This document shows positions 1 through 64,000 of a DNA stretch of 64,000 bases, in pieces. The translations under genes were made by a program, and so were the position numbers. This stretch comes from Thiomicrorhabdus sp. (GTDB taxonomy: Bacteria; Pseudomonadota; Gammaproteobacteria; Thiomicrospirales; Thiomicrospiraceae), in assembly GCA_015487495.1 (NCBI GenBank), contig WFPP01000067.1, positions 1-64,000 of the forward strand, in the 5' to 3' direction. Each line of letters starts with the position of its first letter. Position 1 is the first letter of the stretch. The notes under the pieces are model-generated. The model was given only the letters and a program-made list of their open reading frames with translations. It had not been told where the DNA came from and did not search any database.

Positions 1-166
1 CTCCTGATTTAATGTTCACTAAGGTGCTGGTTTGCACTTCGTTGGGATTAAAGTGTTGACGGTGAACGCTTTGGGCTTGAAACATGAGGTCGTTGAAGGG
101 TTGATTCATAATGGCTTGAATCTCTTTCAGTGTCCAGTCGTGTCTGATTTTCCCAAAACTATCCAT
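1..166 (-). CDS. bioB: Biotin synthase BioB, N-terminal fragment (runs off the window start)
   Basis: Reverse-strand translation from ATG at 166: [55 protein letters not shown]..., matching the BioB N-terminus (RHDWT..PFNDL.F.AQ.VHR.HF.PN.VQ.STL). Absent from the ORF track because it is truncated. Confidence 0.93.
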
Positions 167-235
167 GTTTGTCTCTCTTTCGATATACTGACGGCAATGG
201 TGACTATTATAACGCGTTGAAGGGGGGGAGAAAAT

Positions 236-937
236 TTGAATTTTTTTGAACATTGGGTTTTGCCTCCAACTTGTGTTGTAACGGGGTTACCAGCAGAACG
301 TTTTGATTTGTTAGAAACACTCTTTTTGGCTTTAAAAAGGCCTGATGATGTGTGTCCTGTTTGTTGTGAATGGAGTCTTAAAGAGGGCGGAAAGCGAGTT
401 TTGTGTGGTGCTTGTTTAACTCACCCTCCGGCTGTCTGTCGAACACAGGTGGGTTTTTATTTTTCGGGATTGGTTCGGCAGTTTGTTTATGATTTGAAAT
501 ATCATCAAAAGCCTGAATATGCGAGGTTGTTGGCAGAGATGATGGTTGCAGAAATTGGAGAGGAGTTAAAGTTGTCAGGTGTACAGGCTCTTTTGCCAGT
601 ACCTTTGTTTTCGTTAAGACGACGTGATCGGGGTTACAATCAGGCAGAATTAATTGCGAAAACATTGGGAAAATTATTGGGTTTGCCTGTATTGAATCAA
701 AGTGTTTTTCGTATTAAAGCGACGCCATCGCAAACTCAGTTAACCGTTAAACAGCGTTATCAGAATTTAAAAGGGGCGTTTGTTGTGGAGAGCGATGCTT
801 TTTCCTCTTTTTCTCATATTGCGTTGGTGGATGATGTGATTACTACGGGAGCCACCATGCAGGTATTGGCGAGTTGTATTCAGCGTAAAACAAAGATTAA
901 GTGTATTGAAGCTTGGGGCATTGCAAAAACAAAATAG
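236..937 (+). CDS. ComF family protein (amidophosphoribosyltransferase-like)
   Basis: CPVC...CGAC zinc-ribbon-like cysteines and PRTase motif [18 protein letters not shown] start; divergent from bioB. Confidence 0.88.
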
Positions 938-1062
938 GGGTGTAAAAACGCATAGGGTATGTTTTTTAACGCTTTAAGTTATTCTCTAAAATTAAGTAAA
1001 CTGGCAAGCGAGGTGGCACATAGGTCATTGTGCAGAACTCAAGTGATTTAATTACTGCTTTT

Positions 1063-1159
1063 TTAAGGAACCTTTGAATAAGTCCATTTTTTACCAGAAA
1101 CAAGCATGATTAATAAAATGACGAAAAGGTTGATTGGACTTAATCAGAGATTTCTTAAG
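1063..1159. repeat. Family B MITE-like repeat, copy B1 (97 bp with imperfect terminal inverted repeats)
   Basis: Left TTAAGGAACCTTTGAATAAGTCC (1063-1085), right GGACTTAATCAGAGATTTCTTAAG (1136-1159) whose reverse complement is CTTAAGAAATCTCTGATTAAGTCC. Confidence 0.65.
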
Positions 1160-3062
1160 GAGGCGGTGGGGTGGGTGCACATTGATTTAAGGGGAATAAG
1201 TAGCTGGCGTAGTCAATGGGGTTTTTTAAGAGGGTGTTGGCAGTAAAAAGTAAGGTATTGGGTTCCAGACAACTAACGAGTGCTGCGGGGCTAGGAATGG
1301 CATTGTCTTTTATTTGCCATTCGCCCTGCTGTCCAGGAAGTAAGGGGGTGGCATGGTAGTGCCAGCCAGAGTTTGTTAAAAAGGTCTGTTTTATGGTGGT
1401 TTTAAGGGTGTTTAGCGTTGTTTTTAAAAACGTTGGTTTGGTAGGGGGGGAGCTTTTTTGAGTGGCAAGGTGCCAGTCTTGAAGTCCTTGGTAGATGAAT
1501 GCGTAGTCTTCAAGCGTGGCCTGTTGCATGAATTTGCCTGTTTTAGAAAGGGCGCGAGGGGGCGTTTGTTGTTGAATTAAGCCTGCAAGCCGTTTTGCAA
1601 GAGCTTCTCCTTTTTGTTGGTAAAGCGGTTGTTTTAATGTGCGGTAAGCTTGAGCATAGGTGGATAAAATGAGGCCGTTCCATCCTAAAATACTTTTGCT
1701 GTCGGTTGGTATTTGGTTGGCTACTTTTTGGAGAGAGGTGCGAATTGTTTTCCATTGCTTTTCTGGAATGATGGGGGAAGGGGCGGGGTGCCATCCAAGT
1801 TCATAGGGAGGTGCTTGGTTTAAGTTCCAGGCTGTGTGGACAAGTGTAAAAATAGGGGGGGGAAGAATTTTTTGAAGACGTTTTTTTGACCATAAGTAGT
1901 CTCCCCCTTCCTGGTTTTGAGCATCAATTGCGGATTGGCTACTTTGATAGAGTTGCGTGATTGGGTTGTAAAGATGTTGTTGTAAATATGACAGGGTTTG
2001 TTGTGCTGTTTTTAGGTAGTCTTGACGTTGAAAGCGTTCTCCCGCTTGCAGGTAGACATTGGCTAACAGGGCGTTGGTATAGGCCATTTTTTCAAAATGG
2101 GGGGTTTGCCATTCGGGATCAACGGTGTAGCGGTAAAACCCTCCATGAATATGGTCAAATAAGTGTTGGGATTGCATTTGATCAAGGGTAAAGAGCAGCC
2201 ATTCTTTTATGTTTTCAGGAAGTGTTTGTAGGGTAAGAAGGCTAAGTAATAATGGTGCATTTGGAAATTTATGACTGTCAGTTAATCCTCCACTTAAATC
2301 ATCTTTTTGATCTTCCAGTTGGTGTAATAATTTGGAAGTGAATTTTTTTGCAGACAGGAATGTAACGGAAGGTTGAAGGGCAGGGGGGATAAAATTTTCG
2401 GCTAAATGGCGAATTTGATTGGGGTGTTTGCTCCATGTGTTAATAATGGTGTGTAATGTTTGATTAAAGTCGGTGTTGTTAAGGTAGATGAATGCGGCAA
2501 ACGGATAGCCTTCTGGAGTGAGTATCACGTGTTGTGGCCAGCCTGCCTGGCCTGTGGCTTGCTGTGAAAATTCAGTTAAGACTTTATCGAGTTCAGGATT
2601 GAGTTCGCGATCCAGTTTAACGGAGATAAAATATTGGTTAAGGTAAGTGGCGGTGATGGTGTTTTGATAACTTTCTTGGTGCATTACGTGGCACCAGTGG
2701 CATGAAAAGTAGCCACTGGAGATAAAAATTAATTTATTTTGGGTTTGGGCCGTTTTTAATACATCGGCACTCCAGAGTTGCCAGTGAACGGGGTCTTGTT
2801 CGTGCATGGCCAAGTAGGGGCTGGGGTGTTGTTGCAGTGCGTTGGTGACTGAATGTGTTGATTCTTGAGTTGGTTGTTGGGTAAACGTAATGGTAGGGTT
2901 GCTGGCAAAGCTGTTTACGGAGAAGAGTTGTATGATGTAAATAAGAGTGCATTGCCAAACACTTTTCCCCCCTGATTTTTTAAACCATTTTTGAAGTAGG
3001 GGAGGAGAATATTTAGGGTTTGTTTTGTTTGGTGGACTCATCTGCGCTGTTTGAAGGGACAT
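1155..3062 (-). CDS. DUF255 / thioredoxin-like domain protein (YyaL/spermatogenesis-associated-protein-20-like), probably exported or membrane anchored
   Basis: YFSCHWCHVMHQESYQN...LNQYFISVKLDRE...GQAGWPQHVILTPEGYPF motif block typical of DUF255; hydrophobic N-terminal segment; overlaps the 3' end of tatC. Confidence 0.85.
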   Translation of the reverse strand: MSLQTAQMSPPNKTNPKYSPPLLQKWFKKSGGKSVWQCTLIYIIQLFSVNSFASNPTITFTQQPTQESTHSVTNALQQHPSPYLAMHEQDPVHWQLWSADVLKTAQTQNKLIFISSGYFSCHWCHVMHQESYQNTITATYLNQYFISVKLDRELNPELDKVLTEFSQQATGQAGWPQHVILTPEGYPFAAFIYLNNTDFNQTLHTIINTWSKHPNQIRHLAENFIPPALQPSVTFLSAKKFTSKLLHQLEDQKDDLSGGLTDSHKFPNAPLLLSLLTLQTLPENIKEWLLFTLDQMQSQHLFDHIHGGFYRYTVDPEWQTPHFEKMAYTNALLANVYLQAGERFQRQDYLKTAQQTLSYLQQHLYNPITQLYQSSQSAIDAQNQEGGDYLWSKKRLQKILPPPIFTLVHTAWNLNQAPPYELGWHPAPSPIIPEKQWKTIRTSLQKVANQIPTDSKSILGWNGLILSTYAQAYRTLKQPLYQQKGEALAKRLAGLIQQQTPPRALSKTGKFMQQATLEDYAFIYQGLQDWHLATQKSSPPTKPTFLKTTLNTLKTTIKQTFLTNSGWHYHATPLLPGQQGEWQIKDNAIPSPAALVSCLEPNTLLFTANTLLKNPIDYASYLFPLNQCAPTPPPP

Positions 3063-4077
3063 CGGGTAATTCCGTGGTTTCTTCAGGCGGTTTTTTGGCC
3101 TGATTTTGACGGTATTGTTTGTCCAGTATACTCATTTCGGAGTCAATTTTCTCAAATTCACTGTCCCAATCGAGGTCATCATCAACTTGATCTTGATAGC
3201 GGGTATCAAAGTTGTATTTGGAGGCCTCTTTTTCAGTGGGGGATGCGTTGGTTTGAGGTGAGCCACCAGAGGGTGGGTTAGGGGCTGGGTTGATATGATT
3301 TTCTTTTTCGTTTTTATTATCTTTGTTGTTGTTTTCGGTACGTCGTTTCATAATGTAAGCGCCAACCAATAGTCCAAGTTCAAACAGTAACCACATTGGT
3401 ACGGCAAGCAGTGTTTGAGAAATAATGTCTGGTGGGGTTAATAACATGCCAATAATAAAGGCGCCAACAATAATGTATGGACGAGAGTGGCTAAGTTTTT
3501 TTGCGGTAGTCATACCCGTTAAAATAAGTAATACGGTTACCACGGGCACTTCAAATGCCATTCCAAAGGCAAAAAACATTTTGATAACAAAGTCTAAATA
3601 GAGCGAAATATCGGTGGCAATGGTCACGCCATCGGGTGCGGCTTGTGATAAAAACCCAAAAACCAGTGGAAACACCACGTAGTATGCAAAAAGGCCGCCA
3701 GCATAAAATAAAAATGAACTAAAAAAGAGAATGGGGGCAATTAATTGTTTCTCATGGGAGTAGAGTGCTGGGGCAATAAAGCGCCAAATTTGATATAGCA
3801 AAAAAGGCATGGCCAAGTAGATGGCAAGCACAAAACTTAACTTAAACGGGGTTAAGAAAGGTGAGGCCACGGCGGTGGCAATCATGCTGGTGCCTTCGGG
3901 CAGGTAGCGAGTTAATGGCTCGGATATGTAGAGGTAAATCTCATTGGCAAAAGGGAACAGAATGAAAAATAGAATGATGATGGCTAATATTGAGCGGGTT
4001 AGGCTACTTTTAAGTTCAAGCAAGTGCTGAACTAATGTCATTTCTTGATCACTGGGGGGCAATGCAGAGTTACTCAT
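3013..4077 (-). CDS. tatC: Sec-independent translocase subunit TatC
   Basis: MTLVQHLLELKSSLTRS...PFLLYQIWRFIAPALYSHEK..., multi-TM TatC family, followed by a long low-complexity C-terminal tail. Confidence 0.95.
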   Translation of the reverse strand: MSNSALPPSDQEMTLVQHLLELKSSLTRSILAIIILFFILFPFANEIYLYISEPLTRYLPEGTSMIATAVASPFLTPFKLSFVLAIYLAMPFLLYQIWRFIAPALYSHEKQLIAPILFFSSFLFYAGGLFAYYVVFPLVFGFLSQAAPDGVTIATDISLYLDFVIKMFFAFGMAFEVPVVTVLLILTGMTTAKKLSHSRPYIIVGAFIIGMLLTPPDIISQTLLAVPMWLLFELGLLVGAYIMKRRTENNNKDNKNEKENHINPAPNPPSGGSPQTNASPTEKEASKYNFDTRYQDQVDDDLDWDSEFEKIDSEMSILDKQYRQNQAKKPPEETTELPDVPSNSADESTKQNKP

Positions 4078-4086
4078 AGAACTAAA

Positions 4087-4614
4087 TTACTGTTTAGAGG
4101 GGGGGGGAGAGGCATCGGCACTGGAAACAGGGGGTGTTTTGTCTGTTTGATTTGTGGATGCAACAGTGGTGTTTTTAGAAGCAACAGAGGGTGGCATCAT
4201 GCTTTGGGTCTCTTTTTGGGGGGCTTCTAAAGGAGAATGCGGTGTATTTGGTGCTTGATTAAACTGGCTACGTGTAGATAGGTTAGGCGTGTTATCTTGC
4301 TTGATGTCAGTACCACCAAAATTGGGGCGTTGTAATTCATCAAGGTTTAGCTCTTTATTAAAGTCTAATCCTGATCGAAGTTGATGGTTGATTTGATTTA
4401 TTTGTTGTTGTTGCTCTTCGAGGTTAACCGATTCTTTAAAGTCTTTAAGGGTTTCTTGTACTTGGGTATCTTGTTTAACGGAATGAATAAAGTGACGTAT
4501 TTTGCCTGTAAGGCGCCCAATTTTACGTGCAACTTCTGGCATGCGTTCTGGCCCAATAACAAGCAGAGCAATAATGAGGACAACAAACAGTTCAAGAAAG
4601 CCAATATCAAACAT
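4087..4614 (-). CDS. tatB: Sec-independent translocase subunit TatB
   Basis: MFDIGFLELFVVLIIALLVIGPERMPEVARKIGRLTGK is the canonical TatB N-terminus. Confidence 0.95.
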   Translation of the reverse strand: MFDIGFLELFVVLIIALLVIGPERMPEVARKIGRLTGKIRHFIHSVKQDTQVQETLKDFKESVNLEEQQQQINQINHQLRSGLDFNKELNLDELQRPNFGGTDIKQDNTPNLSTRSQFNQAPNTPHSPLEAPQKETQSMMPPSVASKNTTVASTNQTDKTPPVSSADASPPPSKQ

Positions 4615-4657
4615 TTAGTAACACCTGTAAACAAGACGAAATGTATTTCTCATCGCC

Positions 4658-4903
4658 TTAGGGTTGATTTTTTTTGTTTTCGGTTTTCTTTTCTTCTGCG
4701 ACGACGTCAAACACGTTTTCGCTTGTTGTTTTTTCTAATGATTTATTGCGTTCTTCATTTGTTGTGTCTTCGTCTTTAACGGCTTTTTTAAAACCTTTGA
4801 TGGCACTGCCCAAGTCACTGCCCAAGTTTTTTAGACGTTTTGCTCCAAAAAGAACAAGTACGATTGCAAGAATAATAAGTAGCTGCCAAATGCTGATGCC
4901 CAT
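4658..4903 (-). CDS. tatA: Sec-independent translocase subunit TatA
   Basis: [42 protein letters not shown]; start trimmed from the ORF-track start (4999) to ATG at 4903, preceded by GGAG. Confidence 0.93.
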
Positions 4904-5194
4904 ATGGGGTCTCCATTTTTTTAAATTAACGTGAGGCCTTTGTATAAAAAGGGAACACAGATAAAGAAGGTTAAAAGTACGCTTGTTTTTCTGCCTCAAC
5001 TTATCCCTTAAAGGAAGTTGAGTTTTTGTTTTGTGCCTTTTTTGTGTAAAGGCCTCAACGTGGTTTTACGTTGGTTGTTTATGATTTTTTTAAATCATAC
5101 CAGAATATTTTTCATCTGGGGATTAGGGGATGTATATTAGCAATGGATTAGGATATTTTATATGCTTCAAAGCCCTTTTTGATTTAGAAGAAGG

Positions 5195-5527
5195 TTATTT
5201 AGACGGTTTGTTCCCTAATAAGTGAATATGGAGATGAAAAATTTCTTGTCCTCCTGATTCGCCAGTATTAATTTGGGTTTTAAATCCATCGAGTCCTTGG
5301 GCTTGTGCTAACTGGGGTAAAAGTAGCATCATATGTCCCATGCAGTCTTTGTCTTCTGGCGTAAGATCAAATAAGGTGGGAATGGGTTTTTTGGGAATAA
5401 TTAACAGGTGTACGGGTGCTTTGGGATGAATGTCATTGATTACAATGCATTTGTCATCTTCGTATACAAATTCGGTAGGAATTTCTTTATCAATGATTTT
5501 ACTAAACAGTGTTTTTTCTTTAATCAT
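5195..5527 (-). CDS. HIT family nucleotide-binding protein (HinT-like)
   Basis: TLFSKIIDKEIPTEFVYEDDKCIVINDIHPKAPVHLLIIPKKPI...IFHLHIHLLG, HxHxH motif. Confidence 0.93.
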   Translation of the reverse strand: MIKEKTLFSKIIDKEIPTEFVYEDDKCIVINDIHPKAPVHLLIIPKKPIPTLFDLTPEDKDCMGHMMLLLPQLAQAQGLDGFKTQINTGESGGQEIFHLHIHLLGNKPSK

Positions 5528-5575
5528 GGCATGCGCCCTTTTTTCACTTGAGTTTGTGATAAGTTTTACGTTTAA

Positions 5576-5914
5576 TCAGTTTTTTCGGCTGGCTTTTTCT
5601 TCATGTCCTGATAGCCCAAAACGACGTTGTAGTTCTTGGATGACATCATCACTTGACAGGTTTTGGGAAGCCAATAATATCATGGTATGAAACCATAAAT
5701 CGGAAATTTCATAAATAAGGTGGTCTTTGTTTTCTTGATTTTTGATGTGTTCTAGGTCTTTAGCGGCCATAATGGTTTCATTGGCTTCTTCACCGACTTT
5801 TTTTAAAATGTTTTCCAGCCCTTTGCTGTAAAGGCTGGCAACATACGAGTTATCGGGAGATTCTGTTTTTCTGGCTTCCAGAACGGTATCCAGTTGCCTT
5901 AATACCTCATTCAT
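5576..5914 (-). CDS. hisE: Phosphoribosyl-ATP pyrophosphatase
   Basis: [31 protein letters not shown]...[16 protein letters not shown], HisE family; adjacent to hisF. Confidence 0.95.
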
Positions 5915-6684
5915 AGTCGTACCTCAATGCCTTGCGCCTGCATGGCTTCTTTTGCTTCTTGAATGGTGTGTTGCCCAAAGTGGAAAATGCTGGCAGCCAA
6001 GGTGGCTTCAGCATGGCCTTTTAAAATGCCATCGCTTAAGTGCTCAAGCTTCCCTACACCACCAGAAGCAATAACGGGAATTTTGATACTGTCGGCAACG
6101 GCTTGGGTGAGCTCAAGGTCGAAGCCATTTTTTGTTCCATCTTTATCCATGCTGGTGAGTAAAATTTCTCCTGCTCCGAGTGTTTCCATTTTTTGTGCCC
6201 ATTCGATGGCATCAATTCCTGTTTCTTTGCGTCCACCATGGGTAAAAATTTCCCAGCGATTTGCTTCGTCTTTCGGGCTGGTTTTTTTTGCATCAATGGC
6301 AACAACAATGCATTGAGAGCCAAAGGCATCGCAGGCTTCTTGAACAAAGCCAGGGTTGAATATGGCAGCGGAGTTGATGGCTACTTTGTCTGCACCAGCA
6401 TTGAGCATGGTTCGAATGTCTTCGACTGTACGAATGCCTCCTCCAACGGTTAGGGGAATGAAGACTTGGCTGGCGACCTCTTCGACCATGTGTACGGTGG
6501 TACTTCGGTCGTGTGCTGTCGCGGTGATGTCTAAAAAGGTGATTTCATCAGCACCTTGTTCATCGTAGCGTTTTGCGACTTCAACAGGGTTGCCTGCATC
6601 TCGAATGTTAACAAATTGTATGCCTTTTACGACACGACCATTGTCGACGTCCAAACAGGGAATGATGCGTTTTGCTAGGCTCAT
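5911..6684 (-). CDS. hisF: Imidazole glycerol phosphate synthase subunit HisF
   Basis: [37 protein letters not shown]...; TIM-barrel HisF. Confidence 0.98.
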
Positions 6685-6696
6685 TTGTGTATCGCC

Positions 6697-7452
6697 TTAA
6701 TTCGGTTTGTTGTGAAAAGGAGAGAGAGCATCTGATAAGGCTTGGCCTTCTTTGAAGTTGAGTGTGCCTTCATAGATAGCTCGTCCTGTAATGGCGCCTG
6801 ATACGCCATCTGCTTCAATGCTGGAAAGAGCGGTAATGTCATCAAGATTGGTAATCCCTCCTGATGCAATTATGGGGATTGTTAGGGCGTTTGCAAGGGC
6901 TTGTGTAGCTTGGATATTAACGCCTTGCATCATACCATCTCGGCCAATATCGGTATAAATAATGGCTTCAACGCCATCTTCTTCAAACTGTTTGCCTAGC
7001 TGAGTGACTTCATAATCCGTTACTTCTGCCCAGCCATTAATGGCAACCATGCCTTCTTTGGCGTCGAGCCCAACCATGATATGACCTGGAAATGCTTTGC
7101 AAGCCTTTGAAACAAATTCGGGGGTATGTACGGCTTGTGTTCCAATAATGCAGTAGCTAACCCCAGCATTTAAATAGGCTTCAATGGTTTTTAAGTCACG
7201 GATACCTCCACCAATTTGGACAGGCAGGTCTGGATAGGCCTCTCGTACTTGGTAAACAGCATTGCTGTTTACAGGTTTGCCTTCAAAGGCTCCGTTTAGG
7301 TCAACCATGTGTAAGCGGCGTGCGCCTTGAGAAACCCACTTTTCGGCCATGGCAACAATATTGCCTGAGAAAACGGTTGCGTCTTCCATGACGCCTTGTC
7401 GTAAGCGAACGCATTCACCGTCTTTTAAATCAATTGCTGGGATTAGTAACAT
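6697..7452 (-). CDS. hisA: HisA, ProFAR isomerase
   Basis: [29 protein letters not shown]...VDLNGAFEG. Confidence 0.98.
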
Positions 7453-7486
7453 GTTGATAACCTTTCTTGAAATTTGTTGTGGGGCT

Positions 7487-8137
7487 TTATTGTCCGTTCC
7501 ATTGTAAAAAGTTTTGGAACAGGGTTAGGCCGTGGTCAGCACTTTTTTCTGGATGGGCCTGAATGGCAAAAAGATTGTTGTGGCTTAAAACAGAAGGAAA
7601 TGTTATTCCGTGTGTTGTGGTACCGGCAATGATGGCTTGATTGTTCGGCTGGACATAATAGCTGTGGACAAAGTAAAAACGGCTATTTTGCGGGATATTA
7701 TGCCAAAGAGGATGTTCTTGTGTTTGTTGAATCTGGTTCCAGCCCATATGAGGAACCTTTAGCGAGGTATTGTTGTCCAGTTCAAATTGTTTGACTTCTC
7801 CAGGTACGACGTTCAAACAGGCGACGCCTTCGTTTTCAGTGCTGTGGGACATCAAAACTTGTAATCCCATGCAGATGCCTAAAAAGGGTTTTTCTTGCGT
7901 TGCTTTTTGAACGGGATGAATCATTCCTGTGTTTAGCAGGGCTTTCATGCAGGCTTTTGCGGCTCCTTGGCCGGGAAAAATAATTGCATCGGCGGCTTCT
8001 ATTTCTTCGGGCTTATGGGTGACCAGGATTCGTGTGTGTTTTGGGGCAACATGTTCGGCTGCTTTTGCAACGGAGCGCAGGTTGCCCATGCCGTAGTCTA
8101 TAACGGCGACCAGCTTTTGATCCATGATTAAAGGCAT
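7487..8137 (-). CDS. hisH: Imidazole glycerol phosphate synthase subunit HisH
   Basis: [17 protein letters not shown]...[13 protein letters not shown]...[14 protein letters not shown], class I glutaminase triad. Start may be the ATG of MDQKL (8125). Confidence 0.96.
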
Positions 8138-8718
8138 CCTTTGGTAGAAGGAGTTTTTCCATTCATTCGTTCGTCCTGGGCAAGAGCCATACGCAGAGCA
8201 CGACCAAATGCTTTAAAAATGGTTTCGGCTTGGTGATGTGCGTTGTGGCCTCTTAGGTTATCAATGTGGAGTGTGGCATTGGCATGGTTGACAAAGCCTT
8301 GAAAAAACTCAAAGACGAGTTCGGTTTCGAAGTGGCCAATTTTTTCGCGTGTAAAACTGGCATTAAACGTTAGTCCAGGTCGACCAGACAGGTCAATGAC
8401 AACACGGGACAGGGCTTCATCAAGTGGTACATAGGCATGGCCATATCGGGTGATTCCTTTTTTATCTCCAATAGCTTGGCTAATGGCTTGACCTAATGCT
8501 ATGCCGATATCTTCAACTGTGTGATGATCGTCAATGTGTGTGTCTCCAGTTGCTTGGATGGTTAAGTCAATCATGCCGTGCCGAGCAATTTGATCTAGCA
8601 TGTGTTCGAAGAAGGGAACTCCTGTTGTTAGGGATACGTTCCCTTGTCCATCTAGGTTTACGGAAATTTGAATTTGGGTTTCAAGCGTGTTTCGTTCGAT
8701 GGAGGCTGTGCGCATCAT
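8128..8718 (-). CDS. hisB: Imidazoleglycerol-phosphate dehydratase
   Basis: [46 protein letters not shown]; monofunctional length. Confidence 0.97.
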
Positions 8719-9015
8719 GTCTGTCCTGTATTGAATTGTGCCAATATGATAACTGAAAAGTTTTTTTTTTAATAGAAGGATGCGTATTTGGCGACCTTTT
8801 TATTTGTATGGGTATTTGCACTAAGTCTATAATTTAAATGATAAATAAAGGGGGAGTAAATCTCTATTTTTATGATTATAAGTAAAGGTAATAAAGATCA
8901 TAAGTTTTTTTTGGTAGGCATCGTGATTCAGATTCTGGGATAATTCACGGGATTATTTTATGAGAGTCTTTGTTTACACTGTCTTAAGGTTCTGTTCATG
9001 GTTGATGTCTTATTC

Positions 9016-9029
9016 TTGATGTTGATTAA
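9016..9029. promoter_or_regulatory. Candidate FNR/Anr-type box upstream of ccoN
   Basis: TTGAT-GTTG-ATTAA, one mismatch from TTGAT-N4-ATCAA, about 134 bp upstream of the ccoN ATG at 9163. Confidence 0.3.
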
Positions 9030-9162
9030 GTTTCCTTGGGATCGTAGCTAGAAAAGCGTAGAGTTCACACTGTATAATTTTGCACTGAGGCGTTTGCGTT
9101 TGACTGGTTGTTTTAACCACAGACAAGGACAATATGTTAAGACTAAAAGGGGAATCCAACTG

Positions 9163-10593
9163 ATGGATACGACAGCAAAGCCACAATATGATGATGGCGT
9201 AGTTAAGTATTTAACAGTAGGTGCGGTAGTTTTTCTGGTGATTGGTACTTTGGTTGGTACTTTTGCAGCAGCTCAACTAGCATGGCCTGCGTTAAATTTT
9301 GATATTGCGGAAATTACTTTTGCCAGATTGCGAGTTATTCATACGAATACCGTTATTTTTGCATTTGGTGGTATGACGCTTATGGCAACAGCTTTTTATA
9401 CTGTTCAACGTACGAATGGGGTAAGGTTGTGGAGTAATGGTTTGGCCTGGTGGACAGCAATTTTGTTTACCATTGGGCTTTTGGCAACGGTTACATCAAT
9501 CGGGTTAGGTATTACAACCGGTAAAGAGTACCATGAGCAAGAGTGGCCAATTGCAATTGCGATTGCCGTGGTTTGGACGATGTATACGTTTAACTTTGTC
9601 TTGACCATTGCTTCTCGTAATAAAGAAACGCATTCGCATGTTTATGTGTCAAACTGGTTCTTTATGGGGATGATGATTGCGATTACTTACTTGTATGTGA
9701 TTAACGGACTTGCTGTTCCTGTTTCATGGTTTAACTCTTACCCACTGTTTGGTGGTGTTCAGGGAGCGATGATTCAATGGTGGTGGGGGCATAATGCAGT
9801 AGGCTTCTTCCTGACGGCTGGATTCTTGGCGATTATGTATTATTTTGTGCCTAAACAAGCGCAACGACCTATTTACTCTTATCGCCTGTCGGTTATTCAC
9901 TTCTGGGCATTGATGTTTGGTTATGTCTGGTTGGGTGCTCACCATTTGCAGTATACAGCGCTTCCTGATTGGGCGGGTTCTCTTGGTGCGGTTATTTCTT
10001 TGGCAATGATTATCCCATCTTGGGGTGGTGCGTTAAACGGGATGTTAACGCTATCGGGTGCTTGGGACAGATTGCGTACCGACTACATTTTACGATTCCT
10101 GATTATGTCCTTAGCGTTCTATGCCATGTCGACATTTGAAGGGCCGGTTATGGCGGCGAAGAGTGTTAATGCACTGTCTCACTATACGGACTGGACGGTT
10201 GGCCACGTTCACTCTGGCGCATTAGGTTGGGTTGCCATGGTGTCGATTGGTGCTATTTACCATATGGTGATGAAGCTTTGGAAAACCGAGATGTATTCAA
10301 TGCAACTGATTAATGTTCATTTTTGGTTAGCAACGATTGGTACGGTCTTTTATGTGGTTGCTATGTGGGTTTCAGGGATTATGCAAGGTTTAATGTGGCG
10401 TGCTTATGATGAGTATGGAACGCTTGCTTATACCTTTGCTGAGTCTGTTGCAGCTATGCATCCATATTATGTTATGCGTGCTTTTGGTGGATTTATTTTC
10501 TTCCTTGGTGCGGCGGTTATGTTGTATAACATTGTGATGACAATCCGAACAGCAGAAGCTAGATCAGCCAATAAAGTTGAATCACTTGCTTAA
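9163..10593 (+). CDS. ccoN: Cytochrome c oxidase, cbb3-type, subunit I
   Basis: 12-TM heme-copper oxidase subunit I with WWWGHNAVGFFLTAG, DWTVGHVHSGALGWV; start trimmed to ATG 9163 (MDTTAKPQYDDG) preceded by AAAAGGGG. Confidence 0.97.
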   Translation: MDTTAKPQYDDGVVKYLTVGAVVFLVIGTLVGTFAAAQLAWPALNFDIAEITFARLRVIHTNTVIFAFGGMTLMATAFYTVQRTNGVRLWSNGLAWWTAILFTIGLLATVTSIGLGITTGKEYHEQEWPIAIAIAVVWTMYTFNFVLTIASRNKETHSHVYVSNWFFMGMMIAITYLYVINGLAVPVSWFNSYPLFGGVQGAMIQWWWGHNAVGFFLTAGFLAIMYYFVPKQAQRPIYSYRLSVIHFWALMFGYVWLGAHHLQYTALPDWAGSLGAVISLAMIIPSWGGALNGMLTLSGAWDRLRTDYILRFLIMSLAFYAMSTFEGPVMAAKSVNALSHYTDWTVGHVHSGALGWVAMVSIGAIYHMVMKLWKTEMYSMQLINVHFWLATIGTVFYVVAMWVSGIMQGLMWRAYDEYGTLAYTFAESVAAMHPYYVMRAFGGFIFFLGAAVMLYNIVMTIRTAEARSANKVESLA

Positions 10594-10667
10594 AAAGTGA
10601 CCCTGAGTTAAGCAATGATTTGCTTCGTTGCTTAAATTGAAAATTATGAGTTGAGGAGCACAAGCTC

Positions 10668-11498
10668 ATGTCAGATGATCAAAAACCAAAAAATATACAG
10701 GATATGTTCGAGCGAAACATATTCGCTTTACTCACAGCAACGGCACTATCATTCTCTATTGCAGGGATTGTTGAGATTGTGCCATTGTTCCACCTGAAGT
10801 CTTCCGTAGACTATACGGAGAAAACCGATGAATACGGTAATGTAAAAAATGAACGTTTTCCAGAGTTGGTTTGGGAGCGTACATTTACAGAGGATGAAAA
10901 TGGTAAGTTAGTCTCTGAAAAAGCATTATATAAAGAAGATGCGAATGGTAATTGGGTGTTAGCCGACTGGAAACCGGGAGATGGGGTTCGTCCTTATACG
11001 CCTTTGGAGTTGGCTGGACGTGATTTATACATTCGAGAAGGCTGTTATATTTGTCACTCTCAAATGATTCGTCCATTCCGTGATGAACGTGAACGTTATG
11101 GTCACTATTCTTTGGCAACGGAATCTATGTATGATTTCCCTATGCAATGGGGCTCAAAGCGTACAGGACCTGATCTTGCTCGCCTTGGTGGCAAGTATTC
11201 GGATGAATGGCATGTTATGCATATGTTGCGTCCACAAGATGTGGTTCCTGAGTCTGTGATGCCTGCTTACCCATGGTTGGCAGATAACATGGTTTCTGAT
11301 GATTTCTTTGGTACAAAGCGTGACATGGTAAAACGCTTGTCGGTTATGCGTACATTAGGTGTGCCTTATACTGATGAAGAGATTGAAAATGCCAATAAAG
11401 CGATTGCAGGATTTACCGAGATGGATGCAATGGTTGCTTATTTACAGGTATTAGGAACGATGGTTAAGCTGGATGACAGCAAAGTCTATCGTCAATAA
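10668..11498 (+). CDS. ccoO: Cytochrome c oxidase, cbb3-type, subunit II
   Basis: [32 protein letters not shown]...[21 protein letters not shown]...[12 protein letters not shown]. Confidence 0.97.
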
Positions 11499-11503
11499 CT
11501 ATC

Positions 11504-11686
11504 ATGAGTATCATTGAGCAATACTTAAGCACAGATTGGGCGTCTATGACGACCCATGACTGGGCAGGGCTGATCGTAACGATATTAGTGTTCTTTGGTA
11601 TGTTAATCACGTTTGCTCTGGCATTAAGGCCAAGCAAGCGGAAAGAGCTTGAAGAACAAAAATATAAAATTTTGAATGATGATTAA
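11504..11686 (+). CDS. ccoQ: cbb3-type oxidase subunit CcoQ/FixQ
   Basis: 60 aa single-TM protein between ccoO and ccoP: GLIVTILVFFGMLITFALALRPSKRKELEEQKYKIL. Confidence 0.9.
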   Translation: MSIIEQYLSTDWASMTTHDWAGLIVTILVFFGMLITFALALRPSKRKELEEQKYKILNDD

Positions 11687-11707
11687 TCGTTCTGAGGAGA
11701 AATAAAT

Positions 11708-12616
11708 ATGGCACATAATAATCCATGGCCAGATGAAGGGAATACGGGTCACATCTGGGATGAAGACCTTCGAGAATTAGATAATCCGCCGCCACTGTGG
11801 TGGATGCTCTCATTTTATGCTGGTTTTATTATGATTATTTTTTATTCATTGTATTACCCAACCATTCCATTAACGAATGCATCAGGTGAATTTACAAAAG
11901 GGATGGCGGATTGGACTCAGGTTAATGAGTATCAAGAAGACTTTAAGGTATTGAATGATTGGCGTACAGCAAAGTTTGCTGATAAAGAAGAGCAGTTGGC
12001 GGCATTGCCGGTGACTGAGATTCTTAAAAATGAAGACCTGAAATCTTATGCCATAGCAACCTCTAAAGCGTTGTTTGGTGACTATTGTGCAGCCTGTCAT
12101 GCATCTGGTGGAGCAGGGATTCCTGGCTTTCCTGTCTTAGCAGACGATGATTGGTTATGGGGTGGCAGTATCGCTCAAATTGAGGCTTCGATTGCAAATG
12201 GACGTATTGGTAATATGCCTGCAAAAGGGATGATGGGGAACCTAACGGATCAAGAGATCAGTGATGTTGCTGATTATGTGATTGCGCTTTCGGAAGGTAG
12301 AGGGGATGATGCAGCCTATTCTGCTGGTAAAGCGGTTTACAGTAAAGGGATGTGTGTTGCATGTCATGGCCCTGCCGGAACGCCGATGGCACCCACGGGT
12401 GCTGCCAATCTTGCAGATGGTATCTGGCGCTTTGCTTCAGATCGGGATTCCGTTGTATCTGTTATTGCACATGGTGTGAATGTTAAGAAAAATGGGGTTC
12501 ACATTGAAGGAACTCGTCAAGCAGTAATGCCTTCGTTTAAAGAACGTTTACCAAATGCGGATGTAAATATTAAGCGTTTAGCGGTTTATGTTCACTCTTT
12601 AGGTGGTGGGCAATAG
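11708..12616 (+). CDS. ccoP: cbb3-type oxidase diheme subunit CcoP
   Basis: N-terminal HIWDEDLRELDNPPPLWW; two heme motifs CAACH and CVACH. Confidence 0.97.
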   Translation: MAHNNPWPDEGNTGHIWDEDLRELDNPPPLWWMLSFYAGFIMIIFYSLYYPTIPLTNASGEFTKGMADWTQVNEYQEDFKVLNDWRTAKFADKEEQLAALPVTEILKNEDLKSYAIATSKALFGDYCAACHASGGAGIPGFPVLADDDWLWGGSIAQIEASIANGRIGNMPAKGMMGNLTDQEISDVADYVIALSEGRGDDAAYSAGKAVYSKGMCVACHGPAGTPMAPTGAANLADGIWRFASDRDSVVSVIAHGVNVKKNGVHIEGTRQAVMPSFKERLPNADVNIKRLAVYVHSLGGGQ

Positions 12617-12713
12617 AGAGCATTTTGTTGTTAACCAAGTTAAAAGAAGACTGCTTTTTTTAATTTGGTTAATATTTTGTTCTTGATTTAAATTAGATGA
12701 TAAGGAATTTCTG

Positions 12714-12842
12714 ATGAACGATTTAAATAATGATTGGGTTCTATGGATGTCCATTGGTACAGTAGTTGTATCCATTATTGTTGTATGGGCATTTGCGAAA
12801 AAATTATTTCGCGCCATGGATGGACTAGAAGAAGATAAATAA
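12714..12842 (+). CDS. Small single-TM protein in the cbb3 cluster (42 aa, uncharacterised)
   Basis: ATG..TAA encoding MNDLNNDWVLWMSIGTVVVSIIVVWAFAKKLFRAMDGLEEDK, TAAGGA SD-like sequence upstream, located between ccoP and a strong hairpin; missing from the ORF track because it is under 60 aa. Confidence 0.65.
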   Translation: MNDLNNDWVLWMSIGTVVVSIIVVWAFAKKLFRAMDGLEEDK

Positions 12843-12861
12843 TAGTTTTTGTATTGTCTAT

Positions 12862-12904
12862 AAACCAAAATAGGCCTAACAAGTTGTTAGGCCTATTTTG
12901 GTTT
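12862..12904. terminator. Perfect inverted repeat, probable terminator of the ccoNOQP unit
   Basis: AAACCAAAATAGGCCTAACAA-g-TTGTTAGGCCTATTTTGGTTT: 21-bp perfect arms with A-rich and T-rich flanks. Confidence 0.75.
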
Positions 12905-12991
12905 GCAGATAAGGAAAATGTATTTTTTTGTGCATGCACTAAATATATTAGTACTGTCTAATATTCTTATTTGGTAAGAAGGTTTACGAGT

Positions 12992-14461
12992 ATGTCTGAT
13001 AAAAATAATCATTCTTTACATGATTTTGGTCCAACAGGTTCGATGTTGGAAAATATGGATACCCATAATAAAAATCTTGAAAATATTGGTGTGGAAATTC
13101 TTCCAATTCATACCGGGGGGACGGTACATGCAAAACGTATACCTGGGTTTTTTCGTTCACTCAAATGGTGGCTTGCATCGGTTTGGATCATTTTTTTTAT
13201 TGGTCCTTACTTGCGATGGAATGGTCATCAGGCCGTTTTATTTGATTTAGAGAGTAGGCAGTTTCATATTTTCAATGTAACTATATTGCCACAAGACATT
13301 TGGATGTTAACGTTGGTTTTGTTATTTTGTTCAATGTTGTTGGCCGCCTCAACAACCGTTGGTGGCCGTTTATGGTGCGGGTATGCTTGTTTTCAAACTG
13401 TTTGGACAGATGTGTTTACGTGGTTTGAAGAAAAGATTGAAGGACAACCGAATAAACGAATTAAATTAGAATCCGCCCCAATGAGTTGGAGTAAATTTGT
13501 TATAAAGATGAAAAAGCATCTGGTTTGGTTGTTATTAGGCTTTTTAACAGGTTTTACGTTTGTGGCTTATTTTGTGGATGTCTTTGACCTTTGGAAAAGG
13601 TTATTTTTCTTTGAATGGTCATTAATAGAAACAGGAATTATTCTTGCATTAGGGTTTGCAACGTACTTTTTTGCAGGTATTTTGAGAGAGCAAACCTGTA
13701 TAGGGTTTTGTCCTTATGCCAGAATTCAGGGCGCGATGATTGATACTCAAACGGAGTTACCGACTTACGATGTGGATCGGGGAGAGCCAAGGGGACGTTT
13801 AAAAAGACTTAAGCCAGGTGAAGAAGCTCCAAAATTAGGGGACTGTATCGATTGTAATTTATGTGTTGCCGTTTGTCCTACTGGGGTTGATATTCGTTAT
13901 GGTCAGCAATTTGGTTGCATTACTTGTGGTTTGTGTATTGATGCTTGTGATTCTGTTATGGAAAAAATAAAAAAACCAAAAGGGTTGATTCGCTATGCAT
14001 CCCTTTCTGAATTTGCAGGTGAGAAGTTGCCTGTTATTTGGAAGCGTCCTCGAGTCATTGTTTATGCAGGTATTATGTTTATTGCCTTAGGGATGTTGAT
14101 TTGGGGGTTACTCAATATGTCGGGTATTGATGTAAAGGCCTTGCATGAGCGTTCTCCCCTTTATGTACAAATGAGTGATGGTTCGGTACAGAATAAATGG
14201 ACAGTTAAGGTTGTTAATAAGGGAAATGAACCGATGAAGGCGGAAATCTCTGCAACAGGGCCTTCTGATTTGAGGTATAACGTTGACCGTGTTTTAAAGA
14301 TTCAACCAGGAAATGTAGGAGCCGCAACTTTGTATGTTCAAATCCCTAAAAAGCGCTTAATCAGTACCAGTACTCCAATTGTGATAAAGGTTGTCGATTT
14401 GAACAACCCGTCTGTTTTTGAGGAGTATAGCAGTAACTTTATTGGGCCAAAAGTTCGTTGA
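12992..14461 (+). CDS. ccoG: Cytochrome c oxidase accessory protein CcoG (FixG/RdxA-like polyferredoxin)
   Basis: CGYACFQTVWTDVF..., CIDCNLCVAVCPTGVDIR, CITCGLCIDACDSVM; start trimmed to ATG 12992. Confidence 0.96.
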   Translation: MSDKNNHSLHDFGPTGSMLENMDTHNKNLENIGVEILPIHTGGTVHAKRIPGFFRSLKWWLASVWIIFFIGPYLRWNGHQAVLFDLESRQFHIFNVTILPQDIWMLTLVLLFCSMLLAASTTVGGRLWCGYACFQTVWTDVFTWFEEKIEGQPNKRIKLESAPMSWSKFVIKMKKHLVWLLLGFLTGFTFVAYFVDVFDLWKRLFFFEWSLIETGIILALGFATYFFAGILREQTCIGFCPYARIQGAMIDTQTELPTYDVDRGEPRGRLKRLKPGEEAPKLGDCIDCNLCVAVCPTGVDIRYGQQFGCITCGLCIDACDSVMEKIKKPKGLIRYASLSEFAGEKLPVIWKRPRVIVYAGIMFIALGMLIWGLLNMSGIDVKALHERSPLYVQMSDGSVQNKWTVKVVNKGNEPMKAEISATGPSDLRYNVDRVLKIQPGNVGAATLYVQIPKKRLISTSTPIVIKVVDLNNPSVFEEYSSNFIGPKVR

Positions 14462-14713
14462 TACTGTTATTTTGATGGGGTGATTATTCTTAAATTTCAT
14501 CGGATTAGGGTAGAAATTAAGTGGATAGCCCTGTAGTATTGTGCTGTTCATGGCACTTTCTTTGTAGGGGGTTGCTTGGTGTTAAAAAAATGGACATTTG
14601 TACTTTTAAATTCACATTTTTGCCTTAGTTTGCTCCCTTTTTAGGAGCGACTTGGGCCGTTATCAGATGACGCTGAGTTGTTATTTTGGCGTTGTAATTA
14701 GGAGAAGCATTGA

Positions 14714-15235
14714 ATGTCAAAAGCAACAGACGATAAACGTAACTGGAGTGTTGCCTGGAAGAACCCTTTTGTAATCAGTTGGTTTGTCATTTTAATTATT
14801 GTTGTTTGTGTTAATTTTTTTATGGTGAGTATGGCAATTGTGACCAATCCGGGTCTTGTGATTGAGGACTTCTATGAAAAAGGTAAAAACATGGATAAAG
14901 TGTTGGCCGCTCGAAAGCGAATGGATGAGATGGGCTGGCAGCTAGAGGTAAATTTGCCTGATTTAAAGGAGGGAAAATCAGAACGTGTTACGTTGACGGT
15001 TTTGGATAAAGAAGGTAAGCCTTTAGAGGTGGATACGGCTGTTCTTTATTATTATCGACCATCGGATCGAAATCTGGATGGTGAGCAACCTTTAACTTCA
15101 ACAGGACAAACGGGCCAGTTTGAAGCCGATTTTATTTTAAATACAAAAGGAAAGTGGGACCTGATTATGGAGGTGACTCAAGGTGAGTTAACTTATAATA
15201 TTGGTCGTAGTATTATGGTACAAGATTCAGAATGA
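14714..15235 (+). CDS. ccoH: FixH/CcoH family protein
   Basis: [45 protein letters not shown], between ccoG and ccoI. Confidence 0.92.
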
Positions 15236-17718
15236 GTGTGATGTACAGTTGCTTTCATTGTGGCCAAACCATTCCTGATGGGGATCTTATTTTTAATAAG
15301 ATAAATGAAGAAGAGCAGTCGTTTTGTTGTCATGGTTGTGCTTCCGTCTGTGAAGCTATTTATGAAGCGGGTATGGAAAGCTTTTATCAGCGAACCCCTG
15401 AAGGAGAATTACTTTCTCCCCCTCCTCCTCCTAATAAAGACATTGATTTTTTTGATTATGATGAAGTGCAATCTCAATATGTATCAGATTTATCTGACCG
15501 GCGAGAGATTACACTCATGTCTGATGCCATTCATTGTGCTGCTTGTGTTTGGCTCATTGAGCATTCTGCCGCAAAGGTAGATGGAATTTTATTAGCGACG
15601 GTTAATTTTACTAACAAGCGTATTAAAATTCGTTGGGACAACAGTAAAGTAAAGCTCTCTGATATTATTAAAAAATTAAATCAAATTGGGTATGATGCCA
15701 CACCTTATGATGCTTCAACCAGTGAAGCTGCTTATCGAAAAGCAAATCGAGATTTACTGTATCGATTAGGGTTTGCAGGATTTGCAATGATGAATGTTAC
15801 CTGGTTTTCAGTGGCTTTGTATACGGGTGCCAGTGACGATCCTGAGTTTAAAACGTATTTTTATTGGTTGCAATTGATTATTGCCTCAGCCACTTTAGTG
15901 TATTCAGGACTTCCCTTTTTTAAAGGGGCTTGGGTGTCTTTAAAAGCAAAAACGGTAGGGATGGATGTTTCGATTGCTTTAGGGCTTTTAACCACCTATT
16001 TTTATTCGTTATGGGTTATGGTTGGTGCCAGTGGGGATGGGTATGTTTATTTTAATACGTTAATTGATTTTATTTTTCTTTTATTAATAGGGCGTTATTT
16101 TGAAGCTATTTCCAAAAATAAAGCTCTGGATTCTACTCGACGTTTAATGGATTTACAGCCGAAAGTGGCTAGGCAACTTGTTGAAGGAGAAGAGCAAGTT
16201 GTTCCCGTTAGGCGTTTAATGAAAGGAGATCAGTTGCTGGTAAAACCTGGGGAACAGTTTCCTGTAGATGGTGTGGTGCTTTCGGGTGACAGCATGGTAA
16301 ATGAGTCTATGCTAACGGGAGAATCGCATGAAATTGAAAAAACCACGGGTGACAGTGTTGCTGCCGGGACGATGAATATTGATGGCACATTGATTATTTC
16401 AGTTGAAAAAATTTTACAAGATACTCAGCTGGGACACATTGTTCATATGGTTGAAGAAGCACAGGGATCTAAAGCGCCGATACAAACAACAACAGATAAA
16501 ATCATGCCTTGGTTTGTCAGTGCTACGTTGTCTTTGGCATTTGCAAGCTTTGTTTTTTGGTATTTTAATGCTGGACTGGAGTTTGCTGTGATGACTGCGA
16601 CGGCTGTTTTAATTATTACCTGTCCATGTGCTTTTGGTTTGGCTACGCCAATGGCTGTTGCCGTTGCTACGGGGGTGTCGGCTCGACATGGTATTCTCGT
16701 TAAAAATGGAACCGTCTTAGAAACGCTTCAGTCCATACAGCACTTTGTTTTTGATAAAACGGGTACCTTGACGAAGGGTAAAATGAAATTGGTTGATTAT
16801 AAGCTGTTGCCCGCTCTGAAAGAGGAGCGCTCTTTGATTGAAATTGCTTCTATTGAAAATTTATCAGAACACAGTTTAGGGCGTGCTATTTATGAAAATC
16901 TTCAAGAGGCACTTCAGTTTTCCCATAAAGAATTGATTGAGGTAACAAGTTTTAAGGCTTTACCCGGTAAAGGGGTTCAAGGAATATGTCATGGAGAGCT
17001 ATTTCATATTGGAACTGCCAAGTGGCTAACTTCGATAGGCGTTTCTTTAACAGATTCATTTAAAGCATTGGCAGAGGAGCGTGCAAAGTTGGCTCAGACG
17101 GCGATTTGGGTAGCAAAAAGTCATCAGCTTATGGGTATTTTATTTTTGGAAGATGAAATTCGTCCTGAAGCCACGGAACTGATTCAACGTTTAAAAGATA
17201 AAGGTAAGCAAGTGACGCTGTTAAGTGGAGATTTGCAGGTCGTTGCAGATTGTGTGGCTCAACAACTGGGCGGGATGGATGTAATTGCAGAAGTTTTGCC
17301 GGATGATAAAAATCAGGTTATTCGTGATTTGCAAGCTCAGGGGCAAAAAGTTGCAATGGTTGGAGACGGTGTGAATGATGCGCCCGCTCTGGTTCGATCA
17401 GATGTGGGTATTGCGTTAGGCTCAGGAACCGATGTCTCAATGGACAGCGCCGATATTGTGTTGATGAATAATGAGTTAATTGCGGTTGATACCGCAGTTG
17501 AGTTATCGGCAAGAACATTAAAAACAATAAAGCAAAATATTATAAGTTCATTTGCCTATAATATTATTATGGTTCCATTGGCTGTCGCAGGAACTTTAAC
17601 GCCACTCATTGCTGCATTAACAATGCCTTTGAGCAGTTTGGTTGTCATTGGGAATGCAGCACGAATTCGTAATTTTTTTAGTCAGAAGGCGATTAATAAA
17701 CGTAGAGGGACAAAATAG
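15232..17718 (+). CDS. ccoI: Cu-translocating P-type ATPase CcoI/FixI
   Basis: N-terminal CFHCGQ and [13 protein letters not shown] motif [35 protein letters not shown]. Confidence 0.97.
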
Positions 17719-17963
17719 TGGATGTAATATATGGATTAATTCCAATGATGCTTGTCTTTGGTTTTTTAGTGGTTGTTATTTTTATTTGGATGGCTAAAAC
17801 GGGTCACTTTGATGATTTGGATGGTGCTGCGAATCGAATTTTTATGGAAGATGAGTTTCCGGAGGATGTGAATAATAGAACGAAAAAAGAAGATAAAAAA
17901 GACGATTCAGAGGTGTTAGAGAGTGTGGCTTCTGAAGAAAAAAAACAGGAAAAGCCGTCGTAG
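17718..17963 (+). CDS. ccoS: cbb3-type oxidase assembly protein CcoS
   Basis: [46 protein letters not shown]; CcoS N-terminus, GTG start overlapping the ccoI stop. Confidence 0.93.
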   Translation: MDVIYGLIPMMLVFGFLVVVIFIWMAKTGHFDDLDGAANRIFMEDEFPEDVNNRTKKEDKKDDSEVLESVASEEKKQEKPS

Positions 17964-18076
17964 TTTATTTTGATTGTTTTTTTCTATCTTGATTTACTTT
18001 TAAGCGATGGGTATGGGTGTTGAATTCTTTTTGAACCTTTCATTGTGTAAAGGGTTTTAATATGTGATTTACATGC

Positions 18077-18197
18077 CCAGCCTGCCAGGTTTGGGATGAA
18101 TCTACTGCGAGAAAAACCATTTTGGCTCATTTTTCTGATCAACTTTGTTAAATACACTTAGTCTTCGCCTTAAATGATCGAAAAAATGGCTTTTTTG
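18077..18197 (+). repeat. Family A MITE-like repeat, diverged copy A1
   Basis: TTGGGATGAATCTACTGCGAGAAAAACCATTTTGGCTCATTTTTCTGATCAACTTTGTTAAATACACTTAGTCTTCGCCTTAAATGATCGAAAAAATGGC aligns to the cores of copies at 47.5 and 62.9 kb; right terminus degraded. Confidence 0.75.
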
Positions 18198-18213
18198 TTT
18201 TCAAGGTGGGGGG

Positions 18214-18870
18214 TTAAGGCTTTAAATTGGTTGAATATTGTAAGGCTTCAGGCCCTTCTTCATCAATAATTAACTCCAGTCCTTTTTGATAAAAGAACCA
18301 GTGGGGTAAGTTATCGGATTGAATTTCTTTATGATCAGGTTCCCCAAAACGTTTTTTTATGGCTTGCTCCGTTAAATGCTTTCTGGGCAAGAGTGTAATA
18401 CTGCTTAATGGGTGGTTGAAAAATTGCACAATGGTTGAGGAATAAAGAGAGACTTCTTGGGTTCCTGAAGGTAGGGTTGTAATGCTTTTTCCTTCTGTGT
18501 ATGCACGTTTTATTTCTTCTTGAGAAGCCTCTATTTTAAGGGCAAGTGCGGCTTTAATTGAACCAATATAGATGACGGGAAAATAGGCTTCAAGGGATTT
18601 GTTTTCGTCGTTAGGATCAGAGAATATTTTAACCTCCACGTCTTTGCCGTACAGAGCCATAGCGTCTTTTAAAGAGGATTGATTTAAGGTTAATCCGAGT
18701 GCATGTAATTGTCCTGACTCATCATAATGGGCTTTCCAGGGGAGTTGCTCTGGATTCGTCATTTTTCGTTCTGGCTGGATAATGATAAGAAGAGTTAGAA
18801 TGAGGGTTGAGCCGATAAAGATGAGCCAAAATATAGGTAACTTTCGTTTTTTTATTTGCTTGAAATCCAT
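18214..18870 (-). CDS. Uncharacterised membrane-anchored protein
   Basis: One N-terminal TM (LPIFWLIFIGSTLILTLLIII) and a soluble domain; no family recognised. Confidence 0.75.
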   Translation of the reverse strand: MDFKQIKKRKLPIFWLIFIGSTLILTLLIIIQPERKMTNPEQLPWKAHYDESGQLHALGLTLNQSSLKDAMALYGKDVEVKIFSDPNDENKSLEAYFPVIYIGSIKAALALKIEASQEEIKRAYTEGKSITTLPSGTQEVSLYSSTIVQFFNHPLSSITLLPRKHLTEQAIKKRFGEPDHKEIQSDNLPHWFFYQKGLELIIDEEGPEALQYSTNLKP

Positions 18871-18875
18871 GCGTT

Positions 18876-19469
18876 TTATTTACTCTCTTTTTTGGGGTCA
18901 TTTGGTTTTTGTTCATCTTCACCTAAAGCAATATTGGCATTTTTGCCACGTGGTAAATATTTTTCAATGGATGGATCAATAATGCCTTTTCCTGCATCAT
19001 AAACTGAGATACCCTCCAGTAAAAACATGACTAATAACGTAAAAAAGACAATCACAGCAGATAAAAACAGGGTGATTTTTTCATGTATTGGTGTGGAGGA
19101 ACCATCGGTGCTGAAGTCATTCATCATCATACCCCCACCAAATAGAGAGCCTAGTACGGTGATTACCGTGATAATGGTGAGAGCTATAATATAGGATATG
19201 ATTAAAATTCGTCCTCGACGCCAAGCCAGTGTCCAGTGTGCCGCAACAAACCAACTGTCTTCCTGTGCCAGCTTTTTGCTCTTAAAATATAAATAACTGA
19301 TGACCATTATCGAAATAATGGGTATGAGCATAAATTTTAAAGAACTTCCGTCCCCAAGCTCGAGCATTATTTTAGACATGGCTAAGTGCGTTAAGATGAC
19401 ATTTAAATTAAAAATATGATGTGGTATTTTTGCCGCTGAGGCTTCTTTTGCTGATATTTTGTAATGCAT
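18876..19469 (-). CDS. Uncharacterised multi-TM protein
   Basis: Four or so hydrophobic segments (FMLIPIISIMVISYLYF, IISYIIALTIITVITVL, ITLFLSAVIVFFTLLVMFLL); tightly spaced with neighbours. Confidence 0.75.
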   Translation of the reverse strand: MHYKISAKEASAAKIPHHIFNLNVILTHLAMSKIMLELGDGSSLKFMLIPIISIMVISYLYFKSKKLAQEDSWFVAAHWTLAWRRGRILIISYIIALTIITVITVLGSLFGGGMMMNDFSTDGSSTPIHEKITLFLSAVIVFFTLLVMFLLEGISVYDAGKGIIDPSIEKYLPRGKNANIALGEDEQKPNDPKKESK

Positions 19470-19481
19470 TGTTTTACCTTC

Positions 19482-21587
19482 TTAATGAGTAAGAGTGGGT
19501 GAGTTTTTAAGTGGTTGTGTGTGTTGTTTTAGCCATTTTATAAATAAGTGACTGGGCATGGGTTTGCCATACTTAAATCCTTGAAAAATAGTGCAGTGCT
19601 TGTCACGAAAAAAACTCGCCTGGCTTTCTGATTCAATGCCCTCAGCAACGACTTCTAAGTTTAAGCTTTCTGCCATTGCTAAAATGGTTCGTGTAATATT
19701 TTGCCCTTCTTGCGTTGTTAGGTTTTGAACAAAGGACTGGTCGATTTTAATGATGTCAATTGGGAAACTGTGTAGGTATGCCAGTGAGGAATAGCCTGTT
19801 CCAAAGTCATCGATGGCTAAAGTAACCCCAAGAGCTTTTAAGCCTTTTAAAATATCAAGATTATTTTCAGCATCACTCATTGCAAGGCTTTCAGTAAGTT
19901 CTAAATCAATAAACGGTGGAGGTAAGCGTGTTTCACTTAAAATATCTTGAACGTCTTTCATTAGAGAGGATTGTATAAATTGTCGGCTAGACAGGTTAAT
20001 ACCAATACGCATGGTATTGAAGCCCATATCGTGCCACTTTTGCGCTTCTAGTACCGCTTGTTGTAATACATAGCGCCCTATTTCGATAATGAGTCCTGTG
20101 CTTTCGGCCAATGGAATAAACACGGTTGGTGAAATAATCCCCTGTTCTGGGTGATTCCAGCGAACCAAGGCTTCTGCACCAATGGGTTGCAAGTTAGTTG
20201 CATTCACTTGTGGTTGATAAAACACTTCGATTTGATTGTTAATTAAGGCTCTACGTAGATCATTTTCTAGTGACAGTAATCCTTGTGCCTTGGAGTTCAT
20301 GCCTGAGTGGTAAAACATAAACTGGTTGCCGCCTTGAGATTTCGCAATGGAGCGAGAGATATTGGCATGGTTTAAAAGAGAGCCTGCATCCGTTGCATCA
20401 TTTGGAAAGACGGATACTCCAAGGCTATAGCCTATAAACATCTCTTGATCGTTGAGTAAGAAAGGGCTTGAAAGGTCATGCATAATGCGACCCATTAATA
20501 AGTTTAACTCGTTTAAATCTTGTACATTTTTTACTAAAATCGCAAATTCATCACTGCCTAGCCGAGCGGCAAAGTCGGCTTCACGTATAACACTGGAAAG
20601 TCGCTGAGCAAGACTTCTTAGTAGGTTGTCACCTTGTTCCTGACTTAAATTAATATTAATTTGTTTAAAACGATCAATATCAAAAATAATAACAGCACTG
20701 AGAGATGACGTATTTCGGTGTGTTAAAAATTCGGCTAGCATTTTGCCAAAATAGACTCTATTTGGCAGACCTGTTAAGGCATCATGCCGGTTTTGATATT
20801 CAATGAGAGATTCATCTTTATGCAGGCGTGTAATATCTTGAATAGAACCTGATATTTTTTTCAGTTGTCCAGATTTTAAATAAGTGGCTTTGCCTAAACA
20901 TTCAATGTGAATGGTGTTGCCATTCAGTTGAATAACACGAAAGCTAATGGCAATGTGTGACTGTCCTTGATTGGCATCCGCAATGGCTTGATGAATGATT
21001 TGCATGTCTTTGGGAAGGACATGGCTCATAAATTGTTCCAGTGAGGTTGCATTTTGTTTTGGAACATTTAATAAATCGAAGGTAATATGTGAGCCTGATA
21101 CGTTATCATGCTCGGCATCCCATTCCCAGTAGCCAATTTTAGAAAGTTTTTGAACTTGCTCCAGTTGAATAATATTTTGATGGAGCATTTGTTCTTTTTG
21201 AGCGGTTCTTAAAATGTATTTAATGCGTTGTGATAGATGTTTTAAGTGATTGGATTGAATTGTAAAATCCGTTGCCCCTGCTTTAAATGCATATTCCATC
21301 GTTTGAACATCATCAGGTTTGGTCAAAATTAAAACAGGAGCCGCGTGGCGTTTATCAAACTTTTTGATGGCCTGAATGAGTGCATAATCATCTTGGGTAG
21401 ATATTTCGGTATCAACAAGTACTAGGCAGGGGTGTTTTTCCATAAAAAGGGAAATACCCTCTCGACCATCTTTGGTTTCAATTACTCTATAATGACTTTG
21501 TTTGAGTTCTTTTGTTGCAGCCAAGCGAACGTCTTTGTTTTGAATAACAACTAGAATTAAGGGGTTTTCTTGAGAGACACTTGGCAT
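19482..21587 (-). CDS. REC-PAS-GGDEF-EAL protein; predicted c-di-GMP phosphodiesterase with degenerate GGDEF
   Basis: Receiver (LVLVDTEIS), GGDEF site altered to ARLGSDEFAIL, intact EAL (IGAEALVRWNHP; IDDFGTGYSSLAYL; IDIIKIDQSFV). Confidence 0.92.
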   Translation of the reverse strand: MPSVSQENPLILVVIQNKDVRLAATKELKQSHYRVIETKDGREGISLFMEKHPCLVLVDTEISTQDDYALIQAIKKFDKRHAAPVLILTKPDDVQTMEYAFKAGATDFTIQSNHLKHLSQRIKYILRTAQKEQMLHQNIIQLEQVQKLSKIGYWEWDAEHDNVSGSHITFDLLNVPKQNATSLEQFMSHVLPKDMQIIHQAIADANQGQSHIAISFRVIQLNGNTIHIECLGKATYLKSGQLKKISGSIQDITRLHKDESLIEYQNRHDALTGLPNRVYFGKMLAEFLTHRNTSSLSAVIIFDIDRFKQININLSQEQGDNLLRSLAQRLSSVIREADFAARLGSDEFAILVKNVQDLNELNLLMGRIMHDLSSPFLLNDQEMFIGYSLGVSVFPNDATDAGSLLNHANISRSIAKSQGGNQFMFYHSGMNSKAQGLLSLENDLRRALINNQIEVFYQPQVNATNLQPIGAEALVRWNHPEQGIISPTVFIPLAESTGLIIEIGRYVLQQAVLEAQKWHDMGFNTMRIGINLSSRQFIQSSLMKDVQDILSETRLPPPFIDLELTESLAMSDAENNLDILKGLKALGVTLAIDDFGTGYSSLAYLHSFPIDIIKIDQSFVQNLTTQEGQNITRTILAMAESLNLEVVAEGIESESQASFFRDKHCTIFQGFKYGKPMPSHLFIKWLKQHTQPLKNSPTLTH

Positions 21588-21701
21588 GCTTGGTCTTTAG
21601 CTTTTATCAAAATCAAAGAACCAGTTTAATGCCTTATGAATTAAATTCAATGACTAATTTTAAGTAATGGTGTGGCACCATCTTAAAAAAGCCAATCAGG
21701 G

Positions 21702-22139
21702 TTACACTTCTAGCCAAAAGGTAACGGGACCATCATTGGTTAAGCTGACTTGCATGTCTGCACCAAACTGGCCGGTATGGATAAAAGGGTAGGCTTGTTT
21801 TAGGTTTTTCACAAAAAGATTAAAAAGGGATTCTGCGGTTTGAGGAGAAGCCGCGCTTGAAAAACTGGGTCGTAATCCTTTTTGAGTCTCTGCTGCCAAG
21901 GTAAATTGTGGGACGAGAAGCAGTTCGCCTTGTACTTGTTGAATGTTGAGGTTCATTTTGTCATTTTGATCAGTAAATACTCGATAATTTAATAGTTTTT
22001 GTTTCATTTTAAAAACATGCTCGGGTGTATCATTGCGTTGAAAACCAATAAGAACGACAAGTCCTTTTTGAATGCTTCCAATGGTTTTTTGTTGTACGGT
22101 AACCTTGCCATGACGTACTCGCTGAATCAGGCAAATCAT
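21702..22139 (-). CDS. dtd: D-aminoacyl-tRNA deacylase
   Basis: MICLIQRVRHGKVTV...GLVVLIGFQRNDT...LVPQFTLAAETQKGLRPSFSSAA. Confidence 0.96.
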   Translation of the reverse strand: MICLIQRVRHGKVTVQQKTIGSIQKGLVVLIGFQRNDTPEHVFKMKQKLLNYRVFTDQNDKMNLNIQQVQGELLLVPQFTLAAETQKGLRPSFSSAASPQTAESLFNLFVKNLKQAYPFIHTGQFGADMQVSLTNDGPVTFWLEV

Positions 22140-23101
22140 TGTGTTTTTAAGGTGATGATAAATTGATCGGTTGCCAGCACGAGTGCATGTGCGATTTCAA
22201 GTTCCATTGCAGAATGACCAGCATGGTTGCAAATGGTTAATTGCGCTTTAGGTAAGCGATTATACAATTCAATGGCCTGATTAATCGGGCAAACCATGTC
22301 GTAGCGACCTTGAATAATATGAGTAGGTAGGTGTGCAATAGAATCTGCATGGCTTAAAATTTGGTTGTATTCAATAAAGGCATAGTGCTGGAAATAATGG
22401 CATTCAATACGAGCCAGTGCCAGTGCGTGATAGGGGTCGCTAAATTGATCAACGGTATTCGGGTCAGTTTGTAAGTGGGAGGTTCTTCCTTCCCAGACTG
22501 ACCATGACTCGGCTGCACGCATACGTGCAATTTCATTATTATTGGTGAGTCGCTTGTAGTATGCACTAACCATATTGTGGTGCTCTTCTGGCGGAATTGG
22601 GGCGATAAAATCTTCCCAATATTCAGGGAAAAAGCGATTGGCACCCGATTGATAAAACCAGTGAATATCCTCTTCCCTGCAAAGAAAGATGCCTCTTAAA
22701 ATGAGGCCAAATACTCGTTCAGGATAGGTTTGAGCATAGAGTAATGAGAGTGTTGATCCCCAAGAGCCTCCAAATAATAGCCATTTATCAATGTGTAAAT
22801 GACGACGTATTTTTTCCATATCTTCAATAAGGTGGGCGGTAGTATTATTGGTTAGGCAGGCATGAGGCTTAGATTGGCCACAACCTCTTTGGTCAAAAAG
22901 AATGATTCGGTATTGATCTGGATTGAAAAATTGTCGATGAATTGCATTGTAACCAGCTCCAGGACCACCATGAATAAAAATAACCGGAATGCCTTTAGGG
23001 TTGCCACATTCTTCAATATGCAATACGTGAGTATGGTCAACTTGTAAGCTGTGTTGTACGAAAGGTTTAATTGGAGGATAAAGAATGTTAGTGAGGGACA
23101 T
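22136..23101 (-). CDS. pip: Proline iminopeptidase (alpha/beta hydrolase)
   Basis: VIFIHGGPGAGYNAIHRQFFNPDQYRIILFDQRGCGQSKPHA...LFGGSWGSTLSLLYAQTYPE. Confidence 0.95.
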   Translation of the reverse strand: MSLTNILYPPIKPFVQHSLQVDHTHVLHIEECGNPKGIPVIFIHGGPGAGYNAIHRQFFNPDQYRIILFDQRGCGQSKPHACLTNNTTAHLIEDMEKIRRHLHIDKWLLFGGSWGSTLSLLYAQTYPERVFGLILRGIFLCREEDIHWFYQSGANRFFPEYWEDFIAPIPPEEHHNMVSAYYKRLTNNNEIARMRAAESWSVWEGRTSHLQTDPNTVDQFSDPYHALALARIECHYFQHYAFIEYNQILSHADSIAHLPTHIIQGRYDMVCPINQAIELYNRLPKAQLTICNHAGHSAMELEIAHALVLATDQFIITLKTQ

Positions 23102-23174
23102 ACGCTTTTTCTCGCAATGATTTTGAGATACAGTGTACCTGAAAAGTACTTTTGGAGAAAAGCTTATAGATAAT

Positions 23175-23200
23175 AAAAAACCAGCTTTAGCTGGTTTTTT
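23175..23200. terminator. Bidirectional-looking hairpin terminator downstream of typA/bipA
   Basis: AAAAAACCAGCTTTAGCTGGTTTTTT. Confidence 0.8.
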
Positions 23201-23223
23201 ATAAATGGTTTGAAGGTGGGGGG

Positions 23224-25044
23224 TTATTTCTTTTTGCGAGAGGCTTGTTTACGTCCGCTTTCAGTTAATATTTTTTTACGGATACGAATGCTCTCTGGTG
23301 TCACTTCAACCAGCTCATCGTCGTCAATGAATTCAAGTGCCTGTTCAAGAGAAAAACGGATAGGCGGTGTTAAGGTTAAGGCTTCATCCGTTCCTGATGC
23401 ACGCATATTGGTCAGTTGTTTTCCTTTTAATGGGTTCACTGTTAAATCATTTTGGCGACTGTGTAATCCAATAATCATGCCTTCATATACTTCATCACCG
23501 TGTCCAATGTATAAACGCCCACGATCTTGAAGCCCAAATAACCCAAAGGCTAAGGCTTTGCCTTGACCAATTGAGATTAGGACGCCATTGGTGCGTTCTC
23601 CTAATGTTCCTTTAAACTGGGGGCCGTAATGAGAGAAGCTTGAAAAGATTAGCCCATTTCCTTGGGTTGCGGTCATAAATTCAGTGCGGAAGCCAATTAA
23701 TCCACGAGAAGGGATAATAAAGTCAATACGTACGCGACCATGACCATCTGGTACCATGTCCTGCATTTCAGCTTTACGTTCACCGAGTTTTTCCATGATT
23801 GCGCCTTGAGACTCTTCAGGGATATCAACGGTTAGGTTTTCATAAGGCTCTTGCATTTCTCCATCAATTTCACGGAAGATCACTTCGGGACGAGAGATGC
23901 CCATTTCAAATCCTTCACGACGCATGGTTTCAATTAAAACAGATAGGTGAAGTTCACCGCGACCTGAAACACGGAATTTATTGGCATCTTCGGTCTCTTC
24001 AACACGTAATGCCACGTTGGTTAAGAGTTCTTTGTCTAAGCGTTCACGAATTTGGCGAGAGGTTAATAATTTACCTTCTTTGCCAACAAAAGGTGAGTCG
24101 TTTACCTGAAATGTCATGCTTACCGTTGGTTCATCAATCGTTAGGGCGGGTAGTGGCTCAGGGTGGTTTGGATCACAAATGGTTTCTGAAATGTTGAGCG
24201 GGTCAAAGCCAGAGAAGGCAATAATATCACCGGCATGGGCTTCATTGATATTAATACGTTCCAGTCCATGATAACCAAAGATTTCAGCAAATTTACCATT
24301 GCGAGTGTTGCCTTCATTATCCAAAATTTTAACGGGCATGCCGACTTGAACGGAACCACGTTTAATGCGTCCAGTACCAATCACGCCTTTATAGGTGTCG
24401 TAATCCAGTGAGATGCATTGCAGTTGGAATGGGCCGTCCAGATCAACATCAGGGGGGGAAACTTTATCGACGATGGTTTGGAATACCGGTTCCATATTGC
24501 CTTCGGTGACGGTTTCATCATAGCCTGCAAAGCCATTGAGTCCGGATGCGTAAATTACATCAAAATCCATTTGTTCGTCGGTGGCACCCAAACGATCAAA
24601 CAGGTCAAAGGTTTGATCTAGAACCCAGTCAGGGCGTGCACCAGGGCGGTCAATTTTATTGATAACAACAATGGGTTTTAAGCCTTGTGCCAAGGCTTTT
24701 TCGGTTACAAAACGGGTTTGTGGCATTGGGCCTTCAACCGAATCAACCAATAATAAAACCGAATCAACCATGGATAAAATACGTTCAACTTCACCACCAA
24801 AATCGGCATGGCCTGGGGTGTCAACAATATTGATGCGATAGTCTTTCCATTTGACGGCTGTATTTTTAGACAGAATCGTGATACCACGCTCTTTTTCAAG
24901 GTCGTTAGAGTCCATCATTCGGTCACCCATATCCTTACGTTCGTCCAAGGTTCCAGATTGTTTTAAAAGTTGATCTACCAAGGTGGTTTTTCCGTGGTCA
25001 ACATGGGCAATAATTGCGATATTGCGAATAGGTTGCATTGTCAT
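23224..25044 (-). CDS. typA: Translational GTPase TypA/BipA
   Basis: [27 protein letters not shown]...[14 protein letters not shown]...[17 protein letters not shown]. Confidence 0.98.
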
Positions 25045-25279
25045 GAATGAGGCTCTCTAAAATTGACGAAATGGTACCGAAGTGTAACCAGTCGATTGAT
25101 TAAATGAATCGAAGGTGGTTGTATGCTAAGGAATTGAAAAAGAAAGTATTATAATGAAAATAGCAGAAATTGATAGGTTTAAATCGCGCTTCTTATATAG
25201 AACTCGTATGAGACTGAAGGGGGGCTATTGGTTGAGGGTATTTTTAGAACAGATTTGGTTTTTAAAAATAAAAAAATCT

Positions 25280-25290
25280 CCCCCCCCCCC
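25280..25290. repeat. C11 homopolymer tract between the metH 3' end and typA
   Basis: tctCCCCCCCCCCCtctttt read directly. Confidence 0.9.
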
Positions 25291-25325
25291 TCTTTTCTTT
25301 TTTATGTTCGATAGATTTGATTTTT

Positions 25326-28300
25326 TTAAGTGGCAAAGTCTTCAGGATCATAACCCAAGTTAGGGACGAGCCATTTTTCGGCTTCTTTAATGCTCCAGTC
25401 TTTGCGTTTGGCATAATCCTCTGTTTGATCTCGCCCAATGGAACCTACACCAAAGTAGCGTGCTTTGGGGTGGGCAAAGTAGGTACCAGATACGGCTGCT
25501 GTGGGTGTCATTGCAAAACTTTCTGTAATGTGTAACCCAATTGTTTCATCTGGTTTGAGGAGTGACCAAAGGATGCCTTTTTCGGTGTGATCGGGGCAGG
25601 CAGGGTAGCCCGCTGCGGGGCGTATGCCTTGATAGCGCTCTTTAATGAGTTCTTCATTGCTGAGTTGTTCGCTAGGGGCATACCCCCACTCTTTAACTCG
25701 AACTATTTCGTGCAGTGTTTCAGCGAATGCTTCGGCAAAGCGGTCAGCGAGAGCCTTGAGCATAATGGCATCGTAATCATTAAGCTCTTTTTCAAATTGT
25801 TCAACGTGCTTATCAATGCCGATACCGGCGGTAACAGCAAAAAAACCAATGTAGTCCTGAATGCCGCTTGCCACGCCTTGAATCTCTTTTGGTGCGATAA
25901 AGTCAGAAAGGCAATGATTTGCCCCCCCCCGTTTTTTTTCGGCTTGTTGGCGTAAGTGATGAAAGCGACATAGTACTTCTGTGCGAGAATCATCTGTGTA
26001 GATTTCAATATCATCCCCTATACGGTTGGCAGGGTAAAATCCATAAATGGCTTTGGCTGTTAACCACTTTTCATCGATGATTTTTTTAAGCATAATTTGG
26101 GCATCGGCAAAGAGTTTTTTTGCCTCTTTACCAACTACTCTGTCATCTAAAATTCGTGGGTAGAGACCGTGTAGCTCCCATGATTGAAAAAAAGGAGACC
26201 AGTCAAATCGCTCAAGTAAGGTTTGCAGTGAAAAATTTTCGATGACTTTTGTGCCTAAAAAAGTGGGTTTAACGGGGATGAAGTCTGCCCACTCTTCTTC
26301 TTGAATGGAGGGGTTTTCTCGTGCTTTCGAGATCGGGATTCGTTTGACTTGCTTGGCACGCGCGTTACGCTCTTCCCGTACTGATTGATACTCGGCTTTA
26401 ATTTTGGTTGCAAATTCGGTTTTCAGTTCATTGGAGATAAGGCTTTGTGTGACCCCAACTGCACGGGAAGCGTCTTTAACATAGACGACTGGGTGTTCGT
26501 ATTGGGGTTCAATTTTAACCGCCGTATGGGCTTTAGAGGTGGTGGCGCCTCCAATCAGTAACGGTAGGTTCATGCCACGCTCTTGCATTAATTTGGCGAC
26601 ATTGACCATCTCTTCTAAAGAAGGCGTAATCAGGCCTGACAGACCAATCACATTTGCTTTTTCTTTTATGGCGGTGTCTAAAATGGTTTCAGCGGGCACC
26701 ATGACGCCTAAGTCAATGACGTCAAAGTTATTACACTGTAATACGACACCAACAATGTTTTTGCCAATATCGTGCACGTCGCCTTTCACTGTGGCCATGA
26801 TGATTTTTCCACGTACTTGTCCAGAATCTTTTTCAGCAGCAAGAAAGGGGTCAAGGTAGGCCACGGCACGTTTCATAACCCGGGCCGATTTGACCACTTG
26901 GGGAAGGAACATTTTACCAGCACCAAACAGGTCGCCAACGACGTTCATGCCATCCATTAAAGGGCCTTCAATGACGTGAATAGGGGCACCTAATTTTTGG
27001 CGTGCTTCTTCTGTATCTTCTTCAATAAAGTCGGTGATTCCTCGAACCAGTGCATGTTCAATGCGCTTTTCAATCGGGGCTTTTCGCCAGGATAGGTCGG
27101 CTTCTTTGCTAGCCGCGGTGCCGTCCCCTCTAAATTCGGCGGCAACGTCCAGTAAACGTTCTCCCGCTTCGGGATCGGTATTGAGAATGACATCTTCAAC
27201 GGCTTTTCGCAATTTTACCGGCAGGTCATCATAAATAGCCATTTGCCCTGCATTGACAATGCCCATGTCCATGCCTTCTTTGATTGCATGGTAAAGAAAG
27301 ACTGAGTGAATCGCCTCACGCACAGGATTATTACCACGAAAAGAAAAAGAGACATTGGAAACGCCACCCGAAATTTTCGCATAAGGCAAGTTGGCCTTTA
27401 TCCATGCTACGGCATGAATAAAGTCCATGCCATAATTATTGTGCTCTTCTATGCCAGTGGCAACCGCAAAAATATTGGGATCAAAGATAATGTCTTGCGG
27501 TAAAAAATTGACTTTTTGGGTCAGTACATCATAAGAGCGTTTGCAAATTTCAATTTTACGTTCAAAGGTATCCGCTTGTCCGTCCTCATCAAACGCCATG
27601 ACAATGGCGGCGGCGCCGTATTTTTTGACCAGTTTGGCATGGTGAATAAAGGCCTCTTCTCCTTCTTTAAGTGAGATGGAGTTGACGACCCCTTTGCCCT
27701 GAATGCATTTTAGCCCTGCCTCAACGACTTCCCATTTTGAAGAGTCAATCATAATGGGCACTCGAGACGCTTCGGGTTCGGAGGCCAGTAGGTTTAAGAA
27801 TTTATGCATGCAGGCTTTAGCGTCCAGCATGCCTTCATCCATATTAACATCGATGATTTGTGCCCCATCATTAACCTGTTTTACTGCAATTTCAATGGCT
27901 TCGTCATAGTTGTCTTCAATAATAAGGCGTTTAAATTTGGCGGAACCGGTTACGTTGTTGCGCTCTCCGACATTGACAAACAGAGAATGATCATCAATAT
28001 TTAATGGTTCTAAACCAGATAATCGGCAGGCGGGAGGAATATTGGGGCATTGACGGGGAGGGAACTTTTGGGCGGCTTCTGCCATGGCTTGTACGTGATC
28101 GGGAGTGGTGCCACAACAGCCACCAATAATGTTAATCCAGCCCTTTTCAGCCCAAACAGCAATCTCTTCTGCCATCTCTTTTGGGGTTTCGTCATACTCA
28201 CCAAACTCATTTGGTAAACCGGCATTGGGGTGAATGGATACATAGGATTCGCATACGCGACTGAGTTCTTCTACATACGGTCGTAATTCTTGAGGGCCTA

Positions 28301-29051
28301 ATGCACAGTTGAGGCCAACCGAAAGCGGTTTTGCATGGGCGATGGCATTGTAAAAGGCTTCGGTTGTTTGGCCGGATAACGTTCGCCCTGATGCATCGGT
28401 GATGGTGCCGGAGAGCATGATGGGAATGTCATAGCCTAGCTCTTCTTCGACCTCTTTGACGGCAAAAATAGCGGCTTTTGCATTTAACGTATCAAATACC
28501 GTTTCAATCATAATGGTATCGGCTCCCCCCTCTAATAAGGCGGTAGTGGCTTGTTTAAATGCGGTGACTAATTCATCAAAACGGGTGTTTCTGTAGCCAG
28601 GGTCATTAACATCGGGTGAGATGGATGCTGTTCGATTTGTTGGCCCAATGACACCTGCGACAAACCGAGGTTTGCCGTCTTCTGTTTCGGCAATATCACA
28701 AGCTTCTCGTGCGACTTTAGCTGCCTGGATATTGATTTCGGTGACATATGCTTCCATGTCGTAATCGGCTTGTGCAATGGTGGTGGCATTGAAGGAGTTG
28801 GTTTCTAAAATATCAACGCCTTGACGCAAAAAGTCTAAATGAATGTCTCGAATGACATCGGGTTTGGTTATGACAAGGATGTCATTATTGCCTTTAATGT
28901 CTATAGGGTAGTCAGCAAAACGCTCCCCTCTGAATTCCTCTTCCGTTAAATGTCGATTTTGTATCATTGTGCCCATTGCACCATCTAGGACAACGATGCG
29001 CTCACTAAGAAGTGTTTTTAGGGAATGTAAACGTTGGGTGCGTTGCGTCAT
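25326..29051 (-). CDS. metH: Cobalamin-dependent methionine synthase
   Basis: Hcy-methyltransferase domain ([21 protein letters not shown]), pterin-binding domain, B12-binding [19 protein letters not shown], activation domain ([15 protein letters not shown]). Confidence 0.98.
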
Positions 29052-29318
29052 TTGGGCATCATTATGTTTTAATTTTGGAAGTTAACCCGCTATTCTAACG
29101 GAAAGACCGTGACTCTTAAATATTTTATATGGAAAAAGATGTCTTTGATTAAGAGGAAAGGGGAAAAATTTTAAAAATTAAATATTTAATTTTAAATAGT
29201 GGGACTCTTGAGGTATAGTCTTGTTTAGGCTTAGCTTAAATGCGTATTCATGAATGTAGCTTTTGTTTTATGTTAGAAAAAGTTAAGCCATTAACTTATT
29301 AAGCCATTAAAAAGAGAG

Positions 29319-29351
29319 GTTAAGGAAGTGATTAATCAGAGGTTCCTTAAG
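29319..29351 (-). repeat. Family B repeat end (copy B2)
   Basis: Reverse complement contains TTAAGGAACCTCTGATTAATCACTTCCTTAA; matches the B1 TIR. Confidence 0.5.
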
Positions 29352-29469
29352 TTTTAATTTGAAATTCCCGAGTGTAGCCTGGCTAGAATATGAAATTAAG
29401 TGGTCATGATTTAATTTTGGATATTTATGTATTTAATTTATTAAGGGAAATAGAGAGGTTGGTATTAAA

Positions 29470-31060
29470 ATGAAAAAATTACAGTTAATTACGCCCGTTG
29501 CGATTGCTGTCGCAGCGTTGCTTTCATCAGGGTGCTCTACGACTCAGGAACCGAATCGTTTACAAACAGAGCTTGATGATCGGCAGGCCATGCTTAATTC
29601 TCAAGCAATGACATTGAAGGAAAAAGAAGCAAATTTAAGTCAAAAAGAGATGGATTTAAGCCAAAAAGAAGCCTTTTTAAAGGAGAAAGAACAGAAGGTT
29701 CAAGAGCTGGGAAAAGTGTCTGCAAAACCTGTGCTCCGAACTGTTGCCTCCTAATGCACAGAAAGGAGAGTGTTATGCACGGGTATGGCAACCGGCCAAA
29801 TATAAAACCATTGCAGAAAAAGTGCTGGTTAAGGAAGCGGATGAAAAAATTACCATTTCTCCAGCAAAATATCAGTGGAAAACAAAGACGGTTGAAGTGA
29901 AGGGTCCGACCACTAAACTGGTATCTAAACCCGCTGTTTATGGTACAGAAAAGGTAAAAGTACTGGTTCGTGATGAGCGAACATTATGGCGTGAATCGCG
30001 TTCTAAAAACAGTCCAATTGTATCGGAAGAAGTCATTAAATTTGCAAAAGAGCATTCAACGGATGATATTGCTGGAGCAAAAGCAGGAACGTGTTTCCAT
30101 GAACATCGTAAAGCACCAAAATATAAAACGGTAGAAGAGAAGGTGCTCGTTAGTGAAGCTTATGATGTGGTTGAAACGCTTCCTGCACAATATGAAACGG
30201 TGAATGAAACCGTTGTGGTTCAGGAGGCATCCACTAAAATTGTTGAGGTGCCTGCAACGTACCGAACCGAGACTAAAAAAATCTTGGTTAAGCCAGCGAC
30301 AACGGTATGGAAAAAAGGAACAGGGCCGATTCAGAAAATTGATGCTGCTACGGGTGAAATTATGTGTTTAGTTGATGTACCCGCTGAATATAAAACGGTT
30401 ACGACACGGGTTATTGATAAGCCAGCTTCAACGAAAACGGTTACGATTCCGGCTGTAACCAAAGTTGTTCAAGTTCGCAAGGAGGTTGCACCGGCCAAGG
30501 AAGTTCGTAGAACCATTCCTGCTAAATATAAAGTGATTAAAAAAACAGTTGTTGAATCGGATGGTGAGTTGGTTTGGCATGAAATTCATAACAATACCAT
30601 GAGCACGAAGTCCAGAACAGGTCGCCAAATGTGTTTGGTTCATGAACCTGCTGTGTATAAAACAGTAACTAAGCGTACTGTTATTAAGCCTGCCAGTACT
30701 CAAAAAGTTGACATTCCTGCGGTTTATCAAAAAATGAAAGTGAAAGTGAAAGTATCAGAACCAACTGAAAAACGGATAAAAATTCCTGCGGTTTATAAAA
30801 CGGTTTATCGTCAAGAGTTGGTTGAAGATGGCAGAATGGAGTGGCGTTCAATTTTATGTGAAACGAATATGACACGTTCACGCATTAAGCAAATTCAACA
30901 GGCATTAAAAGCAAAAGGATATAACCCAGGTCCAATTGATGGTATTGTTGGTTCTCAAACAATTAAGGCAATGAATCAATTCCAAAAGGCGAATAATTTG
31001 CCTGTTGATCGCTATTTAAATGTTGAGTCTATTAGAGCATTGGGGGTTTCTGAAAAGTGA
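29470..31060 (+). pseudogene. Apparent frameshifted lipoprotein with coiled coil, tandem repeats and C-terminal peptidoglycan-binding domain (ORFs 29470-29754 and 29744-31060); alternatively recoded in vivo
   Basis: ORF1 supplies signal peptide/lipobox LLSSGC plus coiled coil; ORF2 lacks a signal and SD and begins at a conserved-looking ELLPPNAQKGECYARV in another frame, then YKTVxxxVLVxxA repeats and RIKQIQQALKAKGYNPGPIDGIVGSQTIKAMNQFQKANNLPVD. Confidence 0.75.
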
Positions 31061-31158
31061 TTTTTTGAACCTGTTTTATTTTTAAACTCATTAATATTGA
31101 GGTCATGGTACGATACAATTATGATTAAGAATAATTGATATTGTATTTTGTATCTTGT

Positions 31159-31187
31159 TTAAGGAAGCTCTGAATAAGTCCCTTAAA
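31159..31187 (+). repeat. Family B repeat end (copy B3)
   Basis: TTAAGGAAGCTCTGAATAAGTCCCTTAAA; matches the B1 TIR. Confidence 0.5.
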
Positions 31188-31205
31188 GAGTTTGAACTTT
31201 TCATT

Positions 31206-31243
31206 TGAGGCTTTTCTATTTAATTTGGAAAAGCCTTTTTTAA
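31206..31243 (+). terminator. Hairpin terminator downstream of the peptidoglycan-binding ORF
   Basis: AGGCTTTTC-N11-GAAAAGCCT followed by TTTTT. Confidence 0.7.
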
Positions 31244-31444
31244 TTTTGCTACTATGAAATCAAGTTTTGATAGATTTTATTTGTTTTCTATCCTTTACTA
31301 CTGAGGAGTAAAGGAAATTCATTTTTTAACACGATTAAATTTTAGTAGAATATCGGCCTAATTTTTTATTAGTTATGTTTTTGTGTGTGTTGCATAATAC
31401 ATTATTTACGTACTTATACCCACCTAGTTTAAAGAGTGTTTTCC

Positions 31445-33208
31445 ATGAAACAAAAAATTGCCCAAATATTGGCGGATGTTGTTCAACAGTTAAAAGCACA
31501 GAAAATTATTCCTGAGTCGCTTACTCCAAGAGTGAATGTTGAAAATACTCGTGATAAAGCACACGGTGATTTTGCAACCAATTTGGCGATGATGTTGACC
31601 AAAGCAGCTGGTATGCCTCCCAGAGTGTTGGCTGAAAAAATTGTAGCACTGGTTGCAGATGATCCTATTGTGGAGAGAGTCGAAATTGCAGGGCCAGGTT
31701 TTATTAACTTTTTTGTAAAAGATTCGGCTAAGTTTGCAGTGGTGCAAGCAATATTAGAACAGCAAGAGGCGTTTGGCTGTTGTGATGTTGGCCAAGGTCG
31801 TTCTGTATTGGTTGAGTTTGTGTCAGCCAATCCAACGGGTCCTTTACATGTGGGACATGGTCGTGGAGCGGCATATGGGGCAAGTGTGGCTAACTTATTG
31901 GAGATGGCGGGCTTTAAGGTTTCTAAAGAATATTATGTGAATGATGCGGGGCGCCAAATGGATATTTTAGCAACCTCTGTCTGGTTGCGTTATCTTTCAT
32001 TATGTGGCGAAGTGTTTGATTTTCCAAGTAATGGTTATAAGGGTGATTACATTTATGCCATTAGTGAGTCGTTAAAAGTTCAGTTTGGTGATACCTTAAA
32101 GCGTACGGCTTTGGAAGTGTTTGCGGGTGTCTTTCCTGATGAAGCACAAGAAGATGGCGATAAAGAAAAGCATATTGATGACTTGATTGTTAAGGCTAAA
32201 AACTTATTGGGTGCTGTGCATTATGAAGCGGTTTTTAATGCTGCGGTGAACTCTATTTTGTCTGATATTAAAGAGGATTTAAGAGCGTTTGGTGTTACAT
32301 TTGATGAGTGGTTTTCTGAGCGTGCATTAATGGAAACAGGCGTGATTGATGCAGCCATTGAGCGATTACAAGTAGCGGATAAAATTTATGAGAAAGGGGG
32401 GGCTCTCTGGTTTAGGTCAACCGATTATGGTGATGAAAAAGACCGTGTGGTCGTGCGAGAGAATGGGTTGAAAACTTATTTTGCTTCTGATATTGCTTAC
32501 CATTTTAATAAGCTGGAACGGGGGTTTGATTTATTAATTGATATTTGGGGGTCAGATCACCATGGGTATGTTCCTCGTGTAAAAGCCGCGATGAAAGCGA
32601 TGGAGACCAATTCGGATGCACTGGAGGTCTTATTGGTTCAATTTGCCATTCTTTATAAGGGGGGGGAAAAATTAGCGATGTCTACGCGCAGTGGTCAATT
32701 TGTGACCTTGCGTGAACTGCGAGATGAAGTTGGGTGTGATGCGGCGCGTTTTTTCTATGTGCAACGTAAATCAGAACAACATATGGATTTTGATTTGGAT
32801 TTGGCCGTCTCTAAATCAAATGAAAATCCTGTTTATTATATTCAGTATGCACATGCTCGTATTTGTCGTGTATTGAGACAGTCGGAAGAGAGGGGATACG
32901 TTTTTGATTTGCCTTCAGGACTTGCGGCATTAGAGTATTTGGAAAGTGAGCAAGAGGTTCAACTTGTAACGGAGCTGGCAAAATATCCTGAGATTATCGC
33001 CCGTGCAGCATTGGCGTATGAACCGCATCAAATTGCGTATTATTTAAAAGATTTGGCTCACGCATTACATTCTTACTATAATGCCAGTCAATTTATTGTG
33101 GAAGATAATACAATACGTCATGCTCGTTTAACATTGATTTTAGCGGTAAAGCAAGTGCTTAAGAATGGATTATCCGTTTTGGGTGTGTCTGCACCAGAGG
33201 CCATGTAA
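31445..33208 (+). CDS. argS: Arginyl-tRNA synthetase
   Basis: VEFVSANPTGPLHVGHGRGAAYGAS (HIGH motif), IWGSDHHGYVPRVKAAM, LAMSTRSGQFVTL; ATG 31445 preferred over GTG 31436. Confidence 0.97.
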   Translation: MKQKIAQILADVVQQLKAQKIIPESLTPRVNVENTRDKAHGDFATNLAMMLTKAAGMPPRVLAEKIVALVADDPIVERVEIAGPGFINFFVKDSAKFAVVQAILEQQEAFGCCDVGQGRSVLVEFVSANPTGPLHVGHGRGAAYGASVANLLEMAGFKVSKEYYVNDAGRQMDILATSVWLRYLSLCGEVFDFPSNGYKGDYIYAISESLKVQFGDTLKRTALEVFAGVFPDEAQEDGDKEKHIDDLIVKAKNLLGAVHYEAVFNAAVNSILSDIKEDLRAFGVTFDEWFSERALMETGVIDAAIERLQVADKIYEKGGALWFRSTDYGDEKDRVVVRENGLKTYFASDIAYHFNKLERGFDLLIDIWGSDHHGYVPRVKAAMKAMETNSDALEVLLVQFAILYKGGEKLAMSTRSGQFVTLRELRDEVGCDAARFFYVQRKSEQHMDFDLDLAVSKSNENPVYYIQYAHARICRVLRQSEERGYVFDLPSGLAALEYLESEQEVQLVTELAKYPEIIARAALAYEPHQIAYYLKDLAHALHSYYNASQFIVEDNTIRHARLTLILAVKQVLKNGLSVLGVSAPEAM

Positions 33209-33209
33209 A

Positions 33210-33890
33210 GTGGCACGAGATTATCGTCATGGTTATGGTCGTAAACCGTCTTTTCAGCGTAAGTCTCAACAAAGGGCAAATGAACCTGAAAAAAATTTTA
33301 GTTTTTTTATTTTAGGAGTTGGTGCCCTGGTTTCTTTGCTCTTGGTTTCGGGATTTTTTGTGGTGAATCATTTTATTTTGAAAGGGGTTAAATCGTCCGA
33401 GTCTACACCTTCTCAAACCATTTTTAAAACGGCTTCAGAGCTTAAAGAACCAACAGAAGAACTTGATGAACGGAGTTCTGAAATACGGCAACCTGAGCGT
33501 ATTATGGTTAATGAGGTGGTTGTTCCAGAGAGTCAAGATAGGGTTAAACAAGGGGAGGGAGAGGTTTTAACCCAAAACCATTACTCTTTTTATCAAGGAT
33601 TAAGTCAGACAGAAGTGGTGGTCGAAGCAGAGCTGATTTCTGTTGAATTAGCGCAACCTTATTATATTCAAGCAGGCTCATTTGGGTCTGAAAAGGTGGC
33701 GATGCAGGAGAAAAAACGTTTGGAAAAGCATGGGCAAATATTAGATGTTTCGGCCTTAACGAAAGGGAGTCAAACTTATTATCGTTTAAGGGTTGGCCCC
33801 TTTACTGACCGTTTAAAAATGAATAAACGACGAAATGAACTACGTAAGTTGGGAGTGGACACTTTATTGATTAAAGCACCTAAAGGATAG
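33210..33890 (+). CDS. SPOR domain-containing membrane protein
   Basis: VARDYRHGYGRKPSFQ..., one TM, C-terminal YYIQAGSFGSEKVAMQEKKRLEKHG...YYRLRVGPFTD; GTG start at 33210 just after argS. Confidence 0.9.
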   Translation: MARDYRHGYGRKPSFQRKSQQRANEPEKNFSFFILGVGALVSLLLVSGFFVVNHFILKGVKSSESTPSQTIFKTASELKEPTEELDERSSEIRQPERIMVNEVVVPESQDRVKQGEGEVLTQNHYSFYQGLSQTEVVVEAELISVELAQPYYIQAGSFGSEKVAMQEKKRLEKHGQILDVSALTKGSQTYYRLRVGPFTDRLKMNKRRNELRKLGVDTLLIKAPKG

Positions 33891-33903
33891 AGAATGGGAT
33901 TGT

Positions 33904-34965
33904 TTAGATGGGTGGCTTTTGACTGCTTTCAATGTTTTTTTCATCAATAACGCAGTTTCGTCCACTTTTTTTAGCTTGATAGAGTGCTTTATCAGTTCGT
34001 TCAATAAACGATTTTGCATCCTCTCCTTGACCCTTGTAGCTGGCCACTCCAAAAGAGGCAGTAATGGTGGTCAGTGGTTCAGAGGAGTTTTTGCGTTTTA
34101 AATGTGCCTCCTGAATGGCTTTGCGAATACTCTCTGCTCGTTCAATTGCAAGAGTTAAGTTGGTATTGGCTAATAAAATAGCAAATTCTTCGCCTCCATA
34201 GCGACAGATGGTTTCATTGTCTTGTTTGTCTTTTTGCATAATATTTGCAAAATATCGTAGTACGCTGTCACCGACAAGGTGGCCATAGGTGTCGTTAAAG
34301 CGCTTAAAGTGGTCAATGTCACATAAGATCATACATAATGACTCTGGTGTGTCTTGTGCCTCTAGTATGAGCTCTTCAATGGCGTGATTAAATGCTTTTC
34401 GGTTGCCAATTTGAGTGAGCTCATCTTTTAAGGCTTCGGCTTTGGCTTCCATGAGTTGTTTACGAAGCTCCTGAACAGCCTCGGTACTGTGAATCATTTC
34501 ATTCTGAACGGCTAAAGAGCTCTCTTTAATGGATGAAGCGGTGTCAATAACGGTATTGGTAATGCGTTGAATCTCTTCGCTGTTCAGTTTAGGGTCTGAC
34601 AGCTTGGTTGAGCATTCATCTAGTTTTTGGGTGTGATTTTCGAGTCGATCACTCCAAGCATCCATTTTTCTAATCATTACTTCAATCAGGCGTCTGAAGG
34701 CACGATCAAATTCAGAGCCATCTTCATCCTGATCGACGAGGTAAGTGTCATATAAGCGTTTACCAACACGGTCGTTATACCCAAAGGGATCGTTGAGGAT
34801 GGCATCCATTTCTTGGCGTAAAGCAGGAATGTTGCCCTTGACGTATTGGTACCAAACGTAGTAGTTGAGTGGCGTCGGATTGATGTTTTGTTCTTTAAAC
34901 GTTTCAATCAGGCGATCAAAAATACGGGTGGCTTTTTGGGGAGCATCTTGAATATCAACGATCAT
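33904..34965 (-). CDS. Diguanylate cyclase (GGDEF, active-site GGEEF)
   Basis: DELTQIGNRKAFNHAIEE...ILCDIDHFKRFNDTYGHLVGDSVLRYFA...CRYGGEEFAILL. Confidence 0.95.
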   Translation of the reverse strand: MIVDIQDAPQKATRIFDRLIETFKEQNINPTPLNYYVWYQYVKGNIPALRQEMDAILNDPFGYNDRVGKRLYDTYLVDQDEDGSEFDRAFRRLIEVMIRKMDAWSDRLENHTQKLDECSTKLSDPKLNSEEIQRITNTVIDTASSIKESSLAVQNEMIHSTEAVQELRKQLMEAKAEALKDELTQIGNRKAFNHAIEELILEAQDTPESLCMILCDIDHFKRFNDTYGHLVGDSVLRYFANIMQKDKQDNETICRYGGEEFAILLANTNLTLAIERAESIRKAIQEAHLKRKNSSEPLTTITASFGVASYKGQGEDAKSFIERTDKALYQAKKSGRNCVIDEKNIESSQKPPI

Positions 34966-35070
34966 AATGGGATTAGACCTTCTTGACTAACAAATGGAAT
35001 CTCAATTCTGTTTATATCTACTTTTTTATATGATTCTAACATGAATAAGAGGATCTGAATATTTTCTCTT

Positions 35071-35095
35071 TTTTAAGGGACTTATTCAAAAGCTA
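35071..35095 (-). repeat. Family B repeat end (copy B4), inverted relative to B3
   Basis: TTTTAAGGGACTTATTCAAAAGCT; reverse complement AGCTTTTGAATAAGTCCCTTAAAA. Confidence 0.45.
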
Positions 35096-35214
35096 GTATA
35101 AAAAGAGGTAACAAGGTATAGTTGGATTTTCTGTATGTGCTCATATAGGTTTTTAAGTATGGTCTGTTATTCCTTATGGGTTTAAATAATAGTAATAGGT
35201 ATTGGGAGAGAGGT

Positions 35215-35469
35215 ATGCTTAATCCGAACCAGTTGGAAGAAGTGGTAAAAAATTTAGCAAGTGTGATTCCTCAGGGGGCAGGAAAAATGCCTCAAGGTAT
35301 GCAAGATCAAATGAAAAGCATTTTGGCTCGATCTTTTGAAAAAATGGATTTGGTTAGTCGGGAAGAGTTTGATATTCAATCAGGTGTCTTAGCTAAAACA
35401 CGTTTAAAACTTGAAGCACTTGAGAAGGCCGTTTCAGAGCTAGAATCTAAGTCATTGTCTAATTTATAA
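35215..35469 (+). CDS. ubiK: Ubiquinone biosynthesis accessory factor UbiK (YqiC/BMFP family)
   Basis: MLNPNQLEEVVKNLASVIPQG...FEKMDLVSREEFDIQSGVLAKTRLKLEALEKAVSELE; start trimmed to ATG 35215. Confidence 0.85.
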   Translation: MLNPNQLEEVVKNLASVIPQGAGKMPQGMQDQMKSILARSFEKMDLVSREEFDIQSGVLAKTRLKLEALEKAVSELESKSLSNL

Positions 35470-37004
35470 TGGATTTTTTTAATATGGAACTTGCAGCGGT
35501 CACCAGTCGAGCATTAAGTGGCATTGAGTCTCCAGTTGTTTCAGTTGAAGTTCATGCCAGTAATGGCTTGCCTTCATTTTCAATTGTGGGATTACCTGAA
35601 GCCTCCGTTAAAGAAAGTAAGGATCGTGTTCGTAGTGCGTTACTCAGTTCAGGGTTTGAGTTTCCTCCTAAGCGAATTACGGTTAATTTAGCCCCCGCTG
35701 ATTTGCCAAAATCGGGTGGACGTTATGATTTGCCGATTGCCATAGGCATTTTGGTGGCAACAGGTCAGTTAGAGCCTTTGAGATTGTCGGAATTTGAGTT
35801 TATTGGAGAGCTTGCTTTAAATGGTGATTTGCGCCCTGTTAAGGGAGCGCTTCCAGGCATTCTGGCAGCAAGAAATGCACGGAAAGTTTGTGTTTTACCT
35901 GTAGGCAATCAAAGTGAAGCGTTTATATCTTTAACTAAAGAGCAACAGTCGCCTCATTTTACTCTGGTAAAGAGTTTAAAAGAGGCTTGCCAAGTCTTGT
36001 TGGGAGAGAAGGCGATTGACTTTCCTGATACGTTGTTGGATCGTGCGCCCGTTTTAGATGTTCACTATATTGATGACTTGTCGGATGTAAAAGGTCAGTA
36101 TCAAGCTAAGCGTGTTTTGGAAATTTGTGCAAGTGGTCATCACTCCTTGATGATGGTTGGGCCGCCAGGCTCAGGAAAAAGTATGTTAGCAGCACGTTTA
36201 ACAACGTTGTTACCCCCTTTAATGCAGGAGGAAGCGATTGAATCTGCCGCAATTAAATCCATTTCGGGAGTTAATATTGACCGTGATTGTTTTTATCAGC
36301 GAACCTGCATTAGCCCCCACCACACTTCTTCTGCGGCAGCTCTGGTTGGTGGAGGCTCTTATCCTAAGCCAGGAGCGATATCATTAGCTCATTGTGGAAT
36401 TTTATTTTTAGATGAGTTGCCAGAGTTTAACCATAATGCTTTAGAAGCACTCAGAGAGCCTTTAGAATCAAAGTATGTTGATATTTCACGAGTGAATCAG
36501 CAGGTGCGTTTTCCTGCTGATTGCTTACTTGTTACCGCGATGAACCCCTCTCCGTCAGGATTTTTTGCAGATGATCCGCTGGGGCGTTGTACGGATACCC
36601 CTGAGCAAATTCATCGTTATCAACGCAAAATATCAGGGCCTTTGTTAGATCGAATTGACCTTCACTTAGAAGTGCCTCCCGTTAATCTATCAGATTTGCA
36701 AGGAGAAGGAAAGGGAGGGGAAAGCAGTGCAGTGGTTCGGAAGAGAGTGATAAAGGTTAGGGAAAAACAACGGCAACGTCAAGGTTGCTTAAATTCGTCC
36801 TTGAGTGTCAAAGCGTTGCAAGAACTTGTGCGCTTGGATGGTGCCAGTCAGTCTATTTTGGAGCGTGCCGTGAATCAGTTAGGGGTATCTGCAAGAGGGT
36901 ATCACCGTATTTTACGAATTGCACGAACGCTGGCAGATATGTCTGGGGAGGAGGATGTAGCCAGTCAGCATATTGCTGAAGCATTAAGTTATCGTGCGTT
37001 ATGA
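35469..37004 (+). CDS. YifB/ComM-family Mg-chelatase-like AAA ATPase
   Basis: FSIVGLPEASVKESKDRVRSAL...MVGPPGSGKSMLAARLTTLLPP...GILFLDELPEF. Confidence 0.96.
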   Translation: MDFFNMELAAVTSRALSGIESPVVSVEVHASNGLPSFSIVGLPEASVKESKDRVRSALLSSGFEFPPKRITVNLAPADLPKSGGRYDLPIAIGILVATGQLEPLRLSEFEFIGELALNGDLRPVKGALPGILAARNARKVCVLPVGNQSEAFISLTKEQQSPHFTLVKSLKEACQVLLGEKAIDFPDTLLDRAPVLDVHYIDDLSDVKGQYQAKRVLEICASGHHSLMMVGPPGSGKSMLAARLTTLLPPLMQEEAIESAAIKSISGVNIDRDCFYQRTCISPHHTSSAAALVGGGSYPKPGAISLAHCGILFLDELPEFNHNALEALREPLESKYVDISRVNQQVRFPADCLLVTAMNPSPSGFFADDPLGRCTDTPEQIHRYQRKISGPLLDRIDLHLEVPPVNLSDLQGEGKGGESSAVVRKRVIKVREKQRQRQGCLNSSLSVKALQELVRLDGASQSILERAVNQLGVSARGYHRILRIARTLADMSGEEDVASQHIAEALSYRAL

Positions 37005-37055
37005 TTCAAATGGTTTCATAGCGTATAAAGCCTTTATTTAAAGAGTATTAATTAT

Positions 37056-37742
37056 TTGGATTCAATTTTAGTAACAGCCGTTATCGTCGGTTTTTTAGGT
37101 GGCGTACATTGTTTGGGTATGTGTGGCGGGGTTGTCGGCGCTTTAACCTTTAGTTTAGAGCCAAAAATACAGGCCAGTTGGTGGCGAATGTTGCCTTATC
37201 AGGTTGCTTATAATGCTGGCCGGTTGTTTAGTTATGTTTTGATAGGTGCTTTGTTTGGCTTTTTAGGTGCCTCTTTGGGTTCTTTGGCGACATTTCTTCC
37301 TGCACAGCAAGTGTTACAACTTGTGGCAGGGTTATTTATGATTGCTTTGGGGCTTTATCTGGGGGGGTGGTGGTTTGGTATTGTCGTATTAGAAAAAATG
37401 GGTCACATCATTTGGCACAAACTTGTACCTTATACGAAGCGATTTGGACGGGTTAAAACATGGCCACAAGCATGGCTGTATGGCTTGGTTTGGGGGGGGC
37501 TACCGTGTGGCTTAGTTTACAGTATGTTAATTATGGCGATGAGTTCTGGCGGTGCAGTCGATGGTGCGTTAGTTATGTTGGCTTTTGGAATAGGAACGTT
37601 ACCAAATTTACTGCTAATGGGCGTTTTTGCATTCTACTTTACAAGGTTATCGCGTAATATCTGGGTTCGTCGATTTGCAGGAGTGAGTGTTATGTTCATG
37701 GGGGGATGGCAAATTTATTTGGCCTTATCGACCAGTGTGTAG
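37056..37742 (+). CDS. SafE/TauE-like family membrane protein (GGVHCLGMCGG type)
   Basis: GFLGGVHCLGMCGGVVGALTF and multi-TM layout; TTG start. Confidence 0.85.
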   Translation: MDSILVTAVIVGFLGGVHCLGMCGGVVGALTFSLEPKIQASWWRMLPYQVAYNAGRLFSYVLIGALFGFLGASLGSLATFLPAQQVLQLVAGLFMIALGLYLGGWWFGIVVLEKMGHIIWHKLVPYTKRFGRVKTWPQAWLYGLVWGGLPCGLVYSMLIMAMSSGGAVDGALVMLAFGIGTLPNLLLMGVFAFYFTRLSRNIWVRRFAGVSVMFMGGWQIYLALSTSV

Positions 37743-37833
37743 AGCTTCTTTAAGGGGGGGTAAAGGAAAGGGTTATTACAATAGATAGAGTGCCATAAAC
37801 AAGTTATTTGCAAACAAGGAGAAGGAAGAAAAA

Positions 37834-39180
37834 TTATTCTTGAGAGTAGTCTGTATCAACGGTTGCATAGTTGATATTAATATTAAGTGCTTCGAGAAGT
37901 TTTCCCATAGCATTAAGCGTTCGGTATTGTGCTGTATTGAGATCCGCTTCTGTTTCAATTTGTGTTAGTTGTGCACTAATGTATTCATTTTCGGTATTGA
38001 GCAAATCGAGCAGTGAGCGGCGACCTAGGCTGAATTGTTTACGGTAACCTTGTAGGGTGTCGTAAGTGAGTTGAATGTGTTGATCAATATAGACCATTTG
38101 TTCGTTTAAATACTCCTGAGCGGCCCAAGCGTAGGTTAGATTTTCAATGGTTTGTCTACGGGAGTTATTACGAATTTCTGTCGCTTGTTGAATGCCACTG
38201 GCAGTTGTATCTCTGGCGGCAACGTCTTTTCCTCCATTATAAAGATTGTATCGTAGTCTTAACATGGCTTGTAAGTTATGGTTTTTACCTTCAAACCCAT
38301 TTAGGTTGTTGTCCAGAGTTTTTTGTAATTCAAGATCAATGCGAGGATAGTATGGTTGTGCTGCGGTGGCATGTTGTGCTCGAGCTTCAGCAATGTCAGC
38401 ATTGGCTGAACGTAAAGTGGGATGCTCGGTCAGAGCAATGTTAATCGCTTCGTCCAGCGTTTCTGGAAACTGGAATTGCATGGTCGGTTTTAACAGTTGT
38501 GTTTCAGGCATTCGTCCAAGCACACGTTGAAAGCGTGTTCGGGCATCCATGTAATTATTTCGGGTTGCCACTAAATTTGAATTGGATAGTGCTAAACGCG
38601 CTTTGGCTTGATCCACTTCAACCTGATTACCAATACCTGCTTCGGTACGTTGTTGAATTTGATCTAAAATACGTTCATGAGTGGATTTGCTTTTAATCGC
38701 AAGTTTCATTAAGTCCTGTTGTTTGGCCAAATCAATATAAGCGGTGACCATATCAAGCGCAATTTTATTTGCTGTTGCTTGTGCAGAATATCCCGCTGCA
38801 TCTAAACGTGCCTTTTGGCGGGAAATTTCATTGACTGTTGCATAGCCCTCAAAAATATTTTCTGTTAAGCGTAAACTTGCTTCGGTTCGGGTTAGGCTGG
38901 TTTCTGCAAATCCTCGTCGATCCGTTTCTTCTAATCCGATTCCTGCACTTAAGTCAATTTTAGGATACCAGCTACCTTTGGCTCCTTTTAAATCAGACTT
39001 AACTCCTTGATGTATTTTTAGTTGTTCACGAAACTCAGGATTATGTAGAATCGCATCTTCAACGGTTGTGGCAAGATCCATTGCGAATGTGCTGTGGGTC
39101 ATGCTAAATAACGTTATAACCCCACTGAGTGTTATCAGCAGTTTAGCGTGTGATAATCGTATTTTCATAGGTGCATCCAT
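37834..39180 (-). CDS. TolC-family outer membrane protein (LapE/AggA-like)
   Basis: Signal peptide then repeated TolC helical domains (ILHNPEFREQLKIHQGVKSD...; ALTEHPTLRSANADIAEARAQHATAAQPYYPRIDLE). Confidence 0.93.
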   Translation of the reverse strand: MDAPMKIRLSHAKLLITLSGVITLFSMTHSTFAMDLATTVEDAILHNPEFREQLKIHQGVKSDLKGAKGSWYPKIDLSAGIGLEETDRRGFAETSLTRTEASLRLTENIFEGYATVNEISRQKARLDAAGYSAQATANKIALDMVTAYIDLAKQQDLMKLAIKSKSTHERILDQIQQRTEAGIGNQVEVDQAKARLALSNSNLVATRNNYMDARTRFQRVLGRMPETQLLKPTMQFQFPETLDEAINIALTEHPTLRSANADIAEARAQHATAAQPYYPRIDLELQKTLDNNLNGFEGKNHNLQAMLRLRYNLYNGGKDVAARDTTASGIQQATEIRNNSRRQTIENLTYAWAAQEYLNEQMVYIDQHIQLTYDTLQGYRKQFSLGRRSLLDLLNTENEYISAQLTQIETEADLNTAQYRTLNAMGKLLEALNININYATVDTDYSQE

Positions 39181-39207
39181 TTTTCTAATAAGTAAATTTG
39201 TGTAATT

Positions 39208-39804
39208 CTACCAGTTGTGTATTCTTAAAGCCAAGGCTAGGCGGTCAGAAACATTTAATTTTTCGAATATATTGTGTATGTGTGATTTGACGGTGCGTTC
39301 AGTAATATCAAGATCTCTGGCAATTTCTCGGTTTCCTTTCATTTTAAGTATTTGTTCTACGACTTGGTTTTCTCGTGCAGTAAGTCGTGTTTTCCAGTCT
39401 TCATTTTTTATGGGTGTTTGTTCTACCTGATGGATCATTGCCTGCATAATCGACTGTCCTAACCAAATACTGCCTGCTTCAATGGTATTAAGGGCTTGTT
39501 GGATTCTTTCGACAGTTGCATGCGTATTAAGGTAGCCTTTAATTCCCAGCTTGAAAAGTTCGAGTCCTTCTTGGTTAGAAGGATCATCGCTAAAAGCAAG
39601 TATATTAAAGCCTTGTTGGCTAAGTTGTTTAAGTGTTTCAGGGGTGGCGTGTTCTGAAAGTTGAATTAATAAAATGACATTATCAGAGTGAAACCGTTGG
39701 TTAAGGGTGTCCAGTTCATACAGCACTTTTGCATTAGACCCACACGCCGAAAGCCAATTTTTTAAGGCATTGGGTGTTTGTATAAAAATTAAAGGACGTT
39801 TCAT
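39208..39804 (-). CDS. LuxR/CsgD/VpsT-like regulator with degenerate receiver
   Basis: C-terminal LTARENQVVEQILKMKGNREIARDLDITERTVKSHIHNIFEKLNVSDRLALALR; receiver-like N-terminus lacks a recognisable phospho-acceptor Asp. Confidence 0.85.
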   Translation of the reverse strand: MKRPLIFIQTPNALKNWLSACGSNAKVLYELDTLNQRFHSDNVILLIQLSEHATPETLKQLSQQGFNILAFSDDPSNQEGLELFKLGIKGYLNTHATVERIQQALNTIEAGSIWLGQSIMQAMIHQVEQTPIKNEDWKTRLTARENQVVEQILKMKGNREIARDLDITERTVKSHIHNIFEKLNVSDRLALALRIHNW

Positions 39805-39918
39805 TTATGCAGTTAGCCTTTGGGTATTTTAATGTTTCATTAAATCATGGCTTGGTTTAAATGTACTTATATAGCAAGTATATTATATAAAATTGGTTCG
39901 TTGGGAGTATAAATTTAT

Positions 39919-41379
39919 TTATGATTCCCTTAAAGCCAGTTCTTGAGCTTTAATGATAGGTTTTAAAAGGTAGTCAAGCAATGTATGCTTGCCAACAATA
40001 ATATCAACGCTGGCGGTCATTCCAGGTAATAAATAAAGCGGATTATCGGGAGTGCCAAGGTGGTTTTCATTGGTTTCAATGCGGGCAATGTAGTAGCTGT
40101 TTCCTTCTTCATCGGTAATCGTATCGGCCGATATTTGAGTCACGGTACCATCCAGCCCGCCATAAATTGCAAAATCATAAGCGGTAAATTTTACTTTTGC
40201 CGTAAGGCCTTTGTAAATAAAGCCAATATCAGCAGGTAAGATTTTGGTTTCAAGTACAAGCGTATCATCATCAGGAACAATTTCAATAATATCACTGCCA
40301 GGTTGTACAACGCCACCAATGGTATTGATAAAGATTTGTTTAATGGTTCCATTGACCGGAGACTTTATTTCTGTTCGAATAACACGGTCTGCAAGAGCGG
40401 TTTTGGACTTTTCAATTTGACCAATTTCGGCTAACACCATATTGAGTTCTTCATGAGCCTCATTCATGAGTACTTCTTTGGCTTCAACTCGTTTGGATCG
40501 AAATTCTGAAATAATGGATTTGAGTTTTGGGATACTGTATTCCACTGATTTTAGTTTGGAATAGGCTTCATTTTCTTCTCGCTGCAGTTTTAATAAATCA
40601 ACATGGGAGGCAATGCCAAGATCCACTAACGGCTGGGTGAGTGCAACTTCTTGTTTTAAGAGTTCATGAGAGCGCTGTAACTGTTTAAGTTGGTTTTTTG
40701 CCTCTTTCAGCTCCAGTTTTTTCTGTTCAATTTGTTCTGAAATAATTAAATCATTGGTTTTATGTTGTTTTAAACGGGCGTTATATAAATGGTACTCTCG
40801 ATTATAAAGGTCTTGGATCCGGGCGTTTTCTGCCTTATCCAATTTGAATGGCTTGTTAAATGCTTCCGCCTTTAAGCGCTGAGCGCGTGCCATGAGTTGC
40901 GCTTCTTTTATTTCGCTTTCATCAAAGGAGCTTGAAAATTGGGTATTATCCAGTTTCATTAATGTTTGCCCTTTTTTGACATTGTCACCCGTGTGGATAA
41001 AAATATCTTCAACGATACCACCTTCCAAATTCTGAATAACTTGTATTTTACTGGAGGGAACGACTTTTCCTTCACCACGTACAATCTTATCCAGTTCAGC
41101 ATAATTGGCCCAAGTGATCAGCCAAATGACAACCAGTAAGATTACCCAAACCAGCCATTGAGACTTGGCAGTGGGTTTTTCGAGTGCTGCTTGACTTAAG
41201 CTGGACATGAATTCAATGTCGCGGGCAATAATTTTTTCTTTTTGTTCCCTTTCTTTTGCCAGCATTTGTTCTTCTGGTGCTAGGGAACGGGCTTGTTTTT
41301 GCACTTCGACCTTGTCATTTTTAGTAGCAGAAGGCGGTCTGTTTTCTTGTGGGGCTTGTTTTTCAATGTGCTTTTTCAT
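39919..41379 (-). CDS. HlyD-family type I secretion membrane fusion protein (LapC-like)
   Basis: VIQNLEGGIVEDIFIHTGDNVKKGQTLMKLDNTQF...VKSPVNGTIKQIFINTIGGVVQPGSDIIEIVP-type signature. Confidence 0.95.
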   Translation of the reverse strand: MKKHIEKQAPQENRPPSATKNDKVEVQKQARSLAPEEQMLAKEREQKEKIIARDIEFMSSLSQAALEKPTAKSQWLVWVILLVVIWLITWANYAELDKIVRGEGKVVPSSKIQVIQNLEGGIVEDIFIHTGDNVKKGQTLMKLDNTQFSSSFDESEIKEAQLMARAQRLKAEAFNKPFKLDKAENARIQDLYNREYHLYNARLKQHKTNDLIISEQIEQKKLELKEAKNQLKQLQRSHELLKQEVALTQPLVDLGIASHVDLLKLQREENEAYSKLKSVEYSIPKLKSIISEFRSKRVEAKEVLMNEAHEELNMVLAEIGQIEKSKTALADRVIRTEIKSPVNGTIKQIFINTIGGVVQPGSDIIEIVPDDDTLVLETKILPADIGFIYKGLTAKVKFTAYDFAIYGGLDGTVTQISADTITDEEGNSYYIARIETNENHLGTPDNPLYLLPGMTASVDIIVGKHTLLDYLLKPIIKAQELALRES

Positions 41380-43619
41380 GAGGCTTTCTTTTTGCTTATT
41401 TTGCCTGTTTTAAGGGCTTCTAATACCGTTTGTTTCGGGCCGTCGGCGATTATTTTTCCGTTATCCACGACCATTAAGCGGTCAACGAGTTGCAATAAAC
41501 TCATTTTATGGGTTACCAGAAGTATGGTGCTTTTTTGTGTCCCTTGTTTCAGTCGGTTGATCATGATTTGTTCGGTTTTTGCATCCATTGCATTGGTGGG
41601 TTCATCAAATAGATAAATAGGTGATTCCAATAGCAGTGCACGTGCAACCGCGATGCTTTGACGCTGACCGCCTGATAAGGATTTACCGCCTTCATCAATA
41701 CGTAAACTATAGCCAGAAGGATGTTGCTTGATAAAATCATCTACGCCAGCAAGTTTTGATGCCTTTAAAATAGCACTGTCGTCTATGTAAGGGGCTTTGT
41801 AAGAGATATTGTCACGAACATCGCCACTAAATAAAGTGATGTCTTGAGGAACATAATTGATGTTATGCCTAAGCTCTGCGGGGTCTAATTGAGTAATATC
41901 GATGCCATCGATTAAAATAGAGCCTTCATCCACTTGATAAAACCCTAAAATTAATTTTTCAATGGTGGATTTTCCGGATCCTATACGGCCAATAATACCC
42001 ACTTTGGTTCCTGCTTCAATCACAAAGCTGACTCGGTCTAGAGCTCGTTTGGTTTCACCTGGGTAGGTAAAGCTGACGTTGTTAAATTCGATTCGACCTT
42101 CAAAACAGGGGTGTTGAATAAAATGTTTTGTTGTGGGGCGCTCAATTTCTTTTTGCATAAGTTCATTCAAGGACTCTAATGCGGTTTTGGTTTGAGAGTA
42201 AGAAGAGGTGAGGTTTGCAAATTGCCCCATAGGACCAATGGCTCTTTGGCTAAGCATAACGGTCGCAATTAAGCCCCCCATCGTTAATTCACCTGCGGTA
42301 ATAAAATAGACCCCCGTCAAAACAATCACAACGGTACTGATTTGTTGCATAAATCCAGTCATTCTGGAGATGGAGCTTTGTAACATTTTAGATTTAAGAC
42401 TGGCTTTTGCAATTTCACCAATGGCTTGTTCCCATTTCCATTGTGAACGTGCTTCGACGCCTAAAGATTTAATCGTATCAATCGCAGTCAGTGTTTCAAT
42501 CAGTACCGCATTTTTTTGGTTGTTGGCAAGAAAAGAGGCTTCAATGCTACGCTGTATTGGTCCCTTTAATAAAAGGCTGTAAATCATAATGATTAAAATG
42601 ATGGTAACTGGAACTAAAACAATTAGGCCGGCAATGTAAAAAATAACCAGCAAGAAAATAATGGTAAAAGGCAAATCAACCAAAGAGGCAATGGTACCAG
42701 AGGTAAAAAAATTACGAATGCTGTCAAACTCTTTTAGGGTATTGGCAAACGCCCCAATGGAGCCACTTCGATTGGCCATGGTAAGCCCGAGCGTTTGTTC
42801 AAACAGTTTGGCAGACATAATGACATCGCTTTTTTTGCCCGCGACTTCTAAAAAATAAGAGCGTAAATATTTTAAGAGCACATCAAATAAGTAGACAACA
42901 CTGACGCCAATAGCGAGCACCCATAATGACTCAATCGCATTGTTTGGCACAATACGGTCATAGACATTCATAACAAACAGGGGGTTGGCCAAAATAAAAA
43001 TATTAATGACGATGGAAGCAATTAACACGTCCCGATAAATGGCTTTGGAAGCCCAAAGTGTACTCCAGAACCAGTGTCCATCCTGAAATCCAAGTAGATT
43101 TTCAGATTTTTTATCACTGTGCATTTTGGTGGTTAGGTAGACGGCATAGCCGGAGTAATCTTCTTTCAGTTTGGCTAGGTCAACTTGAAGCGTTCCTTCT
43201 GAGGCATCAGGAAGAATGATTCTTGCGGTGTTGGAATGTAGATCAATGTGTTCAAGAAGGCAAGCTTGATTCTCTTTAAGTATGAGGATACAGGGAAGGA
43301 CTAAATTTGAAATGTTTTCAATAGGTCGCTCCTTAAAGCGAGCGATTAAATTAGCCCGTTCTGCTGCCCGAGTAAATATTTTAGGAGAGATGCCCTCTTT
43401 TTCAATTGGCAGTCCTGCAATGAGAGCATCTTTGGAGAATGTCTGACGATTGAGCTTGGTGTAGACGACCAGGCAGTCTAATAGTGGACTGCAGAACTCT
43501 GAACTGGATGACTTTTGTGCAACCTGTTCAATCTCTTCTTCTGAAGTGGATAGGTTTTCTTCAGTTTGAACCTTATTTTTTTTCACCTTGAGCTTTTCGT
43601 TGTTTTGTTTTTCAGCCAT
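41376..43619 (-). CDS. Type I secretion ABC permease/ATPase with C39-like domain (LapB-like)
   Basis: N-terminal C39-like domain without an obvious catalytic Cys, ABC TM domain, VGIIGRIGSGKSTIEKLILGFY, LSGGQRQSIAVARALL. Confidence 0.95.
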   Translation of the reverse strand: MAEKQNNEKLKVKKNKVQTEENLSTSEEEIEQVAQKSSSSEFCSPLLDCLVVYTKLNRQTFSKDALIAGLPIEKEGISPKIFTRAAERANLIARFKERPIENISNLVLPCILILKENQACLLEHIDLHSNTARIILPDASEGTLQVDLAKLKEDYSGYAVYLTTKMHSDKKSENLLGFQDGHWFWSTLWASKAIYRDVLIASIVINIFILANPLFVMNVYDRIVPNNAIESLWVLAIGVSVVYLFDVLLKYLRSYFLEVAGKKSDVIMSAKLFEQTLGLTMANRSGSIGAFANTLKEFDSIRNFFTSGTIASLVDLPFTIIFLLVIFYIAGLIVLVPVTIILIIMIYSLLLKGPIQRSIEASFLANNQKNAVLIETLTAIDTIKSLGVEARSQWKWEQAIGEIAKASLKSKMLQSSISRMTGFMQQISTVVIVLTGVYFITAGELTMGGLIATVMLSQRAIGPMGQFANLTSSYSQTKTALESLNELMQKEIERPTTKHFIQHPCFEGRIEFNNVSFTYPGETKRALDRVSFVIEAGTKVGIIGRIGSGKSTIEKLILGFYQVDEGSILIDGIDITQLDPAELRHNINYVPQDITLFSGDVRDNISYKAPYIDDSAILKASKLAGVDDFIKQHPSGYSLRIDEGGKSLSGGQRQSIAVARALLLESPIYLFDEPTNAMDAKTEQIMINRLKQGTQKSTILLVTHKMSLLQLVDRLMVVDNGKIIADGPKQTVLEALKTGKISKKKAS

Positions 43620-43650
43620 GTGTTTTGAGTGTCTCTTTTAAGGGTTGAGT

Positions 43651-45606
43651 TTAAAGAGATTTACGTGCTATAAGAGCCGAAGGAGCACCATAATAATAGC
43701 CTTGGAAGTATTTAACACCTAAGGATGCAAACTCTTTTTGTTGAACCTCATTTTCAATCGCCATTGCAATGACTTTAATGTCTAGGCTATCGGCCAATTC
43801 ACATAAACTTGATACATAATTTTGTGTTTGTTCATCTGATGTAATGGCTTTGCTGAAAGAGGGGTCTAGCTTTATGTATTCTGGGCGTAAATCCTGAAGG
43901 TAGTTTACATTACTAAGGCGACAACCGAAGTGATCAATACCAAATCCGACACCCAGTTGTTTTAATTCGTTAATAAGAGGCCATGACACCCCTTTTTCTT
44001 CTGAAACAAGACGTTCTGGCATTTCAAAAGAGATGGACGATGTGATTTCACTGGAAGCCTTAAGAGTTTTAAGTAACCATTTTTTAAACATAACGTTTTC
44101 TAATACGGACTTAGAAAGGTTGATGGCAATCGAGTGGTTTGCAACTTGCATGCTCAGGTATTGTATTGAAAGTTGAATAACTAGCTTGTCAATTTCTTCA
44201 ATTCGATTGAGTTGTTCTACAGCAGGCATAAAATAACCTGCTGTACGGATAGTGCCTTTTACATCGGTTAAGCGAATAAGCACTTCCTGGTCATAAATTT
44301 CACGGTTTTTATCATAAGAACTTTGTTGAAACAGTATAAAGCGTTCTTCAAAAAAGGCTTGGTTCAGCATTTTATCCCATGATAAATTTTGTGCCTGATT
44401 TTTGGTATCGGTTTTATAAAAGAAAACTTGGTTTTGGCCTTGTTGACTGGCTTGATTGATAGCAAAATCCAGGTTGGCTAGTAAGGCTGTTCGGCTTTGT
44501 TCGGGTTCGTAATGTAAATAGGCTGCGGATAAGCTACTTTGTGCTTCTTCAGCAGAGAGCTCTTTTAGAATGTTGGGCAGGCTTTGGACAATTTGTTCGG
44601 CTTGAGGGCCAATTTGTTCGGCCTGAGAGTTGGGCAGTACTGCAATCAGCTCTGTACCATTTAGTCGGGCAAATAAACTGTTGTTATGACGTAGGTGAGC
44701 TTGCATAGTGTCTGCAAGGGCTCGCATTACTTTATTGCCCATGATATAGCCATATTTTTCATTAATGTTTTTTAGATTTTGTATTTGTAATAAAAAAACA
44801 GTCCCTGCAACGCATTCATTTTTAGGGTCCAGTAAACTATCAATCATCATTTCAAAATGACGGCGGTTATGCAGACCCGTAACGGTATCTTGATAGGCAA
44901 TTTTTTGCAATTTTTCAACAGTAATCGCATCACGTTCAAAGACGGTTTTTAATTTGGTTACCATGGTATTCATGGCGCATACCACCTCTTGAAATTCAGT
45001 TGTTTTGGGAAGTTCGTCTTGGATAAGATACTCTTTTTGGACAATAGCGCATGCTTGTGCCTCCATTTTTTTAAGGGGTTTAAGCATCATCTTTAGAACA
45101 ATAATAATAATGAGGATGGCAATGATGGCGGAAATTAAGAACCAGGTGAGCAGAGTTGTGGTTGATTTCCATAATTCAATGTAAGCGTACCCAGCATGAC
45201 TGGTAACAGAGAGTGTTCCAATCGGCATCCATCCAGATTGTACAAGTGCTTCAGCTGTGGGAGTAGACAGTTGAATTGCATTGATAAAAAAGGAAGGTAC
45301 GGCGTCCATTTTTTTAGCGTTCGTCTTTTGGTAAAGAATCTTTCCTTCAACATCTTTCAGAGTAATATTGGAGTAGTAGCCTCGGTCAAAAACGGCATTA
45401 ATCATGGTTTCCATGCTGGAAATATCATTAGGATCGGTAAGGGTACTAAGGGACAAACCCAGAGACGTTGCAGTATCCTGGGCGTGAGAATGGAGTTGAT
45501 CTTGTAAAAAGTGTTTCGTATTACTTAAATTTAAGCTAAATGTACCAACCAGCAGGATGAGTAGTAGCGATACAATGAAGAGTACCATCTGTTTATTTAA
45601 ACTCAT
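43651..45606 (-). CDS. LapD-like inner-membrane c-di-GMP receptor (degenerate GGDEF and EAL)
   Basis: LapD/MoxY-type periplasmic N-terminus, HAMP-like segment, GGDEF site reads NGTEL, EAL site reads QEVLIRL, DDFG site reads IDHFG. Confidence 0.9.
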   Translation of the reverse strand: MSLNKQMVLFIVSLLLILLVGTFSLNLSNTKHFLQDQLHSHAQDTATSLGLSLSTLTDPNDISSMETMINAVFDRGYYSNITLKDVEGKILYQKTNAKKMDAVPSFFINAIQLSTPTAEALVQSGWMPIGTLSVTSHAGYAYIELWKSTTTLLTWFLISAIIAILIIIIVLKMMLKPLKKMEAQACAIVQKEYLIQDELPKTTEFQEVVCAMNTMVTKLKTVFERDAITVEKLQKIAYQDTVTGLHNRRHFEMMIDSLLDPKNECVAGTVFLLQIQNLKNINEKYGYIMGNKVMRALADTMQAHLRHNNSLFARLNGTELIAVLPNSQAEQIGPQAEQIVQSLPNILKELSAEEAQSSLSAAYLHYEPEQSRTALLANLDFAINQASQQGQNQVFFYKTDTKNQAQNLSWDKMLNQAFFEERFILFQQSSYDKNREIYDQEVLIRLTDVKGTIRTAGYFMPAVEQLNRIEEIDKLVIQLSIQYLSMQVANHSIAINLSKSVLENVMFKKWLLKTLKASSEITSSISFEMPERLVSEEKGVSWPLINELKQLGVGFGIDHFGCRLSNVNYLQDLRPEYIKLDPSFSKAITSDEQTQNYVSSLCELADSLDIKVIAMAIENEVQQKEFASLGVKYFQGYYYGAPSALIARKSL

Positions 45607-45681
45607 GATGTTCGTCCTTTTTTATTTTTTACTCCCTCTTTTTTAACCAGAGAGGATTGTAAAATGTCGTTGAGTTTTTTC

Positions 45682-46383
45682 TTATGGTTTGTTTAGGCGT
45701 TCCAGTAAATTATTCCAGGCTTTTAATTTTTGAGTACCTCCTGAAACAGAGCGACCTTTCCCGCGTTGTTTTGCTAACCATAACCCATCCCCGTTAAAGC
45801 TGTAAACAGGAACAAGGTCGCTTCGCTTGGTGGCTTCTAATATACGCTTGTTAATGTTGTCTAGAACAAGAGGAATGGATCTAGGCGTTTTAAAGTAGGT
45901 TAGAACCATATGAGCCTGATTTAAGCGAATGGCTTTTACATAGGTAAGATAGAGTTTTGCTTCGGAAACACCCAAGGCTTTTAAGGTAAAATATTTTGCA
46001 ATGGTATAGTCCTCACAATCTCCTGCATCTGTTGAAAGCATTTCAACAGGGGTGGCCCAATAATCGGTTTTTTTCCAGTGGTCAATGTCATCAACAAAAG
46101 GGACCTCATTAAAGAAATCATTAACGGCCTTTAATTGAATGTCTTCTGGCTGGTTTATATTGTCATTTACAAGTTGTTGCCACGCTTGTAATCGTCGTCC
46201 AGCTAAAAAACCATATTTTTGAATTGCTTCTTGGATTTCTTGTTCAGAAACGATTTGAGGAGCAACATTAGCAGAGACACCAATGAACCCACCTAATACG
46301 AATAGGTAGCCGAAAAATAATAAATGAATCCGTGGCCAGTTTTTCATACACTTAAGTGTATACAGGCTGATGAATAAAGGCAA
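45682..46383 (-). CDS. Transglutaminase-like cysteine peptidase (LapG-like)
   Basis: TDAGDCEDYTIAKYFTLKALG (Cys), QAHMVLTYF (His), LVLDNINKRI (Asp); next to the LapD-like gene. Confidence 0.93.
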   Translation of the reverse strand: MPLFISLYTLKCMKNWPRIHLLFFGYLFVLGGFIGVSANVAPQIVSEQEIQEAIQKYGFLAGRRLQAWQQLVNDNINQPEDIQLKAVNDFFNEVPFVDDIDHWKKTDYWATPVEMLSTDAGDCEDYTIAKYFTLKALGVSEAKLYLTYVKAIRLNQAHMVLTYFKTPRSIPLVLDNINKRILEATKRSDLVPVYSFNGDGLWLAKQRGKGRSVSGGTQKLKAWNNLLERLNKP

Positions 46384-46443
46384 TTGTTGTTCATTAAATT
46401 CAATGTTTTAGAAAGTTAATGAACAACATTATAAGCGTTACCG

Positions 46444-47367
46444 CTATTTGCGGAGCATTTCAGGGGGAAGGCTCAGTAACGCATTATCAGGAAGTTCTTC
46501 AAGTGTGATGACTTGTAACTCAATACGACGGTTTTCCTGACGACCTTCTTCGGTACTGTTATCAGCAACAGGGTGATTTTCACCATAACCGTTAATGTAA
46601 ACTTTTTGTCCAATATGCCCAAGTTCTTGAATAATAAAGTTTTTGGCACTGTTGGCTCTGCGCCAGGAAAGGCGCATGTTCATGTCTTCTGCCCCAACAT
46701 AATCTGTGTGTCCAGAAATCAGAACGATTTCATCTTCTTTTAAATTGCTGAGCATTGCCGCATCACGCTTTAAAATGGGTTTTTGGCTGTCTTTAATATC
46801 ATGTGAATAGGTGTCAAAAATAATGTTGGTTAAGACGTATTCATGAGGTTCACAACCATGACGGTTAACGGTAGCATTGAGAGGAGTATCCAGACATTGA
46901 TCTATTTTATCATCAATCTTGTCCTTATCCAGGTCAATAATTTCACAACCTTGTGCATCAACCGTAGCCCCTTTAGGCGTGCTTGGACACTTGTCCCTAC
47001 TGTCAGGCACGCCATCACCGTCTTCGTCGTTTTCACAGCCAAAGCGATTAACAATGACGCCAGGTGCGGTATTGGGGCATTGGTCAATTCGGTCAACAAC
47101 CTGATCTTTGTCGTTGTCGATTTCGCAACCTGTTTGATCAACGTTTGCTCCCAAAAGGGTGTTCAGGCAGTGATCATACTGATCTTTTACACCATCTTGA
47201 TCTAGGTCTTTATAGTAGACTGACGTTTGTTTTGCATCATAGCTTGTTAGGCTTTCAATGGCATGGGTAACAGGGTTTTTTTCAGGGGCATTATCAGCAT
47301 ACGTTGAAAGGGGAGTAAGGGTTGCGAATAAGCCACTGGTTGCTAAGACGATTGTCGTTTTCTTCAT
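46444..47367 (-). CDS. OmpA-family protein with thrombospondin type-3 repeats
   Basis: Repeated DxDxDxVxDxxDxCPxTxxG units, C-terminal OmpA domain (ISGHTDYVGAEDMNMRLSWRRANSAKNFII...GYGENHPVADNSTEEGRQENRRIEL). Confidence 0.94.
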   Translation of the reverse strand: MKKTTIVLATSGLFATLTPLSTYADNAPEKNPVTHAIESLTSYDAKQTSVYYKDLDQDGVKDQYDHCLNTLLGANVDQTGCEIDNDKDQVVDRIDQCPNTAPGVIVNRFGCENDEDGDGVPDSRDKCPSTPKGATVDAQGCEIIDLDKDKIDDKIDQCLDTPLNATVNRHGCEPHEYVLTNIIFDTYSHDIKDSQKPILKRDAAMLSNLKEDEIVLISGHTDYVGAEDMNMRLSWRRANSAKNFIIQELGHIGQKVYINGYGENHPVADNSTEEGRQENRRIELQVITLEELPDNALLSLPPEMLRK

Positions 47368-47452
47368 AAATTGCTCTATCTGTTTTTGGTATCTTTTAAC
47401 TACGTGAATGGATTATTTTTGGTGTTTAACGTTTTAATTCTCTTTTTTAATC

Positions 47453-47607
47453 CTAGGAGTCTGTTGGATTTAGGATGAATCTACTGCGAAAAAGCCATTT
47501 CGGCCCATTTTTCCGATCAATTTCGTTAAATATACTCAATATTCGCCTCAAATGATCTCAAAATGGCTTTCTCTCGTGACGATCACCTAAGTCCGACAGA
47601 CTCCTAG
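47453..47607 (+). repeat. Family A MITE-like repeat, complete copy A2 (155 bp)
   Basis: CTAGGAGTCTGTTGGATTTAGG ... CCTAAGTCCGACAGACTCCTAG terminal inverted repeats; core matches 62893-63058. Confidence 0.9.
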
Positions 47608-47741
47608 AGACCTATATAAAGAGACACATGCTTCTCAATCTATCATAATAATACACGTTTTTTAAAGTTTTGGTAGGGAAAAATACTCAATTTAATATTG
47701 TCATTCTTGTTTTTAGTAGAAAATACTTTTTAAAAAGGGGG

Positions 47742-47928
47742 TTACAGCGCTTTTTTAAGGGCATTGAGCAGTTGTTCATTATTAAGTGTTACAGGGTTTC
47801 TTAGCATACTGACTGAGCGGCAATTTTGAAGAATTTTTTCTAAATTATTTGGGATTAAGCCGTATTGTTTTAATCCTGTCGGGGTATCGCGCTGAGTGAG
47901 TTGTTGCAAGGACTGTATGAGTTCCGAT
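47742..47928 (-). pseudogene. 3' remnant of a coding gene, possibly Fe-containing alcohol dehydrogenase C-terminus
   Basis: Minus frame reads SELIQSLQQLTQRDTPTGLKQYGLIPNNLEKILQNCRSVSMLRNPVTLNNEQLLNALKKAL*, preceded by an in-frame stop and with no start. Confidence 0.45.
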
Positions 47929-48059
47929 CATGATTTTTTATTTTGATGTTTCGGAATAGAGGGGGTGAGTAACCAGCCTGTTTTATGAAATATTCGGGCT
48001 AGCCAAAATGAAGGGAAGGCGTCGGCTCAAATGAGGGAGTTGATGAAGAAAGCATGATT

Positions 48060-50093
48060 TTAGTCTCTTCTTAAAAAAGATTTTAAATTGGCAATATGGG
48101 CATTGCCATGTTCGAGTTGTTCCTCTTTACTGGTGACAACCCCTGGTTTACCTTCCCATTGCAACGCCTCTTTGGGTAGTTCCTCTAAAAAACGACTGGG
48201 TTCACAGGCCATGTCTTCGCCATACTTACGTCGTTTGGTTGCATAGGTCAGTGTTATTGTGCGTTGTGCTCGTGTAATACCAACATAGGCTAATCGGCGC
48301 TCTTCTTCCAGTCCTGGAGACGTCATATTTTGTTTGTGTGGTAACAGTTCTTCCTCCACTCCAATTAAAAAAACATGCGGAAACTCCAGTCCTTTTGAGG
48401 CGTGAAGAGTCATTAAACTGACCATATCGTGCTCTTTTTCAGATTCATTGCGCTCCATCATATCCATTAGCATCATATGCGTAACAATGGTTTCCAGTTT
48501 TTTATCCTCTCCATCCTCTTCTTTGGCTTTGTTAATAATACGTTCAATCCATGTTATCAGCTCTCGGATATTATTGATGCGCTTTTCAGCTGCTTTGGGG
48601 TTACTGGCATTTTCATGAATCCAATTATCGTACTCCAGATTTTCAATTAATGTTCGAATAAAAGAGGTGACCTCCACTCCTTCAGCTGCATTTGCTTCCT
48701 GTGCCCACTTAAGCAGTTGTTGCCCAAAAAGTTGCACTCGTTTTAGTGCCTTTTCAGATAAAAAAGAGGTAAGTCCAAACTCTTGAGTGGCATCAAAAAG
48801 GCTGATACCACGTCCTGTTGCATAAGTTGCCAGTTTTTCGAGAGTGGATGCGCCAATTTCTCGGCGAGGTGTGTTTACAATGCGTAAAAAAGCAGCATCA
48901 TCATCAGGGTTTACGACCAGGCGTAAATAGCTCATGATGTCTTTAATTTCAGCATGATCAAAAAAAGATTTTCCACCTGAAATGATATATGGAATGTTTT
49001 GTTCTCGCAGGGCGCGTTCTAGCAAACGTGATTGATGGTTTCCTCGATATAAAATAGCGTAATCTTTATTTTTACTGCGTGTTTTAAATTTATGAACAAT
49101 GATTTCAGAGACGACTCGTTCCGCCTCCTGATTTTCATTGGCGCATGCAATGACTCTTATTGGATCGCCTAACCCCATCTCACTCCATAATTTTTTCTCA
49201 AAAATGTGTGGATTGTTTGAAATAAGTTGGTTGGCACTTTGTAAAATACGGTTACTGGAACGGTAATTTTGTTCCAGCTTAATGAGTTTAAGAGCAGGAA
49301 AGTCCTCTTTTAACAGCGCCAGGTTTTCAGGTTGTGCGCCACGCCATGCATAGATGGATTGGTCGTCATCTCCTACCACTGTAAAGCGTGCTTGAACTCC
49401 AACGAGGTATTTAACGAGTGCATATTGTGAGGCATTGGTGTCTTGATACTCGTCGACCAGTAGATAACGTACTTTATTTTGCCACTTTTCAAGAATGTCG
49501 GCGTTTTCACTAAAAAGTCGAACAGGTAAGCCTATCAGGTCATCAAAATCAACCGCATTATAAGCGTGAAGTTGTTTTTGATAGGCCTGATATAAAGTGG
49601 CACGTGCTTGTTGCTGAGCATCTTCAGCTTGTTCCAAGGCCTGTTCGGGAGAGATGCGATCATTTTTCCAGCTTGAAATATCCCATTGCACACCATCTAA
49701 TACCTCTGGATCAATGGTTTGCTTGAGCATTAATTCTTTTAAAATTTGTCCACTATCTGCCGCATCCATAATGGAAAAATTTATTTTATAGCCTAGCGCT
49801 TTATATTCTTGACGAATGATATTCAAACCTAAATTATGAAACGTTGAAACATTCAGTCCTTTGGCATTTTCATTTTTGAGCAATTTGGTTACGCGCTCTT
49901 TCATCTCCTTTGCAGATTTATTGGTAAAGGTTAAGGCATAGATATTGTGTGCCTTTAAATCGCATTTACGAATTAAATAGGCAATTTTTTCTGTGATAAC
50001 ACGTGTTTTTCCTGAACCGGCTCCTGCCAAGACAAGAGCAGGGGTTTCTATGTGTAAAACGGCTTGGCGTTGTCGGTCATTTAAGCTGTGCAT
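48060..50093 (-). CDS. rep: ATP-dependent DNA helicase Rep
   Basis: MHSLNDRQRQAVLHIETPALVLAGAGSGKTRVITEKIAYLIRKC...LLVDEYQDTNASQYALVKYLVG; start trimmed to ATG 50093. Confidence 0.94.
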   Translation of the reverse strand: MHSLNDRQRQAVLHIETPALVLAGAGSGKTRVITEKIAYLIRKCDLKAHNIYALTFTNKSAKEMKERVTKLLKNENAKGLNVSTFHNLGLNIIRQEYKALGYKINFSIMDAADSGQILKELMLKQTIDPEVLDGVQWDISSWKNDRISPEQALEQAEDAQQQARATLYQAYQKQLHAYNAVDFDDLIGLPVRLFSENADILEKWQNKVRYLLVDEYQDTNASQYALVKYLVGVQARFTVVGDDDQSIYAWRGAQPENLALLKEDFPALKLIKLEQNYRSSNRILQSANQLISNNPHIFEKKLWSEMGLGDPIRVIACANENQEAERVVSEIIVHKFKTRSKNKDYAILYRGNHQSRLLERALREQNIPYIISGGKSFFDHAEIKDIMSYLRLVVNPDDDAAFLRIVNTPRREIGASTLEKLATYATGRGISLFDATQEFGLTSFLSEKALKRVQLFGQQLLKWAQEANAAEGVEVTSFIRTLIENLEYDNWIHENASNPKAAEKRINNIRELITWIERIINKAKEEDGEDKKLETIVTHMMLMDMMERNESEKEHDMVSLMTLHASKGLEFPHVFLIGVEEELLPHKQNMTSPGLEEERRLAYVGITRAQRTITLTYATKRRKYGEDMACEPSRFLEELPKEALQWEGKPGVVTSKEEQLEHGNAHIANLKSFLRRD

Positions 50094-50152
50094 AAGGGGT
50101 ATCAGAGTTTGCCAGTTGAGAGAGTAAAGAAGGTACAATATGATAATTCAAA

Positions 50153-50785
50153 ATGAAAAGAATTACTTTTAAAAATAAAAGGAATGCGATAAACGTGGCC
50201 ACGATTGATGAACTTAAAAAAAATTTACTTATCCAAACTGAGCTAATGGGAAAACCACTTACTTTTGCAACAACCTGGGGGGTTTTTAGTCCACGTGAAA
50301 TTGACTCGGGAACAGCTCTTTTTTTAAAGCACTTAACCATTCGGGAGGATGAGGTGGCATTGGATATTGGGTGTGGGTATGGCCCTATTGGGTTAGCTAT
50401 CGCAGCCAATGCTCCAAATGGAGAGGTTCATATGGTGGATAAAGATTTTGTTGCTGTTGAATATGCCAATAAAAATGCGAAAAAAAATGCTTTAAATCAT
50501 GCCAAAGCTTATTTGTCTAATGGCTTGAGTGCTGTGCCTAAAGAGATTCGTTTTTCAACCGTGGTTTCAAATATTCCTGCTAAAGTGGGTAAAGAAATGT
50601 TAAGCATCATGCTGCATGATGTGCATCAACAGCTTAAACCAGGTGGTCAGTTTGTCGTGGTAACCATTAATGGTTTACGCCAATATATGAAGCGCAACTT
50701 TATGGAGGTGTTTGGTAACTATGAGAAAGTAAAGCAGGGTAAAGATTATACGATTTCAAGAGCAATTAAACAGAGAGGGGAATAG
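50153..50785 (+). CDS. RsmC/MTS-like class I SAM-dependent methyltransferase
   Basis: TTWGVFSPREIDSGTALFLKHL...VALDIGCGYGPIGLAIAANAPNGEVHMVDKD...VVSNIPAKVGKEM (NPP-like position reads NIPA). Confidence 0.88.
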   Translation: MKRITFKNKRNAINVATIDELKKNLLIQTELMGKPLTFATTWGVFSPREIDSGTALFLKHLTIREDEVALDIGCGYGPIGLAIAANAPNGEVHMVDKDFVAVEYANKNAKKNALNHAKAYLSNGLSAVPKEIRFSTVVSNIPAKVGKEMLSIMLHDVHQQLKPGGQFVVVTINGLRQYMKRNFMEVFGNYEKVKQGKDYTISRAIKQRGE

Positions 50786-50911
50786 GGGAGGAAGAATTTC
50801 AATTTAACCGAACAAACGGTTACAATGCCTTAAATTAGTATCAATTTATGGAGTTCTTTGCACGATACAGGTTCAAAGAACTTTTAACTTTATTTATTTG
50901 GAGAGTACAAC

Positions 50912-51859
50912 GTGTCTAACGTATTAAAACCATCCTTTGCTGCTTTTTTAGTGGTTTTTTTTAGTTTATTTACTATTTCTCAAGTTGCGGAAGCGAAGCG
51001 TTTTGGAGGGGGGAAGAGTTTTGGATACTCCAAATCGGTTGCACCAAAATCATTTAATAAATCACCTAAAAAATCGGATGCTCAAGCAGCACCTAAAACT
51101 GCGCCATCAGGGGCTGGAGCAAAGTCTCGTTCCGGTATGATGGGTGTATTAGGTGGTTTAGCGGCAGGGGGGTTATTGGCCGCCCTGTTTATGGGGGGAG
51201 GGTTTGAAGGGATTCAAATAATGGATGTTTTATTCTTTGCACTGATTGCTTTTGTGCTATTTAAGCTCTTTAGACATTTTGCTGGCCGTCAAAAAGCATC
51301 CGCCCCCCAAACCGCTTATGAGTCCTCTTATGAAGTGCCTGGCAGATCTCAAGCGAAGCAAACGGAAGTCCCAACCGTACAACAGCGTGACGTGACGCCA
51401 GAACAAAGTCTAAATTCAGGTGAGTCCATTTTTGGTTCAAATTTAGGCACTGCGACCAGAGAACAGGCCAATCCCGTTTCACAAGTGCCTGACTGGTTTG
51501 ATGCAACCTCTTTTGTTGAAGGGGCTAAAGACCACTTTATGACCCTACAGAAGGCATGGGATAAAGGGGATGTGTCTGAAATTGAGTCTTATTGTTCACC
51601 TGAACTGTTTGCAGCGATTCAGCAAGAAATGCAGGAACACCAAGCGGGAGAACATCATACGGTAGTGGATACGCTGGATGCCGAAATTGCTGATATGGCA
51701 ATGGATGGTGACTATTTTGTGGTCAGCGTTCGCTTTAGTGGTTTTATTGAAGAAGAGAATACAGAAGGGGCGCATGCCTTTAATGAAGTGTGGCACATTC
51801 GCCGTTTAAGTCAGGGTGAAGGAAACTGGAAAATTATTGGCATTCAGCAAAACCATTAA
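50912..51859 (+). CDS. Tim44-like domain protein
   Basis: Signal/TM, KRFGGGKSFGYSK, Gly-rich TM segment MMGVLGGLAAGGLLAALFMGGG, C-terminal Tim44-like domain. Confidence 0.9.
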   Translation: MSNVLKPSFAAFLVVFFSLFTISQVAEAKRFGGGKSFGYSKSVAPKSFNKSPKKSDAQAAPKTAPSGAGAKSRSGMMGVLGGLAAGGLLAALFMGGGFEGIQIMDVLFFALIAFVLFKLFRHFAGRQKASAPQTAYESSYEVPGRSQAKQTEVPTVQQRDVTPEQSLNSGESIFGSNLGTATREQANPVSQVPDWFDATSFVEGAKDHFMTLQKAWDKGDVSEIESYCSPELFAAIQQEMQEHQAGEHHTVVDTLDAEIADMAMDGDYFVVSVRFSGFIEEENTEGAHAFNEVWHIRRLSQGEGNWKIIGIQQNH

Positions 51860-51950
51860 CATTGAATGTATTTTCATTTTTTTATCGGTGCATTTTTTCA
51901 TGCCCCTTTTTTTAAGGAGGCATAAATTTTAAAGGCGACATAAAGCGGAA

Positions 51951-52442
51951 ATGAAGGAGCAACAAATGATTACGGTTTTGTTACAAAAAAAGAGAATGTA
52001 CGCTAATGCCGTAGCAACATTCGTAATGGTGCTTTCTTTACTCAGTTTGGCTGGTTGCAGCAAAGCGCCCGTTGTTTTAACGTCGGCGCAGTTTATTGAA
52101 AGTCTGGATAAAGGTTCTGGTAATTTTGACCGAGTGTTGCAAATTTGTTTTTCAGAGCCACTGCGCTCAACGTATTACCATAAAGTTGCCATAATAACCA
52201 AAGAGAAAGTGAAAATTATAGGGGGGGGGATTTTACGTCCTTTAGCCTCTGATCCTGATGCGAAATGTCATTTACGAAATGTGTACACTTATATTAATAA
52301 AGATTCTCCAATGGATGCACGACAATTAATTAAAGATTACGTTGTTTCTGGTAATGTGAGTCAGTTGTTAATACAGGTATATGACCATAAGCCAAAGGGA
52401 AAAGAACTGCCGATTGCTGAAAAACGTTTTCAAAACTTGTAG
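51951..52442 (+). CDS. Uncharacterised lipoprotein
   Basis: Hydrophobic leader ending LSLAGCS (lipobox); carries a G9 tract. Confidence 0.7.
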   Translation: MKEQQMITVLLQKKRMYANAVATFVMVLSLLSLAGCSKAPVVLTSAQFIESLDKGSGNFDRVLQICFSEPLRSTYYHKVAIITKEKVKIIGGGILRPLASDPDAKCHLRNVYTYINKDSPMDARQLIKDYVVSGNVSQLLIQVYDHKPKGKELPIAEKRFQNL

Positions 52443-52556
52443 CCTTATTAAAACTTATAGCCTTATTTTTGGGCAAAAACTTCTGATTTGTGTCTCTTTT
52501 GTGCCAAGAATTTTGGGCACTGAGCATGGTGAGTGTTGTCTGGATGAGTTAAGAGT

Positions 52557-53651
52557 ATGAAAGACATCTCAATTGAACCTTTCTCCCCCCTGTCTTATGC
52601 CTTTGGGCAACCTGATATAACGGGTTTTTATAAAGTGTTGCCCGAAGATTTTTTAGTGGAAGAGCAGATTGCATTTGAGCTTAGTGGTGAAGGTGAACAT
52701 CTTTGGTGTTGGGTCGAAAAAAAGGGAGAAAATACCGATTGGGTTTTGCAAAAATTGGCCAAGTGGGCTGGCGTTTCATCTGGCAGAGTTGGGGTTGCGG
52801 GTCAAAAAGACCGGCATGCCGTTACTCGGCAGTGGTTTAGTATTCAGCTTCCTGAGGGTAAAAATCCTTTGATTGAGGAGTTTCGGGTTGAAAACGTTAA
52901 AATCCTTAATGTGGTACGCCACCAGCGTAAATTGAAAACAGGTGGGCTATCTGGTAATCGTTTTACGTTAATCATTCGAAACCTTAAGGGGAGGAAAGGT
53001 TGGGTTCAGGCTCTGGAAGCGCGCTTAATGCTCATGCAGTCTCAAGGTGTTCCTAATTATTTTGGTGCGCAACGCTTTGGTCTTTATGGGCGTAATATTA
53101 AGCAAGGCATTAAATTGCTGGCAGGAGAGTTGCCTAATGTAAAGCGCAATCAAAAAAGTTTGTATTTATCTGCATTACGTTCTTGGATGTTTAATCAGTT
53201 ATTAAGTCAACGGGTTCAGTCAGGGCAATGGAATCAGCTGGTTTCGGGCGATGTTTTACAGTTAGAAGGCTCCAATAAGTGGTTTCTTGATGATGCTTCA
53301 AGTGGCTTACATAGCCGTATTGAACAGTTAGATTTGCACCCAACAGGGGCACTTTATGGTAAGGGTATTTTACCAACGCAAAAAGAGGCTCTGGTTATTG
53401 AGCAGACAGTGGCTAAATCGTTTTTAGATTGGATCTCTGCTTTGGATGCTTATGGTGTGCAACAGGATCGTAGAGCCTTAAGGGTGGTTCCGATTAATTT
53501 AATGTGGCAATGGGTGGAGGATTCTTCTATTGATCCCGTTCTTAAATTGTCTTTTTCCTTGCGTTCAGGGAGTTATGCCACAATGGTTTTACGGGAGTTA
53601 TTTAATGGAGAGGATTATCAGGTACGTTTAAAATCACAAAAAAAGGAATAA
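52557..53651 (+). CDS. truD: tRNA pseudouridine(13) synthase TruD
   Basis: GRVGVAGQKDRHAVTRQWFSIQLP and GVPNYFGAQRFGLYGRNIKQG. Confidence 0.96.
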   Translation: MKDISIEPFSPLSYAFGQPDITGFYKVLPEDFLVEEQIAFELSGEGEHLWCWVEKKGENTDWVLQKLAKWAGVSSGRVGVAGQKDRHAVTRQWFSIQLPEGKNPLIEEFRVENVKILNVVRHQRKLKTGGLSGNRFTLIIRNLKGRKGWVQALEARLMLMQSQGVPNYFGAQRFGLYGRNIKQGIKLLAGELPNVKRNQKSLYLSALRSWMFNQLLSQRVQSGQWNQLVSGDVLQLEGSNKWFLDDASSGLHSRIEQLDLHPTGALYGKGILPTQKEALVIEQTVAKSFLDWISALDAYGVQQDRRALRVVPINLMWQWVEDSSIDPVLKLSFSLRSGSYATMVLRELFNGEDYQVRLKSQKKE

Positions 53652-53693
53652 CGCCCATTTTTTCTGAAAGGAGCGCTTTCCTAAGTTTTTATT

Positions 53694-53717
53694 AAAGCCG
53701 CCTTTAGGCGGCTTTTT
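53694..53717. terminator. Hairpin terminator between truD and the convergent chemoreceptor gene
   Basis: AAAGCCGCC-TTTA-GGCGGCTTTTT. Confidence 0.85.
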
Positions 53718-53723
53718 GATTGG

Positions 53724-56495
53724 TTAAAAATCAGTCCATTCGTCATCAGAGTTTACACTGGGTTGTGCGGGTGCTGGGGTTTGTAATGCAGCTGGTTTGG
53801 TTTCTTTTTTTACATAGGTTTTAATTGGTTCGTCGATGGTCTCATGAACCGCTGGAATAGAAGGGCTTGCAATGGTTGCCGGTTGAGCAGTTGCTTGAGT
53901 CATATTGTGATTTATTGAAGAGGCGGTGATTTCGTTTTCAAGCTGGGTAATAAGCTCAATGACTTTTTCGGATTGCTGGGTTAGTTCTTCAATGGCTGTG
54001 TTGGCAGCGCCGGTATCATTATTGTGCTTAAGGTTAATGATGGTTTCTATTTGAGCGTGTAGCGCACTGTGTTTTTGGTTTAGTGCTTGAAAGGTCGTGG
54101 AATCTGAAAAGGCTTGTCCTTCATTATTAATCCATTGTCCCAGTGCACAGAGCGTTGGGTCTTTGGCTTTATTTGGATCAAAATCCACTTCAATGTCATT
54201 AACGTAAGCGCGTGCTTTAACGCGCCATTGTCTGTGCGCACGGCGTGCCCCTTCAAAATCAAAGAGGTTGGAGCCTTGGTGCATTGAAGCGCCAGAATCA
54301 TTAATGGTAAATTGGGAAATATTGGTTTGCATTCGTTTGGAAATATCGCCCAGTTCTTCTGAGGTTGCGGCGGTCTCTTCTACCAAGGCTGCATTTTGTT
54401 GTACTGCGGTATCAATGTTGGTAATGGAGGAATTAACCAGGCTAACGCCTTCACTCTGTTCGTTACTGGAGGCAGCAATTTCTTCGATAATTTGATTGAC
54501 ATTTGAAATGGAATCAACGATTTCATTTAAAACATCGCCAGAGCCTTTAACATGGATGGTTCCTTCAGAGACTTTTTTAACTGTATCTTCAATTAAGTTA
54601 CGAATGTCTTTTGCCGCTTCAGAAGATTTGCCTGCCAAGTTACGTACTTCGCCTGCTACAACAGCAAACCCACGACCGTGTTCTCCCGCACGTGCGGCCT
54701 CAACCGCCGCATTGAGTGCCAATAAGTTGGTTTGGAAGGCAATGCTGTCAATAAGGCCGATAATGTCATTGATTTTTTGACTGGATTCATTGATTTGTTC
54801 CATCGCATTAATGGCACGGTGCATGACTTCCACTCCTGAGCTTGCTTGCTGTGCTGTGGTTTGAGTGACATTCGATGCTTCACGAGAGTTGTCGGCATTT
54901 TGTTTAACCGCAGCGGTCATTTCTTCCATGCTGGAAGCGGTTTCTTCTAAAGAGGCCGCTTGATTTTGGGTTCGGTTATTTAAATCAATACTGCCTTGGT
55001 AAATTTGTTCCGCCCCATTACTTACTGCTGTAGTTGCCTCTTTGGTTTGGGCTATCATCGAATTTAAGCTGTCAACGGCTACATTTAAACTGTCTTGAAG
55101 AACGGCAAAGAGTCCAGAATATTGGCCTTCTATGTGTTTGGTTAAATTTCCTTCAGACAGTGAAACGGCAATTTTAACCGTTTCATTAATGGGTCTTTCA
55201 ATGGCTGAAATAAGGTCATTAATGGATTGGCTCAGTTCTTTGGCTACACCGTCTACACGACTTAAATCAATACGGCTATCGAGACGCCCTGATTTTGCTT
55301 CCTGAATGGCAGTGTTTACTTCTTGCAGTAATTGAACTTCAGCGGTTTTATCACGCCATTCGGCAATGGTGGCCGTGCGAATGCCTGCGCGGTTAAAGAC
55401 GGGAATAATGTACAGTTCTAAGTGAACCTCTCCTATGTCCACTTTTCCTAAATAAGGTTGTGTGAGGGAGGCTAAAATGTCACGTTGATGAGAAGGATCT
55501 TTGTGGAATAGATCAATGTTCTGTCCAATCAGGTTTTGCACTTTAAATTCTGGCAAGACGGTTTGCAAAACGGCTTCTTTTTCGTTTAAGAAAGTGACCA
55601 TATCATTGTTCATATAAGTGATATTAAGATTGGCATCGGTAATCATGATGTTCGTGGAGACTTGATCCATTGCGGTTTGCAATAGCTGTGCCTGGTCGAG
55701 TTGATAGGCCGATTCTTCAATTTGTTCACGGGCCGCCAGGTAGACCGAACGGATTGCGGTTTTCATTTTGCCCAGAGGGGTTTTGGGGTCAAACCATTGG
55801 TTGCTTAAGTGTTCACATGAGGCAATGGTGAGTAAGTCTTTTTTAGCATCCTGATAGGTACGTTGTAGCTTTAAACCATACAAAAAAGGAGGCACCAACC
55901 CTAATACAATAATGCCTAACAGTGTGGGTATGCCGTGTCCGTCGGCAATGGCGTATACAGAGAGAGGTGTCATGTAGAGTAAAAACATAAGGAGGGGTAA
56001 TTGGAATTGAGGGCTCAATTTGGAAAAGAAATTGAGTTTATTCCAGTCAATGCCATAAAAAATACGTGCAGATCGAATTTTTGCTTTACCAGCACTAATG
56101 TCTTTGTAGGCTTGGGTTGCGGCTTGCTTTTCGGCTGCTGTGGCAGAGGTTCGAACAGACATGTAACCACTGATTTTTCCATTGGTATAGATGGGGGTCG
56201 CATTGGCACGAACCCAATAAAATCCACCATCTTCTCGGCGATTTTTAACAATTTGAGACCAGGTTTCTCCCTGTCTTAAGGCGTGCCACAAATCGGCAAA
56301 GACAGCCGGGGGGACATCAGGATGACGAATGATGTTGTGAGGTTGTCCAATCAGTTGGTCTCGCGAGTAACCGCTGGCGGCTTCAAAGGCATCGTTACAT
56401 TCAATGATATTACCAACAAGGTCGGTTTTAGAAACAAGTGTTAACCCTTCTGGAATGACATATTCTTCATTGGTAACTGGTTGGTTATTTCGCAT
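53724..56495 (-). CDS. Methyl-accepting chemotaxis protein with Aer-like PAS and C-terminal CZB (zinc-binding) domain
   Basis: PAS (IIECNDAFEAASGYSRDQLIGQPHNIIRHPDVPPAVF), MCP hairpin IIGLIDSIAFQTNLLALNAAVEAARAGEHGRGFAVVAGEVRNLA, CZB-like HRQWRVKARAYV...CALGQWIN. Confidence 0.94.
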   Translation of the reverse strand: MRNNQPVTNEEYVIPEGLTLVSKTDLVGNIIECNDAFEAASGYSRDQLIGQPHNIIRHPDVPPAVFADLWHALRQGETWSQIVKNRREDGGFYWVRANATPIYTNGKISGYMSVRTSATAAEKQAATQAYKDISAGKAKIRSARIFYGIDWNKLNFFSKLSPQFQLPLLMFLLYMTPLSVYAIADGHGIPTLLGIIVLGLVPPFLYGLKLQRTYQDAKKDLLTIASCEHLSNQWFDPKTPLGKMKTAIRSVYLAAREQIEESAYQLDQAQLLQTAMDQVSTNIMITDANLNITYMNNDMVTFLNEKEAVLQTVLPEFKVQNLIGQNIDLFHKDPSHQRDILASLTQPYLGKVDIGEVHLELYIIPVFNRAGIRTATIAEWRDKTAEVQLLQEVNTAIQEAKSGRLDSRIDLSRVDGVAKELSQSINDLISAIERPINETVKIAVSLSEGNLTKHIEGQYSGLFAVLQDSLNVAVDSLNSMIAQTKEATTAVSNGAEQIYQGSIDLNNRTQNQAASLEETASSMEEMTAAVKQNADNSREASNVTQTTAQQASSGVEVMHRAINAMEQINESSQKINDIIGLIDSIAFQTNLLALNAAVEAARAGEHGRGFAVVAGEVRNLAGKSSEAAKDIRNLIEDTVKKVSEGTIHVKGSGDVLNEIVDSISNVNQIIEEIAASSNEQSEGVSLVNSSITNIDTAVQQNAALVEETAATSEELGDISKRMQTNISQFTINDSGASMHQGSNLFDFEGARRAHRQWRVKARAYVNDIEVDFDPNKAKDPTLCALGQWINNEGQAFSDSTTFQALNQKHSALHAQIETIINLKHNNDTGAANTAIEELTQQSEKVIELITQLENEITASSINHNMTQATAQPATIASPSIPAVHETIDEPIKTYVKKETKPAALQTPAPAQPSVNSDDEWTDF

Positions 56496-56617
56496 GTTTT
56501 TAACTCCTGTCTAACATCTGGCAAGGTTCTAAAGGAAGCGTTAGTGTGTGTTTTTACCCGAGTCGTTTTTATCCTGATTAAGGGTATCACCATTCTATGG
56601 CAAATCAGGAACGGTTT

Positions 56618-56744
56618 CTAGGGAAGTTCCGCAGAATCTCAAGCGATTTAATCAGTGCATTCTTAAATATATTCAATATTCGCCTCAAATAATCAAAAAA
56701 TGGTTTTCTTTCGTAATGATTTCTTAAGTTCGACAGGCTCCTAG
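56618..56744 (+). repeat. Mosaic MITE-like repeat, copy A4 (B-type left portion, A-type right portion)
   Basis: CTAG at both ends; left CGCAGAATCTCAAGCGATTTAATCAGTGCATTCTTAAA resembles 1031-1066; right ATATTCAATATTCGCCTCAAATAATC...TAAGTTCGACAGGCTCCTAG resembles family A. Confidence 0.75.
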
Positions 56745-56921
56745 TATAAACCGATAAACGTTCTTTTTTTAGGGAAAAAATTTGGGGGGCAATTAATTCA
56801 TTCATTGCATTCGAGTGTTTGCATTCAATTTGGTATTTCTACCTGAAGGATGGGGGGATTCAATTGAAATTTAATAGGGGCTAGGGTAGAGTGGAGTTTT
56901 TTAAAGCGTTAGGTTACTTTC

Positions 56922-59900
56922 TTGAATCAATATAGTAAATCTCAAGGGTCTTTTTTTAAAAATAGATTATCTATGAACTCTTTGTGGGCCTTGTTTTGGC
57001 TGTTTACGTTGTGTTTGGCGTTATTTTTATATTTATTTACGAACTATTTGATTAAACAGCATCATGAGCAGGTTACCTCTGGCGCAACCATTTCGGCGAA
57101 AGGGTTGGCCAATGTTATGGGTGAAAAAATTGATCAACAACGTTTAATGGTTAAGGCATTGGTTTTGCATAACAGTGAGCGTATTTATGAGCTTTCTCAA
57201 GGTGCGGGTTATCCTTTTGACTTGTTTGAGTTATTGGAAAATGTTAAGGAGCTTTTGCCGGAGGCGACTCAGTTGGCTATTTTGGATGCGAAAGGTCAGG
57301 CTGTGGTTGGCAGTGAAGGGGTGCATATTGGTGCGACTTGCCAGACAAAAATAAAATACAGCTTGGAACACTCTCCTTTAAAGGTCTCTTTTTTGGGGCC
57401 TCACAACTCTCCAAATGGTCAGTTACACTATGATGTGGTGTACCCCTTAAAAAGGGGAGAGGTGTCTGCTACGCTTTTTTTGAGCTTTGATTTTGATGAA
57501 TTCAAAGAACTAATTGTGAATTTTAATTCGGAATTATTTGAGTTTGTGTTGGTTAATTCAGGAAAGGTTCCCAAAGTAATTGTTTCTGAAAATACGGAGG
57601 GAGCGCGCAGTGACGGCAGGGTGCTTGAACAAGACCTTATTGAGCAGTCATTGGTGTCGATCCCTGTTTTAGACGGTCAGTGGTTGTTATTAGGGTTGCC
57701 TCAAAAAAATGTGTTTGATGGGTATATTCAACGAGCTTGTATTATCGCCTCGGCTACGTTTGTGGCCTTTTTTGTTTTGATGTGGCTGTTATTACGTTAT
57801 CTGAATAATGTAGAGCAAGCACGTAAGCGTTTAGAAAATAATTCCGTTCAAGATGCCTTGTTTAATGTAGGGCCAACGGTGTTGTTTCAGAAAAAGGCCG
57901 ACAGTAATATGGGGGTTGAATATGTCTCCCCAAATGTCTCTTCTTTATTGGGGTGCAATGCTCAGGATGTCTTAAACCGTTCTTCTTTTGTTGAGCTAAT
58001 TTTGTTGGAAGATGTCGCGGCGGTTCGGGTGGCGATATTAAATGCCTTTACGCACCATGAACAAGAGATTCGCTTAGAGTACCGAATTAAGTCCACTGAG
58101 TATCAGGGGCACTGCTGGGTTTATGATTTAACTCGTATTGTGTATGACGAGAGTGGAAAGCCGGTTTGGTTGCAAAGTTATGTGACGTCGATTCATGCTC
58201 AGAAAATGGCAGAGCAGCGTGCCAATCGTTTAATTGAAAATGCCCCGAATGCGATGGCAACGACGGATCGGTACGGGGTGGTTTTTCGGGTTAATCAGGC
58301 TTTTGAAAAAATGTTTGGTTATGAACGAAATGATTTGGTTGGCATGTCATTAGAGTTGTGTATTTATGAAACCAGCCAAGGCATTTGGCGAGAGCATATT
58401 CATAAATTGTTAAATGAGGAAGAGTGCGATTCTATTTTAATGGGAGCAGAGGCTTCGGTAGAAGGCATTAATAGCGAAGGTAAAACCTTTCCGGTTGAAG
58501 TGGGTTGTAGCCGTGTGGACACACTGGAGGGATTTCAGTTGGTGTACATGATTCGGGATGTTTCGATACAGATTGGTGCTCAAAAGCAAATGCAAATTGC
58601 CAAAGAACGTGCAGAGGCGTTGGCCTTGGCTCGAAGCCGTTTTGTGGCAACCATGAGTCATGAAATCAGAACGCCTTTAAATGGCGTGCTTGGGATGGCC
58701 AATTTATTAATGAATACGCCTTTAAATCCAATACAAACGAAGTATTTAAAAGCCATTGAACAAAGTGGGGATGCTTTGTTAAAGGTGGTGAACAGTATTT
58801 TGGATTTTGCCAAACTGGATGAAGGCGGGGTTCGTTTAGAGTCCAAAGCGTTTGATTTAAATAAAGTGGTGCGAGAGACCATACAAATTTTACAACTACA
58901 GGCACAAGAGTCCGAAGTGGACCTCTTTTCTGAAAGCAATTTGCCTGAGACGGTGCAATTAATTGGAGATGCTGGACGTGTTCAGCAGATATTAATTAAT
59001 TTATTAAGTAATGCCATTAAGTTTTCACCACAAGGGCGAGTAGAAATCATAGTAAAAGCGCAATTGGATGCGAAGGCATCTGATCCATTAATGCAAGTTT
59101 TGATTGAAGTAAAAGATAATGGTGTGGGTATTGCAAAGAGGTACTTGGGACAGCTGTTTGATTCTTTCACTCAGGCAGATGATTCCACAACTCGGGAGTT
59201 CGGTGGCACGGGGCTTGGATTAACAATATCAAAACAGCTTGTGGAATTGATGCAGGGAGAAATAGGGGTGGTGTCTGAAGAGGGAATGGGCAGTTTATTT
59301 TGGGTTAATATTCCTTTCTCTTTTGTGAACTCTCCCTCGTTACTTAAAACACTGGATGAACTGAATAAAAGTAAACCGCTTGCTTTGCCTGTTTTAAACA
59401 ATTCGAAGGAAGAAATAGAGCGTTCTTTTTCAGATTCCATCGTTTCAGAAGAAGCGTTAACAAAAGCCATTTCTTCTAATCGGGTACTTGAAAATAAAAC
59501 CGTTTTATTGATTGAAGATAATGAAACCAACCAAGAAATTGTTTTAGCCTTTTTACAGCGGTTAGGTGCGGGAGTGGACATCGCTAAAAATGGATTGGAG
59601 GGGCTTTCATTTTGGCGAATGGATACGGATAAATACGATTTGATTTTGATGGATTGCCAAATGCCTGTTATGGATGGTTATGAAGCCACGATTTTAATTC
59701 GCAAAGAAGAAGCTTCTTCTTTTTCTAAAACCGCTGTTCCGATTATTGCATTGACAGCTAATGCGATGCCTGAAGATCGGGAGCGCTGTTTTTCGGTTGG
59801 AATGAATGATTACATTACCAAGCCTATTGATATTGAACTGTTTAACCAAATATTAATTAAGTGGCTTGTTCCGAATCGTGCTTCTTCTGATACGAAATAG
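56922..59900 (+). CDS. Hybrid sensor histidine kinase/response regulator
   Basis: SHEIRTPLNGVLGMANLL H-box, ATPase motifs IKDNGVGIAK-like and FGGTGLGLTISKQLVELM, receiver LILMDCQMPVMDGYEAT. Confidence 0.96.
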   Translation: MNQYSKSQGSFFKNRLSMNSLWALFWLFTLCLALFLYLFTNYLIKQHHEQVTSGATISAKGLANVMGEKIDQQRLMVKALVLHNSERIYELSQGAGYPFDLFELLENVKELLPEATQLAILDAKGQAVVGSEGVHIGATCQTKIKYSLEHSPLKVSFLGPHNSPNGQLHYDVVYPLKRGEVSATLFLSFDFDEFKELIVNFNSELFEFVLVNSGKVPKVIVSENTEGARSDGRVLEQDLIEQSLVSIPVLDGQWLLLGLPQKNVFDGYIQRACIIASATFVAFFVLMWLLLRYLNNVEQARKRLENNSVQDALFNVGPTVLFQKKADSNMGVEYVSPNVSSLLGCNAQDVLNRSSFVELILLEDVAAVRVAILNAFTHHEQEIRLEYRIKSTEYQGHCWVYDLTRIVYDESGKPVWLQSYVTSIHAQKMAEQRANRLIENAPNAMATTDRYGVVFRVNQAFEKMFGYERNDLVGMSLELCIYETSQGIWREHIHKLLNEEECDSILMGAEASVEGINSEGKTFPVEVGCSRVDTLEGFQLVYMIRDVSIQIGAQKQMQIAKERAEALALARSRFVATMSHEIRTPLNGVLGMANLLMNTPLNPIQTKYLKAIEQSGDALLKVVNSILDFAKLDEGGVRLESKAFDLNKVVRETIQILQLQAQESEVDLFSESNLPETVQLIGDAGRVQQILINLLSNAIKFSPQGRVEIIVKAQLDAKASDPLMQVLIEVKDNGVGIAKRYLGQLFDSFTQADDSTTREFGGTGLGLTISKQLVELMQGEIGVVSEEGMGSLFWVNIPFSFVNSPSLLKTLDELNKSKPLALPVLNNSKEEIERSFSDSIVSEEALTKAISSNRVLENKTVLLIEDNETNQEIVLAFLQRLGAGVDIAKNGLEGLSFWRMDTDKYDLILMDCQMPVMDGYEATILIRKEEASSFSKTAVPIIALTANAMPEDRERCFSVGMNDYITKPIDIELFNQILIKWLVPNRASSDTK

Positions 59901-59909
59901 AGTGGTGTT

Positions 59910-60548
59910 ATGACTCAAAAAATGGCGGGTTGTCAATTATTTCCCCCCCCCTGTGACCAACCTCCCAGTCTTGAAACCTGTTCAGCAGTCATTTTGGCGG
60001 GGGGACAGGGCTCCCGCGTTGGATTTCGTCAAAAGGCCCTTTTAATGTATCGTGGCGCGCCTTTATTATCTGCTGTGTTACAGCGGTTAACCCCTCAAAA
60101 ATTACCGGTTTGGATTAATGCAAATGCCGAGCAATCGGTGTATCAATCGTATGGTTATGCGGTGTTTTCAGATGAATATAAAGGTTTTTTAGGGCCTTTG
60201 GCGGGTATGCAAGCGGCTTGGCAGAATGTGGCATCAGACTGGATTGTTTTTATGCCGTGTGACAACCCAGCGCTTCCTGATACTTTGGTTGAGCGTTTGA
60301 TGCAGGCTTATATTCAACGCCCTGCGCCATTAGTGGTCGCACATGATGGTGAGCGTATTCAGCCTTTGTATTTATTAATGCATCGTTGCATGGCACCGAT
60401 TTTAGCACAAGCCATTGAGCGATCGCATTTAAGTGTCTTGCGTTGGATTTATGAAAATGAACACTCTGTTGCAGATTTTTCAGCAGAACGTTTTAACTGT
60501 TTTGAGAACTTAAATACATTGAGTTCGATTGAGTCCACTTCGTTCTGA
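59910..60548 (+). CDS. mobA: Molybdenum cofactor guanylyltransferase
   Basis: SAVILAGGQGSRVGFRQKALLMYRGAPLL...FMPCDNPALPDTLVERL. Confidence 0.92.
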   Translation: MTQKMAGCQLFPPPCDQPPSLETCSAVILAGGQGSRVGFRQKALLMYRGAPLLSAVLQRLTPQKLPVWINANAEQSVYQSYGYAVFSDEYKGFLGPLAGMQAAWQNVASDWIVFMPCDNPALPDTLVERLMQAYIQRPAPLVVAHDGERIQPLYLLMHRCMAPILAQAIERSHLSVLRWIYENEHSVADFSAERFNCFENLNTLSSIESTSF

Positions 60549-60633
60549 AAGGGGGGGACGTTGGTGTTACTTAAATCCTGTTACTCAAGTCCTTATACTG
60601 CTTTCACATTTTTATGTCAGCACTTCTTTAATG

Positions 60634-61089
60634 TTATTTTTGATACAGTGTTTCTGGATTAATGATGGGGTTGGTGGTAATTTTAACTTTATTGTCGTCT
60701 ACTGTGCTGTAAAAACAGCTACGCCGGCCAGTATGGCAGGCAGGGCCTGTTTGATCAACTTGCAATAAAATGGTGTCTCCATCACAGTCAAAGGTGAGTG
60801 ATTTCAGTTGTTGTACTTGTCCAGACTCTTCGCCTTTACGCCAATAATTTTGGCGTGAACGTGACCAGTAGCAAACGCGTCCAGTGGTCAATGTTTCTTC
60901 TAAAGCGGCTTGGTTCATCCAGGCCATCATTAACACTTCTTTGGTATCAAATTGTTGTGCGATGGCGGGAATTAATCCGTTGTCATCAAATTTAATACAG
61001 GATTTGAGCGGTTGCCAGTCAAACTGTTCACCTTGAGAAGCTTTTTCAAGTTGCTTGAAAGAGGGGGGGGGAATTTTTTGAGACATCAT
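60634..61089 (-). CDS. hisI: Phosphoribosyl-AMP cyclohydrolase
   Basis: VLMMAWMNQAALEETLTTGRVCYWSRSRQNYWRKGEESGQVQQL...DCDGDTILLQVDQTGPACHTGRRSCFY. Confidence 0.97.
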   Translation of the reverse strand: MMSQKIPPPSFKQLEKASQGEQFDWQPLKSCIKFDDNGLIPAIAQQFDTKEVLMMAWMNQAALEETLTTGRVCYWSRSRQNYWRKGEESGQVQQLKSLTFDCDGDTILLQVDQTGPACHTGRRSCFYSTVDDNKVKITTNPIINPETLYQK

Positions 61090-61100
61090 GATTTTTTCTT

Positions 61101-62177
61101 TTACTTACGTTTTGCGTTGGCAAAAGCGGCTGCAAAGGGGTTATTGGTAATGGTATCGGTTGCTTTTTTTATCTTTTTTTGCTGGACTTGAGACTTGCGC
61201 CCTTTTTCCAGTAAGCCTTTAAACAGTTCGGCGGTGGCACGAGCATCGGCCAGTGCATCATGGGCATCTCCTGGAAAGGGTTTGTTTAATACTTTTTCGT
61301 AGGAGGCAGTGAGTTTGGGGGTTTTATAAAACCAGTACATTTTTTCACTTTGCCAGCGCAATGCACCAATTAAATCTTTACTAAGTTCTGCAACGTCAAG
61401 CCAGTCGTTATAGTCTAATTCAAAGGGCAATAGTTTCTTTTCGGCACTTTTTTCGAGGTACATGTAATCACTTTCTGTGCTGTAAGCCAAAACCACATCG
61501 GCCTCTTTTAGGGTGTTGTGAATGGTTTCCCATGCTTCTGGCAATGTGGGCTGTCCATCAACCATTTCAGTGGTGATATTGTGCTTTTCATTCTCAGGAA
61601 TATCGTATCCGGGATTAATGAGCTGGTTAAACAGTTCTTTACCGTCAAGATTACAAGCAGAAACTTGAATAATATCAGCTTCTGGGTGGGTTGAAACATG
61701 GGTGGCTTCAATATCAATACAGACTATTTTTTGGTTTTTAAGGGTTTCAGAGTGTTGCTTGAGTTTATATAGGGCGTCATTACGGCGCTCTTGAATTAAG
61801 TCAATGACCTCTGAACGACAAAATTCTTTGAGTAAGGCTTCTATTTTTTTGCGTAAACGGGGTAATGATTTGGTGAGTGCAGTTTTAATGGCCTCTTCTT
61901 CTGAGCATTTTTCAATGAAAGTTGGCAGATCGATTGAGGTTTCCCCTACCACAAGTTGGTTAAGCAGTTCATCGGTTAGTTTTTGCACATTAAAATCAAA
62001 TTTTTCTAAGGGAGGAATCACAATTTTGGCATTTAAGAGTGAGCGTTCCCCTTTTGCAGGAGAGGCCATGATTTCAACCCCTTTGATATTTAATCCATCT
62101 GATGCCGCGACGGCGACCAGATATTCTTTTAAAGGTTGGTTTCGTTTGTCAATTAGGATTAACTGTGCATTGCTCAT
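61101..62177 (-). CDS. DnaQ-like 3'-5' exonuclease domain protein with an extra N-terminal region
   Basis: KIVCIDIEATHVSTHPEADIIQVSACNLDG (ExoI), VLAYSTESDYMYLEK, HDALADARATAELF (ExoIII). Confidence 0.85.
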   Translation of the reverse strand: MSNAQLILIDKRNQPLKEYLVAVAASDGLNIKGVEIMASPAKGERSLLNAKIVIPPLEKFDFNVQKLTDELLNQLVVGETSIDLPTFIEKCSEEEAIKTALTKSLPRLRKKIEALLKEFCRSEVIDLIQERRNDALYKLKQHSETLKNQKIVCIDIEATHVSTHPEADIIQVSACNLDGKELFNQLINPGYDIPENEKHNITTEMVDGQPTLPEAWETIHNTLKEADVVLAYSTESDYMYLEKSAEKKLLPFELDYNDWLDVAELSKDLIGALRWQSEKMYWFYKTPKLTASYEKVLNKPFPGDAHDALADARATAELFKGLLEKGRKSQVQQKKIKKATDTITNNPFAAAFANAKRK

Positions 62178-62285
62178 AGGATTTGTATTTTTGGTTTGCT
62201 GTTAGAAAGACACTATTCTAACAGCAACTGAAACACTGAGTGTGATTACCTCATTGAATACTGTTCCTGAACAGTGTAATTAAGA

Positions 62286-62858
62286 TTAAACTTTAGTCGC
62301 CATTTTTTGAATGCTTTGAACGTAAGCATTGACCAATTGGGCTCGGTGTGTTTGTGCCACTTCCAAATCGCTGTTGTTATCGATAAAAAAGGGTTCGGCA
62401 ATAAGGCAGGGGGCTTGAGTTTCCTTAAGTAAATAGCCTCCACGATCTTCACTGGTCTTGGCTTTGATACCACGTTTGGTTAACCCAAGTGCATCTATAA
62501 AAGCGGTATTCAGTATTTTGGCCAGTTTTTTTCCTTTTTTGGAGCGGTGATAAAACAACACTTCTGTGCCCGTGGCTTGAGTGTTAAACGCGTTGCAGTG
62601 CATGCAGATAATAAAATCTGGGTTGAGTGTGTTAATGTCATCTGGCAAGGTGCTGTAAGTACGACGATAGATTTTTTGAATTCGTACATCCGTTTGATTT
62701 TGCAATGCGGATTCAATCTCAAGAGCAAGTTGTTCGTTATAGCTAAACTCGGTTAGGCCTTGAGAAAGATTGACAGCGCCTGGTGAGGTTTTTTTATGTC
62801 CAATAACCAAAGCACATAATTTGGTTTTTTTGTTTTTTTTCTTGTTTTTTTTAGCCAT
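62286..62858 (-). CDS. N-acetylmuramoyl-L-alanine amidase (amidase_3-like)
   Basis: LVIGHKKTSPGAVNLSQGLTEFSYNEQLALEIESAL...DFIICMHCNAFNTQATGTEVLFYHRSKKGKKLA...CLIAEPFFIDN. Confidence 0.85.
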   Translation of the reverse strand: MAKKNKKKNKKTKLCALVIGHKKTSPGAVNLSQGLTEFSYNEQLALEIESALQNQTDVRIQKIYRRTYSTLPDDINTLNPDFIICMHCNAFNTQATGTEVLFYHRSKKGKKLAKILNTAFIDALGLTKRGIKAKTSEDRGGYLLKETQAPCLIAEPFFIDNNSDLEVAQTHRAQLVNAYVQSIQKMATKV

Positions 62859-62892
62859 GAAGCGTTCCTTTTGAGGTTTTTTTAAATATTAA

Positions 62893-63058
62893 CTAGGAGT
62901 CTGTTGGATTTAGGATGAATCTACTGTGAAAAAGCCATTTCGGCCCATTTTTCCAATCAATTTCGTTAAATATACTCAATATTCGCCTCAAATGATCGAA
63001 AAAATGGTCTCAAAATGGCTTTCTCTCGTGACGATCACCTAAGTCCGACAGGCTCCTG
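62893..63058 (+). repeat. Family A MITE-like repeat, complete copy A3 (~166 bp)
   Basis: CTAGGAGTCTGTTGGATTTAGG ... CCTAAGTCCGACAGGCTCCTGG; near-identical to A2 except a short internal duplication (CAAAATGG). Confidence 0.9.
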
Positions 63059-63203
63059 GAGAGGGTATTTAATTGTATCATGTAAGTGTTTTTCGCGCGA
63101 AGTATGCGTATTTTTTGTTGTTTGTGGGTGTTTGAGCAGGGAGGAGTTCTTTAAGTTTTTTTAAACAGGATACGTTTTTGTGAAACTTTGGTTCTTTAAA
63201 GCC

Positions 63204-64000
63204 TTAAGGTGATGTAATCAGTCCTAAGATGGCGTGAAGTGTTTGAATAAGGTATTCGGGGGTTTGTTGCTGTGCACTGTATTCGTCTATGGGTTTGGGC
63301 AGAATACTAAATAAGGCATCAAACTCGGGTAGGTGGTGTGATGGAATGGCCAAATGACCGCATAGCCCAATGGTTTTGCAATGAGGGTTGTGTTGCTTTA
63401 CTAAATGGGCTATGCGTTGGGGAAGTTTACCATAGGCCGTTTGTTCATCTATTTGCCCTTCTCCTGTGATGAGGTAGTCTATGGTGTGGTGTGTCACTAA
63501 TTCCGTTAGGTGAAGGTGTGTATTCAGTATTTCAAAGCCGGATTGCATTTGGGCATTTAATAATCCCATAAAGCCTGCTGCCATGCCACCTGCTGCACCA
63601 GAGCCTGTTTGGTTTTTAATATCACGTCCTGTTGCATTGACTATTTTTTGTGCCAAATTCTCTAGGCCTGATTCAAGAATGGGATGTGCTTGTGGCGTGA
63701 GGCCTTTTTGAGGGCCAAATACGTGTGTTGCCCCTTGTTTACCAAGTAATGGGTTTGTGACATCACAGGCTAAAATCCATTCTGTTTCAAGGAGGGGGGG
63801 AGGAATTTTTCCAATGTGGTGGATGGCATTGAGTGCTTGTCCTCCCAACCCGATTTCTTTGCCTTCTGTATTTAAAAAATGAATGCCAAGGGCTTTTAAG
63901 GCACCCACTCCGCCATCATTGGTTGCACTGCCCCCTAATCCCAAAATAATTTTTTGTGCACCTAACGAGAGGGCGGCTTGAATGAGTTGCCCTGTTCCTG
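63204..64000 (-). CDS. Glycerate kinase (GarK/GlxK family), truncated by the window end
   Basis: GTGQLIQAALSLGAQKIILGLGGSATNDGGVGALKALG...QTGSGAAGGMAAGFMGLL...LITGEGQIDEQTAYGKLP. The ORF-track start at 63944 is an internal TTG; the frame stays open to the window edge. Confidence 0.93.
   Translation of the reverse strand, partial: GTGQLIQAALSLGAQKIILGLGGSATNDGGVGALKALGIHFLNTEGKEIGLGGQALNAIHHIGKIPPPLLETEWILACDVTNPLLGKQGATHVFGPQKGLTPQAHPILESGLENLAQKIVNATGRDIKNQTGSGAAGGMAAGFMGLLNAQMQSGFEILNTHLHLTELVTHHTIDYLITGEGQIDEQTAYGKLPQRIAHLVKQHNPHCKTIGLCGHLAIPSHHLPEFDALFSILPKPIDEYSAQQQTPEYLIQTLHAILGLITSP

Follow-up and report, generated by a model that had tools for sequence, protein, structure and literature searches.

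A lipoprotein gene with a peptidoglycan-binding domain is very probably split by a single frame break in a Thiomicrorhabdus draft genome

The two overlapping open reading frames located at 29470-31060 of the window (the whole 64,000-nucleotide stretch of Thiomicrorhabdus sp. DNA that was analysed) are very probably a single gene, the frame of which was broken by one length change that is not a multiple of three, at approximately 29709-29735. The signal peptide and lipobox lie in the frame of the upstream ORF, while the repeats and the PG_binding_1 domain lie in the +1 frame, which marks this locus as a broken member of its family. A single small insertion or deletion in the linker joining the two parts would have cut the gene in two, and the break would be confined to this genome record.

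The 5' piece, ORF1 (29470-29754, plus strand), is listed with 94 amino acids. The encoded protein begins with MKKLQLITPVAIAVAALLSSGCSTTQ, a lipoprotein signal peptide with the lipobox LLSSGC, followed by a K/E/Q-rich, coiled-coil-like segment, and the frame terminates at an out-of-frame TAA. Residues 6-98 of the intact orthologue from the congeneric genome G017 align in frame with ORF1 in a tblastn comparison. The 3' piece, ORF2 (29744-31060, plus strand, 438 amino acids, TTG start in the ORF list), is shifted by +1 with respect to ORF1, which it overlaps by 11 nt, so that its TTG lies near the ORF1 stop. The frame of ORF2 is open from 29681, giving an open frame of 459 codons, and reads ELLPPNAQKGECYARV immediately upstream of and across the TTG. 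This weak start lacks a Shine-Dalgarno (SD) sequence, and ORF2 lacks a signal peptide. The C-terminal part of ORF2 contains a PG_binding_1 domain (PF01471; 30875-31012, plus strand, residues 378-423, E = 1.7e-12), which scores 47.8 bits against a curated cut-off of 23. The coordinates of both ORFs, their +1 relation and the opening of the second frame from 29681, as given in a preliminary description of this DNA, agree with the ORF list and the frame reading, and the peptidoglycan-binding domain which it placed in ORF2 corresponds to this PF01471 match.

Intact orthologues of the joined gene are present in three congeneric genomes, G017, G029 and G006, as open frames of 544, 546 and 538 amino acids with 75%, 74% and 68% identity to ORF2, respectively. 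Each of these frames starts with a lipoprotein signal and continues through [S/A]DLLPP[ND]A. In G017 and G029, the junction reads SDLLPPNA[KQ]KGECFAR[VI]W, with the same signal and lipobox upstream. Altogether, all 15 non-redundant homologues that were read are single ORFs, namely the three congeners and 12 others from other gammaproteobacteria, Campylobacteraceae/Sulfurovum, a betaproteobacterium, a Saprospiraceae MAG and an unclassified bacterium. In the distant homologues from other gammaproteobacteria and Campylobacteraceae/Sulfurovum, the signal shares its frame with PPNA or PPDA as well as with G[EQ]C[YF]A. Furthermore, eight matches from a class-wide survey of 321 genomes cross the junction in one open frame (G038, G045, G091, G166, G178, G198, G227 and G307, the first two being already among the 15), and a two-gene arrangement was found in no genome examined.

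The gene neighbourhood points in the same direction. The conserved neighbours argS (arginyl-tRNA synthetase; 31436-33208, plus strand) and a gene for a SPOR-domain protein (33165-33890, plus strand, SPOR E = 1.3e-14) follow the intact orthologue in the same order in loci L044 and L084, and the synteny of the gene, argS, SPOR and GGDEF is alike in the window, G017 and G029. The earlier proposal that the two ORFs were originally one protein is thus borne out by single-ORF homologues and by orthologues at the same locus. Likewise, the junction which the preliminary description had given as typical of one-piece homologues does occur in the intact relatives, as LLPPNA followed by GEC[YF]AR.

The position of the frame change could be narrowed down with the same orthologues. 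When the intact G017 and G029 proteins were compared with the window by tblastn, two collinear matches were obtained in frames +1 and +2, whereby the match in the ORF1 frame stops at 29730 and the match in the ORF2 frame starts at 29729. The homologue comparison suggested in the preliminary description therefore returns single ORFs and a frame switch at about 29729. The ORF2 frame encodes SELLPP at 29735-29752, the counterpart of the congeneric [S/A]DLLPP, which places the frame change upstream of about 29735. Combined with DNA alignments, these matches define an interval at 29709-29735 (plus strand), which corresponds to the variable linker between the coiled coil and [S/A][D/E]LLPPNA. This linker is rich in indels, being gapped in the DNA alignments and differing in length between species, and it holds the short runs GGGAAAA and AAAA. 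An exact-match scan of viral contigs revealed no copy of the junction.

With regard to the cause of the break in this single gene, we favour, with some reserve and on circumstantial support, an assembly or sequencing error over a recent mutation. The draft consists of 132 contigs and is 93.8% complete, and in the 488 kb examined the frame appears broken at a minimum of two further sites. The reciprocal search, in which the ORFs of this draft were compared with its relatives, revealed no breaks in 1.2 Mb of the single-contig genome G003 (167 kb covered) nor in pieces of G029 and G017. Taken together, the other breaks of the draft and the clean reciprocal search therefore tilt the balance towards an assembly error. 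It has also been reported, from 1106 prokaryotic genomes, that unclustered, BLASTp-validated frame transitions are expected to be sequencing errors and not genuine indels (Antonov et al., PMC3711429). Against such an error, the homopolymers in the linker are only short (A4, G3) and not long runs of the slippage type, and the other breaks in the draft are few.

A genuine recent frameshift mutation in this lineage, leaving either a pseudogene or a phase-variable gene, is a less probable explanation that nevertheless deserves serious weight. The gapped alignments indicate that changes in linker length have been tolerated in evolution, and among the same-genus relatives sampled a close orthologue is present only in G006, G017 and G029, a patchy distribution which suggests that loss of the gene is tolerated. 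Against a genuine mutation, ORF2 contains no other lesion and no sign of relaxed constraint: 28 substitutions are unique to it compared with 30 unique to the G017/G029 clade, which indicates no acceleration. The absence of a second lesion and of relaxation therefore implies that the break is either very recent or artefactual. In addition, the linker has neither a long homopolymer nor a short tandem repeat that could drive phase variation, and the further sites in this draft at which a frame appears broken also speak against a genuine mutation.

Two other sites of the same draft deserve a description of their own. On contig C3, a gene for a methyl-accepting chemotaxis protein (chemoreceptor) has lost its frame near 2072 (L106, minus strand) through a tandem duplication that measures about 20 bp and includes ACAGGTATTACGCAGATTA; this duplication is possibly recent or an assembly artefact. 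On contig C2 (L105, minus strand near 9960), an ATPase-like gene, 82% identical to an intact ORF of G029, has an apparent one-base break roughly 40 codons from its start. A further frameshift candidate at 2214-2317 of L105 was rejected, since the match falls in sequence that precedes the ATG of the gene.

Programmed +1 frameshifting of the antizyme or prfB type at TCC-TAA-T (29749-29755, plus strand), which would fuse ORF1 with ORF2 and had been left open in the preliminary description, appears very improbable. The two frames do stand in the correct +1 relation, the ORF1 stop falls inside the open stretch of ORF2, and ORF2 is under purifying constraint, all of which speaks for recoding. However, every homologue read is unbroken, and the frame change is conserved neither in position nor in direction among relatives. 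The proposed slip site follows from the codons CCT CCT AAT (Pro-Pro-Asn) of the true frame, because the conserved protein sequence (Pro-Asn) itself yields an off-frame TAA; the same off-frame TAA from CCT AAT is also found inside the intact loci L003 and L038. Moreover, according to the alignment, the switch precedes TCC-TAA-T by about 20 nt, and slippage at TCC would give RTVAS in place of the conserved SELLPP, dropping LLPP. Nearly all bacterial prfB sites carry an SD-like AGGGGG together with a CTTT run (PMC12421855). No SD-like element is found in the sequence upstream of the putative slip site, TGCTCCGAACTGTTGCC, and the CTTT run is absent before the stop, where the sequence is GCC TCC TAA T. 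The downstream RNA is no more stable than its shuffles (z = 0.19), and TCCTAAT occurs 10 times in the window against 7.9 expected, i.e., at chance level. Recoding at this site was therefore rejected on conservation, position, motif and RNA structure alike, while the indel that the preliminary description had preferred as the simpler explanation is favoured by the intact relatives and the upstream frame switch. A putative lineage-specific +1 slip, or transcriptional slippage in the A-runs of the linker, that would rescue a recent indel and restore the full-length lipoprotein is similarly improbable.

The least credible reading takes the ORFs as two functional genes in their own right, one for a small lipoprotein with a coiled coil and one for a peptidoglycan-binding protein, possibly coupled in translation through the 11-nt overlap. 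In its favour are the overlap and the proximity of the TTG to the ORF1 stop. Against it, the arrangement is seen in no relative, ORF2 is devoid of signal peptide and SD and has a TTG start, and the conserved reading in the ORF2 frame already covers sequence ahead of the TTG (SEL preceding LPPNA).

Returning to the single gene, its intact product would be a lipoprotein of the outer membrane or periplasm, in which a lipid anchor is followed by a coiled coil and a beta-repeat rod, with the peptidoglycan-binding domain at the C-terminus. On domain composition alone, its likely role would be that of a tether or spacer between the outer membrane and the cell wall. The AlphaFold2 model of ORF2 (mean pLDDT 71.7, pTM 0.30) shows regular short-long strand pairs. 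In this low-confidence model, about twelve strand pairs of approximately 23 residues each are arranged as four modules of three, and each module opens with a conserved Cys motif (GECYARV, GTCFHEH, EIMCLV and RQMCLV). The repeats noticed in the preliminary description are thus present, but their number is about twelve strand pairs instead of "four or so". Given the low global confidence of the model (pTM 0.30), a rod shape of the beta-repeat region is suggested rather than resolved. Among the named models of Pfam and NCBIfam, none reaches its cut-off on the repeat region, PG_binding_1 being the sole exception in the protein, and a literature search by motif returned nothing specific to the repeat family.

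The repeat family itself (window 29744-31060, L032-L043) spans gamma-, beta- and campylobacteria as well as one Saprospiraceae MAG. Other members of the genus (L008-L014) lack a close orthologue and carry a shorter lipoprotein relative of about 390 amino acids, in which the repeats are similar and the N-terminal region is different.

Should the break be genuine, the gene would yield no more than a short, secreted lipoprotein with a coiled coil, and the ORF2 product would not be exported even if the TTG were used, as it has no signal peptide. For annotation, the two ORFs are best entered as a single gene with a disrupted frame, and neither as a pair made up of a small lipoprotein and a cytoplasmic peptidoglycan-binding protein nor as a case of recoding. 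The intact family, combining a lipid anchor, a beta-repeat rod and a cell-wall-binding domain, could deserve a name.

In comparison with known systems, the closest counterparts are the orthologues in the Thiomicrorhabdus MAGs (JAMOLY010000075.1, i.e., contig C75 of G017, and contig C95 of G029), which share the same domain order of lipobox, coiled coil, LLPPNA, Cys-modules of beta repeats and PG_binding_1, but which consist of one continuous ORF of about 540 amino acids with no frame change. With PG_binding_1 (PF01471) proteins in general, the ORF2 protein has the C-terminal domain in common, found above cut-off, while its repeat region is unlike any named Pfam or NCBIfam model. The site of +1 frameshifting in eukaryotic antizyme is TCC-TGA-T, and the TCC codon before the stop and the T after it are shared with the present sequence. 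In contrast to antizyme, which is eukaryotic, the stop here is TAA instead of TGA, the site is not conserved, and the triplets are encoded Pro-Pro-Asn. The programmed +1 frameshift of prfB resembles the present locus in that a stop codon marks the junction of two frames related by +1; the prfB match of this same genome is a 308-aa open frame that aligns from profile position 49 onward and lies near the end of its sequence stretch. Unlike in prfB, the junction described here has neither the SD-like element nor CTTT, carries TAA and not the usual TGA, and lacks conservation in relatives.
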